A DNA stretch of 64,000 bases from NCBI RefSeq assembly GCF_000382245.1, contig NZ_KB907864.1, forward strand, positions 132,424-196,423, written 5' to 3'. A model generated the notes under the pieces. That model made no database searches and was not told the origin of the DNA. It worked only from the letters and a program-made list of their open reading frames with translations. Position 1 is the stretch's first letter. Each line of letters begins with the position of its first letter. The position numbers and the translations under genes are program-made. The stretch comes from Kushneria aurantia DSM 21353. GTDB lineage: Bacteria > Pseudomonadota > Gammaproteobacteria > Pseudomonadales > Halomonadaceae. Below, piece by piece: positions 1 to 64,000 of the stretch.

Positions 1-1005
1 CAGCAGGTCGGCCTGTACCCGCGCCATCGCAGCTGCCGAGCGCGCCGAGGCGAGCAGATCGGCATTGCTGCGCTCCACCAGCAGTCGGGTCAGCAGCAGT
101 GAGTAGAGCCGCAGGCGCTCGGCAACGCGCTCCTCGCCGAAGGCATTGGTCAGCACTTCGCGATTATCTTCTGCCGGATCGTGCCAGGTGCTGCCGCCGG
201 GTATGGCGGGGTTGGTGGTCTGCGTATAGCCGTCGTCGGCGCCAATGCTCCAGTTGGTCGATTCGATGAAGATCACCGGAATACCCAGATCCTCGAAGCT
301 TTCGCCGTCGCTGCAGCAGCCGGTACCGGTCGGATAAGAGGGGTTGAGGCCCGGATTGCTGCGCAGATCGATCGATAGCTCATCGGCGATCGCCAGCAGT
401 CGATCGCGCAGCGCAAAGAGTGCTGGATTGTTGACGCTGTCGCTGCCGGCGTTGGCGTACATATGGTCGCCGGTGATCAGGCTGTCGATATTGATCATGC
501 CGATCAGGGCGCTGCGTTCGCTGTCACTCAGGCGCTCGACATACTCCCGCGAGCCGACCAGCCCCTCCTCCTCGGCGCCGAAGGCGATCACCTCGATACC
601 GTTTTCCATGGGGATGCCGCTCAGATTCTGTGCCAGCTCGGTCAAAAGGCCGGCGCCGGAGGCGTTATCATCAAGGCCCTCGAGATCGGGTACGCCGTAG
701 GCGCTATCGTAGTGCGCGCCGACGACCAGCTTGCGGTCACTGCTGCCTTGCAGGGTTCTGACCACGTTCCAGGCGTCGCCGCCCTGCGCCTCGAAGTCCT
801 GCAGCCTGGTGTCACTGCCGATCCGCTGGCGCATCCAGTCGGTGGCGCCGCGATAGCTCGTGGTGCCGCTGTAACGGCCGGGGTAGTCGTCGATCAGAAC
901 ATCGACGGTCTCTTCGGCGTATTCGCCGTAGTCCCAGGCGAGACCGGGCGTAGCGACAAAGGGCAGCGCCAGCAGCAGCGCCGGGGAGAGTTTTTTGATT
1001 ATCAT
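1..1005 (-). CDS. iap: M28-family zinc aminopeptidase, Iap-like (3' end outside window)
   Basis: Translating the minus strand from the ATG at 1005 gives 335 codons, open to the window edge. The N-terminus is a signal peptide (MIIKKL, then a hydrophobic stretch ending near GLAW), so the product should be periplasmic or secreted. M28 zinc-site motifs are visible in order: AHYDS, GLDDNAS, GAEEEG, NIDS and TWHDPAE. The segment NPGLNPSYPTGTGCCSD and the following IESTNWSIG closely resemble E. coli Iap, the enzyme that removes N-terminal arginine from alkaline phosphatase. Family assignment is firm. The Iap substrate here is inferred from resemblance only. The C-terminus continues left of the window, and the length so far is close to a full Iap. 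Confidence 0.88.
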   Translation of the reverse strand, partial: MIIKKLSPALLLALPFVATPGLAWDYGEYAEETVDVLIDDYPGRYSGTTSYRGATDWMRQRIGSDTRLQDFEAQGGDAWNVVRTLQGSSDRKLVVGAHYDSAYGVPDLEGLDDNASGAGLLTELAQNLSGIPMENGIEVIAFGAEEEGLVGSREYVERLSDSERSALIGMINIDSLITGDHMYANAGSDSVNNPALFALRDRLLAIADELSIDLRSNPGLNPSYPTGTGCCSDGESFEDLGIPVIFIESTNWSIGADDGYTQTTNPAIPGGSTWHDPAEDNREVLTNAFGEERVAERLRLYSLLLTRLLVERSNADLLASARSAAAMARVQADLL

Positions 1006-1104
1006 GTCTATGGCATCCATCCGGTTGTTGTTATCCAGCCCCGAAAAGGGAGAGCCAATATAACCCTCCCGTGAAGGATCGTCACTGGCACCGGGTTATC
1101 GTCA

Positions 1105-1221
1105 GGGTGCCCGCCAGGGATGGCAGGGCACAAAAAATCGCCGGGAGCAATTTTTGACGCCAAAGGCGGCCCGAAGGGTGCCCGCCAGGGATGGCAGGGC
1201 AGGGATGGCAGGGCACAAAAA
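1105..1221. repeat. REP-like palindromic repeat cluster, two units
   Basis: The unit at 1105-1136 begins GGGTGCCCGCC and ends GGCAGGGCACAAAAA. It recurs from 1176, where 14 bp (AGGGATGGCAGGGC) are tandemly duplicated at 1187-1200 and 1201-1214. Each unit can fold, with GTGCCCGCC pairing to GGC(A)GGGCAC with one bulged base. The cluster sits between the start of iap and the end of the dehydrogenase gene, so it is extragenic. It resembles dispersed REP elements, but copy number elsewhere cannot be seen here. Confidence 0.6.
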
Positions 1222-1243
1222 GCGGCGCCCGGAGGCGCCGCTT
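1216..1243 (-). terminator. Rho-independent terminator of the dehydrogenase operon
   Basis: A perfect 9-bp stem (AGCGGCGCC at 1221-1229, GGCGCCGCT at 1234-1242) with a CGGA loop lies just beyond the stop of the dehydrogenase gene. Read on the minus strand it is followed by a run of five T. It should end the transcript of the two genes at 1264-3239. Confidence 0.8.
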
Positions 1244-1263
1244 GATAGAGGAGCTGGCGTCGA

Positions 1264-2214
1264 TTACGACATTGGCGGCGGCCCCAGCTCGTCGAGCAGT
1301 TTCGACAGCTTGACGTAGGCGCGATTACGCCAGGCGATCAAATCGGGAATGCGTTCGGCGGGCACGTCGGTGAAACCGCCGCCGCTCTTGGTGCCCATCT
1401 TGCCCTGGTCGATCAGGTCGCTGAGCACCTTCGGGGTGGCGAAGCGCTCGGGGAAGTCCTTCTGCAGTGACTGATAGCAGAAGTTGTAGACGTCCAGCCC
1501 GGCCATGTCGGCGATCGCGAAGGGACCAAAAAAGGGCAGGCGGAAGCCGAAGGTGGTGCGTACCAGGGTGTCGATATCCTCGGCGCTGGCGACGCCCTCC
1601 TCAAGCAACTGGGTCGCCTCGTGGAACAGCGCGTACTGCAGCCGATTGAGTACGAAGCCGGTGACGTCGCTGACCGTGGCGGTCTCCTTGCCGGTCTCGT
1701 GGACGATCGCGCAGGCTTCGCGCACCGTCTCCTCGCTGGTGCCGGCGTGGGGAATGATCTCCACACCGGGAATGAAGGGCGAGGGGTTGGAGAAGTGCAC
1801 GCCGAGAAAACGCCCCGGCTCGGTGACCGCCTCGGCGAGGCTGGCGATCGAGATGGTCGAGGTGTTGGAGCCGATGATGGCGGTCGGCGGCGCGGCGGCG
1901 CAGATGCGCCGCAGAATGTCGTGCTTGATGTCGATCTTCTCCGGCACCGCCTCCTCGATGAAGTCGGCACCCTCGACGGCGGCTTCGATCGTCTCGGCGG
2001 CGCTGATGCGCGCTTCGATGCGTTCCACCGCGTCGGCCGGGAAGAGGCCGTCGGCCACGAACTTGCGCGCCTCCTCGATCAGGCGCTCGCGGTTTTTGAG
2101 CGTGACGTCATAGGAGATGTCGCTGATGCGAACCTCGGCGCCGGCCAGCGCCATGACCTGGGCGATACCGCCGCCCATATAGCCGGAGCCGACAATGGCG
2201 ACTGTGCGTGTCAT
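1264..2214 (-). CDS. 3-hydroxyacyl-CoA dehydrogenase family NAD-dependent oxidoreductase
   Basis: 316 aa, typical for single-function short 3-hydroxyacyl-CoA or L-gulonate/L-carnitine-type dehydrogenases. The N-terminal Rossmann fold shows GSGYMGGG. The catalytic His lies in HFSNPSPF (family consensus HFFNP), the partner Glu in GVEIIPH, and the conserved Asn in TGFVLNR, followed by the helical C-terminal domain. The start at 2214 has GGAG about 9 bases upstream. It is the second gene of a two-gene unit behind a TIM-barrel isomerase. That pairing suggests oxidation of a hydroxy acid derived from a sugar or polyol rather than fatty-acid beta-oxidation, because no thiolase or hydratase is nearby. 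The exact substrate is not determinable from sequence. Confidence 0.8.
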   Translation of the reverse strand: MTRTVAIVGSGYMGGGIAQVMALAGAEVRISDISYDVTLKNRERLIEEARKFVADGLFPADAVERIEARISAAETIEAAVEGADFIEEAVPEKIDIKHDILRRICAAAPPTAIIGSNTSTISIASLAEAVTEPGRFLGVHFSNPSPFIPGVEIIPHAGTSEETVREACAIVHETGKETATVSDVTGFVLNRLQYALFHEATQLLEEGVASAEDIDTLVRTTFGFRLPFFGPFAIADMAGLDVYNFCYQSLQKDFPERFATPKVLSDLIDQGKMGTKSGGGFTDVPAERIPDLIAWRNRAYVKLSKLLDELGPPPMS

Positions 2215-2267
2215 AGGGATACTCCGTAAGGATCAGGGGCCGCGCAGCCGCGCGGCGGTGACAGTAA

Positions 2268-3239
2268 TCAGTAGCTCTGCCGCACGCGGCTGGTGCCGAG
2301 CGCGTAGCCATCCTTTTTGGGTAGAATCATGTCGCGCAGATAGCGCTGATTGGTCGCCGAGACGCTGAGGCCGTCGCCGCCGTAGTGCTCCATGCAGATA
2401 ATGCCCTGGAAGCCGTTGGCCAGCCCCAGCTCGACCGCCTTGCGGTAGCTGATCAGCCCCGATTCCAGCGGCGCCGGCATGGCAACGAAATGATCGCGGG
2501 CGATGTCCTCGTCGCGGATGTAGTTCTTGGCGTGCCAGTAGTTGGCGTAGGGCATGGTCTTTTCGAAGATCTCCTGCCACGCCTCGATGGGACGATGCAG
2601 GCGAATCAGGTTGCCGACGTCGGGGTTGATGCCCACCGTCGGCAGGCCGATATCCTCGACCAGGGCCACCGTCGAGTCGGCGGTACCCACATAGGTATCC
2701 TCGTACATCTCCAGCGACAGGATCAGCCCCAGCTCGTCGGCGCGCTTGCCCAGTTCGCGCAGGCGCTCGACGGCCAGATTCCAGCTGTCGCGATCGCCCA
2801 CCGGGTCCTTGTAACCTTCGACGGTCCAGAACCACAGCTGCTTCTGCTGCGCCGGCGTCAGCGCCTGGTGCAGCCCCACCGATACCACCTTGCAGCCCAG
2901 CTCGGCGGCCGCCTCGAGGCTGCGGTGGGCGTAGGCGAGATTGTCGCGACCGTGCTCGGCGTCGATCACGCTGCGGCGGATCAGCGAGATCGCCGGCGTG
3001 CCGATACCCGCATCGCGAGCGGTTTTTTTGAACAGATCAAGGCGCTCGGGGGAGAGATCCCCCGGACGCACCCAGCCGTCGAAGAGGTCGATATTGTCAA
3101 AACCCGCTTCGAGGACCTCATTGAAAACCCCGTGCCATACCTCGGGCTCGGCGTCCGTAACGGCGCGGCCCTGGGCATCGACACCCGGAAACTGCAATGG
3201 AGCGGCCGTGATCGGCCAGCTGTCGGCGGTAAGTGCCAT
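2268..3239 (-). CDS. Sugar phosphate isomerase/epimerase family protein (TIM barrel)
   Basis: 323 aa from the ATG at 3239, preceded by AGGGAAAGAG. An upstream in-frame start adds 46 residues of unlikely composition and was rejected. The xylose-isomerase-like barrel has a plausible divalent metal site: Glu in LSLEMYED, Asp in GINPDVGN, His in YWHAKNY and Glu in ICMEHYGGD. There is no signal peptide, so it is cytosolic. It lies 53 bp upstream of the dehydrogenase gene and is probably co-transcribed with it. A dyad at 3300-3314 in the leader may be its operator. Substrate unknown. It is not close to the second TIM-barrel protein at 22686-23762. Confidence 0.78.
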   Translation of the reverse strand: MALTADSWPITAAPLQFPGVDAQGRAVTDAEPEVWHGVFNEVLEAGFDNIDLFDGWVRPGDLSPERLDLFKKTARDAGIGTPAISLIRRSVIDAEHGRDNLAYAHRSLEAAAELGCKVVSVGLHQALTPAQQKQLWFWTVEGYKDPVGDRDSWNLAVERLRELGKRADELGLILSLEMYEDTYVGTADSTVALVEDIGLPTVGINPDVGNLIRLHRPIEAWQEIFEKTMPYANYWHAKNYIRDEDIARDHFVAMPAPLESGLISYRKAVELGLANGFQGIICMEHYGGDGLSVSATNQRYLRDMILPKKDGYALGTSRVRQSY

Positions 3240-3299
3240 GGTTCTCTTTCCCTGGCAGGTGAACGGAATACAGCGGTCCTGACGCAGTCGGGCGCCGTA

Positions 3300-3314
3300 G
3301 TATGTCCAACATAC
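3300..3314 (-). promoter_or_regulatory. Candidate operator, GTATGT-N3-ACATAC dyad
   Basis: A perfect 6-bp inverted repeat with a 3-bp spacer lies 61-75 bp upstream of the isomerase start. Size and spacing fit a GntR-type regulator site. No regulator gene is adjacent, so the binder is unknown. Confidence 0.35.
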
Positions 3315-3425
3315 ACCTCTACAGGATTGAGCATATGACGCTTTAGTCGAAGGCGAGCAGGCGCCGAGCCTGAGCATACTGGCGTCACGGGCCGAAAAGG
3401 TGGCGGGAAGCGTTGGGGCGTGACG

Positions 3426-4247
3426 TTAGCGCAGACTGTCCGGCGTCGTGCCGCCCAGCGACGCAATGGCGATGCTGCGCGCGCAGGCCGCGGGCAGTTG
3501 CAGATCGGCGGCCAGCGGCAGGTGATCGGAAAACAGTGCCGGCAGGGGATGAAGGTTGGTCAGTTCGAGCGGTGCCGAAACGAGAATGTGGTCCAGCGCG
3601 CGGCGCGGTTGCCACGAGGGGTAGCTGGCGACGCCGCGTCCGGGGCTGAACTTCAGCGCGCGAGAAAAGCGCGAGTGAGCCTGCAGTTTCTCGCTGGTGC
3701 AGTTGAGATCGCCCATCACGATGACGTTTTTCAGCGGCTCGATATGGCTGGCCAGATAGTCGAGCTGCTGGTTCTGGGTACGCGCGCCCAGCGCCAGGTG
3801 CAGCACGAAAAGATGCAACGCCTCCGGCCCCTCGCCGAAGCGTACATGCATGGCGCCACGCCCTTTGGGGCCGGGCAGGCGGTGGTTGTCGACGTGGCTG
3901 ATCGCCAGCCGGCTCAGCAGGCCGTTACTGTGTTTGGCAATACGGCCGAAGTCGCGGTTGAGCTGCTGTCGCGCCCAGGGAAATTTCGACTGGGCCGCCA
4001 GATATTCGACGTGATTGATGTTACTGGAGCGGAAGCTGCCGCCGTCGACCTCCTGGAGTGCGACCAGGTCGAAATGGGTAAAGGTATCGCACATCAGGTC
4101 GAGCCGCGTGGCGCGACCGCGGTTGGGCAGCAGGTGTTGCCAACTGCGGGTGATGTAGTCGTGATAGCCGCGGGTATGGATACCGACCTGCATGTTGAAG
4201 GTCAGCAGGCGCAGCCTCACGGGTGTGTTGGTGGCGCTGGTGTCCAT
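3426..4247 (-). CDS. Endonuclease/exonuclease/phosphatase (EEP) family protein
   Basis: 273 aa from the ATG at 4247, chosen because CCGGAG lies 7 bases upstream. An in-frame ATG 20 codons earlier lacks a good site. EEP motifs are present in order: TFNMQVG, VALQEVDGG (metal-binding Glu), MGDLNC (Asp/Asn), RALDHILVS and the terminal FSDHLPL (catalytic Asp/His). There is no signal peptide or membrane helix, so it is cytosolic. The family includes DNA repair nucleases and phosphodiesterases, and the substrate cannot be chosen here. It follows dsbA on the same strand after a hairpin and is likely transcribed separately or by read-through. Confidence 0.8.
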   Translation of the reverse strand: MDTSATNTPVRLRLLTFNMQVGIHTRGYHDYITRSWQHLLPNRGRATRLDLMCDTFTHFDLVALQEVDGGSFRSSNINHVEYLAAQSKFPWARQQLNRDFGRIAKHSNGLLSRLAISHVDNHRLPGPKGRGAMHVRFGEGPEALHLFVLHLALGARTQNQQLDYLASHIEPLKNVIVMGDLNCTSEKLQAHSRFSRALKFSPGRGVASYPSWQPRRALDHILVSAPLELTNLHPLPALFSDHLPLAADLQLPAACARSIAIASLGGTTPDSLR

Positions 4248-4321
4248 GGGGCTCCGGACGTTGAGTAGGCTCGCTCCCGGTCGGAGCGCGCCAACGGGGT
4301 TGAGCAAAGGCTGTGCACTGA

Positions 4322-4348
4322 GAGCCGGGACCGAACACGTCCCGGCTC
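4322..4348 (-). terminator. Strong hairpin downstream of dsbA
   Basis: A perfect 10-bp stem (GAGCCGGGAC / GTCCCGGCTC) with a 7-base loop lies 13 bp beyond the dsbA stop. There is no clear T run after it, so it may attenuate rather than fully terminate. Confidence 0.5.
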
Positions 4349-4360
4349 GGACGCCCGCTA

Positions 4361-5020
4361 TCAGCCGGCGTTGGCCTGCTGCTCGCGCACCTGCTCGATC
4401 AGCGAGTCGGCGACCTTGAGCATATTGGCAAGGCCCCCGGCGCTGCGCGGCGTGATGACGTAGCGGCCATCCACCACCAGCGCCGGCACGCCCATCAGTT
4501 GATAGGCCTTCATGCGGGCGGTGGCCTGGTTGAGCTGGCTGCGCACGCCGAAGGAGTCGAGTGCATCGAGAGCGGCCTGGCGGTCGACGCCGTAATGGGT
4601 GAAGAACTCGGCGATGTCGTCGGGATCGATCAGGCGCTGACCTTCCTGGTGAATGGCGTTGAAGAAATCGCGATGAAACTGCTCGCTGAAGATACCCAGA
4701 TCCTTCGCCGCATAGAAAGCGGCCGCGTGACGCATCCAGGTGTCGCCCATGGTCGCCGGCAGGCGATCGAAGGTGACGTCGTCAGGTTGCTCGGCGACCC
4801 ACGCCTCGAGCGGTTCTTCAAATTCATAGCAGTGCGGGCAGCCGTACCAGAACACCTCGGTGACGCCGATCTGACCCTCGGGCAGCTCGGTGGGCACCGG
4901 GTTGTCGAGCACCTCGTAATCCTGTCCGGCAACGGGCTCGGCGGCCATCGCCGCGCTGGCGAAGCCGCACAGGGCCATGGCGGTCAGCAGCCAGCGTGCG
5001 CCGGGTAAAAACTTTCGCAT
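4361..5020 (-). CDS. dsbA: Periplasmic thiol:disulfide oxidoreductase DsbA
   Basis: 219 aa from the ATG at 5020, with AGGGAG upstream. Residues 1-27 form a signal peptide (MRKFLPGARW, a hydrophobic core, cleavage near AMAA). The thioredoxin-fold active site CPHC is at residues 61-64 and the cis-proline loop is GVPALVV. It introduces disulfide bonds into exported proteins and is normally recycled by DsbB, which is not in this window. It is divergent from engB, an arrangement common in gammaproteobacteria. Confidence 0.95.
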   Translation of the reverse strand: MRKFLPGARWLLTAMALCGFASAAMAAEPVAGQDYEVLDNPVPTELPEGQIGVTEVFWYGCPHCYEFEEPLEAWVAEQPDDVTFDRLPATMGDTWMRHAAAFYAAKDLGIFSEQFHRDFFNAIHQEGQRLIDPDDIAEFFTHYGVDRQAALDALDSFGVRSQLNQATARMKAYQLMGVPALVVDGRYVITPRSAGGLANMLKVADSLIEQVREQQANAG

Positions 5021-5225
5021 TGCAGTCGTGCTCCCTGATTTTTGATCATTGGGTGGACCGGGCCAGCCGTGGTACCACGCCCGCCCAACCCCTTGGAACC
5101 TGTCGTGTCGGCAGGGTTCCCCGGATGGCCTTATCCTACCCGAGCGATCGGCGGCTGACGAGCGCAGCGCCGGCGGCGATGGTACACTGCGCGCCGAGTT
5201 CATCCCGCCCCGGAAGGCGAACGCC

Positions 5226-5837
5226 ATGCGCCACAACTTTCAGCAGACCCGCTTTCTGACCAGTGCGCCGACGCTGGCCACAGCACCCGCCGACAGCGGC
5301 GCCGAGGTCGCCTTCGCCGGGCGCTCCAACGCCGGCAAGTCGAGCGCGATCAATACCCTGACCCGCCAGAAGGCGCTGGCGCGTACCTCCAAAACGCCGG
5401 GCCGCACTCAGTTGATCAATTTCTTCACCATCGGCGCGCCGCACTACCGGCTGGTCGATCTGCCCGGTTACGGCTTTGCAAAGGTGCCGGAGGCGGTCAA
5501 GCGCGAGTGGCAGACCCACCTGGCTCACTACCTGCGCGAGCGCCGCTCGCTGAAGGGCACCGTGCTGGTAATGGACGTGCGCCATCCGCTCACCGAGTTC
5601 GATCAGATGATGCTGGGCTGGGCCGACGAGGCCGATATGCCGCTGCATATCCTGCTTACCAAGGCCGACAAGCTGGGGCGCGGCGCCGGTGCCGGCGTGC
5701 TGTCGAAGGTGCGCCATCAGTTGAAGGAGTGGGAGGATCTGGTCAGCGTACAGCTCTTCTCGGCCCACAAGCAGCAGGGCGTGGAAGAACTCGGCGAGCG
5801 GCTTTCGAACTGGCTGTCGCCGGAGAGCGATAGCTGA
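5226..5837 (+). CDS. engB: Ribosome biogenesis GTP-binding protein EngB (YihA/YsxC)
   Basis: 203 aa from the ATG at 5226. Longer in-frame extensions upstream are rejected because the family starts shortly before the G1 loop. GTPase motifs are complete: GRSNAGKSS (G1), TPGRTQ (G2), DLPGYG (G3), TKADK (G4) and FSAHK (G5). EngB assists assembly of the large ribosomal subunit. It is cytosolic and usually essential. Confidence 0.95.
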
Positions 5838-5838
5838 C

Positions 5839-5859
5839 GCCGCGCCGGTCGGGCGTGGC
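5839..5859. terminator. Hairpin between convergent genes engB and a small membrane protein
   Basis: An 8-bp stem with one G-U pair (GCCGCGCC / GGCGTGGC, loop of 5) lies directly after the engB stop and before the end of the convergent gene. There is no T tract. It could serve both directions. Confidence 0.4.
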
Positions 5860-5866
5860 ATCAGCG

Positions 5867-6226
5867 CTATAGCCGATAGACCCGATCGCTCAGCGTATAG
5901 CGCAGCTCGGTGGTGCGGTTGCGCTCGTTGTCGGGGGCGTCGGAGTAGAGCGCGTCACCGATCTCCTGTTGATACGCGTCGTCGAGGCTGAAAAGATGCC
6001 TGTCGCCCCGTTTCGACTTCTCTTCGCCACCCATCGTCAGGTGGTCCATGTCGATTTCGGCGTCGGGTGGGGCGGCATCCGGCATGGCGTCGTGCGGATA
6101 GTGCAGCACGCTGCCGTCGGCGCCGAATCCGCGGGCAATGTTGCCTTCGCTGCTCAGCGGCAGCACCAGCACCATGGCAGTGGCGCAGAGCACCAGGGTA
6201 ATACTGAGAATGTCGAGTGGGCGCAT
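5867..6226 (-). CDS. Hypothetical small membrane-anchored protein
   Basis: 119 aa from the ATG at 6226, with AGGT 10-13 bases upstream. A longer in-frame start would add 89 residues of unlikely composition. One hydrophobic segment (roughly residues 5-25, ending VLVLPLSS) acts as a signal anchor or signal peptide. The rest is polar and acidic, with repeated Asp and Glu, and probably periplasmic. I do not recognise a family. It is placed between the convergent engB and yigB on the minus strand. Confidence 0.55.
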   Translation of the reverse strand: MRPLDILSITLVLCATAMVLVLPLSSEGNIARGFGADGSVLHYPHDAMPDAAPPDAEIDMDHLTMGGEEKSKRGDRHLFSLDDAYQQEIGDALYSDAPDNERNRTTELRYTLSDRVYRL

Positions 6227-6369
6227 GATCCGCTGACCTCGAAACGGGGCGTGGGCCGCCTCGCGCGGCCCGACATGATAATGATAATTCCTGCGGTCGA
6301 CCATGGCGACCCGTGCGTTCAGGGAAGATTTTAAGCTGCCCGCCCGCACGGTCCGCGGCGTCATGGCCT

Positions 6370-7089
6370 TCAGGTGTTCGGGCTCAGCAGGTTCTGCTCG
6401 ACCAGCAGCGGCGCCAGCTCGCGAATGTGGGCAAGGCGATGAATACCGGGCGGACAGGGTTCCGGTACGCCTCGTTGATGTACGTCGATCCACGCTACCT
6501 GCATGCCCAGCCGCTGTGCCGGCAGCGCGTCTTCGGCCCAGGAGTCGCCGACATGCATCACCTCGCCGGGCGCCCGCGCTCCCAGCCTCGCCATGGCGGA
6601 GAGAAAGCAGCGCGCGTCGGGCTTGGGCGCCAGCGCCACCCCCGCCTTGATGATCACCTCGAAATATTCGGCGATCGCCAGCCGCTGCAGATCGACGTTG
6701 CCGTTGGTGATCGCGCCCAGCCGCAGACCCGCCTCGCGAAGTCTGATCAGAAGCGCCGGGACCTCGTCGAAGATCGTCACCTCATGGCGCAGATCCAGCA
6801 TGTGCTCAAGGGTATCATCGGCCCAGCGCGAGGCGCTGTCGCGGTCGTAGCCGAAGTCGACCAGGATGGCAGTCAGGCTCTGGTGGCGCAGCCAGTTGAA
6901 ATCGCCGCGGCGCAGCGGATAGCGCTCCGCCAGTGCCATACGGCGGCGCTGATACTCCTCCAGCGGAAAGCGCTCGGCGTGGCCGACACGCTCGTTGAGC
7001 CATTGATAGTGGCCCGGTTCGGTGGTCGCCATCACCGGCGAATTGTCCCAGAAGGTATCGTCGAGATCGAAGGTGATGGCGGAAATCAC
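6370..7089 (-). CDS. yigB: HAD-superfamily phosphatase YigB
   Basis: 239 aa. HAD motifs are clear: I, TFDLDDTFWD; II, ITNGN; III, Lys in APKPDARCF; and IV, HVGDSWAEDA. In E. coli YigB dephosphorylates the riboflavin intermediate 5-amino-6-(5-phosphoribitylamino)uracil, and it follows xerC there as here. Its start overlaps the xerC stop by 4 bp, so the two are translationally coupled. The identity rests on motif set, length and gene order. Confidence 0.88.
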   Translation of the reverse strand: MISAITFDLDDTFWDNSPVMATTEPGHYQWLNERVGHAERFPLEEYQRRRMALAERYPLRRGDFNWLRHQSLTAILVDFGYDRDSASRWADDTLEHMLDLRHEVTIFDEVPALLIRLREAGLRLGAITNGNVDLQRLAIAEYFEVIIKAGVALAPKPDARCFLSAMARLGARAPGEVMHVGDSWAEDALPAQRLGMQVAWIDVHQRGVPEPCPPGIHRLAHIRELAPLLVEQNLLSPNT

Positions 7090-8006
7090 GGGCTCTGCTC
7101 CTGCTCGTCGGAGGATGGGGAACGCCGCCGCGCACGGGGGTGGGAGCGGTCAAAGGTGTCGGCCAGATGCTGCCAGTCGAGGCGGGTGTAGACCTGGGTG
7201 GTGGAAAGATGGGCATGGCCCAGCAGTTCCTGCACCGCACGCAGGTCGTGGCTCGACTCCAGCAGGTGGCTGGCGAAACTGTGGCGCAGCCGGTGCGGGT
7301 GAAGGTGCTCGGGCAGACCGCGCTGCCGGGCGATCAGCGCGAGGCGCTGCTGAATGGCGCGGTGGCCCAGTCGGCTGCCGCGCTGGCTGACGAACAGCGC
7401 TTTTTCCATCTCCGCGCAGAGCGTGGCGCGCACCCCGAGCCAGGCGCTCAGCGCCTCGTCGGCGCGTCGCCCCGTCGGCATCCGGCGCGCCCTGCCGCCC
7501 TTGCCCACCACCTGGACCCGCCGGTCGCGCAGATCGCCGAGATCAAGCGCCGCCAGCTCTGCCAGCCGGAGCCCGGCGGTGTAGAAAAGCTCCAGCATCG
7601 CCTGGTCGCGCAGCGCCAGCGCGCTGCCGTCATGGGGCGTATCGAGAAAGTGGCCAAGGGTATCGACATCCACCGGCCGTGGCAGGTGGCGCGGCAGTTT
7701 GGGCGTTTCCACCAGCCGCGCCGGATTGTGCTCGAGGATGCGCTCTTCTACCAGGCTGTCGCCGAACTGTCTGATCGAGGCCAGCCGGCGAGCGAGGCTG
7801 CGCGGCGCCATGCCGCGGCTGCGTTCGCGACCCATGAAGCGGCGCAGCATGGCGGCTTCCAGTGCCGACCAGGCGGTCACCCCCTCGGCGGCGAGGAAAG
7901 CGGCCAGCGCGTGCAGATCGCGCCGATAGGCGTCAAGGGTTGCAGGGCTGGCGCGCAGGGCGCGGTGCGCGACAAAGCGTTCGATGCTGCCTTCGAGTGC
8001 GCTCAT
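7086..8006 (-). CDS. xerC: Tyrosine recombinase XerC
   Basis: 306 aa with the N-terminal SAM-like core-binding domain (about residues 1-95) and the catalytic domain. The full catalytic set is readable: Arg147, Lys169, His238 and Arg241 in HPHRLRHSF, His264 in LGHAHLSTT, and the nucleophile Tyr273. With XerD it resolves chromosome dimers at dif. The location between yigA and yigB is the conserved enterobacterial/pseudomonad order and marks it as XerC rather than XerD or a phage integrase. It overlaps yigA by 4 bp. Confidence 0.95.
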   Translation of the reverse strand: MSALEGSIERFVAHRALRASPATLDAYRRDLHALAAFLAAEGVTAWSALEAAMLRRFMGRERSRGMAPRSLARRLASIRQFGDSLVEERILEHNPARLVETPKLPRHLPRPVDVDTLGHFLDTPHDGSALALRDQAMLELFYTAGLRLAELAALDLGDLRDRRVQVVGKGGRARRMPTGRRADEALSAWLGVRATLCAEMEKALFVSQRGSRLGHRAIQQRLALIARQRGLPEHLHPHRLRHSFASHLLESSHDLRAVQELLGHAHLSTTQVYTRLDWQHLADTFDRSHPRARRRSPSSDEQEQSP

Positions 8007-8704
8007 GACGTCTCCCGCAGCAGCAGGCGGATGACCACCTCGCCGAGATAGTCGACGAACAGCGTCTCCATGCCGCTGGCGAAATGCGTCGGCGAGGCGT
8101 GTCCCAGCGCCAGGTAGCCGTGCGCCTGGCCCAGTGTCAGTCGGGTCAGGGCGCAGGAGCCGCCCGCCAGGCCGCTGCCCGGCAGCAATAGTTCGGCGCT
8201 GTCATCGTCGAGCGCCAGGCAGCGGCTGCGTGAGTCGCCCAGCAGCGCCTCGATGGACGCTGCGCGTGCGTCATCCAGTTGCCGGTCGGGTGGCTGAAGG
8301 GGCGTGCCGGCGTTCGAGTGGCGCCACAGCGCAAGATGTTCGATGCCGAACTGCTCATGCAGCTCGGTTGCCAGCGTCTGCGTCAGGGCGTCACGGGAGT
8401 CGGCGGTCAGCAGTGCCAGTACCAGGCTGCGCAGGCCACGATACTGCTGTTCGGTGCGCCTGGCGCTGTCGAGCAGGCCGTCGAGCTGCGCCTCGGCACG
8501 TTCGGCGCGGTCGCGCAGTGCCAGCGTCAGCCGCTCCATCAGCGAGACGGCGTTACCGCGCTGCGGATGATGAACGCGCAGCGTGGTGAGCAGCTGTTCG
8601 CGACCCGCGAAGAAATCGGGGTGGCGTGCCAGCCAGGCGCCGACCTGATCGGCGTCGAGCTCGACCGCTGGCGTGCGGTCCGCGGCACTGCTTTCGTCGC
8701 TCAT
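8003..8704 (-). CDS. yigA: DUF484 family protein YigA
   Basis: 233 aa from the ATG at 8704. Upstream in-frame codons lie in the gap after dapF and are unlikely to be translated. It shows the usual DUF484 start, with VGAWLARHPDFFA, followed by a coiled-coil-like helix (about residues 50-90) and a GAF-like C-terminal half. The function is unknown, but the gene is consistently found between dapF and xerC. It overlaps xerC by 4 bp. Confidence 0.9.
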   Translation of the reverse strand: MSDESSAADRTPAVELDADQVGAWLARHPDFFAGREQLLTTLRVHHPQRGNAVSLMERLTLALRDRAERAEAQLDGLLDSARRTEQQYRGLRSLVLALLTADSRDALTQTLATELHEQFGIEHLALWRHSNAGTPLQPPDRQLDDARAASIEALLGDSRSRCLALDDDSAELLLPGSGLAGGSCALTRLTLGQAHGYLALGHASPTHFASGMETLFVDYLGEVVIRLLLRETS

Positions 8705-8736
8705 CTTGCTCTCCTGCTGGCTGTGGCGGCGCCTTG

Positions 8737-9567
8737 TCAGATCGCGATGCGGCCATCGAACACCCGCACGGCGGGGCCGGTCATGATGACAGAGGTGGCC
8801 TGGTTCGCCCACTCGATGGTCAGCTCGCCGCCGGGCAGTGTCACGCTCACCGGCGAGGTCAACAGGCCGCGGCGAATACCGCTGACCGCGGCGGCGCAGG
8901 CGCCGGTACCGCAGGCCAGGGTTTCGCCCACGCCACGTTCGAAGACGCGCAGCCGCACCCTGTCTTCGGCGACAATCTCCATGAAGCCGACATTGACCCG
9001 GTGTGGAAAGCGCGGATGCGCCTCGATCGCCGGTCCCAGCTGCGCCACCGGCGCGCTGTCGACGCTTGCCACGTCGATCACCGCGTGGGGGTTGCCCATC
9101 GACAGGGCATCGAAGGTCACCTCCAGGCCGTTATGGTCGAGGCTGTAGGCGCTGGCGGGCGCTTCGGCGTTCAGCGGGATATCGGCGGGGGCGAAGCGCG
9201 GCTGCCCCATGTCGACCCTGACCCGACCGTCGCCGGCGACACGCAGTTGAAGATCGCCGCCGGCGGTCTGCACGCTGATCTCGCGGCGTGTGGTGAGGCG
9301 CTGATCAAGCACGAAGCGGGCGAAGCAGCGCGCACCGTTGCCGCAGTTCTCCACTTCGCTGCCGTCGGCGTTGAAGATGCGATAGCGAAAGTCCACATCC
9401 GGTCGGGTCGGCGGCTCGACCAGCAGCAGCTGGTCGAAGCCGATGCCGAAGCGGCGATCGGCCAGCCGGCGAATGAGCTCGGCATCAAGACGCGCGCGCT
9501 GGGTGACCAGGTCGACCACCATGAAGTCGTTGCCCAGCCCGTGCATCTTGGTGAAGTGCAGCATCAT
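8737..9567 (-). CDS. dapF: Diaminopimelate epimerase
   Basis: 276 aa. The two catalytic cysteines of this cofactor-independent racemase are visible, Cys75 in NCGNGARC and the second in ACGTGACAAA near residue 219. The N-terminus shows the typical [11 protein letters not shown]. It converts LL- to meso-diaminopimelate for lysine and peptidoglycan. It overlaps lysA by 4 bp, so consecutive steps of the pathway are translationally coupled. Confidence 0.97.
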
Positions 9568-10853
9568 GAGCGGTGCCCGTTGGCGTCGGCGACAACAGCG
9601 CCCTGCGGCAGCCGCGATTCACGCTGCCACAGGGCCTCAAGCGGCTCGCGGGCGCCGACCTCGAACAGTGCGTCGCCCACCACCATCACCTCGGCCGGGC
9701 GGCTGCGGGTATTGTAGTTCGACGCCATGACGAAGCCGTAGGCGCCGGCGGAGTGCACCGCCAGCAGGTCGCCCTCGGCCAGCGCCAGCTGGCGATCCTT
9801 GCCGAGATAGTCGCCGGATTCGCAGATCGGCCCCACCACGTCCCATTGACGTGTCTCGCGCCCGCCGTTGTTCACTACCGGCGTGATCGCCTGCCAGGCC
9901 TGATAGAGGGTGGGGCGGATCAGGTCGTTCATGGCGGCATCGACGATGGCGAAGTTTTTCGCCTCACCGGGCTTGAGATACTCGACACGAGTGAGCAGCA
10001 CGCCGGCGTTGGCGGCGATCGAGCGGCCCGGTTCGAACATCAGCGACAGGGGCCGCGTGCCGATGCGTTCGAGCAGGGCGGCCATGTAGTCGGCCACCGC
10101 CGGCGGCGTTTCGCCCCGGTAGTCGACCCCCAGACCGCCGCCGAGGTCAAGATGGTGAATCGCGATACCCTGCGCCACCAGCCGGTCGTGGAGCGCCAGC
10201 AGGCGGTCGAGGGCGTCCAGAAAGGGGGCCAGCTCGGTGAGCTGCGAGCCGATATGGCAGTCGATACCCACCGGTTCGAGGTGGGCAAGCTCGGCGGCGC
10301 GGCGATAGGCGCGCTCGGCGTCGTCGATGGCGATGCCGAACTTGTTGTCCCTGAGGCCGGTGGAGATGTAAGGGTGGGTGCGGGCGTCGACGTCGGGATT
10401 GACCCGCAGCGACACCGGCGCGCGCTTGCCCAGTCGGCCGGCGATGGCGTCGAGCCGCTCGAGCTCGGCCTCGGATTCGACGTTGAAGCAGCGAATACCG
10501 ACCTGCAGCGCCCGGGCCATCTCGTCATCGCGTTTGCCGACGCCGGAGAAGACCACTCGACCGGGATCGCCGCCGGCGGCCAGCACCCGCTCCAGCTCCC
10601 CCACCGAGACGATATCGAAGCCGGCGCCCAGGCGCGCCAGCAGGTCGATAACGGCCAGGTTCGAGTTGGCCTTGAGGGCGTAGCAGATCAGATGATCGCG
10701 CCCCGCCAGCGGCCTGGCGTACTGGCGGAAGTGATCGGTAAAGGCGGCCGCCGAGTAGACGTAGCAGGGCGTGCCGAAGCGTTCGGCGACCGCTTCGAGG
10801 CTGACGCCCTCGGCGTGCAGCCGGCCCTGTTGCCAGTGAAAATGTCCGGACAT
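9564..10853 (-). CDS. lysA: Diaminopimelate decarboxylase
   Basis: 429 aa. It is a fold-type III PLP enzyme: the Schiff-base lysine is Lys61 in YALKANSN, followed by HIGSQ, the GGGLGVDY phosphate loop, EPGRSI, and the active-site Cys in CESGDYL. It catalyses the last step of lysine synthesis. The start abuts the lptM stop within one base. Confidence 0.97.
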
Positions 10854-11131
10854 TACTCGGCTGCCTCCGGCGCTGCGGGAGCGCCCGCCGCGGTAGCCGA
10901 TACGCCGCTGGCCCCGGGGCTGGTGGTGGTGGGGCTGTCGCCACTGTCGGGTACCGTTACTTCGGCGCCGCCACCGGCTGCATCGCTGTCGCCAGCGCTG
11001 TCATCTTCGTAGGCGCCCTGAGGATCGTAGCGCTCGCTGGCCCGTTCGTTGTCGGGCATGTAGAGCGGTCCGGTCTGGCCGCAGCCGGCCAGCGTCAGCG
11101 TCAGCAGCAGGATGGAAAGTGCGGTTCTCAT
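10853..11131 (-). CDS. lptM: LptM (YifL-like) small outer-membrane lipoprotein
   Basis: 92 aa. The signal sequence ends in a lipobox, LTLAGC, with Cys17 expected to be lipidated. It is followed by GQTGPLYMP, the hallmark of YifL/LptM, which in E. coli assists maturation of LptD. The C-terminal half is Ala/Gly/Ser-rich, low complexity and poorly conserved. It lies between argH and lysA and overlaps argH by 4 bp. Confidence 0.88.
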
Positions 11132-12552
11132 GCGTCTCCCTCGCGCTCCAGGGCAAAGTCGGGCAGGACGTCGAGCGCGCGACGGGCGCGGTCGGCAGCG
11201 GCGCGCACCTGATCCGGCGCGGTGCCACCGATATGGTTACGGGCGGCGACCGAGCCCTCCAGCGTCAGCACCTCGAAGATGTCCTCGCCGATATGATCGG
11301 AGAAACGCTGCAGCTCGTCGAGACTCATTTGGGAGAGGTCGCGATCCTGTTCGATGCCGTAGGCCACGGCGTGGCCTACTATCTCGTGGGCGTCGCGGAA
11401 GGCGATGCCGCGGCGTACCAGGTAGTCGGCGAGATCGGTGGCGGTGGCGAAGCCCTGACGCGCGGCGAGCGCCATGTTGTCCCTTTTGGCGACCACTGCC
11501 GGCATCATGTCGGCAAAGGCGCGCAGCGAGCCGAGCACGGTGTCGAGGGTGTCAAAAAGCGGCTCCTTGTCCTCCTGGTTGTCCTTGTTGTAGGCCAGCG
11601 GCTGCGACTTCATCAGTGTCAGCAGGCTGATCATGTGGCCGTAGACGCGGCCGGTCTTGCCGCGCACCAGCTCCGGCACATCGGGGTTTTTCTTCTGCGG
11701 CATGATCGACGAGCCGGTGCAGAAGCGATCCGGCAGGTCGATGAAGTCGAACCGGGCGCTGGTCCACAGCACCAGTTCCTCACTCATGCGCGACAGGTGC
11801 ATCATCAAAAGGCTGGCGAAAGAGGTGAACTCGATAGCGAAGTCGCGATCGCTGACCGCATCCAGCGAGTTCTCCGCCGGTCGTTCGAAGCCCAGCAGTT
11901 CGGCGGTGACGTGGCGGTCGATGGGGTAGCTGGTACCGGCCAGCGCCGCGGCGCCCAGCGGCATCACATTGACCCTTTTACGCGCGTCCAGCAGGCGCTG
12001 CTGGTCGCGGTCGAGCATCTCCTGCCAGGCCAGCAGATGGTGCCCGAAGGTGACCGGCTGGGCGCTCTGCAGGTGGGTGAAGCCGGGCATCACGGTGTCG
12101 GCTTCGCGGCTGGCCAGTTCGATCAGCGCGCGCCGCAGGCGGGTAAGCTCGCTTGCCACGGCGTCGATGCCGTCGCGCAGGTAAAGGCGGATATCGGTGG
12201 CGATCTGGTCGTTGCGCGAGCGGCCGGTGTGGAGTTTCTTGCCCACCGTGCCGATGCGTTCGGTAAGCCGCGCCTCGATATTCATGTGAATATCCTCCAG
12301 CGCCACCGACCACTCGATCTCGCCGCGCTCGATCTCGGCTTCGATTTCGCCCAGGCCGGTAACGATCGCGGCGCACTCATCGGGCGTCAATACGCCGACG
12401 CGAGCGAGCATGGTGGCGTGGGCGATGGAGCCGCGGATATCGTGACGATAGAGGCGCTGATCGAAACCGATCGAGGCGGTAAAGGCGGCGACGAAGGCGT
12501 CGGTGGGCTCGCTGAAGCGACCGCCCCAGGTCTGGTGGGTACTCTGTGTCAT
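11128..12552 (-). CDS. argH: Argininosuccinate lyase
   Basis: 474 aa from the ATG at 12552. An in-frame start 15 codons upstream lacks support. The N-terminus WGGRFSEP and the fumarase/aspartase superfamily signature [12 protein letters not shown] are diagnostic, and TGRSRNDQ lines the substrate site. It cleaves argininosuccinate to arginine and fumarate. It is the first gene of a seven-gene minus-strand operon reaching yigB, and divergent from hemC as in pseudomonads. Confidence 0.97.
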
Positions 12553-12721
12553 CTGTCGGCGTCCTGCATAACGGGGGCCGGAGCGCGGAGGCGCCACGGA
12601 TGCACGCAGTGTAACAGAACTCTTGTGGCGCTCGGCACGCCCGGATGACGCCTCGCACGGCTCTGCACTATGATGACCGGCCGATGGGACACCTTTTTAT
12701 CAGTCAATGCAGGGAGCGTTC

Positions 12722-13672
12722 GTGACAGCACAGAGGATCAGAATCGCCACCCGTAAAAGCCAGCTGGCGCTGTGGCAGGCGGAGCATGTCAAGGCGCGGC
12801 TGGAGGCGTTGCATCCGACGCTTGACGTCGAGCTGGTGGGGATGTCGACCCGCGGCGATCGCATTCTCGACACGCCGCTGGCGAAGGTCGGCGGCAAGGG
12901 GCTGTTCGTCAAGGAGCTCGAAGAGGCGATGCTGGCGGATAGGGCCGATATCGCCGTGCACTCCATGAAGGACGTGCCCATGCATTTTCCCGACGGCCTC
13001 GGACTGCACGCCATCCTCGACCGCGGGGCGCCCACCGATGCCTTTGTCTCCAACCATCACCAGCGCTTCGATCTCCTGCCGGAGGGGGCCTGTGTCGGTA
13101 CCTCCAGCCTGCGCCGGGCGCTTCAGGTGCGTGCCGCGCGCCCCGACCTGGTGGTACTCAATCTGCGCGGCAATGTGCAGACCCGGCTGGGCAAGCTGGA
13201 TGCCGGCGAGTTCGACGCCATCATCCTGGCCACCTCCGGTCTCGAGCGTCTTGAACTGGAGGCGCGCATTACCCAGCGGCTGCCGCCGGAGGTGATGCTG
13301 CCGGCCTGTGGTCAGGGGGCGCTGGGCATCGAATGTCGCAGCGACGACGACACCCTGCGGGCGCTGATCGCGCCGCTTATCGATGAGCACGCCACCCTGC
13401 GGGTGCTGGCCGAGCGCGCCATGAATACCCGCCTCGAAGGCGGCTGTCAGGTGCCGATTGGCGGTTATGCGGTGCTCGAGGATGATGATCAGACCCTCTG
13501 GCTGCGCGCCCTGGTGGGGGCGCCCGACGGCTCCGAGGTCATTCACGCCGAGGCGCGCGGCCCGGCCAACGACCCCGAGACGCTGGGTGTCGGGGTCGCC
13601 GAAGACCTGCTGTCGCGCGGTGCCGGCAGGATTCTGCAGGCGGTGTATGGCGACGAGGCGCCGCCGCGTTGA
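12722..13672 (+). CDS. hemC: Porphobilinogen deaminase (hydroxymethylbilane synthase)
   Basis: 316 aa from the GTG at 12722, chosen because GGGAG lies 5 bases upstream; an ATG at 12707 is the alternative. Motifs are [12 protein letters not shown] at the N-terminus, [23 protein letters not shown], and [12 protein letters not shown] with Cys242 for the dipyrromethane cofactor. It polymerises four porphobilinogens. It is the first gene of the plus-strand heme operon. Confidence 0.96.
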
Positions 13673-13719
13673 GCGTCTGCCCGGTGGATGCGGCCGGCTC
13701 GTCGAGGCGCCGGCAGACG

Positions 13720-14466
13720 ATGCCCTGCGCCCTGATGGCTCGCCCCGGCGCCCGCGCGGCGGCGCTGGAAGAGGCGCTGCGCGGTGCCGGTCTGGCGCCG
13801 CTGTCTCTTGATATCATGCGGCTGGAACCCCGTGCGCCAACGCCGCCGGAGGAGACCGCGCTGTACGATCTCGACAATTTCAGCCGCGTGATCTGCACCA
13901 GCCCCTTCGCCGCCGAACGTCTTGCCGAAGCGGTCGAGGCGCGCTGGCCACAGTTGCCGCAGGGCGTTGCGTTCTACGCGACAGGGCGCAGCACCGCCGA
14001 GCTTTTGAGTGCGCAGCTGGGCGTCGAGGTCGGCGCGCCTGAGGCGGGGTCGGGCAGCGCCAGCGAGGCGCTGCTGGCGCTGCCGGGGCTTCAGGAAGTG
14101 GCGGGTGAGCGCGTGCTGCTGGCCGCCGGTGAGGGCGGGCGCGAACTGATCGAGATGACGCTTGCCGCGCGCGGGGCAACGCTGACGCGGCTGGCGCTCT
14201 ATCGGCGGCGGCTGTCACCGCCACCCGAAGGCGCGCGCCGGCGGCTGGCGGCGGGCGATTTCGCCGTGCTGATCGTCACCAGCGGTGAGCAGCTCGAGTG
14301 GCTCGATCAGTGGTGCAGCGCAGCGACTCGACAAAGGCCGCTTATCGTATCCAGTCAACGTTTGGCTACAATGGCAGCAGGCCATCACTATAAGTGTGTT
14401 TTCATTGCCGGGGATGCCACGCCACAAACACTGGCGCAGACGGCGGCCGGGGCTCGGACACCATAG
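13720..14466 (+). CDS. hemD: Uroporphyrinogen-III synthase
   Basis: 248 aa if the ATG at 13720 is used. A TTG at 13669 overlapping the hemC stop would add 17 residues, and the start is uncertain. The sequence has the usual low conservation of HemD: an opening ALMARPGARA strand, an ICTSPFAAERL segment, YATGRSTAELL and LIVTSGEQLEWL near the end. It closes hydroxymethylbilane to uroporphyrinogen III. Position after hemC and before hemX supports the call. Confidence 0.88.
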   Translation: MPCALMARPGARAAALEEALRGAGLAPLSLDIMRLEPRAPTPPEETALYDLDNFSRVICTSPFAAERLAEAVEARWPQLPQGVAFYATGRSTAELLSAQLGVEVGAPEAGSGSASEALLALPGLQEVAGERVLLAAGEGGRELIEMTLAARGATLTRLALYRRRLSPPPEGARRRLAAGDFAVLIVTSGEQLEWLDQWCSAATRQRPLIVSSQRLATMAAGHHYKCVFIAGDATPQTLAQTAAGARTP

Positions 14467-14508
14467 ACCGGGGCCGCCTCTATCGGATCAGAAAAAGGGC
14501 AGCGATCA

Positions 14509-15975
14509 ATGAGCAATCAGGAAAACGATAAAGACAAGCGCAGCGCATCGGACGAGCAGGGCAATCACGACGCCGAGAGGCGTCGAGACCAGCAGGCAGG
14601 CGGCGATGACGCCTCGCCGCAGACCGACTCGGGTGCCGGCGCGGCATCAACCGCCTCTTCTTCGACAGCCTCGAAACCTTCGGGAGCTGCCTCCTCCGGT
14701 ACGTCCTCAACGGGTGCCAGCGAGGGTGCCGGCAGCAGCGCGACAGGTCGTGCCACGAAGGGAGCCTCCAGCGCCAGCGCTACCTCCGGTACCAGTGGCA
14801 GCAGCGCTTCGAGCGGCACCGGCGGCCGCGCCCCGGAGCCGGGCGATACCCGCCCCGAACATCGCTCGCGCCGCAGCGGAGGCGGAAGCAGGGGGCCGAT
14901 GGCGCTGGTCGTGATCGTCCTGATTGTGCTGATTGCGGCGATTGCCGCCGGCAGCTGGTGGAACTGGCAACAGCAGCAGACGATCGCTCGGCTGCAGAGC
15001 GGTCTCGACCAGGGCAATCAGCAGCGTAGCCAGCTCTCCAGTAGCGTGCAGGAGGGCTCACAGGGCATTCAGAACCTGCGCTCGCAGGTCAGTCGTCTAC
15101 AGTCGCAGTTCGAACAGAACGACCAGGCGCTGCAGCAGGCGCTCAATGCGTTCTCCAGCACGCAGCAGACCGATGCGCGTATCTGGCAGCTGGCCGAGGT
15201 GGAATATCTGCTGCGCATGGCCAATCAGCGACTGCAGCTGGAGCGCGATGTCAGCGGTGCGCTGGCGCTGCTGAGAACCGCCGACCAGCGCCTCGAGGCC
15301 ATCGACAATCCGGCACTGCTGCCGGTGCGCCGCGCGGTCGCCTCCGAAATTTCATCGCTCGAGGCCGTACCCGATGTCGACGAGAGCGGCCTCTATCTGC
15401 GTCTGGCGGCGCTCGCCGAGCGCGTCGATGGCCTGCCGCTGTCGCAGGAGTTGCAGGGGCAGACGGCGCAGCAGGACAGCGAGGCGCTGTTCTCCGGCGG
15501 CTGGCGCCAGCAGCTCGCACGGCTCGGCGAGCAGCTCCAGGGACTGGTGACCGTGCGCCGCCACGATGAGCCGCTGGAGGCGCTGATTACCCCCGCTCAG
15601 GAGACCTACCTGCGCCAGAACGTGCAGCTTTTGATCGAGCAGGCGCAGCTGGCGCTGATGCGCGACAACGGCGAGCTGTACCAGAGCGCCCTGCAGCGGG
15701 CGCAGTCGCTGGTGAGCAGCTACTTCAGCAGCGACAACAGCAACGTATCGCAGCTGGTCGATCAGCTGGGCACTCTCGCCGCGCGCAACATTACTCCGCA
15801 GCTGCCCGATATCAGTGAATCGCTCAATGCCCTGCGCGAGTTTCAGCAGCAGCGTCAGAGTGGCGGTAATGGTTCCGCCAGCGGCTCGCAGAGCGGTGAC
15901 AGCACGAATTCGAACGGCGGCGGCGCACAGAATGGCGGTAGCGGTTCGGGCGACGACCAGGGAGGTCAGGCATGA
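14509..15975 (+). CDS. hemX: HemX family membrane protein
   Basis: 488 aa. It has a long cytoplasmic N-terminus (about residues 40-130) made almost only of Ser, Gly, Ala and Thr, and one transmembrane helix (about 140-160, MALVVIVLIVLIAA). A coiled-coil region (QQTIARLQSG onward) follows, then the conserved HemX domain (IWQLAEVEYLLRMANQRL). A second Ser/Gly/Asn-rich stretch ends the protein. HemX is annotated in some genomes as uroporphyrin-III methyltransferase, but no SAM fold is visible here. The role is probably structural in heme synthesis. It overlaps hemY by 4 bp. Confidence 0.9.
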   Translation: MSNQENDKDKRSASDEQGNHDAERRRDQQAGGDDASPQTDSGAGAASTASSSTASKPSGAASSGTSSTGASEGAGSSATGRATKGASSASATSGTSGSSASSGTGGRAPEPGDTRPEHRSRRSGGGSRGPMALVVIVLIVLIAAIAAGSWWNWQQQQTIARLQSGLDQGNQQRSQLSSSVQEGSQGIQNLRSQVSRLQSQFEQNDQALQQALNAFSSTQQTDARIWQLAEVEYLLRMANQRLQLERDVSGALALLRTADQRLEAIDNPALLPVRRAVASEISSLEAVPDVDESGLYLRLAALAERVDGLPLSQELQGQTAQQDSEALFSGGWRQQLARLGEQLQGLVTVRRHDEPLEALITPAQETYLRQNVQLLIEQAQLALMRDNGELYQSALQRAQSLVSSYFSSDNSNVSQLVDQLGTLAARNITPQLPDISESLNALREFQQQRQSGGNGSASGSQSGDSTNSNGGGAQNGGSGSGDDQGGQA

Positions 15976-17192
15976 GAAAGCTGATTCTCTTTATCGTCGT
16001 CGTTCTGGCGGTTGGCGCCCTGCTCGGTCAGCTGATGATCACCATGCCGGGCTACATCATGTTCCGGGTGGGCGATACCTCGGTGCAGACCTCCTTCTGG
16101 TTCGGCCTGCTGCTGCTGTTTGCCATTTTTCTGGCGCTACACTTTGTGTTGCGTCTTTTGTGGCGTATGCGTCATCCGGTCGAAGGTCTGCGTGGCTGGA
16201 CCCGGCGCTCGCGCCATCGTCAGGCCATGCATCGTACCCACAAGGGGCTGGTGGCACTGGGCGACGGGCGCTGGAAGCGCGCCGAACGGGCGCTGACACG
16301 CTCGGCGGATGATGCCTCGACGCCGCTGGTCAACTACCTCTCGGCAGCGCTGGCGGCGCACTATCAGGGCCGTCATGACCAGGCCGACGAGCTTTTGAAG
16401 CAGGCTCAGCAGGGTAACAGCGACGCTGACAACGCAGTGGCCCTGATGCAGGCGCAGCTGTTGCTGGATCGTCGCCAGCCGGAGCAGGCGCTGGCGATTC
16501 TGACCCGCCTGCACGAGAGCATGCCGCAACACCAGCAGGTGCTGCGGCTTCTCAAGCAGGCCTATCTGCAGGTGCATGACTGGGAGGGTATGCGGCGCCT
16601 GCTGCCGGCGCTGGAGCGCCATGATCTGGTCGGTAACGAGGAGCGCGTGGCGCTGGAGCGCACGACCTATCTCGCCCTGCTGGAGCAGACCGCGCAGAAC
16701 AGCAACCATCACCGGGCCCGCACGCTGTGGGCGGAGATGCCCGACATCCACAAGGGGGATGTCGAGCTGGTACTGCTCTACGCCTCGATTCTGGAGCGCA
16801 ACGGTGAGACCTCCGAGGCGGAAATCCTGCTGCGCAATGCGCTCAAGAGTCACTGGGACGCCCGCCTCATTCACCATTATGGCTTGCTGTCGGTAGAGCC
16901 CGAGCGTCAGCTGGCGACCGCCGAGAAATGGCTGCAGGAGCGCCCCAACGACCCCGAGCTGTTGATGGCGCTGGGTCGGCTGTCGCTGCGTAATGCCTGG
17001 TGGGGCAAGGCGCAGGAGTACTTCGAGGCGAGCCACCGCCAGCGCCCCAGCAGTACGGCCTGCGCCGAGCTGGCGCGTCTTTACGCCAACCTTGGGCAGC
17101 ACAGCAAGAGCCAGCAGTACTATCAGCAGAGCGTCGAGCTTATGGATAACTCGCTTCCGGCCCTGCCGCAGCCCAGCGAACACACCAGCTGA
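15972..17192 (+). CDS. hemY: HemY, TPR-containing heme biosynthesis membrane protein
   Basis: 406 aa. Two N-terminal transmembrane helices (residues 4-24 and 40-62) are followed by the HemY family segment SRHRQAMHRTHKGLVALGDG and tetratricopeptide-like repeats to the C-terminus. This proteobacterial HemY is not the Bacillus protoporphyrinogen oxidase of the same name. It ends the hemCDXY operon. Confidence 0.92.
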   Translation: MRKLILFIVVVLAVGALLGQLMITMPGYIMFRVGDTSVQTSFWFGLLLLFAIFLALHFVLRLLWRMRHPVEGLRGWTRRSRHRQAMHRTHKGLVALGDGRWKRAERALTRSADDASTPLVNYLSAALAAHYQGRHDQADELLKQAQQGNSDADNAVALMQAQLLLDRRQPEQALAILTRLHESMPQHQQVLRLLKQAYLQVHDWEGMRRLLPALERHDLVGNEERVALERTTYLALLEQTAQNSNHHRARTLWAEMPDIHKGDVELVLLYASILERNGETSEAEILLRNALKSHWDARLIHHYGLLSVEPERQLATAEKWLQERPNDPELLMALGRLSLRNAWWGKAQEYFEASHRQRPSSTACAELARLYANLGQHSKSQQYYQQSVELMDNSLPALPQPSEHTS

Positions 17193-17370
17193 AGGCGCGA
17201 CGTCGGAGCGCCTGCGGGCGCTCCGGTCGTTACCGCAGTATCCGCTCACAGGGGCGATCTCCATACTTTCTTTCACCACCGGGAGCGTTTGCCGTGCGCC
17301 GCTGTCAAAGGCGTGCGCCACCTCCGCGGGTGGCTTCTTCAATCAATAAAAGCATGCAGGGAGAGGTTCA

Positions 17371-20043
17371 ATGGGCCTGTTCGGAAAGCTTGCGGGTGGC
17401 GTGCTGGTCACGCTCTGCCTGACGCCCATGAGTGTGCCGGCCGCCGACAGCGGCGTCGAGGCAGCGCAGGATGACGTACTGCGGGCGACGCTCGACAACG
17501 GCCTCGAGGTGGTCATTGTCGAGAGTGACCTGGCACCGGCGGTGACCACCCAGATGAACTATCGGGTCGGCTCCAGCGAAGCCCCCGAGGGCTTTCCCGG
17601 CATGGCTCATGCCGCCGAGCACATGATGTTTCGCGGCGGCCCGGAGCTCTCCGGCGACCAGCTGTCGGCGATTACCGCAAGCCTGGGCGCCAATATGAAC
17701 GCCTTCACCGCCCAGGATCAGACGCAGTACTACTTTACCGTGCCGCGTAATGACCTCGAGGTGGCACTGCGCATCGAGGCGACCCGCATGAAGGCGCTGG
17801 AGATCACCCCCGAAGGCTGGCAGGACGAGCGCGGGGCGATCAACCAGGAGGTCTCCGGCGATCTCTCCAACCCGTCCTTTCTGGCCTACACCCGCATGGT
17901 GAGCGATCTGTTCGCCGGCACGCCCTATGCCCATACGCCGCTGGGCACCCGCGAATCGTTCGACAACACCACGGCCGAGCAGCTGCAGACCTTTCACAAC
18001 GACTGGTATGTGCCCAACAACGCCGTGCTGGTGATCAGCGGTGACGTCGATCCGCAGCAGACCCTCGACGAGGTGAAGGCGCAGTTCGGCGATATTCCCC
18101 GTCGCGATACCCCGGAGCGTCCCGGGTTCGATTTCCAGCCGGTAAAAACCGATACCATCGAGATGGACACCAACGATCCCTACGGTTCGATCTACATGGC
18201 GTGGCGCATTCCCGGCCTGCGCGATGACGAGGCCACGGTGGCCGGCATTATGCTCGATGCGCTGGGCTCGCAGCGCGGCGCGCTGGCCAGCATGGGCTTC
18301 GACGGTACGGCGCTGTCCGGCGGTGTGTTCGGCAACCAGATGCCCTACGCCGGCATGGCGGCCGCCTACGGCGTTTTCGCCGCCGGTGCCGATCCGACGC
18401 CCATAGCGGAGCGCATGCGCGAGATCATCGACAAAGCCGCCAGTGAAGGCATCGATCCCGAGCTGGTGAGTGCCGCCAAACGCCGCGCGATTGCCGATAT
18501 CGAATCGCAGCGCAACGCCGTGTCCGGCCTTGCCAGCGCCTGGTCGCAGGCGATCGTGCAGCAGGGGCTGGACTCGCCGCAGGCAATGATCGAGCGCATC
18601 AAGGCGGTCACGCCGGAGCAGGTCAACGCGCTGGCGGCGCGGGTGTTCGCAACGCCGCCGATCACCGCGACCCTGACGCCGCAGTCTTCCGGCGAGCCGG
18701 TCAGCCGCGACAGTTACGGCGAACCGGAGCAGTTCGGCGCCACGCCGGACGGGCCGGTCGAGCTGCCGCAGTGGGCGCGTAGCGCCCTTGCCGATCTCGA
18801 CGTGCCGGTGTCGACGCTCGACCCGGTCGACATGACGCTGCCCAACGGCATCCGCCTGATCGTCCAGCCGGAGAGCGCCAGCAATCGCCTGACGCTGATG
18901 GGCGCCGTCGACACCAACCCCGATCTGCAGGTACCCGAGGGCGAGGAGGGGGCTGCCGAGATCCTCGACGGCCTTTATCGCTACGGTAGCCAGTCGATGG
19001 ACCGTATCGCCCTGCAGCGTGCGCTCGACGAGATCGCTGCCGATGAAAGCGCCGGCTCGAGCTTTTCGCTGTCGGTTGCGAAGGACCATTTCGAGCGCGG
19101 CGTCGAGCTGCTCGCCGAGCATCAGCGCAACCCCAACTTTTCCGAGCGCGCCTTCTCGATTCTCAAGCAGCAGAACGCCAGCTCGCTGCCCGGCTATCTT
19201 GAAAGCCCCGACTTCCTCAACAGCCAGGCGCTCAACCGCGCGCTGCTGCCGGACAATGACCCGGCGCTGCGCCACATGACGCCCGAGTCGATCGACAACC
19301 TGACCCTCGATCAGGTGCGAAGCTACTTCGACAGCGCCTTCCGCCCCGATATGACCACCATTGTGGTGGTGGGCGACATCACGGCGCAGCATGCTCGTGA
19401 GGTGATCGAGCGCTATTTCGGTGACTGGCAGGCCAGCGGTGACAGGCCCGACACCGACTATCCGGCGGTGCCGCTCAACCAGGCGTCGCGCTTCTATACG
19501 CCCGACCGTTCGGCCAGCCAGGCGAACGTGACGCTGGCCGAGATGATCGACATGAACCGCGACAGCGATGATCGCTATGCTCTCTACCTGGGCAATCAGG
19601 TGCTCAGCGGCGACTTCGCCTCGCGGCTGTGGCGCGATCTGCGCGTCGAGCGCGGGCTGGTCTATGGCGTCAGCTCGAACATCTCGCTTGATGCTCATCG
19701 CGGCGACTTCGAGGTCAGCTACGGCAGCGATCCGGAGAAGGTCGACGAGGCGCGCGCGCTGGTGATTCGCAACATCGAACGGATGCAGCAGGCGCCGGTC
19801 TCCGACAGCGAGCTGAACCGCGCCAAAAGCAAGCTGCTGCGCAGCATGCCGCTGAGCGAGACCAGCTACTCGGCGATTGGTGGGCAGCTCTTGTCACTGT
19901 CGCTGGCCGGCCGACCGCTGGATGCCAAACAGCAGGCCGCGGAGCAGTACCGCACCCTCGATGCCGCGACGATTCAGCAGGTGTGGCAGAACTATCTGCG
20001 CCCGGACGCGCTGGTCACCGGCGTGCGGGGTCCGGCGCAGTGA
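17371..20043 (+). CDS. Periplasmic M16-family zinc metallopeptidase (two-domain)
   Basis: 890 aa with a signal peptide (MGLFGKLAGG, hydrophobic core, cleavage near VPAA). The N-terminal M16 half has the inverted zinc motif HAAEH at residues 80-84 and the distal Glu in ERGAINQEVSG. The second half has the M16 fold but no HxxEH, as is usual for pitrilysin-type proteins. Length fits PqqL-like enzymes. There is no pqq cluster, so it is probably a general periplasmic peptidase. A GC-rich 178-bp gap separates it from hemY. Confidence 0.9.
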   Translation: MGLFGKLAGGVLVTLCLTPMSVPAADSGVEAAQDDVLRATLDNGLEVVIVESDLAPAVTTQMNYRVGSSEAPEGFPGMAHAAEHMMFRGGPELSGDQLSAITASLGANMNAFTAQDQTQYYFTVPRNDLEVALRIEATRMKALEITPEGWQDERGAINQEVSGDLSNPSFLAYTRMVSDLFAGTPYAHTPLGTRESFDNTTAEQLQTFHNDWYVPNNAVLVISGDVDPQQTLDEVKAQFGDIPRRDTPERPGFDFQPVKTDTIEMDTNDPYGSIYMAWRIPGLRDDEATVAGIMLDALGSQRGALASMGFDGTALSGGVFGNQMPYAGMAAAYGVFAAGADPTPIAERMREIIDKAASEGIDPELVSAAKRRAIADIESQRNAVSGLASAWSQAIVQQGLDSPQAMIERIKAVTPEQVNALAARVFATPPITATLTPQSSGEPVSRDSYGEPEQFGATPDGPVELPQWARSALADLDVPVSTLDPVDMTLPNGIRLIVQPESASNRLTLMGAVDTNPDLQVPEGEEGAAEILDGLYRYGSQSMDRIALQRALDEIAADESAGSSFSLSVAKDHFERGVELLAEHQRNPNFSERAFSILKQQNASSLPGYLESPDFLNSQALNRALLPDNDPALRHMTPESIDNLTLDQVRSYFDSAFRPDMTTIVVVGDITAQHAREVIERYFGDWQASGDRPDTDYPAVPLNQASRFYTPDRSASQANVTLAEMIDMNRDSDDRYALYLGNQVLSGDFASRLWRDLRVERGLVYGVSSNISLDAHRGDFEVSYGSDPEKVDEARALVIRNIERMQQAPVSDSELNRAKSKLLRSMPLSETSYSAIGGQLLSLSLAGRPLDAKQQAAEQYRTLDAATIQQVWQNYLRPDALVTGVRGPAQ

Positions 20044-20060
20044 TCATCGCCGCTGCCCTT

Positions 20061-20086
20061 CAGAGCCGGTCTGCTGGCCGGCTCTG
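20061..20086 (+). terminator. Hairpin after the M16 peptidase gene
   Basis: A 9-bp perfect stem (CAGAGCCGG / CCGGCTCTG, 8-base loop) begins 18 bp after the stop codon. No T run follows, so termination strength is doubtful. Confidence 0.45.
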
Positions 20087-20103
20087 CTCAGTGGCTTGCG
20101 CTG

Positions 20104-20322
20104 ATGTCTCTGCATATGCCTTGCATATGCCAGTCGTGCCCGCCGGCGGATATGGCGTACGAAGGCGTCGGTGAGCTGGAAATCTCGCGGGAGGGAGACG
20201 TGATTACGCTTCGTCCCGTGCGCCCCTGCTGGGCTTCACTGTCCGAGCTGCCGAAGGCCGATGGTCAATTTCTCGAAGAGCGGCGGTCGGTTGTGGACGA
20301 TGAAGGGCGCTTCGCGCCGTGA
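20104..20322 (+). pseudogene. VapB-type antitoxin remnant, 5' truncated
   Basis: From the ADMAYEGV segment to the stop, the frame reads like the C-terminal three-quarters of an AbrB/MazE-fold VapB: EGVGELEISREGD, ITLRPVRPCW, ELPKADGQFLEERR and VVDDEGRF. The usual N-terminus that forms the DNA-binding strand (family pattern around FKNGNNRAIRLP) is absent. The codons before it, MSLHMPCICQSC, do not fit the family and have no ribosome site. It overlaps the vapC remnant in the normal VapBC manner. Confidence 0.7.
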
Positions 20323-20423
20323 CGACCTACATGCTCGATACCTGCATCTGCTCCTTTATTATGAAAACTGGGCCCCGGAATACGACGATTGACTTTCCCA
20401 TCTGCCCTCCTGCGGAGAGATGA
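20319..20423 (+). pseudogene. VapC PIN-domain toxin remnant, 3' truncated
   Basis: Starting at the GTG overlapping the vapB stop, the frame gives VTTYMLDTCICSFIM, matching the first strand of a VapC PIN domain (family pattern MLDTNICSFIM, with the first catalytic Asp). After residue 15 the similarity ends and a stop follows at 20423. About 115 residues, including the other PIN acidic residues, are missing, so no toxin can be made. Confidence 0.7.
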
Positions 20424-20424
20424 C

Positions 20425-21480
20425 GTGTCTCCACAACCGCTTGTTTTCGACGGCCATAACGACCTGCTGCTGCGGCTCTACAGCGGCAAGGTAGACGCGC
20501 AGGCGATTCATGATGGCTGCAGGGGTGGTCATATCGATCTGCCGCGTGCCCGCAAGGGTGGCTGGGGCGGCGGCCTGTTCGCGATCTTCGTGCCGCCGAC
20601 GGGCGAGTCGGGCGTGGCCGGCATGATGTCACCCGGGAGCGCGGGTTACGACCTGCCGCTACCCGCGGCACTGCCCGCCGAGCAGGCACTGCCGGTGGCG
20701 CTGGCGCAGGTCGAGCAGTTCGAGCGACTGGCGGCGCAGGGCGTCATCACGCCCTGCACCACGGCGGGCGAGATTCGTGCCGCGCTGGGTAGCGAGCGGC
20801 TGGCGGCGGTACTGCACATGGAGGGCGCCGAGGCGATCGACGAAGGCTGCGAGGCGCTGGAGCGCTTTCATGGTCTGGGGCTGCGCTCACTGGGGCCGGT
20901 GTGGAGCCGCCCGACGCTGTTCGGGCACGGCGTGCCGTTTCGCTTCCCCGCCACAGGCGATACCGGGCCGGGGCTGACCGACGCCGGGCGGCGGCTGGTG
21001 CGCGAGTGCAACCGGCTCGGCATTGTGATCGATCTCTCCCACCTCAACGAGGCGGGCTTTCGCGACGTGGCGGCGCTCACCGACGCGCCGCTGGTTGCCA
21101 GCCACTCCAACGCCCATGCCCTCTGCCCTCATGCGCGCAACCTGACCGACTATCAGCTCGATATGATCGCCGAGAGCGGCGGCCTGGTGGGGCTCAACTT
21201 CGCCTCGGCCTTTCTGCGCTCCGATGGCCGCATGAACGGCGACTTCGGCCTCGATATCATGCTGCGCCATCTCGACCACCTGCTCGAACATCTGGGCGAG
21301 ACGGGCGTGGGGCTGGGCTCCGATTTCGACGGCGCGGAAGTTTCCCGCGATATCGGCGACTGCAGCGGGCTACCGGCGCTGCGCGACGCGATGCGCCGCC
21401 ACGGCTTCGATGACGCCCTGATGACGCGGCTGTGCCACGATAACTGGCTGAGCGTGCTGGCGCGCAACTGGGGTGAGTGA
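20425..21480 (+). CDS. Membrane dipeptidase, peptidase family M19
   Basis: 351 aa from the GTG at 20425, preceded by GCGGAGAG about 9 bases upstream. A TTG 12 codons earlier lies in the vapC remnant. M19 binuclear zinc ligands are present: HxD in DGHNDLL, Glu in HMEGAEAI, two His in ASHSNAHALCPHARN and Asp in GSDFDGAE. There is no signal peptide, so the bacterial enzyme is cytosolic. It probably hydrolyses dipeptides, including D-amino-acid-containing ones. It may be expressed alone, because its upstream region is now the decayed toxin-antitoxin locus. Confidence 0.9.
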   Translation: MSPQPLVFDGHNDLLLRLYSGKVDAQAIHDGCRGGHIDLPRARKGGWGGGLFAIFVPPTGESGVAGMMSPGSAGYDLPLPAALPAEQALPVALAQVEQFERLAAQGVITPCTTAGEIRAALGSERLAAVLHMEGAEAIDEGCEALERFHGLGLRSLGPVWSRPTLFGHGVPFRFPATGDTGPGLTDAGRRLVRECNRLGIVIDLSHLNEAGFRDVAALTDAPLVASHSNAHALCPHARNLTDYQLDMIAESGGLVGLNFASAFLRSDGRMNGDFGLDIMLRHLDHLLEHLGETGVGLGSDFDGAEVSRDIGDCSGLPALRDAMRRHGFDDALMTRLCHDNWLSVLARNWGE

Positions 21481-21573
21481 GCGCGGCACCGGCAGCGGCG
21501 GCCTTCCGGCAGCGTGGCTGGCCATTTCATCGCGCCGCGTTGTGTCATGTCTATCAGCGGCCGGGCGCTACGC

Positions 21574-22689
21574 TCAGTCCGTCGGATAAGCGGGTGCTGT
21601 CCACGCACCGTTCGACTGTGAGCTTGCCAGCATGGCTTCAACGAAGGCGAGTCCCCGACAGCCGGTGTCCACGTCGGGCAGTGCGATATCAGGTGGCGCT
21701 TCGCCGCGCAGGCTGCAGGCAAAATCGCGATAGAGCTGGGCAAAGGCTTCCAGATAGCCCTCCGGGTGACCGGCCGGCAGCCGGCTGGCTTGCAGGTCAG
21801 CCGCTCCGCTTCCGGGGCCATTGCGTGAAAGGCGCTGCAAGGGGTCGCCCAGCCGGGCAAACCACAGCGCATCGGGACTCTCCTGATCGAAATGGAGCCC
21901 GCCCCGGCTGCCGTAAACGGCCAGTCGCAGGCGGTTGTTGTTGCCCGGCGATACCTGACTGACCGACAGTCGCCCGCGCGCGCCGTCCCGATAGCGCAGC
22001 ATCGCCTGGGCAAAATCGTCCAGTTGCCGACCTGCTACGAAGGTGTGCAGATCCGCACTCAGGGTATCGATCTCGCGGCCGGTCACATAATCCGCCAGCT
22101 GCCAGGCATGGATACCGATATCGCCCAGCGCTCCCGCCGGGCCGGCCAGCGCCGGATCGCCGCGCCATCCCTCGCTGCCCGCCTCGCTCAGCCAGTCCTG
22201 GGCGTAGTCCACCTCGACCAGACGCAGCTCGCCCAGCGTGCCTTCACGTATCAGTTGGCGGGCACGCCGCACGGCCGGGTAGCCCGAGTAGTTGTGTGTC
22301 AGCAGCAGTTGTACGCCGTGCCGCCTGACCAGTGCGCGCAGTGCCATGGCTTCTTCGAGCGATATCGACAGTGGTTTTTCACAGATGACATGGATGCCGG
22401 CTTCGATGAAAGCTTGAGCAATCGGAGCGTGAAGGTGATTGGGAGTGACGATGCTGACGACGTGGATACCGTCCTCGCGAGCGGCTTCCCGCTCGGCCAT
22501 GGTAGTAAAGTCGGTATAGACCCGTGCCGGATCGAGATTGAGGGCTTTACCACTGCTGCGGGCGCGTTCAGGGTCGGAAGAGAAGGCGCCAGCGATGAGC
22601 TGATAATCTCCGTCGAGGCGTTGCGCCATGCGATGCACACGGCCCATGAAGCCGCCGCCTACCATGCCGATGCGAATTGGAGCTGTCAT
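21574..22689 (-). CDS. Gfo/Idh/MocA-family NAD(P)-dependent oxidoreductase
   Basis: 371 aa. The Rossmann motif is GMVGGGFMGRVH, the nicotinamide/substrate lysine is in CEKPLSIS, and the catalytic His follows in DIGIHAWQL. Family members oxidise or reduce sugars and cyclitols such as inositol or 1,5-anhydro sugars. It overlaps the upstream isomerase gene by 4 bp, and both lie behind a LacI regulator. The pair probably interconverts a keto-sugar or inositol derivative imported by the MFS protein at 25111. The substrate is inferred only from context. Confidence 0.88.
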   Translation of the reverse strand: MTAPIRIGMVGGGFMGRVHRMAQRLDGDYQLIAGAFSSDPERARSSGKALNLDPARVYTDFTTMAEREAAREDGIHVVSIVTPNHLHAPIAQAFIEAGIHVICEKPLSISLEEAMALRALVRRHGVQLLLTHNYSGYPAVRRARQLIREGTLGELRLVEVDYAQDWLSEAGSEGWRGDPALAGPAGALGDIGIHAWQLADYVTGREIDTLSADLHTFVAGRQLDDFAQAMLRYRDGARGRLSVSQVSPGNNNRLRLAVYGSRGGLHFDQESPDALWFARLGDPLQRLSRNGPGSGAADLQASRLPAGHPEGYLEAFAQLYRDFACSLRGEAPPDIALPDVDTGCRGLAFVEAMLASSQSNGAWTAPAYPTD

Positions 22690-23762
22690 TCTGTCTCTCC
22701 CTGTTTACCGTTCAGACCCAGCAGCTGGCGCCGCTGGGCGTCATCCAGCGCTACCCCGGCAAAGTCGTCAAAAGCGCTATCGGCGACGTCGATCATGTGG
22801 CGGCGGATGAATTCGGCCCCTTCGCGCGCGCCCTGTTGCGGATGCTTGAGCGCGCACTCCCACTCCAGTACTGCCCAGCCGCTGTAGTCGTACTGCGCCA
22901 GCTTCGAGAAGATCGCGCCGAAATCGATCTGCCCGTCTCCGAGTGAGCGAAATCGACCGGCACGCTCTATCCAGCCGCTATAGCCGCCGTAGACGCCCTG
23001 GTGGGGGGAGGGGCGAAACTCTGCATCCTTGACGTGAAAGGCCTGAATGCGTTCGTGATAGCAGTCGATAAAGCCCAGGTAGTCGAGCTGCTGAAGCAGC
23101 ATATGGCTGGGGTCGTAGAGCAGCTGTGCACGAGGGTGATAATCGACCGCTTCCAGAAAGCGCTCGAAGGTGCTGCCATCAAAGAGATCCTCGCCGGGAT
23201 GCAGTTCGAAACAGAGGTCTACACCCTGCTCGTCGCAGGCATCCAGCAGCGGTCGCCAGCGCCTCGCCAGTTCATCGAAGGCCTCTTCGATCAGTCCGGG
23301 CGGACGCTGTGGAAAGGGGTAGAGATAAGGCCAGGCCAGCGAGCCCGAGAAGGCGGGCAGGGTGGTCAGGCCGAGCCGGCGGGACGCTCGGGCAGCCAGC
23401 CGAATCTGTTCGCAGGCCCACTGCTGACGCGCCGCGGGGCGACCGCGGAGTTCACCGGGAGCGAAGCCATCCATCAGCGCATCGTAGGCGGGGTGAACGG
23501 CGACCAGTTGCCCCTGCAGGTGAACCGAAAGATCGGTCGGCTGCAGGCCGTGCCGGTCAAGCGTTGCGCGTAAATCGTCGCAATAGGCCTGGCTGTCGGC
23601 CGCCGTGGCGAGATTCATCAGGCGCGACTCGCCACTGGGGATCTGCACGCCGCGATAGCCGTAGCCGGCAGCCCATTCGGCCATGCCGGCGAGCGAATCG
23701 AAGGGGGCCTGTTCGCCCACAAACTGGGCTAGAAAGAGCCCCGGTCCGCGTAGTGATTTCAT
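22686..23762 (-). CDS. Sugar phosphate isomerase/epimerase family protein
   Basis: 358 aa, AP-endonuclease-2/xylose-isomerase TIM barrel. Likely metal ligands: Glu in CFELHPGED, Asp/His in YDPSHMLL, His in FHVKDAEF and Glu in VLEWECAL. It is translationally coupled to the Gfo/Idh dehydrogenase and lies 34 bp after the LacI regulator, so regulator and enzymes may share a transcript. It probably isomerises or epimerises a keto-sugar or keto-inositol intermediate. Confidence 0.85.
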   Translation of the reverse strand: MKSLRGPGLFLAQFVGEQAPFDSLAGMAEWAAGYGYRGVQIPSGESRLMNLATAADSQAYCDDLRATLDRHGLQPTDLSVHLQGQLVAVHPAYDALMDGFAPGELRGRPAARQQWACEQIRLAARASRRLGLTTLPAFSGSLAWPYLYPFPQRPPGLIEEAFDELARRWRPLLDACDEQGVDLCFELHPGEDLFDGSTFERFLEAVDYHPRAQLLYDPSHMLLQQLDYLGFIDCYHERIQAFHVKDAEFRPSPHQGVYGGYSGWIERAGRFRSLGDGQIDFGAIFSKLAQYDYSGWAVLEWECALKHPQQGAREGAEFIRRHMIDVADSAFDDFAGVALDDAQRRQLLGLNGKQGETE

Positions 23763-23796
23763 TTGTCATACCTTCCTGAGTCCGGTCCGGGCTGAT

Positions 23797-24786
23797 TCAG
23801 GCGCTTTCCCGGACAATGATGTCATGTTCGAGCATGGTTCCCGATACCGGCAACTCCGGGTCGTTGAGCCGCTCGATCAGCACACGGGCCGCATTCTCGC
23901 CCAGCCGCTTCATCGGTTGGGCCACCGTGGTCAGTCTGGGGCGCACCATGGTGGCGAATGGCACGTTATCGAAACCGACAATGGCGACATCTTCCGGCAC
24001 CCGCAGCCCCGCATCATGTACCGCCTGCATGGCGCCTACGGCGAGCGGGTCGGCCACAGCAAAGATGGCATCGCATCGCGGCGAGACCGACAGCATCCGA
24101 GCGGCCAGCCGGTAGCCATCGTCAAAGTCAGGAGAGAAGGTATCCAGAGGGCTGCCCTGCGGTGGTGTCAGTCCGGCCTCGGCGAGTGCTGTCAGATAGC
24201 CACGGCGGCGTTCATGGGCGTACATGAAACGCTCGTCACCGCCGATCATGGCGATGCGCCGACGCCCGCGTCCGATCAGAAAGCGCACGGCATCGGCGGC
24301 GGCGCGTGCGTTGTCGATGCCGACCCAGGGAATGCCGCTGTCGGGATCGAACTCGCAGCAGGCGACCCAGGGCAGGGCGCGGGGCTGCTCACCCAGCAGG
24401 GACTGCACGCTGTCCGGGTCGAGACAGATAGCACCATCCACCATCCGGTTTTTCAGCAGTTCGATATAAGTGCGCTCCGCATCGGGGTCTGCACCGGTGT
24501 CGCAAAGCAGCATGTGATATCCCCGTCGTCTCGCCTCGCCGTCAATGCCCTGCACGATGCCGGCATAGAAGGTGTTGCTGTAATCCGGCACCAGCACCAG
24601 TATCAGCCTGCTTTCGGAGGTGCGCAGATTGCGCGCTAACCGGTTGGCGCTATAGCCGAGCGCATTGATGGCGGCCTCGACCTTTTCCCGGGTGCTGGCG
24701 CGAACGGCCCCGCTGTTGTTGATGACCCTCGAGACGGTGGCAATCGATACACCGGCTTCACGTGCCACTTCATTGATCGACATCAT
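23797..24786 (-). CDS. LacI-family transcriptional regulator
   Basis: 329 aa starting at the ATG at 24786; a TTG 3 codons upstream is the alternative. The N-terminal helix-turn-helix INEVAREAGVSIATVSRVINN and hinge helix (ANRLARNLR) are intact. A periplasmic-binding-protein-like sensor domain follows (LVPDYSNTFYAGI, DAIFAVADPLAVGA, VAIVGFDNVPFATM). It is divergent from the MFS gene, and a consensus LacI operator lies between them. It should repress the import and catabolism genes until a sugar-like inducer binds. Confidence 0.93.
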   Translation of the reverse strand: MMSINEVAREAGVSIATVSRVINNSGAVRASTREKVEAAINALGYSANRLARNLRTSESRLILVLVPDYSNTFYAGIVQGIDGEARRRGYHMLLCDTGADPDAERTYIELLKNRMVDGAICLDPDSVQSLLGEQPRALPWVACCEFDPDSGIPWVGIDNARAAADAVRFLIGRGRRRIAMIGGDERFMYAHERRRGYLTALAEAGLTPPQGSPLDTFSPDFDDGYRLAARMLSVSPRCDAIFAVADPLAVGAMQAVHDAGLRVPEDVAIVGFDNVPFATMVRPRLTTVAQPMKRLGENAARVLIERLNDPELPVSGTMLEHDIIVRESA

Positions 24787-25110
24787 GGCTACCAATAGTA
24801 AAGGTTTTCATTTTTGAAAATACAGGGGCACATGTACCGATATAGTCTTTCCCGCTTTTCGGATGAATTCTAAATAACTTCAGTATTTTGATTATTAACA
24901 ATTTTTACGCCTATTGCCAACAGCCTGAAAACCTCCTGGACTTTTGGCGAATACTCCCGTTCCTTCAGTAGCGCTAGTGTGTCATGCAGAAAATGTAAAC
25001 GTTTACTTTGCTGTGCCAGTGTTCTCGCTCGGAGTAAGGCCATAGACCGAGGGCGCTGACAGGCAGCGCGGTGAAGCAGTGATCGAGCGGAAAGGAAAGA
25101 GGATCAGCTC
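24787..25110. other. AT-rich divergent intergenic region
   Basis: This 324-bp gap is clearly richer in A and T than the surrounding genes and separates the LacI regulator from the MFS gene. Apart from the operator at 24995-25006 it holds a small inverted repeat TTTTCA-TTTT-TGAAAA at 24805-24820, close to the regulator start, which could serve autoregulation. I see no gene or RNA here. Confidence 0.6.
24995..25006. promoter_or_regulatory. LacI-family operator GTAAACGTTTAC
   Basis: A perfect 12-bp palindrome with the central CG typical of LacI/GalR operators, extending imperfectly to AAATGTAAAC/GTTTACTTTG. It lies 105 bp upstream of the MFS gene and 209 bp from the regulator start, so it can control the divergent pair. 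Confidence 0.75.
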
Positions 25111-26358
25111 ATGACAGTGCTACGTTCACGACTCGGCATCATGATGTTTCTACAGTTTTTCATCTGGGGTGGCTGGTTCGTCACCCTCGGCACCTTCCTG
25201 GCTTACAATCTCGAAGCCACGGGTGGCCAGATCGGCATGGCCTTTTCGACCCAGTCGTGGGGCGCAATCATTGCGCCTTTCATCGTTGGGCTGATCGCCG
25301 ATCGCTATTTCAATGCCGAACGGCTGCTCGGTCTGTTGCATCTGGCGGGCGCCGTACTACTGTTTGCACTCTATAGCAGTGACAGTTTCGCGAACTTCTA
25401 TCCGCTGGTGCTGTGCTACATGATTCTGTATATGCCGACGCTGGCGCTGGTCAATGCGGTCTCCTTCCGGCAGATGGCGGACCCGGCCAGCGAGTTTGCC
25501 CGCATTCGCGTCTGGGGCACTATCGGCTGGATTATCGCCGGTCTGGTCATCAGCTTCGTATTTTCCTGGGATTCTGGGGCCGCCATCGAGGCCGGGCTTT
25601 TGCAACATACCTTTCTGATGAGTGCCATCGCCTCCCTGGCGCTGGGGCTTTACAGCTTCACGTTGCCGGCAACTCCGCCCCGCGCCGAGCGCGGTACACG
25701 TTTAAAGGAGGTGCTGGGGCTGGATGCCCTGGGGCTGCTCAAGGACCGACACTACGCCATCTTCTTCGTGGCTTCGGTGCTGATCTGCATTCCGCTGGCC
25801 TTCTACTATCAGAATGCCAACCCTTTTCTGGCCGATATCGGCATGACCAACCCGACCGGCAAGATGACGCTTGGCCAGCTGTCGGAAGTCCTTTTCATGC
25901 TGCTGCTGCCGCTTTTCATCAAGCGCTTCGGTATCAAGCGCACTTTGCTGATAGGCATGCTGGCCTGGAGTTTACGTTACCTGCTGTTTGCCTTCGGTGA
26001 AGCCGACGGGATCGCTTTTATGCTGTTGGTGGGTATCGCTCTGCATGGCGTCTGCTACGACTTTTTCTTTGTGTCGGGGCAGATCTATACCGATGCCCGC
26101 GCAGGGGAGCGTTTCAAGAGTTCGGCACAGGGCATGATTACGCTGGCGACTTATGGTGTTGGCATGCTGATCGGTTTCCAGGTGGCCGGCTGGGTGACGG
26201 ACTACTTCGCGACCGCCGGCGTTACCGATTGGCAGGCCGTCTGGCTGTTTCCGGCGCTCTTTGCGCTGGGGGTACTGCTGCTGTTTGCGCTGCTGTTCCG
26301 CGACCGTCGTTCGTCACTCGCCGATGACTCGGCCATGACCGTTTCCGGTACTGACTGA
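25111..26358 (+). CDS. MFS transporter, nucleoside:H+ symporter-like
   Basis: 415 aa with about 12 membrane helices. The N-terminus (LGIMMFLQFFIWGGWFVTLGTFL) and FRQMADPASEFARIRVWGTIGWI match the NupG/XapB nucleoside:proton symporter branch. Relatives of this branch also sit in sugar/cyclitol catabolic loci. It is preceded by GGAAAGGAAAGAGG and faces a LacI operator. With the two enzymes across the divergent promoter it probably forms one regulon: import, then isomerase and dehydrogenase action. Confidence 0.85.
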   Translation: MTVLRSRLGIMMFLQFFIWGGWFVTLGTFLAYNLEATGGQIGMAFSTQSWGAIIAPFIVGLIADRYFNAERLLGLLHLAGAVLLFALYSSDSFANFYPLVLCYMILYMPTLALVNAVSFRQMADPASEFARIRVWGTIGWIIAGLVISFVFSWDSGAAIEAGLLQHTFLMSAIASLALGLYSFTLPATPPRAERGTRLKEVLGLDALGLLKDRHYAIFFVASVLICIPLAFYYQNANPFLADIGMTNPTGKMTLGQLSEVLFMLLLPLFIKRFGIKRTLLIGMLAWSLRYLLFAFGEADGIAFMLLVGIALHGVCYDFFFVSGQIYTDARAGERFKSSAQGMITLATYGVGMLIGFQVAGWVTDYFATAGVTDWQAVWLFPALFALGVLLLFALLFRDRRSSLADDSAMTVSGTD

Positions 26359-26366
26359 CGATTGCT

Positions 26367-27299
26367 TCATGAGCGGTATTCCCCCCACAACCCTCGTGCC
26401 ACGCGGTGCAGCACCGCATGGCGCTCGACCAGCGCCGCCAGGTCGCGGTCGTAGCCGCCGCCGATCACCGCTGCCACCGGCACCTCCGCCGCCAGGCAGC
26501 GCGACAGCACGTAGCGGTCGCGCCGCCTGATACCCTTGAGACTCATCTTGAAATGGCCCAGCCGGTCGCCGGCGTGCACGTCGGCGCCGGCGTCGTAGAA
26601 CATGAAATCGGGCGCGAATTCGTGCATCAGCCGTGGCAGGTGGGCCTGCAGGGCGGCCATGTAGTCGTCGTCGCCGCTGCTGCGCGGCAGTGCGATATCA
26701 AGGTCGCTGTCGCGCTTGGTAAAGGGAAAGTTATCCGCACCGTGCAGCGAGAAGGTGAACACCCGCGGCTCGTGGCGAAAGGCGAAGGCGGTGCCGTCGC
26801 CCTGGTGGACGTCACCGTCGACGATCAAAATGCGCGATGCCAGTCCCCGCGCCAGCAGTTCATGCGCCGCCACCGTCAGGTCGTTGAGCAGACAGTAGCC
26901 GCTGGCGGCGTCGGGGTAGGCGTGGTGAGTGCCGCCGGCGGTGTTGCAGGCAAGCCCCGTGGTCAGCGCCGCATGAGCGGCGGCGAGGGTGCCGCCCACT
27001 TCCAGCAGGGTGCGCTCGACCAGCGCCTGCGACCACGGAAAGCCGCTGCGCTTGCGCGCGACGGGGTCGCTGTCGCCCAGATAGAAGGTCTGCAGGTAGT
27101 CCGGCGTGTGGGCGCGCAACAGCTGGGTGGTGGTGGCCGGCTGCGGTGTGATCCATTCGACCAGCGGGTCGTCGTCAAAGCCCCGGTCAGCGAGATAGCG
27201 GCGCAGCGCGCTGAATTTGGCCATCGGGAAGGGGTGGCGGGTCGGCCAGTCGATGCTGTAGCCGGGGTGATGAATCAGCGGCAGTCGCGCGGGTGCCAT
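26367..27299 (-). CDS. Histone-deacetylase-family deacylase
   Basis: 310 aa. The active site is complete: paired histidines in GGTHHAYPD, zinc ligands Asp and His in VDGDVHQGDG, a third Asp in GADVHAGDRLG, and the C-terminal GGGY loop. Bacterial members deacetylate acetylpolyamines, acetoin-related or other small acylated substrates. The substrate is unknown. It follows the helicase gene at 27301 by one base and is probably co-transcribed with it. Confidence 0.9.
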   Translation of the reverse strand: MAPARLPLIHHPGYSIDWPTRHPFPMAKFSALRRYLADRGFDDDPLVEWITPQPATTTQLLRAHTPDYLQTFYLGDSDPVARKRSGFPWSQALVERTLLEVGGTLAAAHAALTTGLACNTAGGTHHAYPDAASGYCLLNDLTVAAHELLARGLASRILIVDGDVHQGDGTAFAFRHEPRVFTFSLHGADNFPFTKRDSDLDIALPRSSGDDDYMAALQAHLPRLMHEFAPDFMFYDAGADVHAGDRLGHFKMSLKGIRRRDRYVLSRCLAAEVPVAAVIGGGYDRDLAALVERHAVLHRVARGLWGEYRS

Positions 27300-27300
27300 C

Positions 27301-29274
<1,974 letters not shown>

Positions 29275-29328
29275 GAGGGGCTCCGGCAGATGGGCATCAG
29301 CATAGCCTAACCGCCGCCGCCTGGTCTG

Positions 29329-30543
29329 TCAGTGCGCGCCGGCGGCGCGCAGACGGCGCAGGCGGATCAGCAGCGCCATGGCGATCAGTGCCAGCGCCGC
29401 GACGAGTAGTGCAAAGGCGATGCCGGCGCTCTGTAGACCGATCAGGTGGATAGTAATCCCCAGCCCGACCACCGGCAGTGAGATGGCGACATAGATCACC
29501 ACGAAAAACGTCGAGGTCACCTCGCCGCGCTGTCGGGCGGGCGCGGCGCTGACCACCTCGCCCAGCCCCGAGCGCAGCGCTACCCCCTGGCCCAGCCCGG
29601 CGATGACCGCACCGCCAAGCGTCAGCGCGAGCGACGACAGGGCTACCGCCGTGCACAGCAAAAGCGCCCCCACGGCGAGAACCGCACAGCCGACGATCAG
29701 CCGCTGTCGGGTGGCAATCAGCGTCATCGACGCCTGCCCCAGCGCCGAGGAGAGAAACAGTACGAAGATGATCGCCCCGATCAGTGCGAGGTTATGAATA
29801 CCCAGCAGTTGCTGCGCTACCGCTGGCAGCACGGCGGTGAAAAGCCCCAGCACGGCGGTACCGGCAAAACCGGCGATGCCGGCGGGAATAAAAACGCGGC
29901 GTACCTCGGCAGGCAGTGCCAGTCGCTGAACGTGCAGGCGCAGGCGCTGCGGCGGGCGCACCGTTTCCGGTGCGTAGCACACCCCCGCGGCGACCAGCAG
30001 GCAGGCGACAAGGTGCAGGGCGTAAGGGAGATGCAGCGGCCAGCTAACGTACTGCGCCAGCACGCCGGCAAATACAGGCCCCAGGCCGATGCCCAGCATG
30101 TTGGTGGCGGTGGCGGCGAGGGTGGCACCGTTTTTCCATTCGGGCGGTGCCTGCTCGACCACCGCCACCGTGGCGGTACCGGTAAAGATGCCCGCCGAGG
30201 CGCCCGACAGTACTCGGCCGATCAGCAGCGGCGTCAGCTCGGGGCTGGCGATAAAGATCGCGTCACTGAGTATCGCGAAGGTCAGTCCGCCGAGCAGCAC
30301 CCGGCGGCGTCCCAACTGATCGGACCAGCTGCCGAAGGCGATCAGGGCGCCGATCACGCCAAGCGCATAGGCGGCGAAGATCACCGTGATCATGATCTGC
30401 GAATAGCCCATCTGCGTCTGATAGATGGGGTAGAGCGGTGTGGGCAGGGTCGGGCCGATCATGGCGATCAGAAAGGCCGCCACGATCAGCGTAAAGGAGA
30501 AACGCCCCGGCGTACGAAACTCTGATTCGGTGGGTGACAGCAT
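29329..30543 (-). CDS. MFS transporter (drug/metabolite efflux type)
   Basis: 404 aa with 12 predicted membrane helices. The cytoplasmic loop 2-3 motif is WSDQLGRRRVLL (MFS motif A), and FAAYALGVIGALIAFG precedes it. The N-terminal half (PTPLYPIYQTQMGYSQIMIT) places it with DHA1-like exporters. No dedicated regulator is adjacent, and the substrate is unknown. Confidence 0.82.
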   Translation of the reverse strand: MLSPTESEFRTPGRFSFTLIVAAFLIAMIGPTLPTPLYPIYQTQMGYSQIMITVIFAAYALGVIGALIAFGSWSDQLGRRRVLLGGLTFAILSDAIFIASPELTPLLIGRVLSGASAGIFTGTATVAVVEQAPPEWKNGATLAATATNMLGIGLGPVFAGVLAQYVSWPLHLPYALHLVACLLVAAGVCYAPETVRPPQRLRLHVQRLALPAEVRRVFIPAGIAGFAGTAVLGLFTAVLPAVAQQLLGIHNLALIGAIIFVLFLSSALGQASMTLIATRQRLIVGCAVLAVGALLLCTAVALSSLALTLGGAVIAGLGQGVALRSGLGEVVSAAPARQRGEVTSTFFVVIYVAISLPVVGLGITIHLIGLQSAGIAFALLVAALALIAMALLIRLRRLRAAGAH

Positions 30544-30668
30544 GGACGGCTCCTCATGGTGTTACCCGGGTTTGGTAGATTCCGGGCGATGTAGCACCCC
30601 GGGTAGTAATGGCGCGGGGATAGTAGACCCGGCGATACAGGGACGTTGGTCCGTAAAAGGAGGTTTGA

Positions 30669-31850
30669 TCAACCGTCAGGGCTGTGTTTTCGCCTGATAA
30701 AATCAGCGAAAAGCGGAACGGTGAAATCAAGGTAGCCGTGATCGGTGCTGTAAATCATCCCCTTGTAGATGATGCTTGCGCGAGCCGGACCGATTGACTT
30801 CTGCGTACGTTCCATTCTTTTGGCAATATCGGAGACCTGATAAGGTCCGTCGCCAAGAGTCGCCATTGCCTTGACAAAACTGACCTCTGCTTTGGTAAGA
30901 CGGTCCAGGCGCACACGAAAGAAACCGTTGTCCAGAGAGCTGATAGTTTCTGCATGAGACGCATGGATATCACTCTCATCGATTTCGGTTCCCCGCGCGT
31001 TGTTCCAGGCGAAGGAAGCAAGTTCCTGCAGAAAGAAGGGGTAACCCTTCGTCATGTCGAATATTGCTGCCACTGCTTCCCGAGAGATAGAGGCCCCTTC
31101 ATCCCTGATGGGTTTCTCGATCGCTTTTGTCACCGCTTCCTCATCCAGAGGACCCACAGCAGGATAGCTGAATAATCTTTCCGCATAGGACTTCGCCTCC
31201 CCCGCGAGACGTGCTACTTGCGGTAATCCGGCGCCTATGAAAATGATGGGGCGTCCGTCCTGTGACATACGGTGAAGCGCGACAATCAGAGCCGAGAGGT
31301 CCTGCCGAGAGAGATATTGGATTTCATCGATCAGAAGTACCCAGCCCCTGTCCGCAGCTTGTGCCGCTCGGCCAATCTGGTCAAAGATATCAGGCAGATC
31401 GTGCTGCATATCGCCGCTCTCTGCCATGCCCGGTTCGGAGGGTGGTTCGACACCAACGTTCACACCGGCGACTTCGATGTTGAACACCGAGGCGAAATTG
31501 CGCAGCCCCCCAAGGGCGCGTGAAGCATGATGCCTGGCTGCCTCGATGCCTGATAATGCCCGAGAGATCTTGCGCATTTCCGGGTGTAGAAGAGCCGCCA
31601 GGTTGGTTTCTTCGGGCGCTTCGATCCTTGAAACGAGAAACTTCTCACTCTCGGCGATACGGCCAATTTCGCTTAAAAGCACCGTTTTTCCGGTGCCTCG
31701 AAGGCCCAGCAGCATCATTGATCGTGCCGCGCGCCCCCTGATGGCACGCCCGCACGATATTCTGGCAGTCTGCAGAATAGGATCCCGTCCTGCGAGTTCC
31801 GGGGGGCGGCTTCCGGCACCGGGAGCGAAGGGGTTGCTGAACGGGTCCAT
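30669..31850 (-). CDS. Orphan AAA-type ATPase with C-terminal winged helix
   Basis: 393 aa. Walker A is GLRGTGKT at residues 49-56 and Walker B is VLLIDE ending at Glu176. A sensor-like IFIGAG follows. The last 90 residues (LTKAEVSFVKAMATL, then YQVSDIAKRMERT) form a winged-helix DNA-binding domain, an architecture like Orc1/Cdc6 or STAND ATPases. Its DNA looks less GC-rich than its flanks, suggesting transfer. The start at 31850 has GGAA 9-12 bases upstream, and a nested palindrome lies just before that. No partner nuclease or toxin is seen. Function unknown. Confidence 0.75.
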   Translation of the reverse strand: MDPFSNPFAPGAGSRPPELAGRDPILQTARISCGRAIRGRAARSMMLLGLRGTGKTVLLSEIGRIAESEKFLVSRIEAPEETNLAALLHPEMRKISRALSGIEAARHHASRALGGLRNFASVFNIEVAGVNVGVEPPSEPGMAESGDMQHDLPDIFDQIGRAAQAADRGWVLLIDEIQYLSRQDLSALIVALHRMSQDGRPIIFIGAGLPQVARLAGEAKSYAERLFSYPAVGPLDEEAVTKAIEKPIRDEGASISREAVAAIFDMTKGYPFFLQELASFAWNNARGTEIDESDIHASHAETISSLDNGFFRVRLDRLTKAEVSFVKAMATLGDGPYQVSDIAKRMERTQKSIGPARASIIYKGMIYSTDHGYLDFTVPLFADFIRRKHSPDG

Positions 31851-31870
31851 ACAACATTTCCAGGATGAGC

Positions 31871-31919
31871 ACTAGCGATGTATAGCGAAGTCTAGAGAAA
31901 AACGCTAGTTTTCGCTAGT
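31871..31919. promoter_or_regulatory. 49-bp nested inverted repeat upstream of the AAA ATPase
   Basis: The outer arms ACTAGCGA (31871-31878) and TCGCTAGT (31912-31919) and the inner arms TAGCG (31883-31887) and CGCTA (31903-31907) share exactly the same centre at 31895. CGCTAGTTTT is also a perfect 10-bp tandem repeat at 31903-31922. The half-sites are spaced close to one DNA turn and lie 21-69 bp before the ATPase start, so this is probably a cooperative operator. Confidence 0.6.
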
Positions 31920-31959
31920 TTTTCCGGGGCGTATGGAGAGCCGGTATCAGCGAGTTTGC

Positions 31960-33117
31960 TTATGCGAGCCGTGGCCGGGTCGCAAGACTGACACCGATCA
32001 GTACCAGCGAAGCCAGCGGCATCGCTACCAGCACACTGTTCCAGCCCAGCGGCTTGCCCAGCGCGATTTCCCAGATGAGCGTCATCGCGCCGCCTGTAAT
32101 CATCGCCATCAGGGCAGCAACGGGCGTGGCGCGCTGCCACAGCAGATCGGTGCCAAAGGCCATCGGCAGCCCGGCTTCGCGCATGGTGACAAGACTTTCA
32201 AGCCCTGCCAGACGCACGTCGTCGATCTTGGCCAGCGATGCTTCTTTCAGGCCGTACTGCGCGCCTTCTTGCTTGAGCATCTCGTAGGTCACCAGCGTGG
32301 GGCAGGCGATCGCGCCGCTGGACGCTGCCAGTCGGGCGGTATCCGAGGTGATCAGGTTGCAGTGCTCCAGCGACAGGAAACCGGCCTCGACGGCGCGGCG
32401 AATCGCCTCGTCGGTATAGAGGTGACCGCTGACATAGGTTTGGGCGTTGCCGGCCTCCTCGACGATAGCGGCAAGCTCTGCCGTCGAAAAACTCAGAAAA
32501 TCGATCGGGTCGCTGGGTGAGGAGACGCCGCCATTGGCCATCACCTTGATGAACTGCGCGCCGCTTTTGATCTCTTCACGCACCGCAAGTCGCACCGCTT
32601 CGACGCCGTCGCAGATACGTCCCATCGAACCCAATCGGCGGCGCTGGTACTGCGCGTCGCGCTCATCAAAGAAGCCGCGATAGTCGTTGTGACCCCCGGT
32701 CTGGGAGAGGGCCTTGGCGCAGATCACCAGTCGCGGCCCGGCCAGCAGACCTTCGGCGACCGCCTGCTGCAGGCCACGGTCGGCGCCGCCCACGTCACGT
32801 ACGGTAGTGAAGCCACGTGCCAGCATGCCCTGCATAATGTGGGCCGAGCGAGCGGTAACGAGCGAGTCGGGCAGCAGCGCATTGGCGCCCAGGTCGGCGG
32901 TGGTGGCGACCACATGGACGTGGCAATCGATCAGTCCCGGCATCAGCGTGCGACCGCCAAGATCGATGACACGGGCGTTTTCGGCCGCGATGGGTTCGAA
33001 GGCGACCCGGGCAATGCGTTCGCCCTCGATCAGTACCTCGATGCCGTCGACCGGCTGTGAACGCTTGCCATCGACCAGTCTGGCATTACGTAGCAGGAGA
33101 CGTTGATGAGTGCTCAT
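31960..33117 (-). pseudogene. Chimera: amidohydrolase N-terminus fused to sodium:solute symporter C-terminus
   Basis: 385 aa in one frame. Residues 1-326 are an imidazolonepropionase-like amidohydrolase with all metal ligands: His66 and His68 in CHVH, Lys191 in IKVMANGG, His232, His252 and Asp324 in FGTD. The normal last 80-100 residues are absent. From about residue 327 (WQRATPVAA) the sequence becomes two hydrophobic helices (AALMAMITGGAMTLIW; SVLVAMPLASLVLIGVSL) ending TRPRLA, the usual tail of an SSS-family symporter. The simplest reading is an in-frame deletion joining two neighbouring genes, leaving a probably inactive product. It follows a LysR gene by 109 bp. A deliberate membrane-anchored enzyme is less likely. 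Confidence 0.75.
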
Positions 33118-33226
33118 GAAACCTTCCCGTCATTGTGGTTATCCGGAGGTTTTCGAGCCTATTGAGATATCCGGCGGGGAGGAAAGTGCAAAAAACGCAT
33201 GCATGAATGCGTGCAGCGCATGGCGG

Positions 33227-34162
33227 TCATGCTCGGTCCGGCGCTTTGGCCAGAAGCCAGCGATGTAGCAGGCGGGTAGCATGATTTCGATGGCGCTCGG
33301 CGGGCGTGATCAGATAGTAACCCTGGCCGTGGCTGGCTGAATGATGCGAGGCGCGTACCAGGCGGCCGGTTGCGATCTGGCTGTCGATGATATGCCGCCA
33401 GCCCAGTGCGATGCCGTCGCCAAGAGCGGCCATCTCGATCAGGGAGGGGTAGTGATTGGACGTCATGGTGTTGTGATGCAGGCGCGGTTCAAGCAGACCG
33501 TTACAGGCAAACCACTGCGGCCAGGAGAGCCAGATACTGCGGGAATCCTCCAGTACCAGCAGGGTCTCGGCGTTCAACTGAGCGGGGCCGAGCAGTTCAC
33601 TGCTATCCAGCCCCAGCCGGCGGCGGCACGCTGCCAGATAGCCCGGCGAGCAGACCGGGTGGACCTCTTCGGGAATCAGCAGCGTGGTATCGAAGCCGTG
33701 GAGTGTGCTGCCGGGCAGATAATAAACCCCCAGGTCGAATTCAAAGGAGCTCAGTGAAGCGAAGTCCTTGCGCACAATCAGACGCAGCTGGATGTCCGGA
33801 TGTTCGCGGCGAAAACGGCTGAGCTGCGGCGTCATCCAGAACTGCGCCACGCCAGGCGTACAGGCTACCGTCAGCTCGTTTTCGCCGACGCTTTTCATGA
33901 CCTCTGCGGTGGCGTGCGTACAGGTTTCCAGCATATCGCGCACCTGATGTGCATAGATTTCACCGGCGCGGGTCAATAACAGCTGACGCTGCTGACGAAT
34001 GAACAAGGTTCGGCCCAGAAACTGCTCCAGGTCGGTGATCTGGCGGCTGACGGCGCTCTGTGACAGATTCAGCTCCGTGGCGGCGCGGGTAAAGCTCATG
34101 TGGCGTACCGCGGCTTCGAAGGCAATCAGGGTGTTGAGCGGCGGCAGAGGGGACATGCGCAT
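33227..34162 (-). CDS. LysR-family transcriptional regulator (GcvA-like)
   Basis: 311 aa from the ATG at 34162, with AGGGAG upstream; an earlier in-frame ATG at 34198 has no site. The N-terminal winged helix shows LNTLIAFEAAVRHMSFTRAATELNLSQSAVSRQI, and the effector domain follows (ENELTVACTPGVAQFWMTPQL). The order of conserved residues is nearest to GcvA/DsdC-type regulators. It lies upstream of and on the same strand as the chimeric amidohydrolase, which may be what is left of its target operon. Confidence 0.9.
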   Translation of the reverse strand: MRMSPLPPLNTLIAFEAAVRHMSFTRAATELNLSQSAVSRQITDLEQFLGRTLFIRQQRQLLLTRAGEIYAHQVRDMLETCTHATAEVMKSVGENELTVACTPGVAQFWMTPQLSRFRREHPDIQLRLIVRKDFASLSSFEFDLGVYYLPGSTLHGFDTTLLIPEEVHPVCSPGYLAACRRRLGLDSSELLGPAQLNAETLLVLEDSRSIWLSWPQWFACNGLLEPRLHHNTMTSNHYPSLIEMAALGDGIALGWRHIIDSQIATGRLVRASHHSASHGQGYYLITPAERHRNHATRLLHRWLLAKAPDRA

Positions 34163-34282
34163 GAAATGAGCTCCCTGATACGGCGGAGGGTACATCATAA
34201 AGGCTGCAAATGAAGGCGGTGACAGAGGCTGCAGGAAAACTTGTTTTTACCTTAACGGGTGTTCACAGTTGCGTTAGCCGGT

Positions 34283-34311
34283 GTTATCAATGGTAACCCA
34301 TGTTTTGATAA
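34283..34311 (+). promoter_or_regulatory. Candidate metalloregulator site upstream of the Mn/Zn importer
   Basis: TTATCAA at 34284-34290 and TTGATAA at 34305-34311 form a 7-bp inverted repeat around GTAACC. GTTATCAATGGTAAC (34283-34297) is itself an imperfect dyad. The site ends 17 bp before the substrate-binding-protein ATG, where an MntR, Zur or Fur repressor would act. The regulator is not in the window. Confidence 0.35.
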
Positions 34312-34328
34312 TTAACCGGAGTTTAAAT

Positions 34329-35318
34329 ATGCGCACGACACTACCCACGCTGCTGGCCGGGGCGCTGGCCACGCTGGCCATACCGGCACAGGCCGAGCCC
34401 GAGTCGCAGCCGCTCGAGGTGATGGCCACCATCGCCATGATCGGCAATGTCGCCCAGCAGGTAGGCGGTGAGTGTGTCGAGGTGACCAACATGATGGGGC
34501 CGGGCGTTGATCCGCACCTCTATCAGGCCAGTGCCGGTGACGTGAATGCGCTGCAGCAGGCGGACATGATCCTCTACGCCGGTTATTCGCTGGAGGGGCA
34601 GCTGGGTGACGTCCTGGAGCGCTTCGGCCAGATGAAGCCGACGGTGGCGATGGCGCCGGAGTCGATCGATCCCGGCGATCTGATTACGGTGCAGGATATC
34701 TACGGGATCGATCCCCACCTGTGGATGGACGTCGGGCTGTGGTCCAATCTGGTGCCTACCCTGGTCGCGCAGTTCAGCGAACAGCGCCCCGACTGCGCCG
34801 ACACTTTCGAGGCCAACGGCGAGGCGTACCGCGACGAGCTTCAGGCGCTGGATGGCTGGATCGAGGAGAGCGTGGCGAGTATCCCCGAGCAGCAGCGCAT
34901 CATGGTCACCGCCCATGATGCCTTCAACTACTACGGGCGTGCCTATGATATCGAAGTGGCCGGCATTCAGGGTATCAGCACCGAGACCGAAACCGGCGTC
35001 GCCGATATTCGTGACATGGCCAATGTCGTCAGCGAGCGCAATGTGCCGGCGATCTTCATCGAGAGCACCATCAACCCGCGCACCGTTCAGGCGGTGATCG
35101 ACGCCGCCCGCCAGCAGGGCCATGAGGTGGAGATCGGCGGCGAGCTCTACTCCGATGCCATGGGCGAGTCCGGCACCATGGGCGGCACCTACATCGGTAT
35201 GCTCTACACCAACACCACGCGCATCGTGAAGGCGCTGGGTGGCGAGACACCGCCGCTGCCCGCAGCGCTTGGCGACTGGGCGCAGCAGTGGCAGGTCGGC
35301 GACGCTGCCGGCCAGTAA
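34329..35318 (+). CDS. Metal ABC transporter substrate-binding protein (Mn/Zn, TroA/MntC type)
   Basis: 329 aa from the ATG at 34329, with CCGGAG upstream; an ATG 16 codons earlier was rejected. It has a signal peptide ending near PAQA. Cluster A-I metal ligands are visible: His in DPHLYQAS, His in DPHLWMDV, Glu in IESTINP and Asp in SDAMGESG. The short His loop favours Mn or Fe over the His-rich ZnuA type. It is the first gene of the importer operon. Confidence 0.92.
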   Translation: MRTTLPTLLAGALATLAIPAQAEPESQPLEVMATIAMIGNVAQQVGGECVEVTNMMGPGVDPHLYQASAGDVNALQQADMILYAGYSLEGQLGDVLERFGQMKPTVAMAPESIDPGDLITVQDIYGIDPHLWMDVGLWSNLVPTLVAQFSEQRPDCADTFEANGEAYRDELQALDGWIEESVASIPEQQRIMVTAHDAFNYYGRAYDIEVAGIQGISTETETGVADIRDMANVVSERNVPAIFIESTINPRTVQAVIDAARQQGHEVEIGGELYSDAMGESGTMGGTYIGMLYTNTTRIVKALGGETPPLPAALGDWAQQWQVGDAAGQ

Positions 35319-35441
35319 CGTCAGGCAGTAATGGCGCACCTGTCACGACGACATCGCGACTGTCGTCACGGCAGGTCGCCATCAGGGCGCGAGCACTTGC
35401 TGGCGCCCGCTGTCATTGCGCTTTCAGCGGAGAAACCCTCT

Positions 35442-36308
35442 ATGTCCGATCATCTTCACGAACCCGAGCTGGCGCTGCATGTCGAGGACCTGACCGTCAG
35501 CTACCACGGCAAGCCGGTGCTGTGGGATATCGACTTCGATATTCCGCCCGGCGTGATGGCGGCCATCGTCGGCCCCAACGGCGCCGGCAAGAGCACCCTG
35601 ATCAAGAGCGTGCTGGGTCTGATCCCGCCCATCGCCGGTCACGTCACGCTGTTTGGCCGCCCCTACAGGGCGCAGCGTCGCCGGGTGGGCTATGTGCCGC
35701 AGCGCTCCAGCGTCGACTGGGACTTCCCCACCACCGCGCTGGATGTCGTCACCATGGGGCTCTACGGGCGGCTCGGCTGGCTGCGCTGGCCGGGGCGTAA
35801 AGAGCGGCGCAGCGCCATGGAGGCGCTGGAGATGGTCGGCATGCAGGATTTTGCCGGGCGCCAGATCAGCCAGCTCTCCGGCGGCCAGCAGCAGCGCGTG
35901 TTTCTGGCCCGGGCGCTGGTACAAAACGCCGATATCTACTTCCTCGACGAGCCCATGGCAGGGGTGGACGCGACCACCGAGCGGGCCATCGTCAACATCC
36001 TGCGTCGCCTGCGCGATGAGGGCAAGACCGTGATCGTGGTCCACCACGATCTGCAGACGGTGCGTACCTATTTCGACTGGCTGCTGATTCTCAACGTGCG
36101 GGTGGTGGCCCAGGGCTCGGTCGAGAGCACCTATACCGCCGACAATCTGCGCAGCGCCTACGGTGGTCAGATCGCCCTGCTCGACAGCGAGGCCTTCATC
36201 AGCCGTGCCGGCAGCGAGGGCCGCGAGAGCGGTCATGACGAGGCCGTGGATACCGGGGCCGACAGGGCAGATGCAGCCGGCGCCGATGTCAGGGAGCGCA
36301 CGTCATGA
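35442..36308 (+). CDS. Metal ABC transporter ATP-binding protein
   Basis: 288 aa from the ATG at 35442, with CGGAGA upstream. Walker A is GPNGAGKST, Q-loop VPQRSSVDWDFP (typical of Mn/Zn/Fe ATPases of this class), signature LSGGQQQR, Walker B IYFLDEPMAG, and H-loop VVHHD. The C-terminus adds about 30 polar residues. It couples ATP hydrolysis to the two permeases that follow and overlaps the first of them by 4 bp. Confidence 0.93.
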   Translation: MSDHLHEPELALHVEDLTVSYHGKPVLWDIDFDIPPGVMAAIVGPNGAGKSTLIKSVLGLIPPIAGHVTLFGRPYRAQRRRVGYVPQRSSVDWDFPTTALDVVTMGLYGRLGWLRWPGRKERRSAMEALEMVGMQDFAGRQISQLSGGQQQRVFLARALVQNADIYFLDEPMAGVDATTERAIVNILRRLRDEGKTVIVVHHDLQTVRTYFDWLLILNVRVVAQGSVESTYTADNLRSAYGGQIALLDSEAFISRAGSEGRESGHDEAVDTGADRADAAGADVRERTS

Positions 36309-37417
36309 GTCTTGCCGTCCTGCTGAATGACTACACCCTGCAGAACGTGGTCATGGGCGCGCTGCTGCTGGGCGCCATCAGCGGCGTGCTGGGCAGCTTC
36401 GCGGTGCTGCGCAAGCAGAGCCTGCTGGGTGATGCGCTCTCTCACGCCGCCCTGCCGGGGGTTTGTCTTGGTTTCATCATCGCCGGCTCCCGCGAGATGG
36501 GCAGCATCATGGCCGGGGCGCTGGGCAGCGGCGCGGGGGCGGCACTGATGGTGCTGCTGCTGACCCGCTACAGCCGGCTCAAGACCGATGCGGCGCTGGG
36601 CATCGTGCTGAGCACCAGCTTTGCCCTCGGCGTGGTGCTGCTGACCTTCATCCAGAGCATGAACAACGCCTCCCAGGGCGGGCTCGATTCCTTTCTGTTC
36701 GGCCAGGCGGCGGCCACCCTGCGCAGCGACCTGGTCGTCATGGCGGCGGTGACGGCGCTGGCGCTGACGCTGGTGGCGCTATTGTGGAAGGAGTTCAAGC
36801 TGGTCTGTTTCGACCCCGGGTTCGCCCGCGCACTGGGCATGCCGGTGCTGCTGCTGGAGGTGATTCTGACGGTGATGATCGCGCTGGCGGTGGTGGTCGG
36901 TCTGCAGATGGTCGGCGTGGTGCTGATGGCGGCGATGGTGATTGCACCGGCGGTGGCGGCGCGCCAGTGGAGCCCGCGGCTGGAGGTGATGGTGCCGCTG
37001 TCGGCGGCGTTCGGCATGGCTGCCGGAGTGTGTGGCGCGCTGGTCAGTACCCTCGGGCGCGGTCTGGCGACCGGCCCGCTGATCATTATCAGCGTCTCCG
37101 TTTTCGTCATCGCCTCGCTGATGCTGGCGCCGCGCCGGGGGCTTTTGTGGGAGGCGGTGTCGCGCCTGCGCCGCCGGCTGCGCCACCAGCAGCTTTTGAC
37201 CACCCTGCACCGGCTGGCGCTGGCGCACGGTGACAGCCACTTTCGCTCCGAACAGGGGCTGCTTGACGGCTATCACGGTACCCACACCCGCAGCGCCATG
37301 AAACGCCTGGCGCAGCGTGGTCTGGTAGCGCGTCATGAACGCTACTGGATGCTGACCGATGCCGGCCACGAGGAGGCGGCGAACATTCTGGCGCGCATGG
37401 AAGGGAGAGTCACCTGA
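36305..37417 (+). CDS. Metal ABC transporter permease with C-terminal winged-helix-like domain
   Basis: 370 aa. About eight membrane helices fill residues 1-280 (VVMGALLLGAISGVLGSFAVL; GDALSHAALPG is the conserved cytosolic motif of Mn/Zn permeases). Family members usually stop near residue 285-290. Here a cytosolic tail of about 85 residues follows, containing LLTTLHRLALAHGD, THTRSAMKRLAQRGLVARH and YWMLTDAGHEEAANIL, the pattern of a DtxR/MntR-type winged helix. It is reminiscent of Chlamydia YtgCR, where a permease is fused to a repressor. The tail lacks the metal-binding dimer domain, so its role is open. Confidence 0.85.
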   Translation: MSLAVLLNDYTLQNVVMGALLLGAISGVLGSFAVLRKQSLLGDALSHAALPGVCLGFIIAGSREMGSIMAGALGSGAGAALMVLLLTRYSRLKTDAALGIVLSTSFALGVVLLTFIQSMNNASQGGLDSFLFGQAAATLRSDLVVMAAVTALALTLVALLWKEFKLVCFDPGFARALGMPVLLLEVILTVMIALAVVVGLQMVGVVLMAAMVIAPAVAARQWSPRLEVMVPLSAAFGMAAGVCGALVSTLGRGLATGPLIIISVSVFVIASLMLAPRRGLLWEAVSRLRRRLRHQQLLTTLHRLALAHGDSHFRSEQGLLDGYHGTHTRSAMKRLAQRGLVARHERYWMLTDAGHEEAANILARMEGRVT

Positions 37418-38547
37418 TGCTGGCCTCGTTGCTGGGTAATCCGGCCGTCATGATCATGACCGTAGGCGCGCTGGTAGGTATCGCCGCGACCCTGGTGGGT
37501 ACCTTTCTGGTGCTGCGCGGCACCAGCATGCTGTCCGATGCGATCAGCCATTCGATCGTCTTCGGTATCGTCATCGTCTGGCTGTTGACGCATCAGCAGA
37601 GCGGCCCGGTGCAGATCGTCGGCGCCGCCCTGACCGGCATTTTGACGGTCTTTCTCACCGAATTGCTGGTCAACTCGAAAAGGGTCAAGCAGGACGCCGC
37701 CATCGGCCTGGTTTTTCCGCTGCTGTTCTCGATCGGCGTGCTGCTGCTCAATCTCTACGCCGGCAACGTTCACATCGATACCCACACCGTGCTGCTCGGC
37801 GAGATCGGCTTCGTGTGGCTGGATACCGTCACCCTGGGCGGTTACGAGGTGCCGCAGTCGCTGCTGTCGATGGGCGCCATGACGCTGCTCAACGCGCTCT
37901 TCGTGGGGCTTTTGTTCAAGGAGCTCAAGCTGGCTACCTTCGATGCGGCGCTGGCCAGGGCGCTGGGCTTTGCTCCCGGGGTGCTGTTCTATGCGCTACT
38001 GCTGCTGACCAGCGGCACCGCCGTGGCGGCCTTCGATGCGGTGGGCGCGGTGCTGTTCGTTGCCTTCGTCATCGTCATTCCATCCACCGCCTATTTGCTC
38101 ACCGATCGCCTGGCGCTGATGCTGGCGATTGGCGTGGCGGTATCGATCGCCTCCAGCATCTGCGGCTACGGCCTGGCCGTCAGGCTGGATGTGTCGATCG
38201 GTGGCATGATGGCGGCCATGACCGGCGTCTTCCTGCTGCTCGCCTTTCTATTTGGCCCGCGCTACGGGCTGGTGGCCCAGGCGCGCGAGCGCCGCCGTCA
38301 GCGCCACCTCAACGAGAGCCGCAACCTGGCGGTGCACCTTTACAATCACGAGGGCGAGCCCGAGCAGGGTGAGGAGAACGTCGCCCGGGCACTGCGCGAG
38401 CACCTGCTGTGGAGCCATGAGCGTTCCCGGCGGGCGATACTGCAGGCGCTGGATGCTGGCCATATCCAGCGCCAGGGTGAACTGTTGCAGCTTACCGCCA
38501 CCGGGCGCGAGGTGGCGCGCGAGATTCTGGAGCCGGGGCGGCGTTGA
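37417..38547 (+). CDS. Second metal ABC transporter permease with winged-helix-like tail
   Basis: 376 aa. It is a paralogue of the preceding permease, with the same LSDAISHSIVFG motif and about eight membrane helices up to residue 285. The tail (ENVARALREHLLWSHERS, RAILQALDAGHIQRQG, LLQLTATGREVAREIL) again looks like a helix-turn-helix with wing. The ATG overlaps the stop of the first permease by one base. Two different permeases suggest a heterodimeric channel as in SitCD or TroCD. Confidence 0.85.
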   Translation: MLASLLGNPAVMIMTVGALVGIAATLVGTFLVLRGTSMLSDAISHSIVFGIVIVWLLTHQQSGPVQIVGAALTGILTVFLTELLVNSKRVKQDAAIGLVFPLLFSIGVLLLNLYAGNVHIDTHTVLLGEIGFVWLDTVTLGGYEVPQSLLSMGAMTLLNALFVGLLFKELKLATFDAALARALGFAPGVLFYALLLLTSGTAVAAFDAVGAVLFVAFVIVIPSTAYLLTDRLALMLAIGVAVSIASSICGYGLAVRLDVSIGGMMAAMTGVFLLLAFLFGPRYGLVAQARERRRQRHLNESRNLAVHLYNHEGEPEQGEENVARALREHLLWSHERSRRAILQALDAGHIQRQGELLQLTATGREVAREILEPGRR

Positions 38548-38606
38548 ACGGCGCCGGTGAATGCCGGCCGGTTACACTATAGAGTCGAGCATTCGGAGGA
38601 ACGACC

Positions 38607-39587
38607 ATGTTGTTTCGCTTTCTCTCCAGCGGGCGTGATTTCGACTCGCTTACAGAAAAGGAAATGCTGGCGCTTGCGATCTCCTCGGAGGAGGAGGACA
38701 GCCGCATCTACGCCGCCTACGCGGACCGTCTGCGTGATGATTTTCCCGCTTCTGCCGCCATGTTCGAGGGCATGGCGGCGGAGGAGGACGAGCATCGGCG
38801 CCTGTTGATCGACCGCTATGCCGCACGTTTTGGCAACCTGATAGTGCCCGTTCGGCGTGAGCATGTGCGTGGTTTCATCACGCGCAGGCCGGTGTGGTTG
38901 ATGGCCGAGCTCAATCTTGACAGGGTGCGCGCCCAGGCGTGGGAAATGGAGCACGATGCGTCGCGCTTTTACGCCCACGCCGCGGAGCGCAGCGAGGATG
39001 CCGATACGCGGCGTCTGCTGGGCGACCTGGCCCGTGCCGAGCGTGACCACGAAAAGCGCGCCGAACGGCTCGAGGGGGCCATGCTCGGTGAAGGCGCGCG
39101 CGCCAGTGAAAGTGAAACCGCGAAGCGTAACTTCGTTCTCACCTATGTGCAGCCCGGCCTGGCCGGCCTGATGGACGGCTCGGTGTCGACGCTGGCGCCC
39201 ATCTTTGCCGCCGCCTTTGCCACCGGCGATACCTGGGCCACCCTGCAGGTCGGTCTGGCGGCGTCAGTCGGCGCCGGTATCTCGATGGGCTTTACCGAAG
39301 CCGCTTCCGACGATGGCAAGTTGACCGGTCGCGGCTCGCCGGTCAAGCGTGGTTTCGCCTCCGGCATCATGACTACCCTTGGAGGACTGGGGCACGCGCT
39401 GCCCTATCTGATTCCACACTTTCAGACGGCGACGACGCTTGCCATTGTGCTGGTCTTCATCGAGCTGTGGGTGATCGCCTGGATTCAGAAGCGCTTCATG
39501 GAGACCCCCTTCTGGCGTGCCGCCGCCCAGGTGGTGCTGGGCGGTGGTCTGGTGTTTGCCGCCGGCGTTCTGATCGGCAGCCTGTAG
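38607..39587 (+). CDS. mbfA: Membrane-bound ferritin / iron exporter MbfA
   Basis: 326 aa. The N-terminal erythrin/rubrerythrin-like four-helix domain (residues 1-155) has repeated diiron motifs: SSEEEDSRIY, AEEDEHRRLL, EMEHDASRFY and ERDHEKRAE. The C-terminal VIT1/CCC1-like membrane domain (about 170-326) includes GLMDGSVSTLAPIF and GISMGFTEAASDDG. In rhizobia MbfA exports iron and protects from iron and peroxide stress. It lies 59 bp after the Mn-type importer and starts after GGAGG, so manganese uptake and iron efflux may be co-expressed. Confidence 0.92.
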   Translation: MLFRFLSSGRDFDSLTEKEMLALAISSEEEDSRIYAAYADRLRDDFPASAAMFEGMAAEEDEHRRLLIDRYAARFGNLIVPVRREHVRGFITRRPVWLMAELNLDRVRAQAWEMEHDASRFYAHAAERSEDADTRRLLGDLARAERDHEKRAERLEGAMLGEGARASESETAKRNFVLTYVQPGLAGLMDGSVSTLAPIFAAAFATGDTWATLQVGLAASVGAGISMGFTEAASDDGKLTGRGSPVKRGFASGIMTTLGGLGHALPYLIPHFQTATTLAIVLVFIELWVIAWIQKRFMETPFWRAAAQVVLGGGLVFAAGVLIGSL

Positions 39588-39744
39588 CCCACGTCGGCCG
39601 CTGGGCCTGCTCGGTCATGGGCGACGCTGAGCCTGTCCGGAGGGCTTCAGGTTGCGCCGAATGCGGTAGTGTGTGACGGTTCAATGACAGTAACACTACT
39701 GTCCGGGGCGGCAATACCTGCCTCGATGACGCCGGGAAAACCGC

Positions 39745-40587
39745 ATGACCACCCCCGTTTTTCTTGCCGTACTGGCCGCTGCACTGATGCATGCCAGCTG
39801 GAATGCGCTGGTCAAGGTCGGGCTCGACCGCCTGCTGAGCATCACACTGATCCAGACCGCCTGCGGTCTTATTGCGCTGGCCGGCGTGGCCTTCGTGGCG
39901 CTGCCGGGGCCAGCGGCCTGGCCCTGGCTGGGAGTCTCTACCCTGCTGCATGTGGGCTATAACGTCTTTCTGGTGCGTGCCTACCGCAGCGGTGACCTGG
40001 GCCAGGTCTATCCCATCGCGCGGGGCTGTGCGCCGCTGCTGGTCACGCTGGCAGGGCTTTTCTTCCTGAGCGAGCAGCCCTCGCTGCCGGGCTATGCCGG
40101 TATTGCGCTGCTGGTGCTGGGTATTCTGGCCATGGCGTTTCGCGGTGGGCGCCACCAGCGCCTGCCAGCGGCGGCGCTGCGCGATGCGTTGATCACCTCG
40201 GCCTTTATTGCCGGCTATACCCTTGCCGATGGAAGCGGTGCGCGCGCCAATCATGATGCCGTCAGCTATGTGGTGTGGCTCTTTCTGCTCGACGGCAGCG
40301 CCATGTTGCTGGTGCTGATCGTCATGCGCGGCGTACGGGTGTTGCCGCAACTGGGTGCGCACTGGCGAGTGGGGCTGATGGGCGGAGCGCTGTCGATCAG
40401 CGCCTACGGCATCACCATCTGGGCCATGACCCAGGCGCCGCTCGCGCTGGTTGCCGCGCTGCGCGAGACCAGCGTGCTGTTTGCCATCGCTATCGGCACG
40501 CTGTGGCTGGGTGAGCCGCTGCGTCGCGCACGGCTGCTGGCCGGAGGCCTGATTCTGGCTGGCGTGGTGCTGAGCCACTGGGGCTGA
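39745..40587 (+). CDS. EamA/DMT-family transporter
   Basis: 280 aa with ten predicted membrane helices in two homologous halves. Typical EamA segments include ALMHASWNALVKVGLD at the start and ALRETSVLFAIAIGTLWLGEP near the end. The substrate (amino acid or metabolite efflux) is unknown. It is convergent with the ParA gene, 8 bp apart. Confidence 0.85.
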   Translation: MTTPVFLAVLAAALMHASWNALVKVGLDRLLSITLIQTACGLIALAGVAFVALPGPAAWPWLGVSTLLHVGYNVFLVRAYRSGDLGQVYPIARGCAPLLVTLAGLFFLSEQPSLPGYAGIALLVLGILAMAFRGGRHQRLPAAALRDALITSAFIAGYTLADGSGARANHDAVSYVVWLFLLDGSAMLLVLIVMRGVRVLPQLGAHWRVGLMGGALSISAYGITIWAMTQAPLALVAALRETSVLFAIAIGTLWLGEPLRRARLLAGGLILAGVVLSHWG

Positions 40588-40595
40588 ACGGGGTT

Positions 40596-41330
40596 TTACA
40601 GCCGCCGTTCGATCTCCTCCCACAGTTCCCGGTAGGCGTGCGCCGCGGCGCTGCGTGGTGCGAAGCTCGACAGCGGCGCCTGCTCGACGCCCATACGTTC
40701 GACCACGCTGGCGTTGGGGATAATGCTGGAGAGCTGTGCCGGCCACTGTTGCCGAAAGTCCTCGATGGTCTGCATGTGCATCTTGCGGCGCTTGTCGACG
40801 AGGGTGAAAAAGGGCCACACCGGCGTGGCGATATCCTCCCGGTCGAGGTGGTTCTGCAGCTGCTCGAGGGTGCGCAGCGACAGGGTGGTGGGTACCACCG
40901 GCACCAGCAGCACATCGACGCTGGAGAACACCTGGCCGGAGAGGGTGCTGATGCTGGGCGGGCAGTCGAGAATGACCAGATCATAGTCCTCGAACAGCGG
41001 TTTGAGCACCTTGCGCAGGCGGCTTGATTTTCTGCCCTCGAGCAGCTGGTCGAGCTCACGGGATTCGAAGCTGGCCGGCAGCAGGTCGAGGTTGTCCAGC
41101 GGCGTATCGCGCACGGCCTTGTTCAGCGCCGCCTTGCCCTTGACCAGCTTCTCCACGCCGCCGCCGCGCACTCGGGGCTTGTTGCGCAGATAGAAGGTGG
41201 TCGCCGCCTGGGGGTCCAGATCCCACAGCAGGACACGATGCCCGGCAAGGCTCGCCCGGGCTGCCAGATTGACCGCCGAGGCGGTCTTGCCCACGCCGCC
41301 CTTGATGCTGTACACCGCCACCATCTGCAT
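40596..41330 (-). CDS. Orphan ParA/MinD-family ATPase
   Basis: 244 aa from the ATG at 41330, with AAGGAG 9-14 bases upstream. The deviant Walker A is KGGVGKTA, switch I has LWDLDPQAAT, and switch II VILDCPPS. There is no ParB or parS nearby and no membrane-targeting helix. Such orphan ParA proteins often position cytoplasmic cargo on the nucleoid. It is divergent from the alpha/beta-hydrolase gene with a 119-bp shared promoter region, a hint that the two could work together. Confidence 0.88.
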   Translation of the reverse strand: MQMVAVYSIKGGVGKTASAVNLAARASLAGHRVLLWDLDPQAATTFYLRNKPRVRGGGVEKLVKGKAALNKAVRDTPLDNLDLLPASFESRELDQLLEGRKSSRLRKVLKPLFEDYDLVILDCPPSISTLSGQVFSSVDVLLVPVVPTTLSLRTLEQLQNHLDREDIATPVWPFFTLVDKRRKMHMQTIEDFRQQWPAQLSSIIPNASVVERMGVEQAPLSSFAPRSAAAHAYRELWEEIERRL

Positions 41331-41449
41331 ACTGTCTGCTCCTTTCTGTCGCAATCAGGCCGGAATGTTTTAATGTTCGAGACTGCTTATCCTGGCAGAG
41401 ATTGTCACCCTGTCGCGCCGCCCCGATTGTCCAACCGGAGTATTGCACT

Positions 41450-42334
41450 ATGAGTAACGCTGAGCATCAGAGCGAGCAGATCCTGCACTGGGAGTGGGGC
41501 GGACGCAGCGTCGAGGTCGGGGTAACGCGCCGCGGCGAGGGGCCGCAGGTGCTGCTGCTGCCGGCGTTGTCGACCATCTCCACGCGTCACGAAATGGACG
41601 GCCTGCAGGAGAAGCTGGCAGCGCGCTTTGCTACGATTTCGGTGGACTGGCCGGGCTATGGTGACCGCCCACGCCCCTTCCTGGAGCCCAACCCGAAGAT
41701 GCTGGCCGACTTCGTCGGCTGGCTGCTCGATGAAGTGGTGTTTCTGCCCGAGATGATCGTCGCCGCCGGCCACGGTGCGGGGACGGTGCTGCGCCACCTG
41801 CAGGCGCACCCGGAAGCCGCCGACCGGCTGGTGCTGATCGCGCCGACCTGGCGCGGGCCGCTACCCACCATGACGGGAGAGCGCAAGCCCTGGTTCGGCC
41901 ATCTGCGCAGCTGGTTCGACCGCCCCGTTGCCGGGGCAGTGCTCTACCGGCTCAACGTCAGCCGCTGGTTCATCCGCCGCATGGCCGGTGAGCACGTTTA
42001 CGAAACCCCCAACTGGCTCTCCGGTGAGCGGCTGGCGGCCAAGCAGCGGGTAGCGCGCACGCCCGGCGCGCGCCACGGCTCGATCCGTTTCGTGACCGGT
42101 GAGGTGGACCCCTTTGAAACCCGTGAGGCGTTCGTCGCGGCGCTGGAAAAATCCAGCGCGCGGGCGCTGGTGGTCATCACCGAGTCAATGCCGCCGCGTT
42201 CGCGCGCCGAAATGAAAGCGCTGTCGCCGCTTGCCGACGTGGATACGGCGTCGTTACCCCATGGCCGACTGTCGGTACACGAAGAGCACCCCGACGATGT
42301 GGCTCATGCCATTTTTGACTGGCTGGATCGATAA
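41450..42334 (+). CDS. Alpha/beta-hydrolase fold protein lacking the nucleophile serine
   Basis: 294 aa from the ATG at 41450, with CCGGAG upstream. The fold is clear (VLLLPALSTIS, VDWPGYGDRPRP, VLIAPTWRGPLP). The nucleophile elbow, normally GxSxG, reads GHGAG at residues 107-111, so the serine is replaced by glycine. The C-terminal Asp/His region (TGEVDPFE; HEEHPDDVAHAI) is still present. It may bind rather than hydrolyse its ligand. Confidence 0.8.
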   Translation: MSNAEHQSEQILHWEWGGRSVEVGVTRRGEGPQVLLLPALSTISTRHEMDGLQEKLAARFATISVDWPGYGDRPRPFLEPNPKMLADFVGWLLDEVVFLPEMIVAAGHGAGTVLRHLQAHPEAADRLVLIAPTWRGPLPTMTGERKPWFGHLRSWFDRPVAGAVLYRLNVSRWFIRRMAGEHVYETPNWLSGERLAAKQRVARTPGARHGSIRFVTGEVDPFETREAFVAALEKSSARALVVITESMPPRSRAEMKALSPLADVDTASLPHGRLSVHEEHPDDVAHAIFDWLDR

Positions 42335-42617
42335 CCGGCGGCGTTGTCAAGGCGCCCCGGTCGTTTCACGCCACCAGCGCAGCGGCAACAGCAGGGGGTT
42401 ATTGCGCTTTGGCGCCAGCATCATTTTTCGCTATGAACAAAGGGGCGTATACCATAAAAAAATCATCGCCGGGTCGAAGCCGGTAAAGTCCCGGGTGGAT
42501 CGGTCAGCGCTTATTTACCCCCTCTGACAAGGCCCCGAAGATCGGGGTATGCTCTATTCACGGTCCATCCGAAAGAACGTGATCGATAGCGGCAACCTTA
42601 TGATTTCAGGGGGTTAT

Positions 42618-42995
42618 ATGTTGATCGGGGATGTGCATTTAAAGCGTGTCTATCAGGGCAGTTCGGACCACGACGGGGCGCGCTGGCTGGTCGACCCGGT
42701 ATGGCCGCGGGGCAAGCGCGAGGAGGATCTGGCGCTGGAGAAATGGTATCGCGCGGTGTCTCCTTCGTCGCGGCTGCGGCGTGCCTGGCGCGGCGGCGAG
42801 ATCGACCAGGCGACCTTCGAGCGGCGCTATCGTCAGGAGCTGACCGCCGGGGATATTGAGCCGCTGCTGGCGCGGGCACGACAGCAGCGGCTGACGTTGA
42901 TCAGCGCCGAGCGCAATCTGAACGAGAGCCACCTGCCGATCCTGCGCGAGGTGATTCTTGAAGCGCTGCGGGAGAGCGACGCCCTCGAAGCCTGA
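42618..42995 (+). CDS. DUF488 family protein
   Basis: 125 aa from the ATG at 42618, chosen for the AGGGGG just upstream; an in-frame ATG at 42600 is the alternative. It shows the DUF488 features VDPVWPRG, KWYRAVSPSSRLR, the FERRYRQEL helix and TLISAERNLNESHL, where many family members have a cysteine instead of the final variable residues. The function is unknown; the family is often near oxidative-stress genes. The 283-bp upstream gap holds no recognisable feature. Confidence 0.8.
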   Translation: MLIGDVHLKRVYQGSSDHDGARWLVDPVWPRGKREEDLALEKWYRAVSPSSRLRRAWRGGEIDQATFERRYRQELTAGDIEPLLARARQQRLTLISAERNLNESHLPILREVILEALRESDALEA

Positions 42996-43745
42996 TCAGG
43001 ATGGGGCGCCCCGGCCGCAGCAGTCGACGCTGCCGGCGGCGCGCTCCAGCGCCGGCCGGTCGAGTATCTCCAGCCGGCGACCGCGTACGGCTATCAGCTG
43101 CTGTTCCTGAAAGCGGCTCAGTACGCGGCTGACGGTTTCGATCGCCAACCCCAGCCAGGTGGCGATATCGCGGCGCGGCATGGGCAGGCGCACGGCGTCG
43201 CGGTTGTCGCCGGCGCGATCAAGGCGCAGCGTCAGCTCCAGCAGGAAGTGGGCGAGACGCTCGTCGGCGCTGCGGCCGGTGAGCAGGCGCATCAGCCGTC
43301 GGTCGCCGGCGATCTCGCGACTCATGCCGCGATAGAGCTGTCGGCGCAACGCCGGCAGGTGCGCGGCCAGTTCTTCGAGGCGTTCGAAGGGAATCTCGCA
43401 GACGGCAGCACGCTCCATGGCACTGATCATCCCCGCCCATACGCCGCTGTCGATACTGTCCATGCCGATCAACTCGCCGGGCAGATAGAAGCCGCTGATC
43501 TGTGCGTTGCCCTCGGCATCGACCGCCGTCTGCTTGAGACTGCCGCTGCGCACGGCGTAGACGTATTCGAAGCTGTCGCCCTGTTGCTGCAGCGTCTCGC
43601 CGGCGGCCAGTGATGCACGGCGGCGTACGATATTATCAAAGCGCTCGATGTCGCCGGGCGACAGCGCCAGTGGCAGGCACAGCGAACTCAGCGAGCAGTT
43701 CCGGCAGTGCGGCGAGAGATGCAGGGTATGGGCTGATGGTGCCAT
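42996..43745 (-). CDS. fnr: FNR/Anr-type oxygen-sensing transcriptional regulator
   Basis: 249 aa, Crp/Fnr family. Cys14, Cys17 and Cys23 (CRNCSLSSLC) plus Cys116 match the four ligands of the FNR [4Fe-4S] cluster. The cyclic-nucleotide-like fold follows and the recognition helix lies in RRDIATWLGLAIETVSRVLSRF, with the Glu-x3-Arg contact pattern of FNR. It activates anaerobic genes when the cluster is intact. The C-terminus adds a CCGRG tail. Confidence 0.93.
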   Translation of the reverse strand: MAPSAHTLHLSPHCRNCSLSSLCLPLALSPGDIERFDNIVRRRASLAAGETLQQQGDSFEYVYAVRSGSLKQTAVDAEGNAQISGFYLPGELIGMDSIDSGVWAGMISAMERAAVCEIPFERLEELAAHLPALRRQLYRGMSREIAGDRRLMRLLTGRSADERLAHFLLELTLRLDRAGDNRDAVRLPMPRRDIATWLGLAIETVSRVLSRFQEQQLIAVRGRRLEILDRPALERAAGSVDCCGRGAPS

Positions 43746-43925
43746 GAGCGGTGTGTCCCGTACGCACAGGGCGCGCGCAAGCAGCGCCGTTCAGGTTGAC
43801 GGTAACAGCCATGGTAAGGGAGGCGGGGTGGTGTTGCCAGTGCCATAAAAGACACACGCCAACGAGACTGCCCGTAGAGAGGGCAGCCGTGGGGCAGGGG
43901 CTTGCAGCGGTGCTGTCGGCGCTGC

Positions 43926-44351
43926 TCAGCCCTTCTGCCGGGTGTCCATGTGGCGCGCCACACGCGACATGGTGCCGGTCAGTTCGATGGCCAGCGTCAG
44001 GTCGGCCAGTTCGCGGGGCGAAAAGGTGGTGATGGCCAGCTTGCGCGTGCCGCTGTCTACGGGACGGAAGTGAGTGAAGGACTCGCACCAGGCCAGGGCG
44101 GCGCGCTCGCGAGCGCTGAAGCGGTCGGAATCCGCCCAGCGCGCCAGTTCGCGCAGTTTGTCGGCGTCGATGCCCAGTGCTTCGGCTTCACTGACGCGCA
44201 GGTTTTCGCAGTTGTCGCAGCCGCCGTTGATCTGCGAGGCGCGCAGTTCCGCCAGGCAGCGGATCGAGGGGTCGAGCGAGCAGCGGCGCACGGCGCGAGT
44301 GTTGTGATAGATATCGGTCGCGTCGATTCGTCGGGATCGTTCGGCGGACAT
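43926..44351 (-). CDS. AhpD-like / carboxymuconolactone decarboxylase family protein
   Basis: 141 aa from the ATG at 44351, with GAGG 10-13 bases upstream. The CxxC redox pair is in GGCDNCENLR, in the usual helix, and RSRRIDATDIYHN opens the fold. LAWCESFTHF and the C-terminal LTLAIELTGTMSRVARHM complete the AhpD-like unit. It is a probable alkylhydroperoxidase-like thiol protein of the cytosol. It is upstream of fnr on the same strand, separated by 180 bp. Confidence 0.8.
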   Translation of the reverse strand: MSAERSRRIDATDIYHNTRAVRRCSLDPSIRCLAELRASQINGGCDNCENLRVSEAEALGIDADKLRELARWADSDRFSARERAALAWCESFTHFRPVDSGTRKLAITTFSPRELADLTLAIELTGTMSRVARHMDTRQKG

Positions 44352-44464
44352 GACAGCACCTCGAAAAATAAATAGTAGGAATCTGGTCCCATTTAACGCC
44401 GCTGGCGGGGAGAATTCCACAGCCGGGCTTTACAATGTTGAATGGGGTTTAAAATCTATTCTCT

Positions 44465-44496
44465 CCGCGCGCCATACCGTCGGATATGGCGCGCGG
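44465..44496 (-). terminator. 12-bp hairpin after the TRAP permease gene
   Basis: A perfect stem CCGCGCGCCATA / TATGGCGCGCGG with an 8-base loop lies 7 bp beyond the permease stop. A T-rich stretch begins some 10 bp later rather than immediately, so it is a probable but not classical terminator. Confidence 0.55.
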
Positions 44497-44502
44497 CGTC
44501 TT

Positions 44503-47106
44503 TCAGGCGTTTCGGGCTTTTGCTTCACTGCGTAGCGCCGGCTCACGCCGCCGTCGCTGCAGGGCAAAAACCAGCGCCAGCAGTACCAGTGCCGGCAGCC
44601 ACAGCCACTCCTTGGCAAAACGCGATTGTGGCAGTGCCACCCTGGTCACGGTTTGATCGAGATCAAAACCCAGCTCGGACGCCTGGCTGCCCCAGGCCAC
44701 CATGTCGACGATGGTCTGCTCGCCGTCCTGACGCAGTGTCAGGCCCAGATTGTCGAGCCGCTGCTGCCCGGAATCGCCCGCTACCGCCGGTACCTCGATC
44801 ACCAGACTGGTGGGCGCACCGTAGCTGTCCAGCCCCTCGACGTTGACCCGCAGCGACTGATTGTCGCCCAGCTCGCCGTAGGCCCGGGCAAACTGCGCCG
44901 TCGGCACCTGCTGCCAGGGCGACACGATCATGTCCTGCCAGAAGCCGGGACGAAAGAGGGTAAAGGCGATCAACAGCAGCGCGATGGTTTCGTACCAGCG
45001 GTTGCGGTCGATGAACCAGCCCTGGGTGGCGGCGGCGAAGATCAGCATGGCGACGGTGGCGACCACGAAGATCAGGATGCCGTGCCACCAGTCGACACCG
45101 ATCAACAGCAGATCGGTATTGAAGATGAACAGGAAGGGCAGGGCAGCGGTGCGCAGGCTGTACCAGAAGGCCTGAAAGCCGGTGCGAATGGGGTCGGCGC
45201 CGGAGATGGCGGCGGCAGCGAACGACGCCAGCCCCACCGGCGGCGTCACGTCCGCCATGATGCCGAAGTAGAACACGAACAGGTGCACCGCGATCAGTGG
45301 TACCAGCAGCCCCTGCTGCTGGCCGAGCTGAACGATCACCGGCGCCAGCAGCGCCGACACCACGATATAGTTGGCGGTGGTGGGCAGCCCCATGCCGAGA
45401 ATCAGGCTCAACACTGCCGTGAGCAGCAGCATCAGGAAGAGGCTGCCCATCGACAGCTGCTCGACCAGATCGGCCAGCACCAGCCCCACGCCGGTCTGCG
45501 ATACGGCGCCGACGATAATGCCGGCGGTGGCGGTAGCGATACCGATGCCCACCATGTTGCGGGCGCCGTCGACCAGCCCGTCGAACAGATCCCTGACGCC
45601 GTGTCGGAGGTTGTCACCGAGCTGCAGGCGGCCGCGAAAGAGGGCGTCGATGGGGCGCTGGGTGACCATGATCACCATCATCAGCACCGTCGCCCAGAAG
45701 GCCGACAGCCCCGGCGACAGGCGCTCGACCATTAGACACCAGACCAGCACCACCACCGGCAGGATGTAGTGCAGCCCCACCATGACGGTGGGTTTGGTGC
45801 GCGGCAGTTCGGTGATGTCGCTGTCGGGGTTGTCGCGTTCGAGTTCCGGGTAGCGCGCGCCCAGCTTGAGAAGACCGACATAGACCGCCGCCAGCAGTAT
45901 CGCCACCACCCAGGGGGTCGCACTGCCCAGCAGCGGCTTGAGCCAGCCGAGGCCGTAATAGACGATCGCACTGAGCGCCATCAGCCCCACCAGGCCGGTG
46001 GCGAAGCCCAGCAGCCTGAAAAGCCAGGGGCGCGGCGGATTGGCGCTCTTGAGCCCCTGCATGCCGGCTTTCATCGCCTCCAGGTGGACGATGTAGATCA
46101 GCGCGATATAGGAGATCACCGCCGGCAGAAAGGCGTGCTTGATCACCTCGACATAGGGAATGCCGACGTACTCGACCATCAGAAAGGCGGCGGCGCCCAT
46201 CACCGGCGGCATGATCTGGCCGTTGACCGAAGAGGCGACTTCGACCGCGCCGGACTTGGTGGCGCTGAAGCCGACCCGCTTCATCATGGGGATGGTAAAG
46301 GTGCCGGTGGTGACGGTGTTGGCGATCGACGAGCCGGAGATCAAACCGGTCAGGCCGGAGGCGACTACTGCCGCCTTGGCCGGGCCGCCGCGATAGTGGC
46401 CCAGCATCGAAAAGGCGACCTTGATGAAGTAGTTGCCGGCGCCGGCCTTGTCGAGCAGGGCGCCAAACAGCACGAAAAGAAAGACGAAGCTGGTCGACAC
46501 CCCCAATGCGATGCCGAACACCCCCTGGGTGGTCAGCCACTGGTGGTTGACCAGCGCCTCGAAGCTCACCCCGCGGTGGGCGAGCATGCCGGGCATGTAC
46601 GGGCCGGCCAGCGAGTAGCCGAGAAACACCAGCGCGACGATGGTCAGCGGTGGGCCCAGCGCACGGCGGGTGCCCTCCAGCAGCAGCACGATACCGACGA
46701 TGCCGACGACCACATCCTGGGTAATGGGGTTGCCGGGACGGTTGGCCAACTGGTCGTAGAACAGATAGAGGTAGAGAGCGCAGAAGGCGCCCACCAGCGC
46801 CATCGCCCAGTCCGGCAGCGGTACGCGATCCTTCGGTGAGCGCTTGAGTGCCGGATAGGAGAGAAAGGCCAGAAAGAGCGCGAAGGCAAGATGGATGGAG
46901 CGCGCCTCGGTGGCACTGAACACGCCGAAGCCCATCAAATAGGGCAGCGGCGAGGTGATCCAGAGCTGAAACAGCGACCAGGCCACGGCGACGGCCAGCA
47001 ACAGTCGGCGTGTGATGCCTTCCAGTTGGCGGCCGCCGGTATCGGCGGCCTGCGCCATCTGCTGAGCGTTGGGCGTTGCATGGTCGCCGCGGGAGGCAGT
47101 GTTCAT
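44503..47106 (-). CDS. TRAP transporter fused permease (DctQM type, TAXI-dependent)
   Basis: 867 aa, the size of fused 4-helix plus 12-helix TRAP permeases. The DctM-like part shows FGALLDKAGAGNYFIKVAFS, GSSIANTVTTGTFTIPMMK and GLPTTANYIVVSALLAP. The start at 47106 follows GAGGAG. It works with the TAXI binding protein encoded just upstream and uses a Na+ or H+ gradient. A C-terminal hydrophilic region of about 130 residues before the last helix is unusual but common in this subfamily. The substrate is probably a carboxylate. Confidence 0.93.
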   Translation of the reverse strand: MNTASRGDHATPNAQQMAQAADTGGRQLEGITRRLLLAVAVAWSLFQLWITSPLPYLMGFGVFSATEARSIHLAFALFLAFLSYPALKRSPKDRVPLPDWAMALVGAFCALYLYLFYDQLANRPGNPITQDVVVGIVGIVLLLEGTRRALGPPLTIVALVFLGYSLAGPYMPGMLAHRGVSFEALVNHQWLTTQGVFGIALGVSTSFVFLFVLFGALLDKAGAGNYFIKVAFSMLGHYRGGPAKAAVVASGLTGLISGSSIANTVTTGTFTIPMMKRVGFSATKSGAVEVASSVNGQIMPPVMGAAAFLMVEYVGIPYVEVIKHAFLPAVISYIALIYIVHLEAMKAGMQGLKSANPPRPWLFRLLGFATGLVGLMALSAIVYYGLGWLKPLLGSATPWVVAILLAAVYVGLLKLGARYPELERDNPDSDITELPRTKPTVMVGLHYILPVVVLVWCLMVERLSPGLSAFWATVLMMVIMVTQRPIDALFRGRLQLGDNLRHGVRDLFDGLVDGARNMVGIGIATATAGIIVGAVSQTGVGLVLADLVEQLSMGSLFLMLLLTAVLSLILGMGLPTTANYIVVSALLAPVIVQLGQQQGLLVPLIAVHLFVFYFGIMADVTPPVGLASFAAAAISGADPIRTGFQAFWYSLRTAALPFLFIFNTDLLLIGVDWWHGILIFVVATVAMLIFAAATQGWFIDRNRWYETIALLLIAFTLFRPGFWQDMIVSPWQQVPTAQFARAYGELGDNQSLRVNVEGLDSYGAPTSLVIEVPAVAGDSGQQRLDNLGLTLRQDGEQTIVDMVAWGSQASELGFDLDQTVTRVALPQSRFAKEWLWLPALVLLALVFALQRRRREPALRSEAKARNA

Positions 47107-47146
47107 GGCAATCTCCTCGCCGTGGCGGCGGGCGGTGACAACGACA

Positions 47147-47175
47147 CAACGCCTCCGGCGGTACCGGAGGCGTTG
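47147..47175 (-). promoter_or_regulatory. Intercistronic hairpin between TAXI binding protein and permease genes
   Basis: A perfect 12-bp stem (CAACGCCTCCGG / CCGGAGGCGTTG, 5-base loop) sits 28 bp after the binding-protein stop. Its place suggests partial termination or mRNA protection, giving more binding protein than permease. Confidence 0.55.
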
Positions 47176-47202
47176 CAGTAACGAGAAGCCGTGTGGAGAG
47201 GA

Positions 47203-48198
47203 TTACTCCTCGAGCCAGCCCTGTTCACGATAGTAGCGCTCGGCGCCCTCGTGCAGCGGCGCCGACAGGCCTTCGCTGATCATGGTCTGCGGGTCGAGGT
47301 TGTTGAAAGCCGGGTGGAGTTGCTTGAAGCGATCGAAGTTTTCGAACACTGCGCTGGTAGCCGCATAGACCAGATCCGGGCTGACGCGCTCGGCGCTGAC
47401 CAGCGTAGCGCCCACGCCGAAGGTCTGAACGTCGTCCGGATTGCCCTGATACATGCCGCCGGGCACGGTGTAGAAGCTGTAGTAGGGGTGCTCCTCGACC
47501 AGCGTCTGGATGGTTTCGTCATCCAGCGGGATAATGTTGGCGTCGGTGGTGGTGGTCGCCTCCTGGATCGAGCCGTTGGGGTGGCCGGCGACGAACACCA
47601 TGGCGTCGATGTTATTGTCGGCAAGTGCAGAGGATTGCTCGGCGCTGTCGAGCTCGGAAGCCAGCGCGAAGTCGTCGGTGGTCCAGCCCTTGGCGGCCAT
47701 GATCACTTCCATGGTGGCGCGGTTGCCGGAGCCGGGGTTGCCGATGTTGACGCGCTTGCCGACCAGATCGTCGAGGCTTTCAATGCCGGAGTCGGCGCGC
47801 GCCACCAGCGTCATCGGTTCGCCATGCAGAGCGAAGACCGAGCGCAGATCCTCGCGGGCATTGCCCTCGAACTGCCCTTCGCCGTGGTAGGCGTTGTACT
47901 GCACATCGGACTGGGCCACCCCCAGGTCGAGATCGCCGTTTTCGATGCCGTTGACGTTGGCCACCGACGCGCCGGTAGAGGGCGCGTTACAGCGGTAGCC
48001 GCTGTCCCCCTGGTTGACGAAGCGGCAGATCGACTGCCCCACCACGTAATAGACGCCGGTCTGGCCCCCGGTGCCGATGGTCATGAACTGCTGCCCGCTT
48101 GCCTGGGCATTGCCGGACATGACTGCTGCCCCCAGCATCATGCCGAGGCCGGAGACGAGGGCGGTCAGGGTAGTGCGGCGCTTTCCTTGCATGATCAT
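47203..48198 (-). CDS. TAXI-family TRAP transporter solute-binding protein
   Basis: 331 aa from the ATG at 48198, with CAGGGA upstream; a later ATG at 48192 is possible. The signal peptide ends near GNAQA. Family signatures are TIGTGGQTGVYYVVGQSIC, APSTGASVANV, GVAQSDVQY and VNIGNPGSGNRATME. It captures the solute in the periplasm for the fused permease downstream. TAXI proteins are linked to glutamate or other dicarboxylates, and no specific substrate can be read here. Confidence 0.93.
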   Translation of the reverse strand: MIMQGKRRTTLTALVSGLGMMLGAAVMSGNAQASGQQFMTIGTGGQTGVYYVVGQSICRFVNQGDSGYRCNAPSTGASVANVNGIENGDLDLGVAQSDVQYNAYHGEGQFEGNAREDLRSVFALHGEPMTLVARADSGIESLDDLVGKRVNIGNPGSGNRATMEVIMAAKGWTTDDFALASELDSAEQSSALADNNIDAMVFVAGHPNGSIQEATTTTDANIIPLDDETIQTLVEEHPYYSFYTVPGGMYQGNPDDVQTFGVGATLVSAERVSPDLVYAATSAVFENFDRFKQLHPAFNNLDPQTMISEGLSAPLHEGAERYYREQGWLEE

Positions 48199-48486
48199 GA
48201 TGATAGTCCCTGTTGTTGTGACGATGGCCTGCATGTCGTTGAAGACGTGAGGTGTCCCGTCCGGTCATTGCCCGAAGGGGCCCCCGATCAATGTGTGGCA
48301 TTAACATAGCGCTACATTACGAAAGACTGCAAAGAATTTCCCGGCGTTGAGACCAAAGCCGAACAGCGCCGCAAGCCTGACGCAAGGTGTCACAACGCGT
48401 TATGATGCCGAGGCGGCTGCCTCGAGGCAGTGACTACCGTCCGATTCATCGCCTCCCGGCTGTCGTGAGGCACAAGCGAGGTGCCC

Positions 48487-49389
48487 ATGGCCGCCGTCAT
48501 CGCCATTCTTCCTATTTTCGGTCTGATCGTGCTGGGGTATGTGCTGGGCTGGCGCCGCTGGCTGAGCCACGACAGCATCGGCGGTCTCTCCTGGCTCACC
48601 TTCCGCGTTTTTCTACCCTGTGTGCTGCTCACCGGCATCGCCCGCGCGCCCCTGGGCGAGGCGCTGTCGCCACTGCTGCTGGTGGTCTACTTCGTGCCGG
48701 CGCTGGCGCTCTTTGCCGGTTTCAATGTCTGGACGCACTGGCGTAGCGGTCTCCCCTCCGCCGAAGGGCTGGCGGCCAGCTACTCCAATAACGTGCTGAT
48801 CGGTATTCCCATGATCAGCGCGCTGTTTGGTCCGCAGGGGCTGGTCTATCTGTTCGCCCTGCTGGCGCTGCACAGCCTGGTGATGTTCTCCACTCAGTCG
48901 CTCTACGCCGCTCTCGGCCACGGGCGTGACAAGCGCCCGGGTGTCCTGTCGCTGTTGAAGACGCTGGCCAACCCGCTGGTGGTGGGGCTGTTGATCGGCG
49001 CGCTGATCAACCTGGCCGACATCGAATTGCCGGCGCCGCTGTGGCAGTTGCTCGACTGGCTGGCGCGCGCCGGCCTGCCCTGCGCGCTGATCGTGGTGGG
49101 GGTGGGACTGACGCGTTATCGGCTGCGCTCCTCGCTGCGTATCTGGCGTATCTGCCTTGGCAAGCTGGTGCTGATGCCGCTGCTGGTGCTGGCACTGGGC
49201 CTTGCGATACCGGGGCTCAACCCGCTGGCGCTACAGGTGCTGGTGCTGGCCGCGGCCAACCCCATCGGCGTCAACGTGCTGGCCTTCGCCGCCCCCGGCA
49301 AGGAGCAGCACACCGTTGGCGCCAGCATCTTCCTTTCTACCCTGCTGGCGGCGGGCACGCTGCCACTGTGGATGCTGATGATGGGGTAG
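48487..49389 (+). CDS. AEC-family auxin-efflux-like transporter
   Basis: 300 aa from the ATG at 48487 (GAGG 5 bases upstream); a GTG at 48481 overlaps that site. Ten membrane helices are expected. Typical positions include LPIFGLIVLGYVLG, the SYSNNVLIGIPMISALFG segment near helix 4, and NPIGVNVLAFA near the end. Bacterial homologues carry malonate, malate or other small acids. It is divergent from the TAXI gene. Confidence 0.85.
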   Translation: MAAVIAILPIFGLIVLGYVLGWRRWLSHDSIGGLSWLTFRVFLPCVLLTGIARAPLGEALSPLLLVVYFVPALALFAGFNVWTHWRSGLPSAEGLAASYSNNVLIGIPMISALFGPQGLVYLFALLALHSLVMFSTQSLYAALGHGRDKRPGVLSLLKTLANPLVVGLLIGALINLADIELPAPLWQLLDWLARAGLPCALIVVGVGLTRYRLRSSLRIWRICLGKLVLMPLLVLALGLAIPGLNPLALQVLVLAAANPIGVNVLAFAAPGKEQHTVGASIFLSTLLAAGTLPLWMLMMG

Positions 49390-49491
49390 CGAGGCTCCCA
49401 GACACGCTGCCTCGTTTCCCTGGAAGGTAGCCCTGACGCTATTGGCAGGGCCATCCTTCAATATGAGCGGTGGTCTCAGAGGGTCAAATTT

Positions 49492-51528
49492 TTAAACCAG
49501 ATCCCGCGGTATGACCTCGTCCCAGTTGCGGGAAAAGACCCGCGTCTCGCCCTCCCAGGCATCCAGCGTGGCCCGGATACGAAAATCGGTGGGCGTCGAG
49601 GTCAGGCGTGTGTGGGTCACCGTGCGCACCCGCCAGTCGCCGCGGCGGAATTCGCGCTCCCAGTCGGTGATGCCCTCGACGCTGTCGTAGCTGCCGAAGG
49701 TGTAACGGTAGCGCTCGCGCACCCGGCCGGCGATCTCGAGGTCGATATCATCGAAGCGGTAGCGCCCCTCGTCGTTGATCACTTCCAGCTCGTTGACGTC
49801 GGAGGCGAGGTCGCGAATAACGCGCCACGCCTCGCTGCCGGGTTCGAGCGTGGTGGTCGCCAGCCCGGGCGCCGACTGCGGCGGGCCGAACTCGGGCAGT
49901 GCCGCTTCCTCCTGTGGCCGTGGTTCGCGCACCGGCAGCTGCAGGCGACACTCGCAGGGGTAGAGCGTCAATCGTGCCGGCTCCGGCGCCGGCCAGGCGA
50001 GCGGCCAGTAGCTGGTGGAGATCGATACCCGTATGGCGTGACCGGCGGGAAACTGCTGGGCGATGTGCTTGAGCGGCACCTGTACATGATAGCGTCGGCC
50101 CGGCTCCAGCGGCTCGGGGTGTTCGTGGCTGTTGCGGTGGGTGAGGTTGAGCACGCCCCAGGAGACGCGGGTCGCCTTGTCGTCCTCATGGATATCGCTC
50201 AGCCGCACCGCCACCATGGCCACCGGCCTGTCGGCGGAGAGCGCCAGCTCCAGCAGCGGTTCGCCGCAGATCTCCAGCGGCGTTTCCAGCAGCGGCGTCT
50301 GGAAGACCAGTGCGCCGCCGTCCTCTTCGCGCTGGTCGTGGGGCAGATCGGGCGGGGCGTTGTAGGAGCACCACTTGCCCGAATGCAGCCCTACCGACAG
50401 CGGCGAGCGTATCGTGTGCGGCGTGTCGTCGAGGGTCATGGTCTCGGCGAGCGTTTCGGTGAGCAGATCGTGGCCGGCGGTGAGCCGCCAGCTCTGGCGC
50501 TCGATGTTGGCCGAGGGCCAGTCGGGCTCCGCGACCCAGCGCCCGGGACGGTTGTCGTAGCGGGTCGAGGGGGGCGAGGCCCCCTGCATCCAGACCCGCA
50601 GCATGGGTTCGTCCATGATGCCGGTGTCGCTGCCCTTGAGCCACTGGTCCCACCAGCGCAGCGACTCCTGCAGAAAGCCGATCGCCGGCCCCGGCACGCC
50701 CAGGTGCGGGTACTTGTGCGCCCAGGGGCCGATCAGCCCCTTGCGCGGTACTTCGAGCCCTGCCATCAGGCGAAAGACGGCGTTGCAGTAGCCGTCGGCC
50801 CAGCCGCTGATGGCGTAGACCGGGCAGCGGATGGCGCTGAAGTCCTCGCACACCGAGCCGTGCTTCCAGAAGTCGTCGCGGCGCTGGTGGCGCAGCCAGT
50901 TCTCCAGCCACAGGCCGCTGCCGTCCAGCCGCTGGTGCCACATCTCGCGCCAGCGTTCGCCCACCAGCGCCGGGTCGGGCGGGCAGGCGTTGCCGTCGAA
51001 CATGGTCGACGCCCAGGAGAGGTTGTCGACCAGCAGGCAGCCGCCCATGTGGTGCACGTCGTCGGCGTAGCGATCATCGGTGGAGCAGATAGTGATAACC
51101 GCCTTGAGCTGTGGCGGTTGCAGAGCGGCGATCTGCAGGCCGTTGAAACCGCCCCAGGAGATGCCCACCATGCCGACGCTGCCGTTGCACCACGGCTGGC
51201 GTTCGAGCCACTCGAGGATGGCGACGCCGTCGTCGAGCTCCAGCTGCAGGTATTCATCCTTCAGTACACCGTCGGATTCGCCGGTGCCGCGAATATCCAC
51301 CCGCACCCCGGCGTAGCCGTGCCCCGCCCAATAGCGGTGCATGCCGGCATCACGCTGGGCGGTGAGGTCGCGCTTGCGATACGGCAGGTACTCGAGAATG
51401 GCCGGTACCGGAGCACCTTCGGCCCCCTCGGGACGCCAGATACGGGCGGCCAGTCGGCAGCCATCGGGTAACTCGATCCAGGTCTCCTCTTCGAAGACCT
51501 GGTGGGGGAAACGATCGACAATTTCCAT
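49492..51528 (-). CDS. CocE/NonD-family alpha/beta-hydrolase (X-Pro dipeptidyl-peptidase-like)
   Basis: 678 aa from the ATG at 51528, with AGGAAG 8 bases upstream; an ATG 10 codons earlier overlaps the ATP-grasp stop. The catalytic domain shows EYLPYRKRD, DIRGTGESDG, and the nucleophile Ser124 in GISWGG. A galactose-binding-like C-terminal domain begins near RSPLSVGLHSG. Relatives hydrolyse esters or N-terminal amides (cocaine esterase, X-Pro peptidases). It has no signal peptide and follows an ATP-grasp ligase, with only 26 bp between, so it may act on the ligase product. Confidence 0.88.
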   Translation of the reverse strand: MEIVDRFPHQVFEEETWIELPDGCRLAARIWRPEGAEGAPVPAILEYLPYRKRDLTAQRDAGMHRYWAGHGYAGVRVDIRGTGESDGVLKDEYLQLELDDGVAILEWLERQPWCNGSVGMVGISWGGFNGLQIAALQPPQLKAVITICSTDDRYADDVHHMGGCLLVDNLSWASTMFDGNACPPDPALVGERWREMWHQRLDGSGLWLENWLRHQRRDDFWKHGSVCEDFSAIRCPVYAISGWADGYCNAVFRLMAGLEVPRKGLIGPWAHKYPHLGVPGPAIGFLQESLRWWDQWLKGSDTGIMDEPMLRVWMQGASPPSTRYDNRPGRWVAEPDWPSANIERQSWRLTAGHDLLTETLAETMTLDDTPHTIRSPLSVGLHSGKWCSYNAPPDLPHDQREEDGGALVFQTPLLETPLEICGEPLLELALSADRPVAMVAVRLSDIHEDDKATRVSWGVLNLTHRNSHEHPEPLEPGRRYHVQVPLKHIAQQFPAGHAIRVSISTSYWPLAWPAPEPARLTLYPCECRLQLPVREPRPQEEAALPEFGPPQSAPGLATTTLEPGSEAWRVIRDLASDVNELEVINDEGRYRFDDIDLEIAGRVRERYRYTFGSYDSVEGITDWEREFRRGDWRVRTVTHTRLTSTPTDFRIRATLDAWEGETRVFSRNWDEVIPRDLV

Positions 51529-51554
51529 GCGGTTCTTCCTGGCAGCGATATGGT

Positions 51555-52856
51555 TCAACCGACCACATCGGAAAACTCGAAAACGAGCCGATCGGCGAGC
51601 TGCCGGTAGTTCTCTTCCAGCTGCTCACTGCTGTCGGCGCCCATCCAGATATAGGCCAGCGCGAAGCTGTAGCTGTCCTGCTCGGGCAGCTCGGAGAGGC
51701 GCTGACCGGGTTCGACCTGCACGTCGATCACGGTGCCGGGAAACTCCCGGGTCAGTGCTTCCAGCTCCTGCGTCTCCGGCACGCGGGTGACGGTGGCGTC
51801 GTCGAAGAATACCCGATAGAAGAACTTGCCGGCGACGGCGAATTTACCTTCGCGGTGCGGCATGTCGGGGGATTGGCCCAGCGCCAGGTCGACCGTCACC
51901 TGCTGGTGGCTGACGCCGTCGACCTTTTCGAAGATATCGCAGTGCGACTGCGAGATACGGGTATTGACCTCCAGCAGCCAGACGCGATTTTGCACCTCGT
52001 CCCAGAAGAATTCGACGTTGAAGGCGGCGTTGTCATAGCCGATGTGGCGCATCAGGGTGGTCGTCAGCTCGCACATCCGGGTTTGAATGTTTTCAGGCAG
52101 TCGCGAAGGGTAGTGGTAGCAGAGAAAGCTGAGCACCCGCGGATAGCGCAGCGAGTCGACGATGCCGTAGGGGTTGACCCGGCCTTCATGCACATAGCCC
52201 TCCACCGTGCACTGCCAGCCGCCGATGATCTCCTCGGCCATGCAGAAGCCGCCGTCTACCGCGCGCACCTCGGGAGGGATGTCGGCCTGGTCGAGTATGA
52301 AGTTGAAGGGCTCGGAGATCAGGCCGATCTCCTCGCGCAGCTGGGCGATGGCACTGGCGAAGTCCTCGGGGCTGTCGATACGAAAACCGAGCCGCGAACC
52401 GGAGGACTTGATCGGCTTGACGAAAAACGGGAAGTAGAGCCCCGACTGGCCGATGTGGGCCAGGGCGTCGTCATCGAAGGGGTCAAAGGCGGTGAAACGC
52501 GGGATGTAGTTGCCGATCACTTCACGCTGTACCAGCCGGCTCCAGTACTTGTGCTCGCACTTGAGCAGGCTTTCGAGGCTGGTCGTACGGGTGCCGAAGC
52601 GGTCACACAGCAGTGGCAGCATGGTCGAGACGGGAAAGTCCATGTAGCCGACGATGGCATCGATGCTGCCATCGAACTCCTCCAGCGTCTTGCCGGCACG
52701 CTTCACCATGTCTTCTATGGGAAAGACCTCGGTGTCATAGACCTCGGCGGGCTCGATCACGCCGTGGAAGTGATAGTCTTCGGCGCCTCTCAATCCACTC
52801 AGTCGGGCGCGGTTAAAATCGTTGAGTCCCACCACGAAGATGTTTTGCTTATCCAT
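51555..52856 (-). CDS. ATP-grasp family ligase
   Basis: 433 aa. The ATP-grasp core is visible: the first nucleotide Lys in FVKPIKSSGSRLG, EEIIGGWQCTVEGYV, and the metal-binding pair in FFWDEVQ and LLEVNTRISQSH. The N-terminal part is a Rossmann-like pre-ATP-grasp domain (IFVVGLNDFNRARL). Such proteins join a carboxylate to an amine or thiol, as in dipeptide or carnosine-like synthases. There are no further biosynthetic neighbours. Its substrate is unknown and the nearest context is the CocE-like hydrolase. Confidence 0.85.
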   Translation of the reverse strand: MDKQNIFVVGLNDFNRARLSGLRGAEDYHFHGVIEPAEVYDTEVFPIEDMVKRAGKTLEEFDGSIDAIVGYMDFPVSTMLPLLCDRFGTRTTSLESLLKCEHKYWSRLVQREVIGNYIPRFTAFDPFDDDALAHIGQSGLYFPFFVKPIKSSGSRLGFRIDSPEDFASAIAQLREEIGLISEPFNFILDQADIPPEVRAVDGGFCMAEEIIGGWQCTVEGYVHEGRVNPYGIVDSLRYPRVLSFLCYHYPSRLPENIQTRMCELTTTLMRHIGYDNAAFNVEFFWDEVQNRVWLLEVNTRISQSHCDIFEKVDGVSHQQVTVDLALGQSPDMPHREGKFAVAGKFFYRVFFDDATVTRVPETQELEALTREFPGTVIDVQVEPGQRLSELPEQDSYSFALAYIWMGADSSEQLEENYRQLADRLVFEFSDVVG

Positions 52857-53265
52857 ATTTTTCTCGCTTTGGCTGTCATGGAAGTCGTCACCAGCGGATC
52901 GGCGCTTCGCAAGGAGCGCGTCATGGTGACCGAACCGACACTGTTACAGCCTGGTCGCTTTTCGGATGTTTTGTGTGGTTTTTGGACTTTTGGAGGGGGT
53001 TGGCAGCAGGTGCCAATGGCGATGAGCCAGAGTGGTGCATTTTCTTTGAGCGCTGCCCGCTTTGGGTGCGTTGAGATAGGGTTTTGTGCCGTCATAAGGC
53101 CGCCACGATCGCCAATGTGACGCAGCAAGCGCTCAAAGTGACCGAAAGCGGTGCGTTGGCACGACGATTGCAGGCTGTTTAATAAGTGTTTCAGTGGCCG
53201 ATAAAAAAATACCTTCGTTTCACTGAGCGCGCTCTGCGTCCGCTATCCATTTGGAGTCTCTATCC
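52857..53265. other. Divergent intergenic region between ATP-grasp and amino-acid ABC genes
   Basis: This 409-bp stretch contains no reading frame that I would support. Its only strong signal is the sigma-54 promoter at 53157-53172. The part near the ATP-grasp gene has T-rich runs around 52961-53000 without a clear element. Confidence 0.6.
53157..53172 (+). promoter_or_regulatory. Sigma-54 (RpoN) promoter, consensus -24/-12
   Basis: TGGCAC, five bases, then TTGCA: a full match to the -24/-12 consensus with GG-to-GC spacing exactly right. It points toward the binding-protein gene 94 bp downstream. It implies control by NtrC or another enhancer-binding protein under nitrogen limitation. Confidence 0.8.
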
Positions 53266-54099
53266 ATGACAAGCCTGTTGCACAGTGCCCGCCGCCTGCT
53301 GGTCGCTGCCCTGAGTACGACGCTGCTGGCCGCCGCCATGGTGGCGCCCGCAGCGGCGGCCGATCTCGCCACCATTCAGGAGCGCGGTACCCTGCGCGTC
53401 GCCGTACCCCAGGATTTTCCCCCTTTCGGCTCGGTAGGCACCGATCTTCAGCCGCAGGGCTATGACATCGACACCGCCCATTATCTGGCCGACAGCATGC
53501 AGCTCGATCTGGAGCTGGTGCCGGTGACCAGCGCCAACCGTATTCCCTTTTTGACCACCGACAAGGTGGACCTGGTGATCTCCAGTCTCGGCAAGAACCC
53601 CGAGCGGGCGCAGGCGATCGACTTCTCGGACAAATATGCCCCCTTCTTTTTCGGCGTGTTCCGCGATGCCAAAGCGTCGGATCAGGACAGCATCGACAGC
53701 CTTGCCGAGCTCTCCGGCCATACTGTCGGTGTGACCCGCGGGGCACTGGAAGATATCCGCCTCAGCGAGGTGGCGCCCGAGGGCACCACGATCCGGCGTT
53801 TCGAGGATAACGCCACGACCATCTCGGCCTTTCTTTCCGGTCAGGTGGAGCTGATCGCGACCGGCAACCCGGTGGCAGCGCAGATCGCCTCCCGCGACGC
53901 CTCCCGCGAGCCGGTGCTGGCGGTCAAGCTGGAGGACTCGCCCTGCTACATCGGTCTCGCCAAGGGCAATCCCGAGCTGATGGCACGGGTCAATGAATTG
54001 ATCGCCCAGGGCATGGCCGACGGCACCTTCGAGGCGCTCTCCGAGAAGTGGTTCCACGCGCCGCTGCCCGACGGCTTCGCTGCCGGCGAACAGGGCTGA
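53266..54099 (+). CDS. Polar amino-acid ABC transporter substrate-binding protein
   Basis: 277 aa from the ATG at 53266, with GGAG upstream. The signal peptide ends near AAAA. Type-II binding-protein signatures include RGTLRVAVPQDFPPFGSVG and YDIDTAHYLAD, with ligand-binding positions in TSANRIPFL and DLVISSLGKNPERAQAIDFS. It belongs to the glutamine/glutamate/histidine cluster. It is first of a four-gene ABC operon behind a sigma-54 promoter, so a nitrogen-scavenging role is likely. Confidence 0.92.
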   Translation: MTSLLHSARRLLVAALSTTLLAAAMVAPAAAADLATIQERGTLRVAVPQDFPPFGSVGTDLQPQGYDIDTAHYLADSMQLDLELVPVTSANRIPFLTTDKVDLVISSLGKNPERAQAIDFSDKYAPFFFGVFRDAKASDQDSIDSLAELSGHTVGVTRGALEDIRLSEVAPEGTTIRRFEDNATTISAFLSGQVELIATGNPVAAQIASRDASREPVLAVKLEDSPCYIGLAKGNPELMARVNELIAQGMADGTFEALSEKWFHAPLPDGFAAGEQG

Positions 54100-54110
54100 G
54101 CCAGGCGATT

Positions 54111-54782
54111 ATGACGCTCGACTTTTCCACCCTGCTGCCCTATACCGACGAGCTCGTGATGGGGCTGCTGGTGACTGTCATGATTACCGTCGCGGCGACG
54201 CTTCTGGGTATCGCCGCGGCCTGCGCGCTGGTCTGGTTCAAGCTCAACGGCGCGACGCCGCTGCGCGTAATGATCCAGACCTATATCGAGCTGTTGCGCA
54301 ACACGCCCTTTATCGTGCAGCTCTTTTTCATCTTTTTCGGCCTGCCGGCGCTGGGGGTAACGCTGGCGGCCTGGCAGGCAGCATTGATTGCCATGACGCT
54401 CAATCTGGCCGCCTATTCGACCGAAATTCTGCGCGCCGGGGTCGAGGCGATCCCGCGTGGCCAGTTCGAGGCGGCGCGGGTGCTGGGGCTGTCGCGGCGC
54501 CAGACCTGGCGCCATGTGGTGCTGGTACCGGCCATGCGCAACATCTATCCGGCGCTGACCAACCAGTGCATCATCGTCATGCTGGGCTCGGCGGTGATCT
54601 CGCAGATCTCGGTCAACGATCTGACCTGGGTGGCCAACTTCATCGCCTCGCGCAACTTCCGTAACTTCGAGGCCTATCTGGTCGTCACCCTGATCTATCT
54701 GGCGCTGGCGGTCGGTATGCGCCAGCTGTTTCGGCTGGCCGGCTGGTACTGGCTCGGTGGCCGTCAGGGGAGGGCGCTGTGA
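54111..54782 (+). CDS. Amino-acid ABC transporter permease (HisM/GlnP type)
   Basis: 223 aa from the ATG at 54111. Five or so helices. The permease EAA loop reads EAARVLGLSRRQTWRHVVLVPAMR, and IELLRNTPFIVQLFFIFFGLP is the family N-terminal motif. The stop overlaps the next permease start by 4 bp, so the two probably form a heterodimer. Confidence 0.93.
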   Translation: MTLDFSTLLPYTDELVMGLLVTVMITVAATLLGIAAACALVWFKLNGATPLRVMIQTYIELLRNTPFIVQLFFIFFGLPALGVTLAAWQAALIAMTLNLAAYSTEILRAGVEAIPRGQFEAARVLGLSRRQTWRHVVLVPAMRNIYPALTNQCIIVMLGSAVISQISVNDLTWVANFIASRNFRNFEAYLVVTLIYLALAVGMRQLFRLAGWYWLGGRQGRAL

Positions 54783-55435
54783 CCGATTTCACACTGTGGG
54801 ATATCGTGCGCAATCTGCTGCTGGCGATGCGCTGGACGGTGGCGCTATCGCTGATCGCCTTCGCTGGCGGCGGCCTGGTGGGGCTGGCGCTGACCGTTCT
54901 GCGGCTGTCGCCGGCGGCCTGGGTGCGGCGGCTGGTGGCGCTCTATATCGAGCTGTTTCAGGGCACGCCGCTGCTGATGCAACTCTTTCTGGCCTATTTC
55001 GGAGTGGCGGCGCTGGGGGTGGATATCTCGGCCTGGACGGCCGCCACCATCGCGCTGGTGCTGTTTACCAGCGCCTTTCTGTGCGACATCTGGCACGGCT
55101 GCGTGCGCGCCATTCCCGTCGGTCAGTGGCAGGCGGCGCGGGTGCTGGGCCTTGACCGGCTGCGCACCCTGCGCCATGTGGTGCTGCCGCAGGCGCTGCG
55201 CATCGCCATTGCGCCGACGGTGGGGTTTTCGGTGCAGGTCATCAAGGGCACTGCGCTGGCCTCGGTGATCGGCTTCGCCGAGCTGACCCGTACCGGCACC
55301 ATGCTCAACAACGCCACCTTCCAGCCCTTCACCATCTTCGCTTTTGTGGCGCTGGGCTACTTCCTGCTGTGCTATCCGCTGTCGCTCTACGCTCGCTATC
55401 TGGAGAAACGTCTCAATGTCGCTGGTTCGCGTTGA
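54779..55435 (+). CDS. Amino-acid ABC transporter permease, second subunit
   Basis: 218 aa from a GTG start at 54779. The EAA loop is QAARVLGLDRLRTLRHVVLPQALR, preceded by IELFQGTPLLMQLFLAYFG. The pattern is paralogous to the first permease. The end overlaps the start of the ATPase gene by 20 bp in another frame. Confidence 0.92.
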   Translation: MTDFTLWDIVRNLLLAMRWTVALSLIAFAGGGLVGLALTVLRLSPAAWVRRLVALYIELFQGTPLLMQLFLAYFGVAALGVDISAWTAATIALVLFTSAFLCDIWHGCVRAIPVGQWQAARVLGLDRLRTLRHVVLPQALRIAIAPTVGFSVQVIKGTALASVIGFAELTRTGTMLNNATFQPFTIFAFVALGYFLLCYPLSLYARYLEKRLNVAGSR

Positions 55436-56144
55436 TGCCCTGCACAAATCCTTTGGCAATAACGAGGTGCTCAAGGGGATCGATCTCTCCATCGAGGCCG
55501 GTGAGGTGGTGTCGATCATCGGCCGCAGCGGCTCGGGCAAGAGTACCCTGCTGCGCTGTCTCAATCAGCTCGAAAGCCATGACAGCGGAGTGATCGAGAT
55601 CAATGGCCGTACCCTGGATGCCACCACCATGACGCCGGCGCGCCTCAGCGAGGAGGTCGGTATGGTGTTTCAGAACTTCAATCTCTTCCCCCACAAGACG
55701 GTGGGCGAGAACGTTATGCTGGCGCCCATGGTGGTGCGCGGCGAGCGCGAGCGCGATGCCGCCCGGCGGGCGCGCAAGGAGCTGGAGCGGGTCGGGCTGG
55801 CGGAGAAGTTCGACGCCTGGCCCGAGCAGCTCTCCGGCGGTCAGCAGCAGCGGGTAGCGATCGCCCGCGCGCTGGCGCTGTCGCCGCGGGTGCTGCTGTG
55901 CGACGAGATCACCTCGGCGCTCGACCCCGAACTGGTCGGCGACGTGCTGCGGGTACTGGAGCAGCTGGCAAGCGAGGGCATGACGCTGATTCTGGTCACC
56001 CACGAGATGGGTTTCGCCCGCGACGTGGGCAACCGGGTGGTGTTCATGCACCAGGGGCGCATCCATGAACAGGGCGATGCCAAAACGCTGCTGAGTGAAC
56101 CGCAGACGCCGGAGCTTCAGCAGTTCATTTCGGCGGTGCTGTAG
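55416..56144 (+). CDS. Amino-acid ABC transporter ATP-binding protein (GlnQ-like)
   Basis: 242 aa from the ATG at 55416, with TGGAGA upstream. Walker A GRSGSGKST, Q-loop VFQNFNLFPHKTV (typical of polar amino-acid ATPases), signature LSGGQQQR, Walker B LLCDEITSALD, and H-loop VTHEMGFA. It ends the four-gene uptake operon. Confidence 0.95.
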   Translation: MSLVRVDALHKSFGNNEVLKGIDLSIEAGEVVSIIGRSGSGKSTLLRCLNQLESHDSGVIEINGRTLDATTMTPARLSEEVGMVFQNFNLFPHKTVGENVMLAPMVVRGERERDAARRARKELERVGLAEKFDAWPEQLSGGQQQRVAIARALALSPRVLLCDEITSALDPELVGDVLRVLEQLASEGMTLILVTHEMGFARDVGNRVVFMHQGRIHEQGDAKTLLSEPQTPELQQFISAVL

Positions 56145-56278
56145 GCCCGGTGCCGCCGCATTTGATCCTCAGGTGGCGTATCGCGAATGCGACATGGCCG
56201 CGCAGGACTCGCTCGACGGCACCTTCTCCGCGACAGGATTGTATAATGACAGCATGAACCGGCATCGGAGTTGTTGTC

Positions 56279-57865
56279 ATGATGGAGCTTGCCGCCGCCT
56301 GTACACCTCTGGTTCTGCTGATCTTCCTGATGGGCAAAAAAAACAGCATGGCCTCCAGCCGCGCCCTGCCGCTGTGTGCCATGCTGGCCTATCTGCTGGC
56401 ACTGGCCGTATTCGACCGCGATGCCAACGCGGTGAATGCCACGGTCGTCAGCGGCCTGTTGATGGCTCTGACGCCGCTCTCTATCGTGGCCGGGGCCATT
56501 TTCATGTTTCGTACCATGGAGGTCACCGGTGCACTGACCACCATCAGAGGCGCGCTCAACGGCATCAGCCATAATCCGATCGCCCAGCTGATGATTGTCG
56601 GCTGGGCGTTCGCCTTTCTGATCGAAGGCGCCAGCGGTTTTGGAACGCCTGCCGCCATTGCGGCGCCCGTGCTGGTCGGGCTGGGCTTTCCGGCGCTGCG
56701 GGTGGCGACCTTCTGTCTGATCATGAACACGATCCCGGTAACCTTTGGCGCCGTGGGTACGCCGATCTGGTTCGGCTTCTCCGTGCTGGATCTCTCTCCC
56801 GCTGCGCTGCGCGATATCGCCTGGCAGTCGGCGCTGATCAATGCCACTGCCGCGCCCCTGGTGGTAGTGGCGGGTCTGGCGATGGTGGTGCGATGGCGGG
56901 AGATCGTCGATAACCTCGTTTTTATCCTGCTTGCAACCTTCTCCTGTACGCTGCCCTATGTGGCGATCAGTTTTTACAGTGTCGAGTTTCCCTCCCTCAT
57001 CGGCGGTCTGGTGGGGCTTTCGCTGACGCTTTTGTTGGCGCGCCGCGGCGTGGGGCTGGCCCGCGTGGCACAGCCGCAGGCGCCTGCGAACGCGCCGGGT
57101 TCAGGCCGGGCGCTTTTGAAGGCGACCTTTCCGCTATGGGGTACGGTGCTGATCCTGGTGGTGACCCGCATTCCGGCGCTGGGCCTGAAACCGCTGTTGC
57201 AGCTCGATACGCCCGCCCTGCAGCTGCCGCTGGGTCAACTGGGGGAGCTGACGGTCAGCGCCGGGCTGGTCGTGGGGTTGAACGAGGTGTTTCGTACCGA
57301 CATCGGCTGGCATCACAGCATCCTGTACGTGCCCGCTCTGCTGCCCTTTGTGCTGGTGGGGCTTTTGACGCTGGGCGGGTTCCATCGGGCAGGCGCCGCG
57401 CGCGACGTCGGTCGGTACACTCTGGTCAGTATCCGCGCGCCGTTTTTCGCGCTGATGGGGGCACTGGTGTTTGTCAATCTGATGATGCTGGGCGACGAGG
57501 CGTCGCCGGTCGCCCTGATCGGTTACCAGCTTGCGCGGTTGAGCGGTGAATACTGGACGGTGTTCGCGCCGCTGCTCGGTGCGCTGGGGTCGTTTTTCTC
57601 CGGCTCGGCGACCATCTCCAATCTGACCTTTTCCGCCATTCAGTTCTCGATCGCTGAACAGTCCGGTCTTTCGACAAGCGGGACGCTGGCCCTGCAGGGC
57701 GTCGGGGCGGCCATGGGAAACATGATCTGTATCAACAATATCGTTGCGGTGACCGCCATCCTTGGCCTTCAACGACAGGATGGCGTCATTTTGAAACGTA
57801 CCGCACTGGTCATGTTGCTCTATGCGGCCGTCGCCGGTGCGATGGGGCTTTTGATGTCGGCGTGA
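56279..57865 (+). CDS. L-lactate permease family transporter (LctP)
   Basis: 528 aa from the ATG at 56279 (GGAG upstream), about 12-14 membrane helices. The hallmark EGASGFGTPAAI and LIMNTIPVTFGAVGTPIW are present, as is the late GSFFSGSATISNLTFSAIQF. It imports lactate or glycolate with protons. A TATAAT hexamer at 56242-56247 may be its -10. No lactate dehydrogenase is adjacent, so the substrate could be another 2-hydroxy acid. Confidence 0.92.
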   Translation: MMELAAACTPLVLLIFLMGKKNSMASSRALPLCAMLAYLLALAVFDRDANAVNATVVSGLLMALTPLSIVAGAIFMFRTMEVTGALTTIRGALNGISHNPIAQLMIVGWAFAFLIEGASGFGTPAAIAAPVLVGLGFPALRVATFCLIMNTIPVTFGAVGTPIWFGFSVLDLSPAALRDIAWQSALINATAAPLVVVAGLAMVVRWREIVDNLVFILLATFSCTLPYVAISFYSVEFPSLIGGLVGLSLTLLLARRGVGLARVAQPQAPANAPGSGRALLKATFPLWGTVLILVVTRIPALGLKPLLQLDTPALQLPLGQLGELTVSAGLVVGLNEVFRTDIGWHHSILYVPALLPFVLVGLLTLGGFHRAGAARDVGRYTLVSIRAPFFALMGALVFVNLMMLGDEASPVALIGYQLARLSGEYWTVFAPLLGALGSFFSGSATISNLTFSAIQFSIAEQSGLSTSGTLALQGVGAAMGNMICINNIVAVTAILGLQRQDGVILKRTALVMLLYAAVAGAMGLLMSA

Positions 57866-57874
57866 ATTCTCTCT

Positions 57875-58816
57875 TCACTGCCCCGGCGCGTGGTGTTCGT
57901 GCCAGTGGCGGGCGATGTCCACCCGCCGGGTCACCCACACCCGGTCGTGGGCCTCGATGTGGTCGAGAAAGCGCTGCAGGGCGCGAAAGCGGCCGGGGCG
58001 GCCGATCAGACGGCAGTGCAGGCCAATGGAGAGCATTTTCGGCGCCTCGGCACCTTCTTCGTAGAGCACGTCGAAGGCATCGCGCAGGTAGGTGAAAAAC
58101 TGCTCGGCGCTGTTGAAGCCCTGGGGGGCAGCGAAGCGCATGTCGTTGGTTTCAAGCGTGTAGGGCACCACCAGGTGGTCGCGCTCGGCGCCCTCGGCAT
58201 TTTTGACTTTCGTCCAGAAGGGCAGGTCGTCGCCGTAGTAGTCCGAGTCGTAGAGAAAATGGCCCTGCTCGCCGACCAGCGCGCGGGTATTGGGGCTGTC
58301 GCGGCCGGTGTACCAGCCCAGCGGCAGCTCGCCGGTCAGCTCACGGTGCAGCTCGATGGCGCGCGCCATCATGGTGCGCTCCTGGTCGATCGGCATCTCC
58401 TGGTAGTGAATCCAGCGCAGGCCGTGGCAGGCGATCTCGTGATTTGCCTCGCGGAAGGCGGCGACTACCTCGGGGTGGCGTGCCATCGCCATGGTGACGC
58501 CGAAAACCGTCAGCGGCAGGTTGCGCCGCTCGAACTCCCTGAGCACCCGCCATACGCCGGCGCGGGAGCCGTACTCATAGAGCGATTCGAGGCTCATGTG
58601 ACGATCGCGATAGGCGTCGGCGCCGATAATGTCGGAGAGGAAGGTCTCGCTGTGGGCGTCGCCGTGCAGTACGCACATCTCGCCGCCCTCTTCGTAGTTG
58701 AGTACGAACTGCACCGCGACGCGGGCGCCACCGGGCCATTGCGGGTCGGGCGGGTGTGCGCCGTAGCCGCGCAGGTCGCGGGGGTAGCCGCCGAGGTAGA
58801 GATCGTCTGTCATCAT
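57875..58816 (-). CDS. puuE: Allantoinase PuuE (polysaccharide-deacetylase family)
   Basis: 313 aa. The metal-independent allantoinase signature set is visible: YPRDLRGYG at the start, FVLNYEEGGE, and in the deacetylase fold EIACHGLRWIHYQ with GWYTGRDSPNTR. It opens the allantoin ring to allantoate in purine degradation. It overlaps the racemase gene by 4 bp in the operon GntR regulator - racemase - puuE. It ends 9 bp from the convergent lactate permease gene. Confidence 0.93.
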   Translation of the reverse strand: MMTDDLYLGGYPRDLRGYGAHPPDPQWPGGARVAVQFVLNYEEGGEMCVLHGDAHSETFLSDIIGADAYRDRHMSLESLYEYGSRAGVWRVLREFERRNLPLTVFGVTMAMARHPEVVAAFREANHEIACHGLRWIHYQEMPIDQERTMMARAIELHRELTGELPLGWYTGRDSPNTRALVGEQGHFLYDSDYYGDDLPFWTKVKNAEGAERDHLVVPYTLETNDMRFAAPQGFNSAEQFFTYLRDAFDVLYEEGAEAPKMLSIGLHCRLIGRPGRFRALQRFLDHIEAHDRVWVTRRVDIARHWHEHHAPGQ

Positions 58817-59559
58817 GTGCTCCGGGAAAGATGTTCGAAGGCGCCGCGCACCGGTTTGCTCAGCGGTGCGGCGCGGTCGCCGCTGGCCGAGGCGCGCAGC
58901 CCGGTGGCGCTGACGGCTTCCAGTAATGCCACACCGGCGCCGACGCCGTCTATCACCGGCAGGCCGAGCGCGTCGGTGAGCCGCTCGGTCAGCTCGCTCA
59001 TGCCGGCGCAGCCCAGCAGTATGGCGTCGCTGCCGTCTTCTGCCAGGGCTTCACGACAGGCCTCGAGCAGGCGCTCGAATACTGCCTGCTCGCCGGACTC
59101 GAACGCCGCCACCGGCAGCTCGCAGGCGTGCAGGCCGGCGCAGTGGCCGGCGCGGCCGTACTCGTGCAAGAGCCGCTCGGCGATCGGCAGGGTGCGCGCC
59201 AGGGTGGTCACCACCGAAAAACGTCGTGCCACCATGGTCGCCATCTGCATGCCCGCCTCGGCGACGCCCATCACCGGTACCGGCGAGACCTCCCGCGCGG
59301 CGGCCAGTCCCGGATCGCCGAAGCAGGCGATCAGGTAGCCGTCGACGTGCTGCTCGCCGCGCTCCATTTCGATCAGCTGCTCCAGCATGCCGGGCACGGC
59401 CAGCGCCTCGTCGAAATGACCTTCGAGGCTGGCCGGGCCATGGCGCGAGGTGCGCATGATGATTTCGCCGCGCGATACGCGCCGCGCGCCGGCGGCGATG
59501 CCCTCGCTCATGGCACTGCTGGTATTGGGGTTGATAACACAGATGACCGGGCTGTTCAT
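58813..59559 (-). CDS. hpxA: Allantoin racemase (Asp/Glu/hydantoin racemase family)
   Basis: 248 aa. The fold opens VICVINPNTSSAMSEG. The two catalytic cysteines of the family are in IACFGDPGL and LLGCAGMSEL. The position between a GntR regulator and puuE fits HpxA, which converts R- to S-allantoin; the general family also contains hydantoin racemases. It overlaps the regulator gene by 4 bp. Confidence 0.88.
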   Translation of the reverse strand: MNSPVICVINPNTSSAMSEGIAAGARRVSRGEIIMRTSRHGPASLEGHFDEALAVPGMLEQLIEMERGEQHVDGYLIACFGDPGLAAAREVSPVPVMGVAEAGMQMATMVARRFSVVTTLARTLPIAERLLHEYGRAGHCAGLHACELPVAAFESGEQAVFERLLEACREALAEDGSDAILLGCAGMSELTERLTDALGLPVIDGVGAGVALLEAVSATGLRASASGDRAAPLSKPVRGAFEHLSRST

Positions 59560-60278
59560 GAGACGCTGCGTCCGCGGTGGTGACCAAAAAGATTTTCGAA
59601 GTCGGGCAGGGCGTCGCCGTCGGCGTCGAAGTCGAGCCCCGCTTCGATGTCGTGTAGGTGGTGGCGCATCCAGTGGCGTGCGGCGTCGCTGTCGCCGGCG
59701 CGCAGCAGTGCCACCAGTTCAGGGTGTTCGCAGGTGCAGCCGGTCTGGCCGCGGCCGTAGATGGCGATGATCAGGGAGCTGCGCGACAAAAGCTGCGACA
59801 GCGTATCCGACAGCGACTCATTGCCGGCAATCGCCATCAGGCGGCTGTGAAAGCGCGCCGAGAGGCGAATGGCGCGTTCGCGTTCGGCGCTTTGCTCCTC
59901 GCGGGCGATCTGTTCGAGATCTTCGAGATCGCTCCCATTAATGCGCTTCATGACCTCGCCCAGCAGCGCATCCTCGAGAATCACCCGAGCGTTGAAGACA
60001 TCGCGCGCCTCGCCCGGGCCGGGGCTGGCGATACGCGCGCCGCGATGGCTTTTCAGGGTGACCAGCTGCTCCAGTGCCAACCGCTGCAGCACGCGGCGGA
60101 TGGTGGTGCGGCTGACGCCGAAGGCGCTGGCCAGCGCGTCCTCCGGCAGGCGTGCGCCGGGCACGAGGCGATGTTCGACGATCGCCTCCCAGAGCGCCTG
60201 GTAGATGGCTTCATCGCTGCGAGCCGATGGGTCGCTGCCGCGTCCGGCCAGCAGATGAAACTGACGGGTACCGTTCAT
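59556..60278 (-). CDS. GntR-family (FadR/FCD subgroup) transcriptional regulator
   Basis: 240 aa from the ATG at 60278, with AGGGAG upstream; a longer in-frame start would read through an operator. The winged helix is in PEDALASAFGVSRTTIRRVLQRLALEQLV. The all-helical FCD effector domain follows, with metal-site residues Asp (VFNARVILED), His (SARFHSRL), His (EHPELV) and His (RHHLHDIE). It is first gene of the allantoin operon, so it probably controls itself, the racemase, puuE and the divergent permease through GTATAC-centred sites. Confidence 0.9.
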   Translation of the reverse strand: MNGTRQFHLLAGRGSDPSARSDEAIYQALWEAIVEHRLVPGARLPEDALASAFGVSRTTIRRVLQRLALEQLVTLKSHRGARIASPGPGEARDVFNARVILEDALLGEVMKRINGSDLEDLEQIAREEQSAERERAIRLSARFHSRLMAIAGNESLSDTLSQLLSRSSLIIAIYGRGQTGCTCEHPELVALLRAGDSDAARHWMRHHLHDIEAGLDFDADGDALPDFENLFGHHRGRSVS

Positions 60279-60312
60279 GAGACTCCCTCTCTGGCTTACT
60301 CGTCCGAGCCTT

Positions 60313-60326
60313 TTTTGTATACAAGC
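60313..60326. promoter_or_regulatory. GntR operator-like site, regulator-proximal
   Basis: TTTTGTATACAAGC contains the palindrome TTGTATACAA and begins 35 bp upstream of the regulator start, consistent with autoregulation. Confidence 0.6.
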
Positions 60327-60401
60327 ACGTTTCATGCCATATGGCATCGACGCGCCACCAGACGCCCTCGGGCGAAGTGGGAGAGCGCAATTCGGCAGCT
60401 C

Positions 60402-60415
60402 TTTTGTATACAAAA
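60402..60415. promoter_or_regulatory. GntR operator-like site, perfect palindrome
   Basis: TTTTGTATACAAAA is a perfect 14-bp palindrome in the middle of the divergent region and is the strongest of the three GTATAC-centred sites. Confidence 0.7.
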
Positions 60416-60597
60416 TAATATCAAATTAGTGCACGCAAAAGCCTCTGTGCTCCACTTTGGTGCGCTGTGCAGCGGTGGCAGGAGCAGCGGAAACGGCTTT
60501 GCCGGCCTGCCGCTCGGTATCAGCAGCCATTAAAAAACGCCGTATAACAGGCTGCTGCCACGTCCTGACAATTTTTTCGCCCGCCGTTGTGTCGTTC

Positions 60598-60616
60598 TGG
60601 CACGAAGATTGTATAC
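60598..60616 (+). promoter_or_regulatory. Sigma-54-like promoter overlapping a GTATAC site, before the NCS1 permease
   Basis: TGGCAC, five bases, TTGTA matches the -24/-12 consensus except TTGTA for TTGCA. The same bases continue as TTGTATACGA, a degenerate copy of the operator (core at 60611-60616). Repressor binding would thus block the -12 element. The permease starts 76 bp further on. Confidence 0.6.
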
Positions 60617-60691
60617 GAGTAGGGTGGATGATTTCCGCTAACCCGTCCGGCGCAAAGCGATCGGCGACACGACAATTATCAGGAGTCGTAC

Positions 60692-62158
60692 ATGAACGAT
60701 ATCAGACCCGACGAGCAGCAGCCCGCTGCGCCTGACCCGAATCTATACAATGAAGATCTGGCGCCGGCCAAACAGAACTGGAACGCCTATAACATCTTCG
60801 CCTTCTGGATGGCGGACGTACACAGCGTGGGGGGCTATGTGTTTGCGGCCAGTCTGTTCAGCCTCGGGCTGGTGGGCTGGCAGGTGCTGGTGTCGCTGGT
60901 GGCCGGCATCATGATCGTGCAGCTGTTCGCCAATCTGATGGCGCGTCCCAGTCAGCGCGCCGGGGTGCCCTTCCCGGTGGTATGCCGCATGGCCTTCGGT
61001 ACCAAAGGAGCCAATGTGCCGGCGGTCATTCGCGGGCTGATCGCGGTGGTATGGTACGGTATCCAGACATGGCTGGCTTCCAACGCCCTGATGCTGGTGC
61101 TGCTGCGCTGGATTCCGTCGCTCGAACCGCTGACCACCAGCTACTTTCTGGGTCTGTCGACGCTGGGCTGGCTCTGTTTCGCGCTGATGTGGGTCATGCA
61201 GGCGCTGGTGTTCTGGCGCGGCATGGATACCATCCGCCGCTTCAACGACTGGGCCGGGCCGATGGTCTATGCGGTGATGTTCCTGCTCGCCGGCTGGGTC
61301 GTGTGGCGTGTCGGCCCGAGCAATGTGGGCCTGTCGCTGTCCGAAAACTCGCTCTCCGGCGGCGAAGTGCTGTGGCAGATGATCGTGGCGGCAGTGCTGG
61401 TAGCGGCCTATTTCGCCGGCCCGACCCTCAACTTCGGTGACTTCTCGCGCTACTGCAAGACCGATAAGTCGGTACGCAGCGGTAACTTCTGGGGCCTGCC
61501 GGTCAACTTCCTGGTCTTTTCGATCATCACCGTCATTGTGGTATCGGGTACTCCGCAGCTGTTCGGCGAGATGATCACTGACCCGATGGAGACGGTATCG
61601 CGCCTTGACAGCATCACCGCTGCCGTTCTGGGTATCTTCGTGCTGGTCGCGGCGACCATCGGCATCAACATCGTCGCCAACTTCGTGGCGCCGGCGTTCG
61701 ACTTCGCTCACGTCGCACCGACGAAAATCAGCTGGCGCATGGGCGGCATGATCGCCGCAGTGGGCTCGATTTTCCTGACGCCCTGGAACCTGTTCAACAA
61801 CCCCGAACTGATCCACTACACAGTGGGCGTGCTGGCGGCGCTGATCGGTCCGCTCTACGGCATCATTCTGATCGACTACTATCGCCTGCAGCATCAGAAG
61901 ATCGATCTGGATGCGCTGTTCTCCGCCGAGTCCGGCAGCACCTATCACTACCAGAAAGGCGTCAACCCGATCGCGATTCGTTCGCTGATCATCGCCGGCC
62001 TGTTCAGCATTCCCATCAGCCTTTTCGTGCCGGGTGATCTGAGCAGCTTCGCTCTCTTCATCGGCGGTGGCGTTGCGGCCGTCGCTCACGGCTGGCAGTC
62101 CGGCCTGTGGCGCAGTGGCGCGCGCAGCGCGACTGCCCAGGCGCGCAATCAGGCCTAG
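60692..62158 (+). CDS. NCS1-family purine/allantoin permease
   Basis: 488 aa with about 12 helices. NCS1 family features: YNEDLAPAKQNWNAYNIFAFWMADVHSVGGY at the start, PSQRAGVPFPVVCRMAFG and AGPTLNFGDFSRYCK in the middle, and DYYRLQHQKIDLDALF toward the end. The context (allantoinase, racemase and their regulator, divergently transcribed) indicates allantoin or a related ureide or purine as substrate. Preceded by AGGAG. Confidence 0.9.
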   Translation: MNDIRPDEQQPAAPDPNLYNEDLAPAKQNWNAYNIFAFWMADVHSVGGYVFAASLFSLGLVGWQVLVSLVAGIMIVQLFANLMARPSQRAGVPFPVVCRMAFGTKGANVPAVIRGLIAVVWYGIQTWLASNALMLVLLRWIPSLEPLTTSYFLGLSTLGWLCFALMWVMQALVFWRGMDTIRRFNDWAGPMVYAVMFLLAGWVVWRVGPSNVGLSLSENSLSGGEVLWQMIVAAVLVAAYFAGPTLNFGDFSRYCKTDKSVRSGNFWGLPVNFLVFSIITVIVVSGTPQLFGEMITDPMETVSRLDSITAAVLGIFVLVAATIGINIVANFVAPAFDFAHVAPTKISWRMGGMIAAVGSIFLTPWNLFNNPELIHYTVGVLAALIGPLYGIILIDYYRLQHQKIDLDALFSAESGSTYHYQKGVNPIAIRSLIIAGLFSIPISLFVPGDLSSFALFIGGGVAAVAHGWQSGLWRSGARSATAQARNQA

Positions 62159-62218
62159 GCCTGAACCTGAGCCGGCAGCGATGCCGGCGCTGCCCGGCGG
62201 CTTTCGTCAGGCGGTACA

Positions 62219-62250
62219 CCGGGTGTCCTCTGTGGGCGCCCGGTTTTTTT
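62219..62250 (+). terminator. Rho-independent terminator after the NCS1 permease gene
   Basis: A 10-bp stem with two G-U pairs (CCGGGTGTCC / GGGCGCCCGG, loop TCTGT) is followed immediately by seven T. It lies 60 bp after the stop codon. Confidence 0.85.
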
Positions 62251-62301
62251 ATTAGCGCCTCGCCGGTAAATCCTGGACTTTAGTCGTAGAAAGCGGCCGT
62301 C

Positions 62302-62307
62302 TATAAT
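62302..62307 (+). promoter_or_regulatory. Possible -10 element of the MFS gene
   Basis: A perfect TATAAT stands 168 bp upstream of the MFS start, in the gap after the terminator. No good -35 at the right spacing is seen, so this is tentative. Confidence 0.35.
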
Positions 62308-62474
62308 GAGGCTCGTTGGGTGGTGACCGGCCTGCTCGCCCGGAAGCGTTAAAGGCTCGGGCATGGGCCATCCGACAGACAGCATGTTACTTGCACAGCA
62401 CGGGCAGTCTTGCGGCCTGAACGCCGGCGAGGCTGCCCGTGTATCCGTACGTCACTGGCAGAGCGAGTCCCGCC

Positions 62475-63680
62475 ATGTCCCTTGCACTCATCGCCCTGGC
62501 CGTTGCCGCCTTCGGCATCGGCACGACCGAATTTGTCATCATGGGGCTACAGTCCGCTGTCATGGCAGATCTCGATATCTCCGCGCTACAGGCAGGGCTG
62601 TTGGTATCGGGCTATGCCATGGGCGTGGTGATCGGTGGGCCGATCCTGGCGGTCATTTCGGCACGCATGCCGCGCAAGGCCACACTACTGGGGCTGATGA
62701 GCCTCTTCCTGATCGGCAATGTGGCCTGCGCGCTGGCGCCCGGTTACGCCACCCTGATGATGGCGCGGGTGCTGACATCGCTCTCCCACGGCGCCTTTTT
62801 CGGCATCGGCGCGGTGACCGCGGCCAGCATGGTAGTGCCGGAAAAGCGCGGCCAGGCGATCTCGATGATGTTTGCCGGGCTGACGCTGGCCAACGTACTG
62901 GGCGTGCCGATGGGTACCTTCATCGGCCAGTTGCTGGGCTGGCGCTGGACCTTCTGGGCGGTAGTGGCGATCGGCGGCGTGGCGCTGGTGGCGCTGGCGC
63001 GCTGGATACCGAGCCATCTGCCGCGCAGTGAGGGGCGGGTCATGGGCGAGTTCGTGGCGCTGAAGAGCCGCACGGTACTGATGGCGATGCTGTGTAGCGT
63101 ACTGGCCTCCGCCAGCCTGTTCGCTGTCTATACCTATATCGAGCCGATGCTGACCGAGGTGACCGGCATTGCCAGTACCATGGTCGCCTGGGCGCTGTTG
63201 CTGTTCGGCGTCGGCCTGACTGCCGGCAGCCTCGTCGGCGGTCGGCTCTCCGGCGGCCGGCTGATGCCGCCTACCATCGGCCTGATGCTGATGGTCATCG
63301 CGATTCTGGTGATCTTCGGTTTCACCCTCGCGACGCCGATCATGGCGCTGATTACGCTATTTCTGTGGGGTGTGGTGGCCTTTGCGCTGGTGCCGATCCT
63401 GCAGCTTCTGATCGTCGACCAGGCGGTGGAGGCGCCCAACCTGGCCTCGACGCTCAATCAGAGCGCCTTCAACCTGGGTAACGCTATCGGTGCCTGGCTG
63501 GGTGGGGTGGCGCTGCAGGGCACCCTCACCATCGCGCAGCTGCCCTGGCTGGGGGCGGCGGTCATGGTGGTGGGACTGTTTGCCGCGCTGGTGACCCGAA
63601 GCGTACTGGGACGTCGCCTGCGCCGTCTCGATGCCGAACAGCAGCAGCGCGAGGTGGCCAGCAGCGCTGCGGTGCAGTGA
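62475..63680 (+). CDS. MFS transporter, DHA1/AraJ-like exporter
   Basis: 401 aa from the ATG at 62475; an ATG 12 codons earlier is possible. About 12 helices. AFGIGTTEFVIMGLQSAVM and SARMPRKATLLGLM are characteristic of the AraJ/YdhP group of exporters for sugars or drugs. RVLTSLSHGAFFGIGAV and NQSAFNLGNAIGAWLGG are also family segments. The substrate is unknown. Confidence 0.87.
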   Translation: MSLALIALAVAAFGIGTTEFVIMGLQSAVMADLDISALQAGLLVSGYAMGVVIGGPILAVISARMPRKATLLGLMSLFLIGNVACALAPGYATLMMARVLTSLSHGAFFGIGAVTAASMVVPEKRGQAISMMFAGLTLANVLGVPMGTFIGQLLGWRWTFWAVVAIGGVALVALARWIPSHLPRSEGRVMGEFVALKSRTVLMAMLCSVLASASLFAVYTYIEPMLTEVTGIASTMVAWALLLFGVGLTAGSLVGGRLSGGRLMPPTIGLMLMVIAILVIFGFTLATPIMALITLFLWGVVAFALVPILQLLIVDQAVEAPNLASTLNQSAFNLGNAIGAWLGGVALQGTLTIAQLPWLGAAVMVVGLFAALVTRSVLGRRLRRLDAEQQQREVASSAAVQ

Positions 63681-63684
63681 GACT

Positions 63685-64000
63685 CTACTGCGGTCCGAAA
63701 TGTTGGGGCAGAAACAGGATCAGCTCGGGAAATAGAATCAACGCGCCGATGACGGCCAGCATCACAAGCAGATAGATGAGGGTGGTGCCCAGCGCCCCGA
63801 GCAGCGGGATGCCGCCGATTCTGGCCGATATCATCAGACACAGACCGTAGGGCGGCGTGATCAGCCCAAGGCCCAGCGCCATAACGCTGATGACGCCGAA
63901 CTGCAGTGGGTCAACGCCGGCCTGTGCCGCCAACGGCTGAAAGATCGGCGCCAGAATTGCCATTGCCGGCAGCGAGTCCATGAAGGTGCCCACCAGCAGC
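63685..64000 (-). CDS. TRAP transporter large permease (DctM), C-terminal part
   Basis: About 105 residues up to the stop at 63685; the gene continues past the right edge. Segments GTFMDSLPAMAILAPIF, PLQFGVISVMALGLGLITPPYG and the final IGALILFPELILFLP are the standard ending of DctM proteins. The rest of this TRAP system should lie to the right. Confidence 0.9.
   Translation of the reverse strand, partial: LLVGTFMDSLPAMAILAPIFQPLAAQAGVDPLQFGVISVMALGLGLITPPYGLCLMISARIGGIPLLGALGTTLIYLLVMLAVIGALILFPELILFLPQHFGPQ

Follow-up and report, generated by a model that had tools for sequence, protein, structure and literature searches.

The closest described relatives of the enzyme at this locus are the prolidases Sgx9260b (3MKV) and Sgx9260c (3FEQ/3N2C), members of the amidohydrolase superfamily (MEROPS M38), which hydrolyse Xaa-Pro dipeptides and also act on N-acyl-prolines (PMC11511702). 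An intact homologue of our enzyme, taken from another genome of the same genus (G003), resembles these COG1228-type prolidases over its full length, and aligns with PDB entry 3MKV over residues 6-413 of 414 (E 2e-120) and with 3FEQ over residues 22-412 (E 1e-115); it scores 266.5 bits against the NCBIfam Xaa-Pro dipeptidase model NF051886, which is below the cut-off of 500. The gene adjacent to it in G003 encodes an intact sodium:solute symporter (SSS) that matches PF00474 above cut-off. TIGR00813, TIGR02121, and TIGR02119 score below their thresholds; among specific models the nearest are those of PutP and PanF, both sub-threshold.

The window analysed here, a 64,000-nucleotide stretch of the genome of the salt-tolerant bacterium Kushneria aurantia DSM 21353, carries a single open reading frame made from parts of both genes. 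Relative to the Sgx9260b/c prolidases, its product lacks the C-terminal ~88 residues and has two symporter helices in their place; relative to the SSS family, it keeps only the last ~59 residues, without the transport core. We read this ORF, with a probability of roughly 90%, as a scar left when a single deletion removed ~1.5 kb from a small catabolic locus with the order LysR regulator, amidohydrolase of the prolidase type, and SSS importer. Fusion remnants arising by deletion between adjacent genes are a known kind, and this one has the same adjacent co-oriented parents, single short-word junction, and chance frame, with nothing essential that differs. Among the papers listed by a literature search there was no directly comparable bacterial fusion remnant and nothing on this locus. 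The relevant features, all on the minus strand, are as follows.

29329-30543, minus strand: MFS transporter gene (Pfam MFS_1), a downstream flank also present in relatives by blastn synteny
30669-31923, minus strand: AAA ATPase gene (30669-31850) and leader, separating the scar from the MFS gene; missing from the same interval in five relatives, and this genome is the only one of 10 in the genus to have it
31960-32139, minus strand: C-terminal end of the SSS gene (last two membrane helices) with its stop codon, from 60-75% identity to the adjacent SSS in five relatives and from its hydrophobic stretches
32140-32145, minus strand: deletion junction CTGCTG (Leu-Leu), readable from either parent, from nucleotide comparison with both genes in five relatives
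32146-33117, minus strand: retained 5' part of the amidohydrolase (prolidase type), residues 1-324, from an Amidohydro_1 match at 57-325, 77-78% identity to five relatives, and the PDB relatives 3MKV and 3FEQ of the intact G003 homologue
33227-34198, minus strand: LysR-type regulator gene, open over 323 aa (Pfam LysR_substrate and HTH_1), upstream and syntenic with relatives

Architecture of the fusion and its junction

On the minus strand, positions 31960-33117 form an open frame of 385 aa, in which amidohydrolase sequence extends as far as Leu326 and the final two SSS helices come next. The Pfam Amidohydro_1 model (PF01979) matches residues 57-325 and reaches from profile position 1 to position 252 of 345, such that the C-terminal part of the domain is missing; among eight other PF01979 matches in the genome, seven span the profile from its start to at least position 330, and one covers positions 267-342 only. 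Residues H66, H68, K191, H232, H252, and D324 (HxH, Lys, His, His, and Asp), which we take to be the metal ligands of the amidohydrolase superfamily, are all present, and are invariant across 33 intact homologues. The retained enzyme part is 77-78% identical to the intact genes of five same-genus genomes. The original prediction, of an amidohydrolase fused in frame to the last two SSS helices and carrying every metal ligand up to the final Asp within residues 1-326, is thus confirmed in its architecture.

Because the 60-residue tail by itself matches no Pfam model up to an E value of 1, its identity rests on the full-length SSS genes of the relatives. From residue 312 or 315 to its end, the fusion is 60-67% identical to the C-terminus of the adjacent SSS in five same-genus genomes, and the last 60 residues taken alone are 66-75% identical to the same C-termini. 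There are two hydrophobic stretches in the tail, at approximately residues 330-353 and 356-381, and only symporter residues from ~397 onward are present, so that the PF00474 transport core is missing.

Nucleotide comparison places the join at 32140-32145, where the original prediction had located the switch (at about 32140). In the five relatives the enzyme sequence at this point is ...(S/T)DLLG(E/A)MHRHQSEEF and that of the symporter is ...LAALLW(S/P)RATP; the fusion has ...GTDLLWQRATP. The word common to the two parents at the join is CTGCT(G), a match of 5-6 bp in the five relatives, which are 72-78% identical in DNA and stand in for the sequence of the ancestor. The distance from the enzyme point to the symporter point in the same five genomes ranges from 1541 to 1566 bp, with remainders modulo 3 of 0, 1, 0, 2, and 1, and the kept reading frame is therefore best read as a one-in-three accident.

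The locus in relatives

Five of the 10 same-genus genomes, a set that includes the window's own, have intact parent genes at the syntenic locus; these carriers are G003, G004, G006, G007, and G009. In these, an intact enzyme gene (414-419 aa) is followed by a co-oriented intact SSS gene (462-471 aa) after a gap of 74-102 bp, with the upper gap value seen at locus L045, where the SSS gene counted from its ATG encodes 467 aa. The pair is flanked by the LysR gene upstream and the MFS gene downstream, as in the window. The enzyme match in the five carriers reaches fusion residue 327-328, and the SSS tail is a separate match running from residue 312/315 to 381-383. The original prediction had proposed an in-frame deletion between two adjacent co-oriented genes, enzyme and then importer, and had pointed to the syntenic locus in relatives as the place to check it; the gene order of the five carriers supports the proposal. 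The other four same-genus genomes (G001, G002, G005, and G008) have no enzyme match at an E value of 0.001. An rpoB tree groups the window's genome with one carrier (G006) and one noncarrier (G008), such that presence and absence of the enzyme are mixed within the genus.

Across 275 genomes of the family (own genome included), with at most seven candidates scored per genome, 111 have a match at E 1e-10, and a match to the whole fusion (residues 1-385 in one frame) is seen in the window's own genome and in no other. In all 21 genomes in the collection with an enzyme at 76% identity or more, the SSS tail, judged by coordinates, is matched separately, downstream of the enzyme and in the same orientation; beyond the same-genus carriers, this adds 16 family genomes with the enzyme-SSS order as two separate matches. 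Nine genomes with a more distant enzyme (45-46% identity; G011, G019, G023, G046, G050, G053, G061, G073, and G111) have the SSS tail just upstream on the same strand, which argues that the pairing of enzyme and importer predates the genus, albeit with a different order. In G050, the open frame around the upstream SSS match (G050:C5:115102-115308) is only 241 aa long, where the others mostly have 467 or more, and the symporter gene may be broken there too. A wider scan of genome contigs confirmed at least 575 loci; among the best 80, which were kept, the enzyme C-terminus (aligned to at least position 405 of 414) is present in all 80, and an SSS gene lies beside the enzyme at E 1e-20 in 15.

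Other fusions were suspected from frames of 1047-1080 aa near the homologues in G057, G066, and G086, and the one in G066 (L071) was ruled out; by eye, its enzyme frame is open upstream across an apparent TRAP-transporter gene in another frame. Loci L090 and L114, which align up to fusion residue 374, were also set aside; both are full-length enzymes whose own C-terminus aligns weakly to the tail, and an SSS gene is absent from both at E 1e-20.

The AAA ATPase gene between the scar and the MFS gene is probably a horizontally acquired single gene. At E 1e-15 it is detected in 7 of the 275 family genomes (counting its own), whereas the nine remaining genomes of the genus lack it; genus g20 has the closest copies, in G185 (85% identical) and G172 (82% identical). 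The similarity to that in G185 spans 31923 to 30668, and the insert starts ~37 bp beyond the stop codon of the fusion. The ATPase has weak similarity to an orc1/cdc6-type ATPase and to the DS41 anti-phage model, both far below cut-off. The flanks of the insert have no common word longer than seven bases in the stretches compared, and no insertion-sequence-like end was noticed at the deletion junction; a transposon as the cause of the deletion is therefore conjectural. With both a scar and an AAA gene present, the locus has been remodelled at least twice, in either order.

Three further features of the intergenic regions were seen. The AAA leader (31853-31923, minus strand) contains repeated CTAGCG-like words (ACTAGCGAAAACTAGCG ... 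ATCGCTAGTG) that are partly kept in the two g20 copies and are possibly an operator. The stretch at 30543-30640 (minus strand), before the MFS gene, has several spaced CCCGGG-like words, which are perhaps regulator-binding repeats. At L043, L044, L045, and L047, and not at L046, we noted by eye a short lipoprotein-like ORF between the SSS and MFS genes, with a leader ending in LAAC and followed by a terminator-like hairpin; it occupies the place of the window's AAA gene.

Probable consequences and age of the deletion

The enzyme C-terminus lost from the fusion, ~88 residues, includes 24 columns that are invariant in the 33 homologues. In the AlphaFold model of the intact G003 homologue (mean pLDDT 91.3, pTM 0.93), the lost region forms helices at 327-332, 335-341, 346-352, 355-360, and 389-392, and strands at 378-381, 399-404, and 407-411. 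The fusion, modelled with the same 33 homologues and four symporter tails, has a mean pLDDT of 62.6 and a pTM of 0.57, with the segment at residues 58-76, which holds the HxH pair, below 50; because the alignment set the C-termini of the homologues against the unrelated tail, which may have lowered confidence, and because model confidence is not a measure of stability, we take the low pLDDT as support and not as proof. The loss of invariant columns and the low-confidence model are signs of lost function, yet the frame is open and omega is below 1. The fusion remnant is probably inactive, although all six presumed metal ligands are kept and there is no stop in the frame.

A branch model over 318 codons, in which the omega values are rough because the branches are long and the topology was fixed by hand, gave an omega of 0.096 on the fusion branch versus 0.042 elsewhere (2 x delta lnL 6.65), and a control with G006 as foreground gave 0.072 versus 0.044 (2 x delta lnL 1.83). 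Omega is also raised in the neighbouring MFS gene (386 codons, four sequences; 0.14 on the branch of the window's genome versus 0.056, 2 x delta lnL 8.58), and the rise on the fusion branch is therefore not specific; the LysR gene shows no rise (0.11 versus 0.093, 2 x delta lnL 0.26). If the whole rise in the enzyme were neutral drift after the deletion, it would by arithmetic make ~6% of the branch neutral. Otherwise invariant columns are changed at six residues in the fusion versus 0-5 in 19 other in-group sequences, and relative-rate counts (means of 25-28 fusion-only versus 20-24 other-only differences) indicate little acceleration. A FastTree phylogeny of the enzyme placed the fusion on a long branch (0.24 versus 0.14 for G006) with doubtful topology and was set aside; its branch lengths, if taken, would suggest faster change in the fusion than in other same-genus sequences. 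Purifying selection on the frame (omega ~0.10) suggests that the scar is probably recent: either it is young or the 5' part is still of use. The original prediction had called the scar fresh, and a branch omega so far below 1 favours this, short of proof.

A search of the assembly (3.75 Mb, 61 contigs, 99.98% complete) did not recover the deleted DNA: the lost symporter part matches only paralogues at 25-26% identity and the lost enzyme part has a best match of E 0.04; translocation of the lost parts within the genome was rejected on these grounds. The exact junction sequence is absent from viral contigs. Matches were found in 68 plasmid records, none over 80% of the query, and the five listed stop within ~13 bases of the junction and thus cover the enzyme part only, so that spread by a virus or plasmid was set aside.

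We observe the parent genes in relatives, their order, and the junction; the rest of the assembly yielded no copy of the lost parts. The deletion would have begun at codon ~326 in the enzyme and ended at codon ~397 in the importer, with the ends presumably joined at the shared word of 5-6 bp by short-homology (illegitimate) recombination and the frame kept by chance. The product would be missing the end of the barrel and the strands that close the small beta domain, and hence would not work; the importer would have been lost outright. The event appears to be recent relative to the divergence of the species.

Alternative readings and the probable lost function

The same features could be explained by a working membrane-tethered enzyme, in which the two helices hold the barrel at the membrane's inner face. 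The junction falls in a loop that is presumably cytosolic in PutP-like symporters, and the open frame, the kept presumed metal ligands, an omega well below 1, and the two hydrophobic stretches of the tail all fit such a protein. However, the fusion has lost the last ~88 enzyme residues with their 24 invariant columns, its model has low confidence whereas that of the intact homologue is good, and it is found in one genome of 275 only; we consider this reading very unlikely. We would give slender odds to a newborn membrane-anchored amidohydrolase whose truncated barrel folds, perhaps in an oligomer, while held by the two borrowed symporter helices; if true, this would be a chimeric protein seen just as it arises, in a single species.

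An assembly artefact, with both genes in reality intact and wrongly joined by the assembler or by a chimeric read, is conceivable for a draft in 61 contigs, but the parents in relatives share only 5-6 bp at the junction, which is much shorter than an assembly word. Moreover, the join is internal to a 233,697-base contig and the lost parts are nowhere else in the nearly complete assembly, which leaves such an error a slim chance. It is most improbable of all that the fusion represents a genuine fused family inherited by other species. Many homologues with the 385-residue architecture, which the original prediction had named as the mark of such a family, were sought, and no further case was found in the 275 family genomes or among the best 80 of at least 575 loci; the idea is rejected within those collections.

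The deletion scar is thus an ordinary, well-supported case of gene loss, and not a new protein family. Judged from sequence similarity, the function lost was probably the salvage of Xaa-Pro dipeptides or N-acyl-prolines, which would have comprised both their uptake and their hydrolysis; the original role of the locus was likely the LysR-controlled uptake and cleavage of a proline-containing or acyl-amino-acid compound. The scar opens no long-standing question, and shows cleanly how an in-frame chimera arises when DNA is deleted between adjacent genes of an operon; automated annotation could well record this chimera as an intact amidohydrolase. The enzyme is without a match in 4 of the 10 same-genus genomes too, and for this species the scar predicts the loss of one peptide or acyl-proline salvage route.
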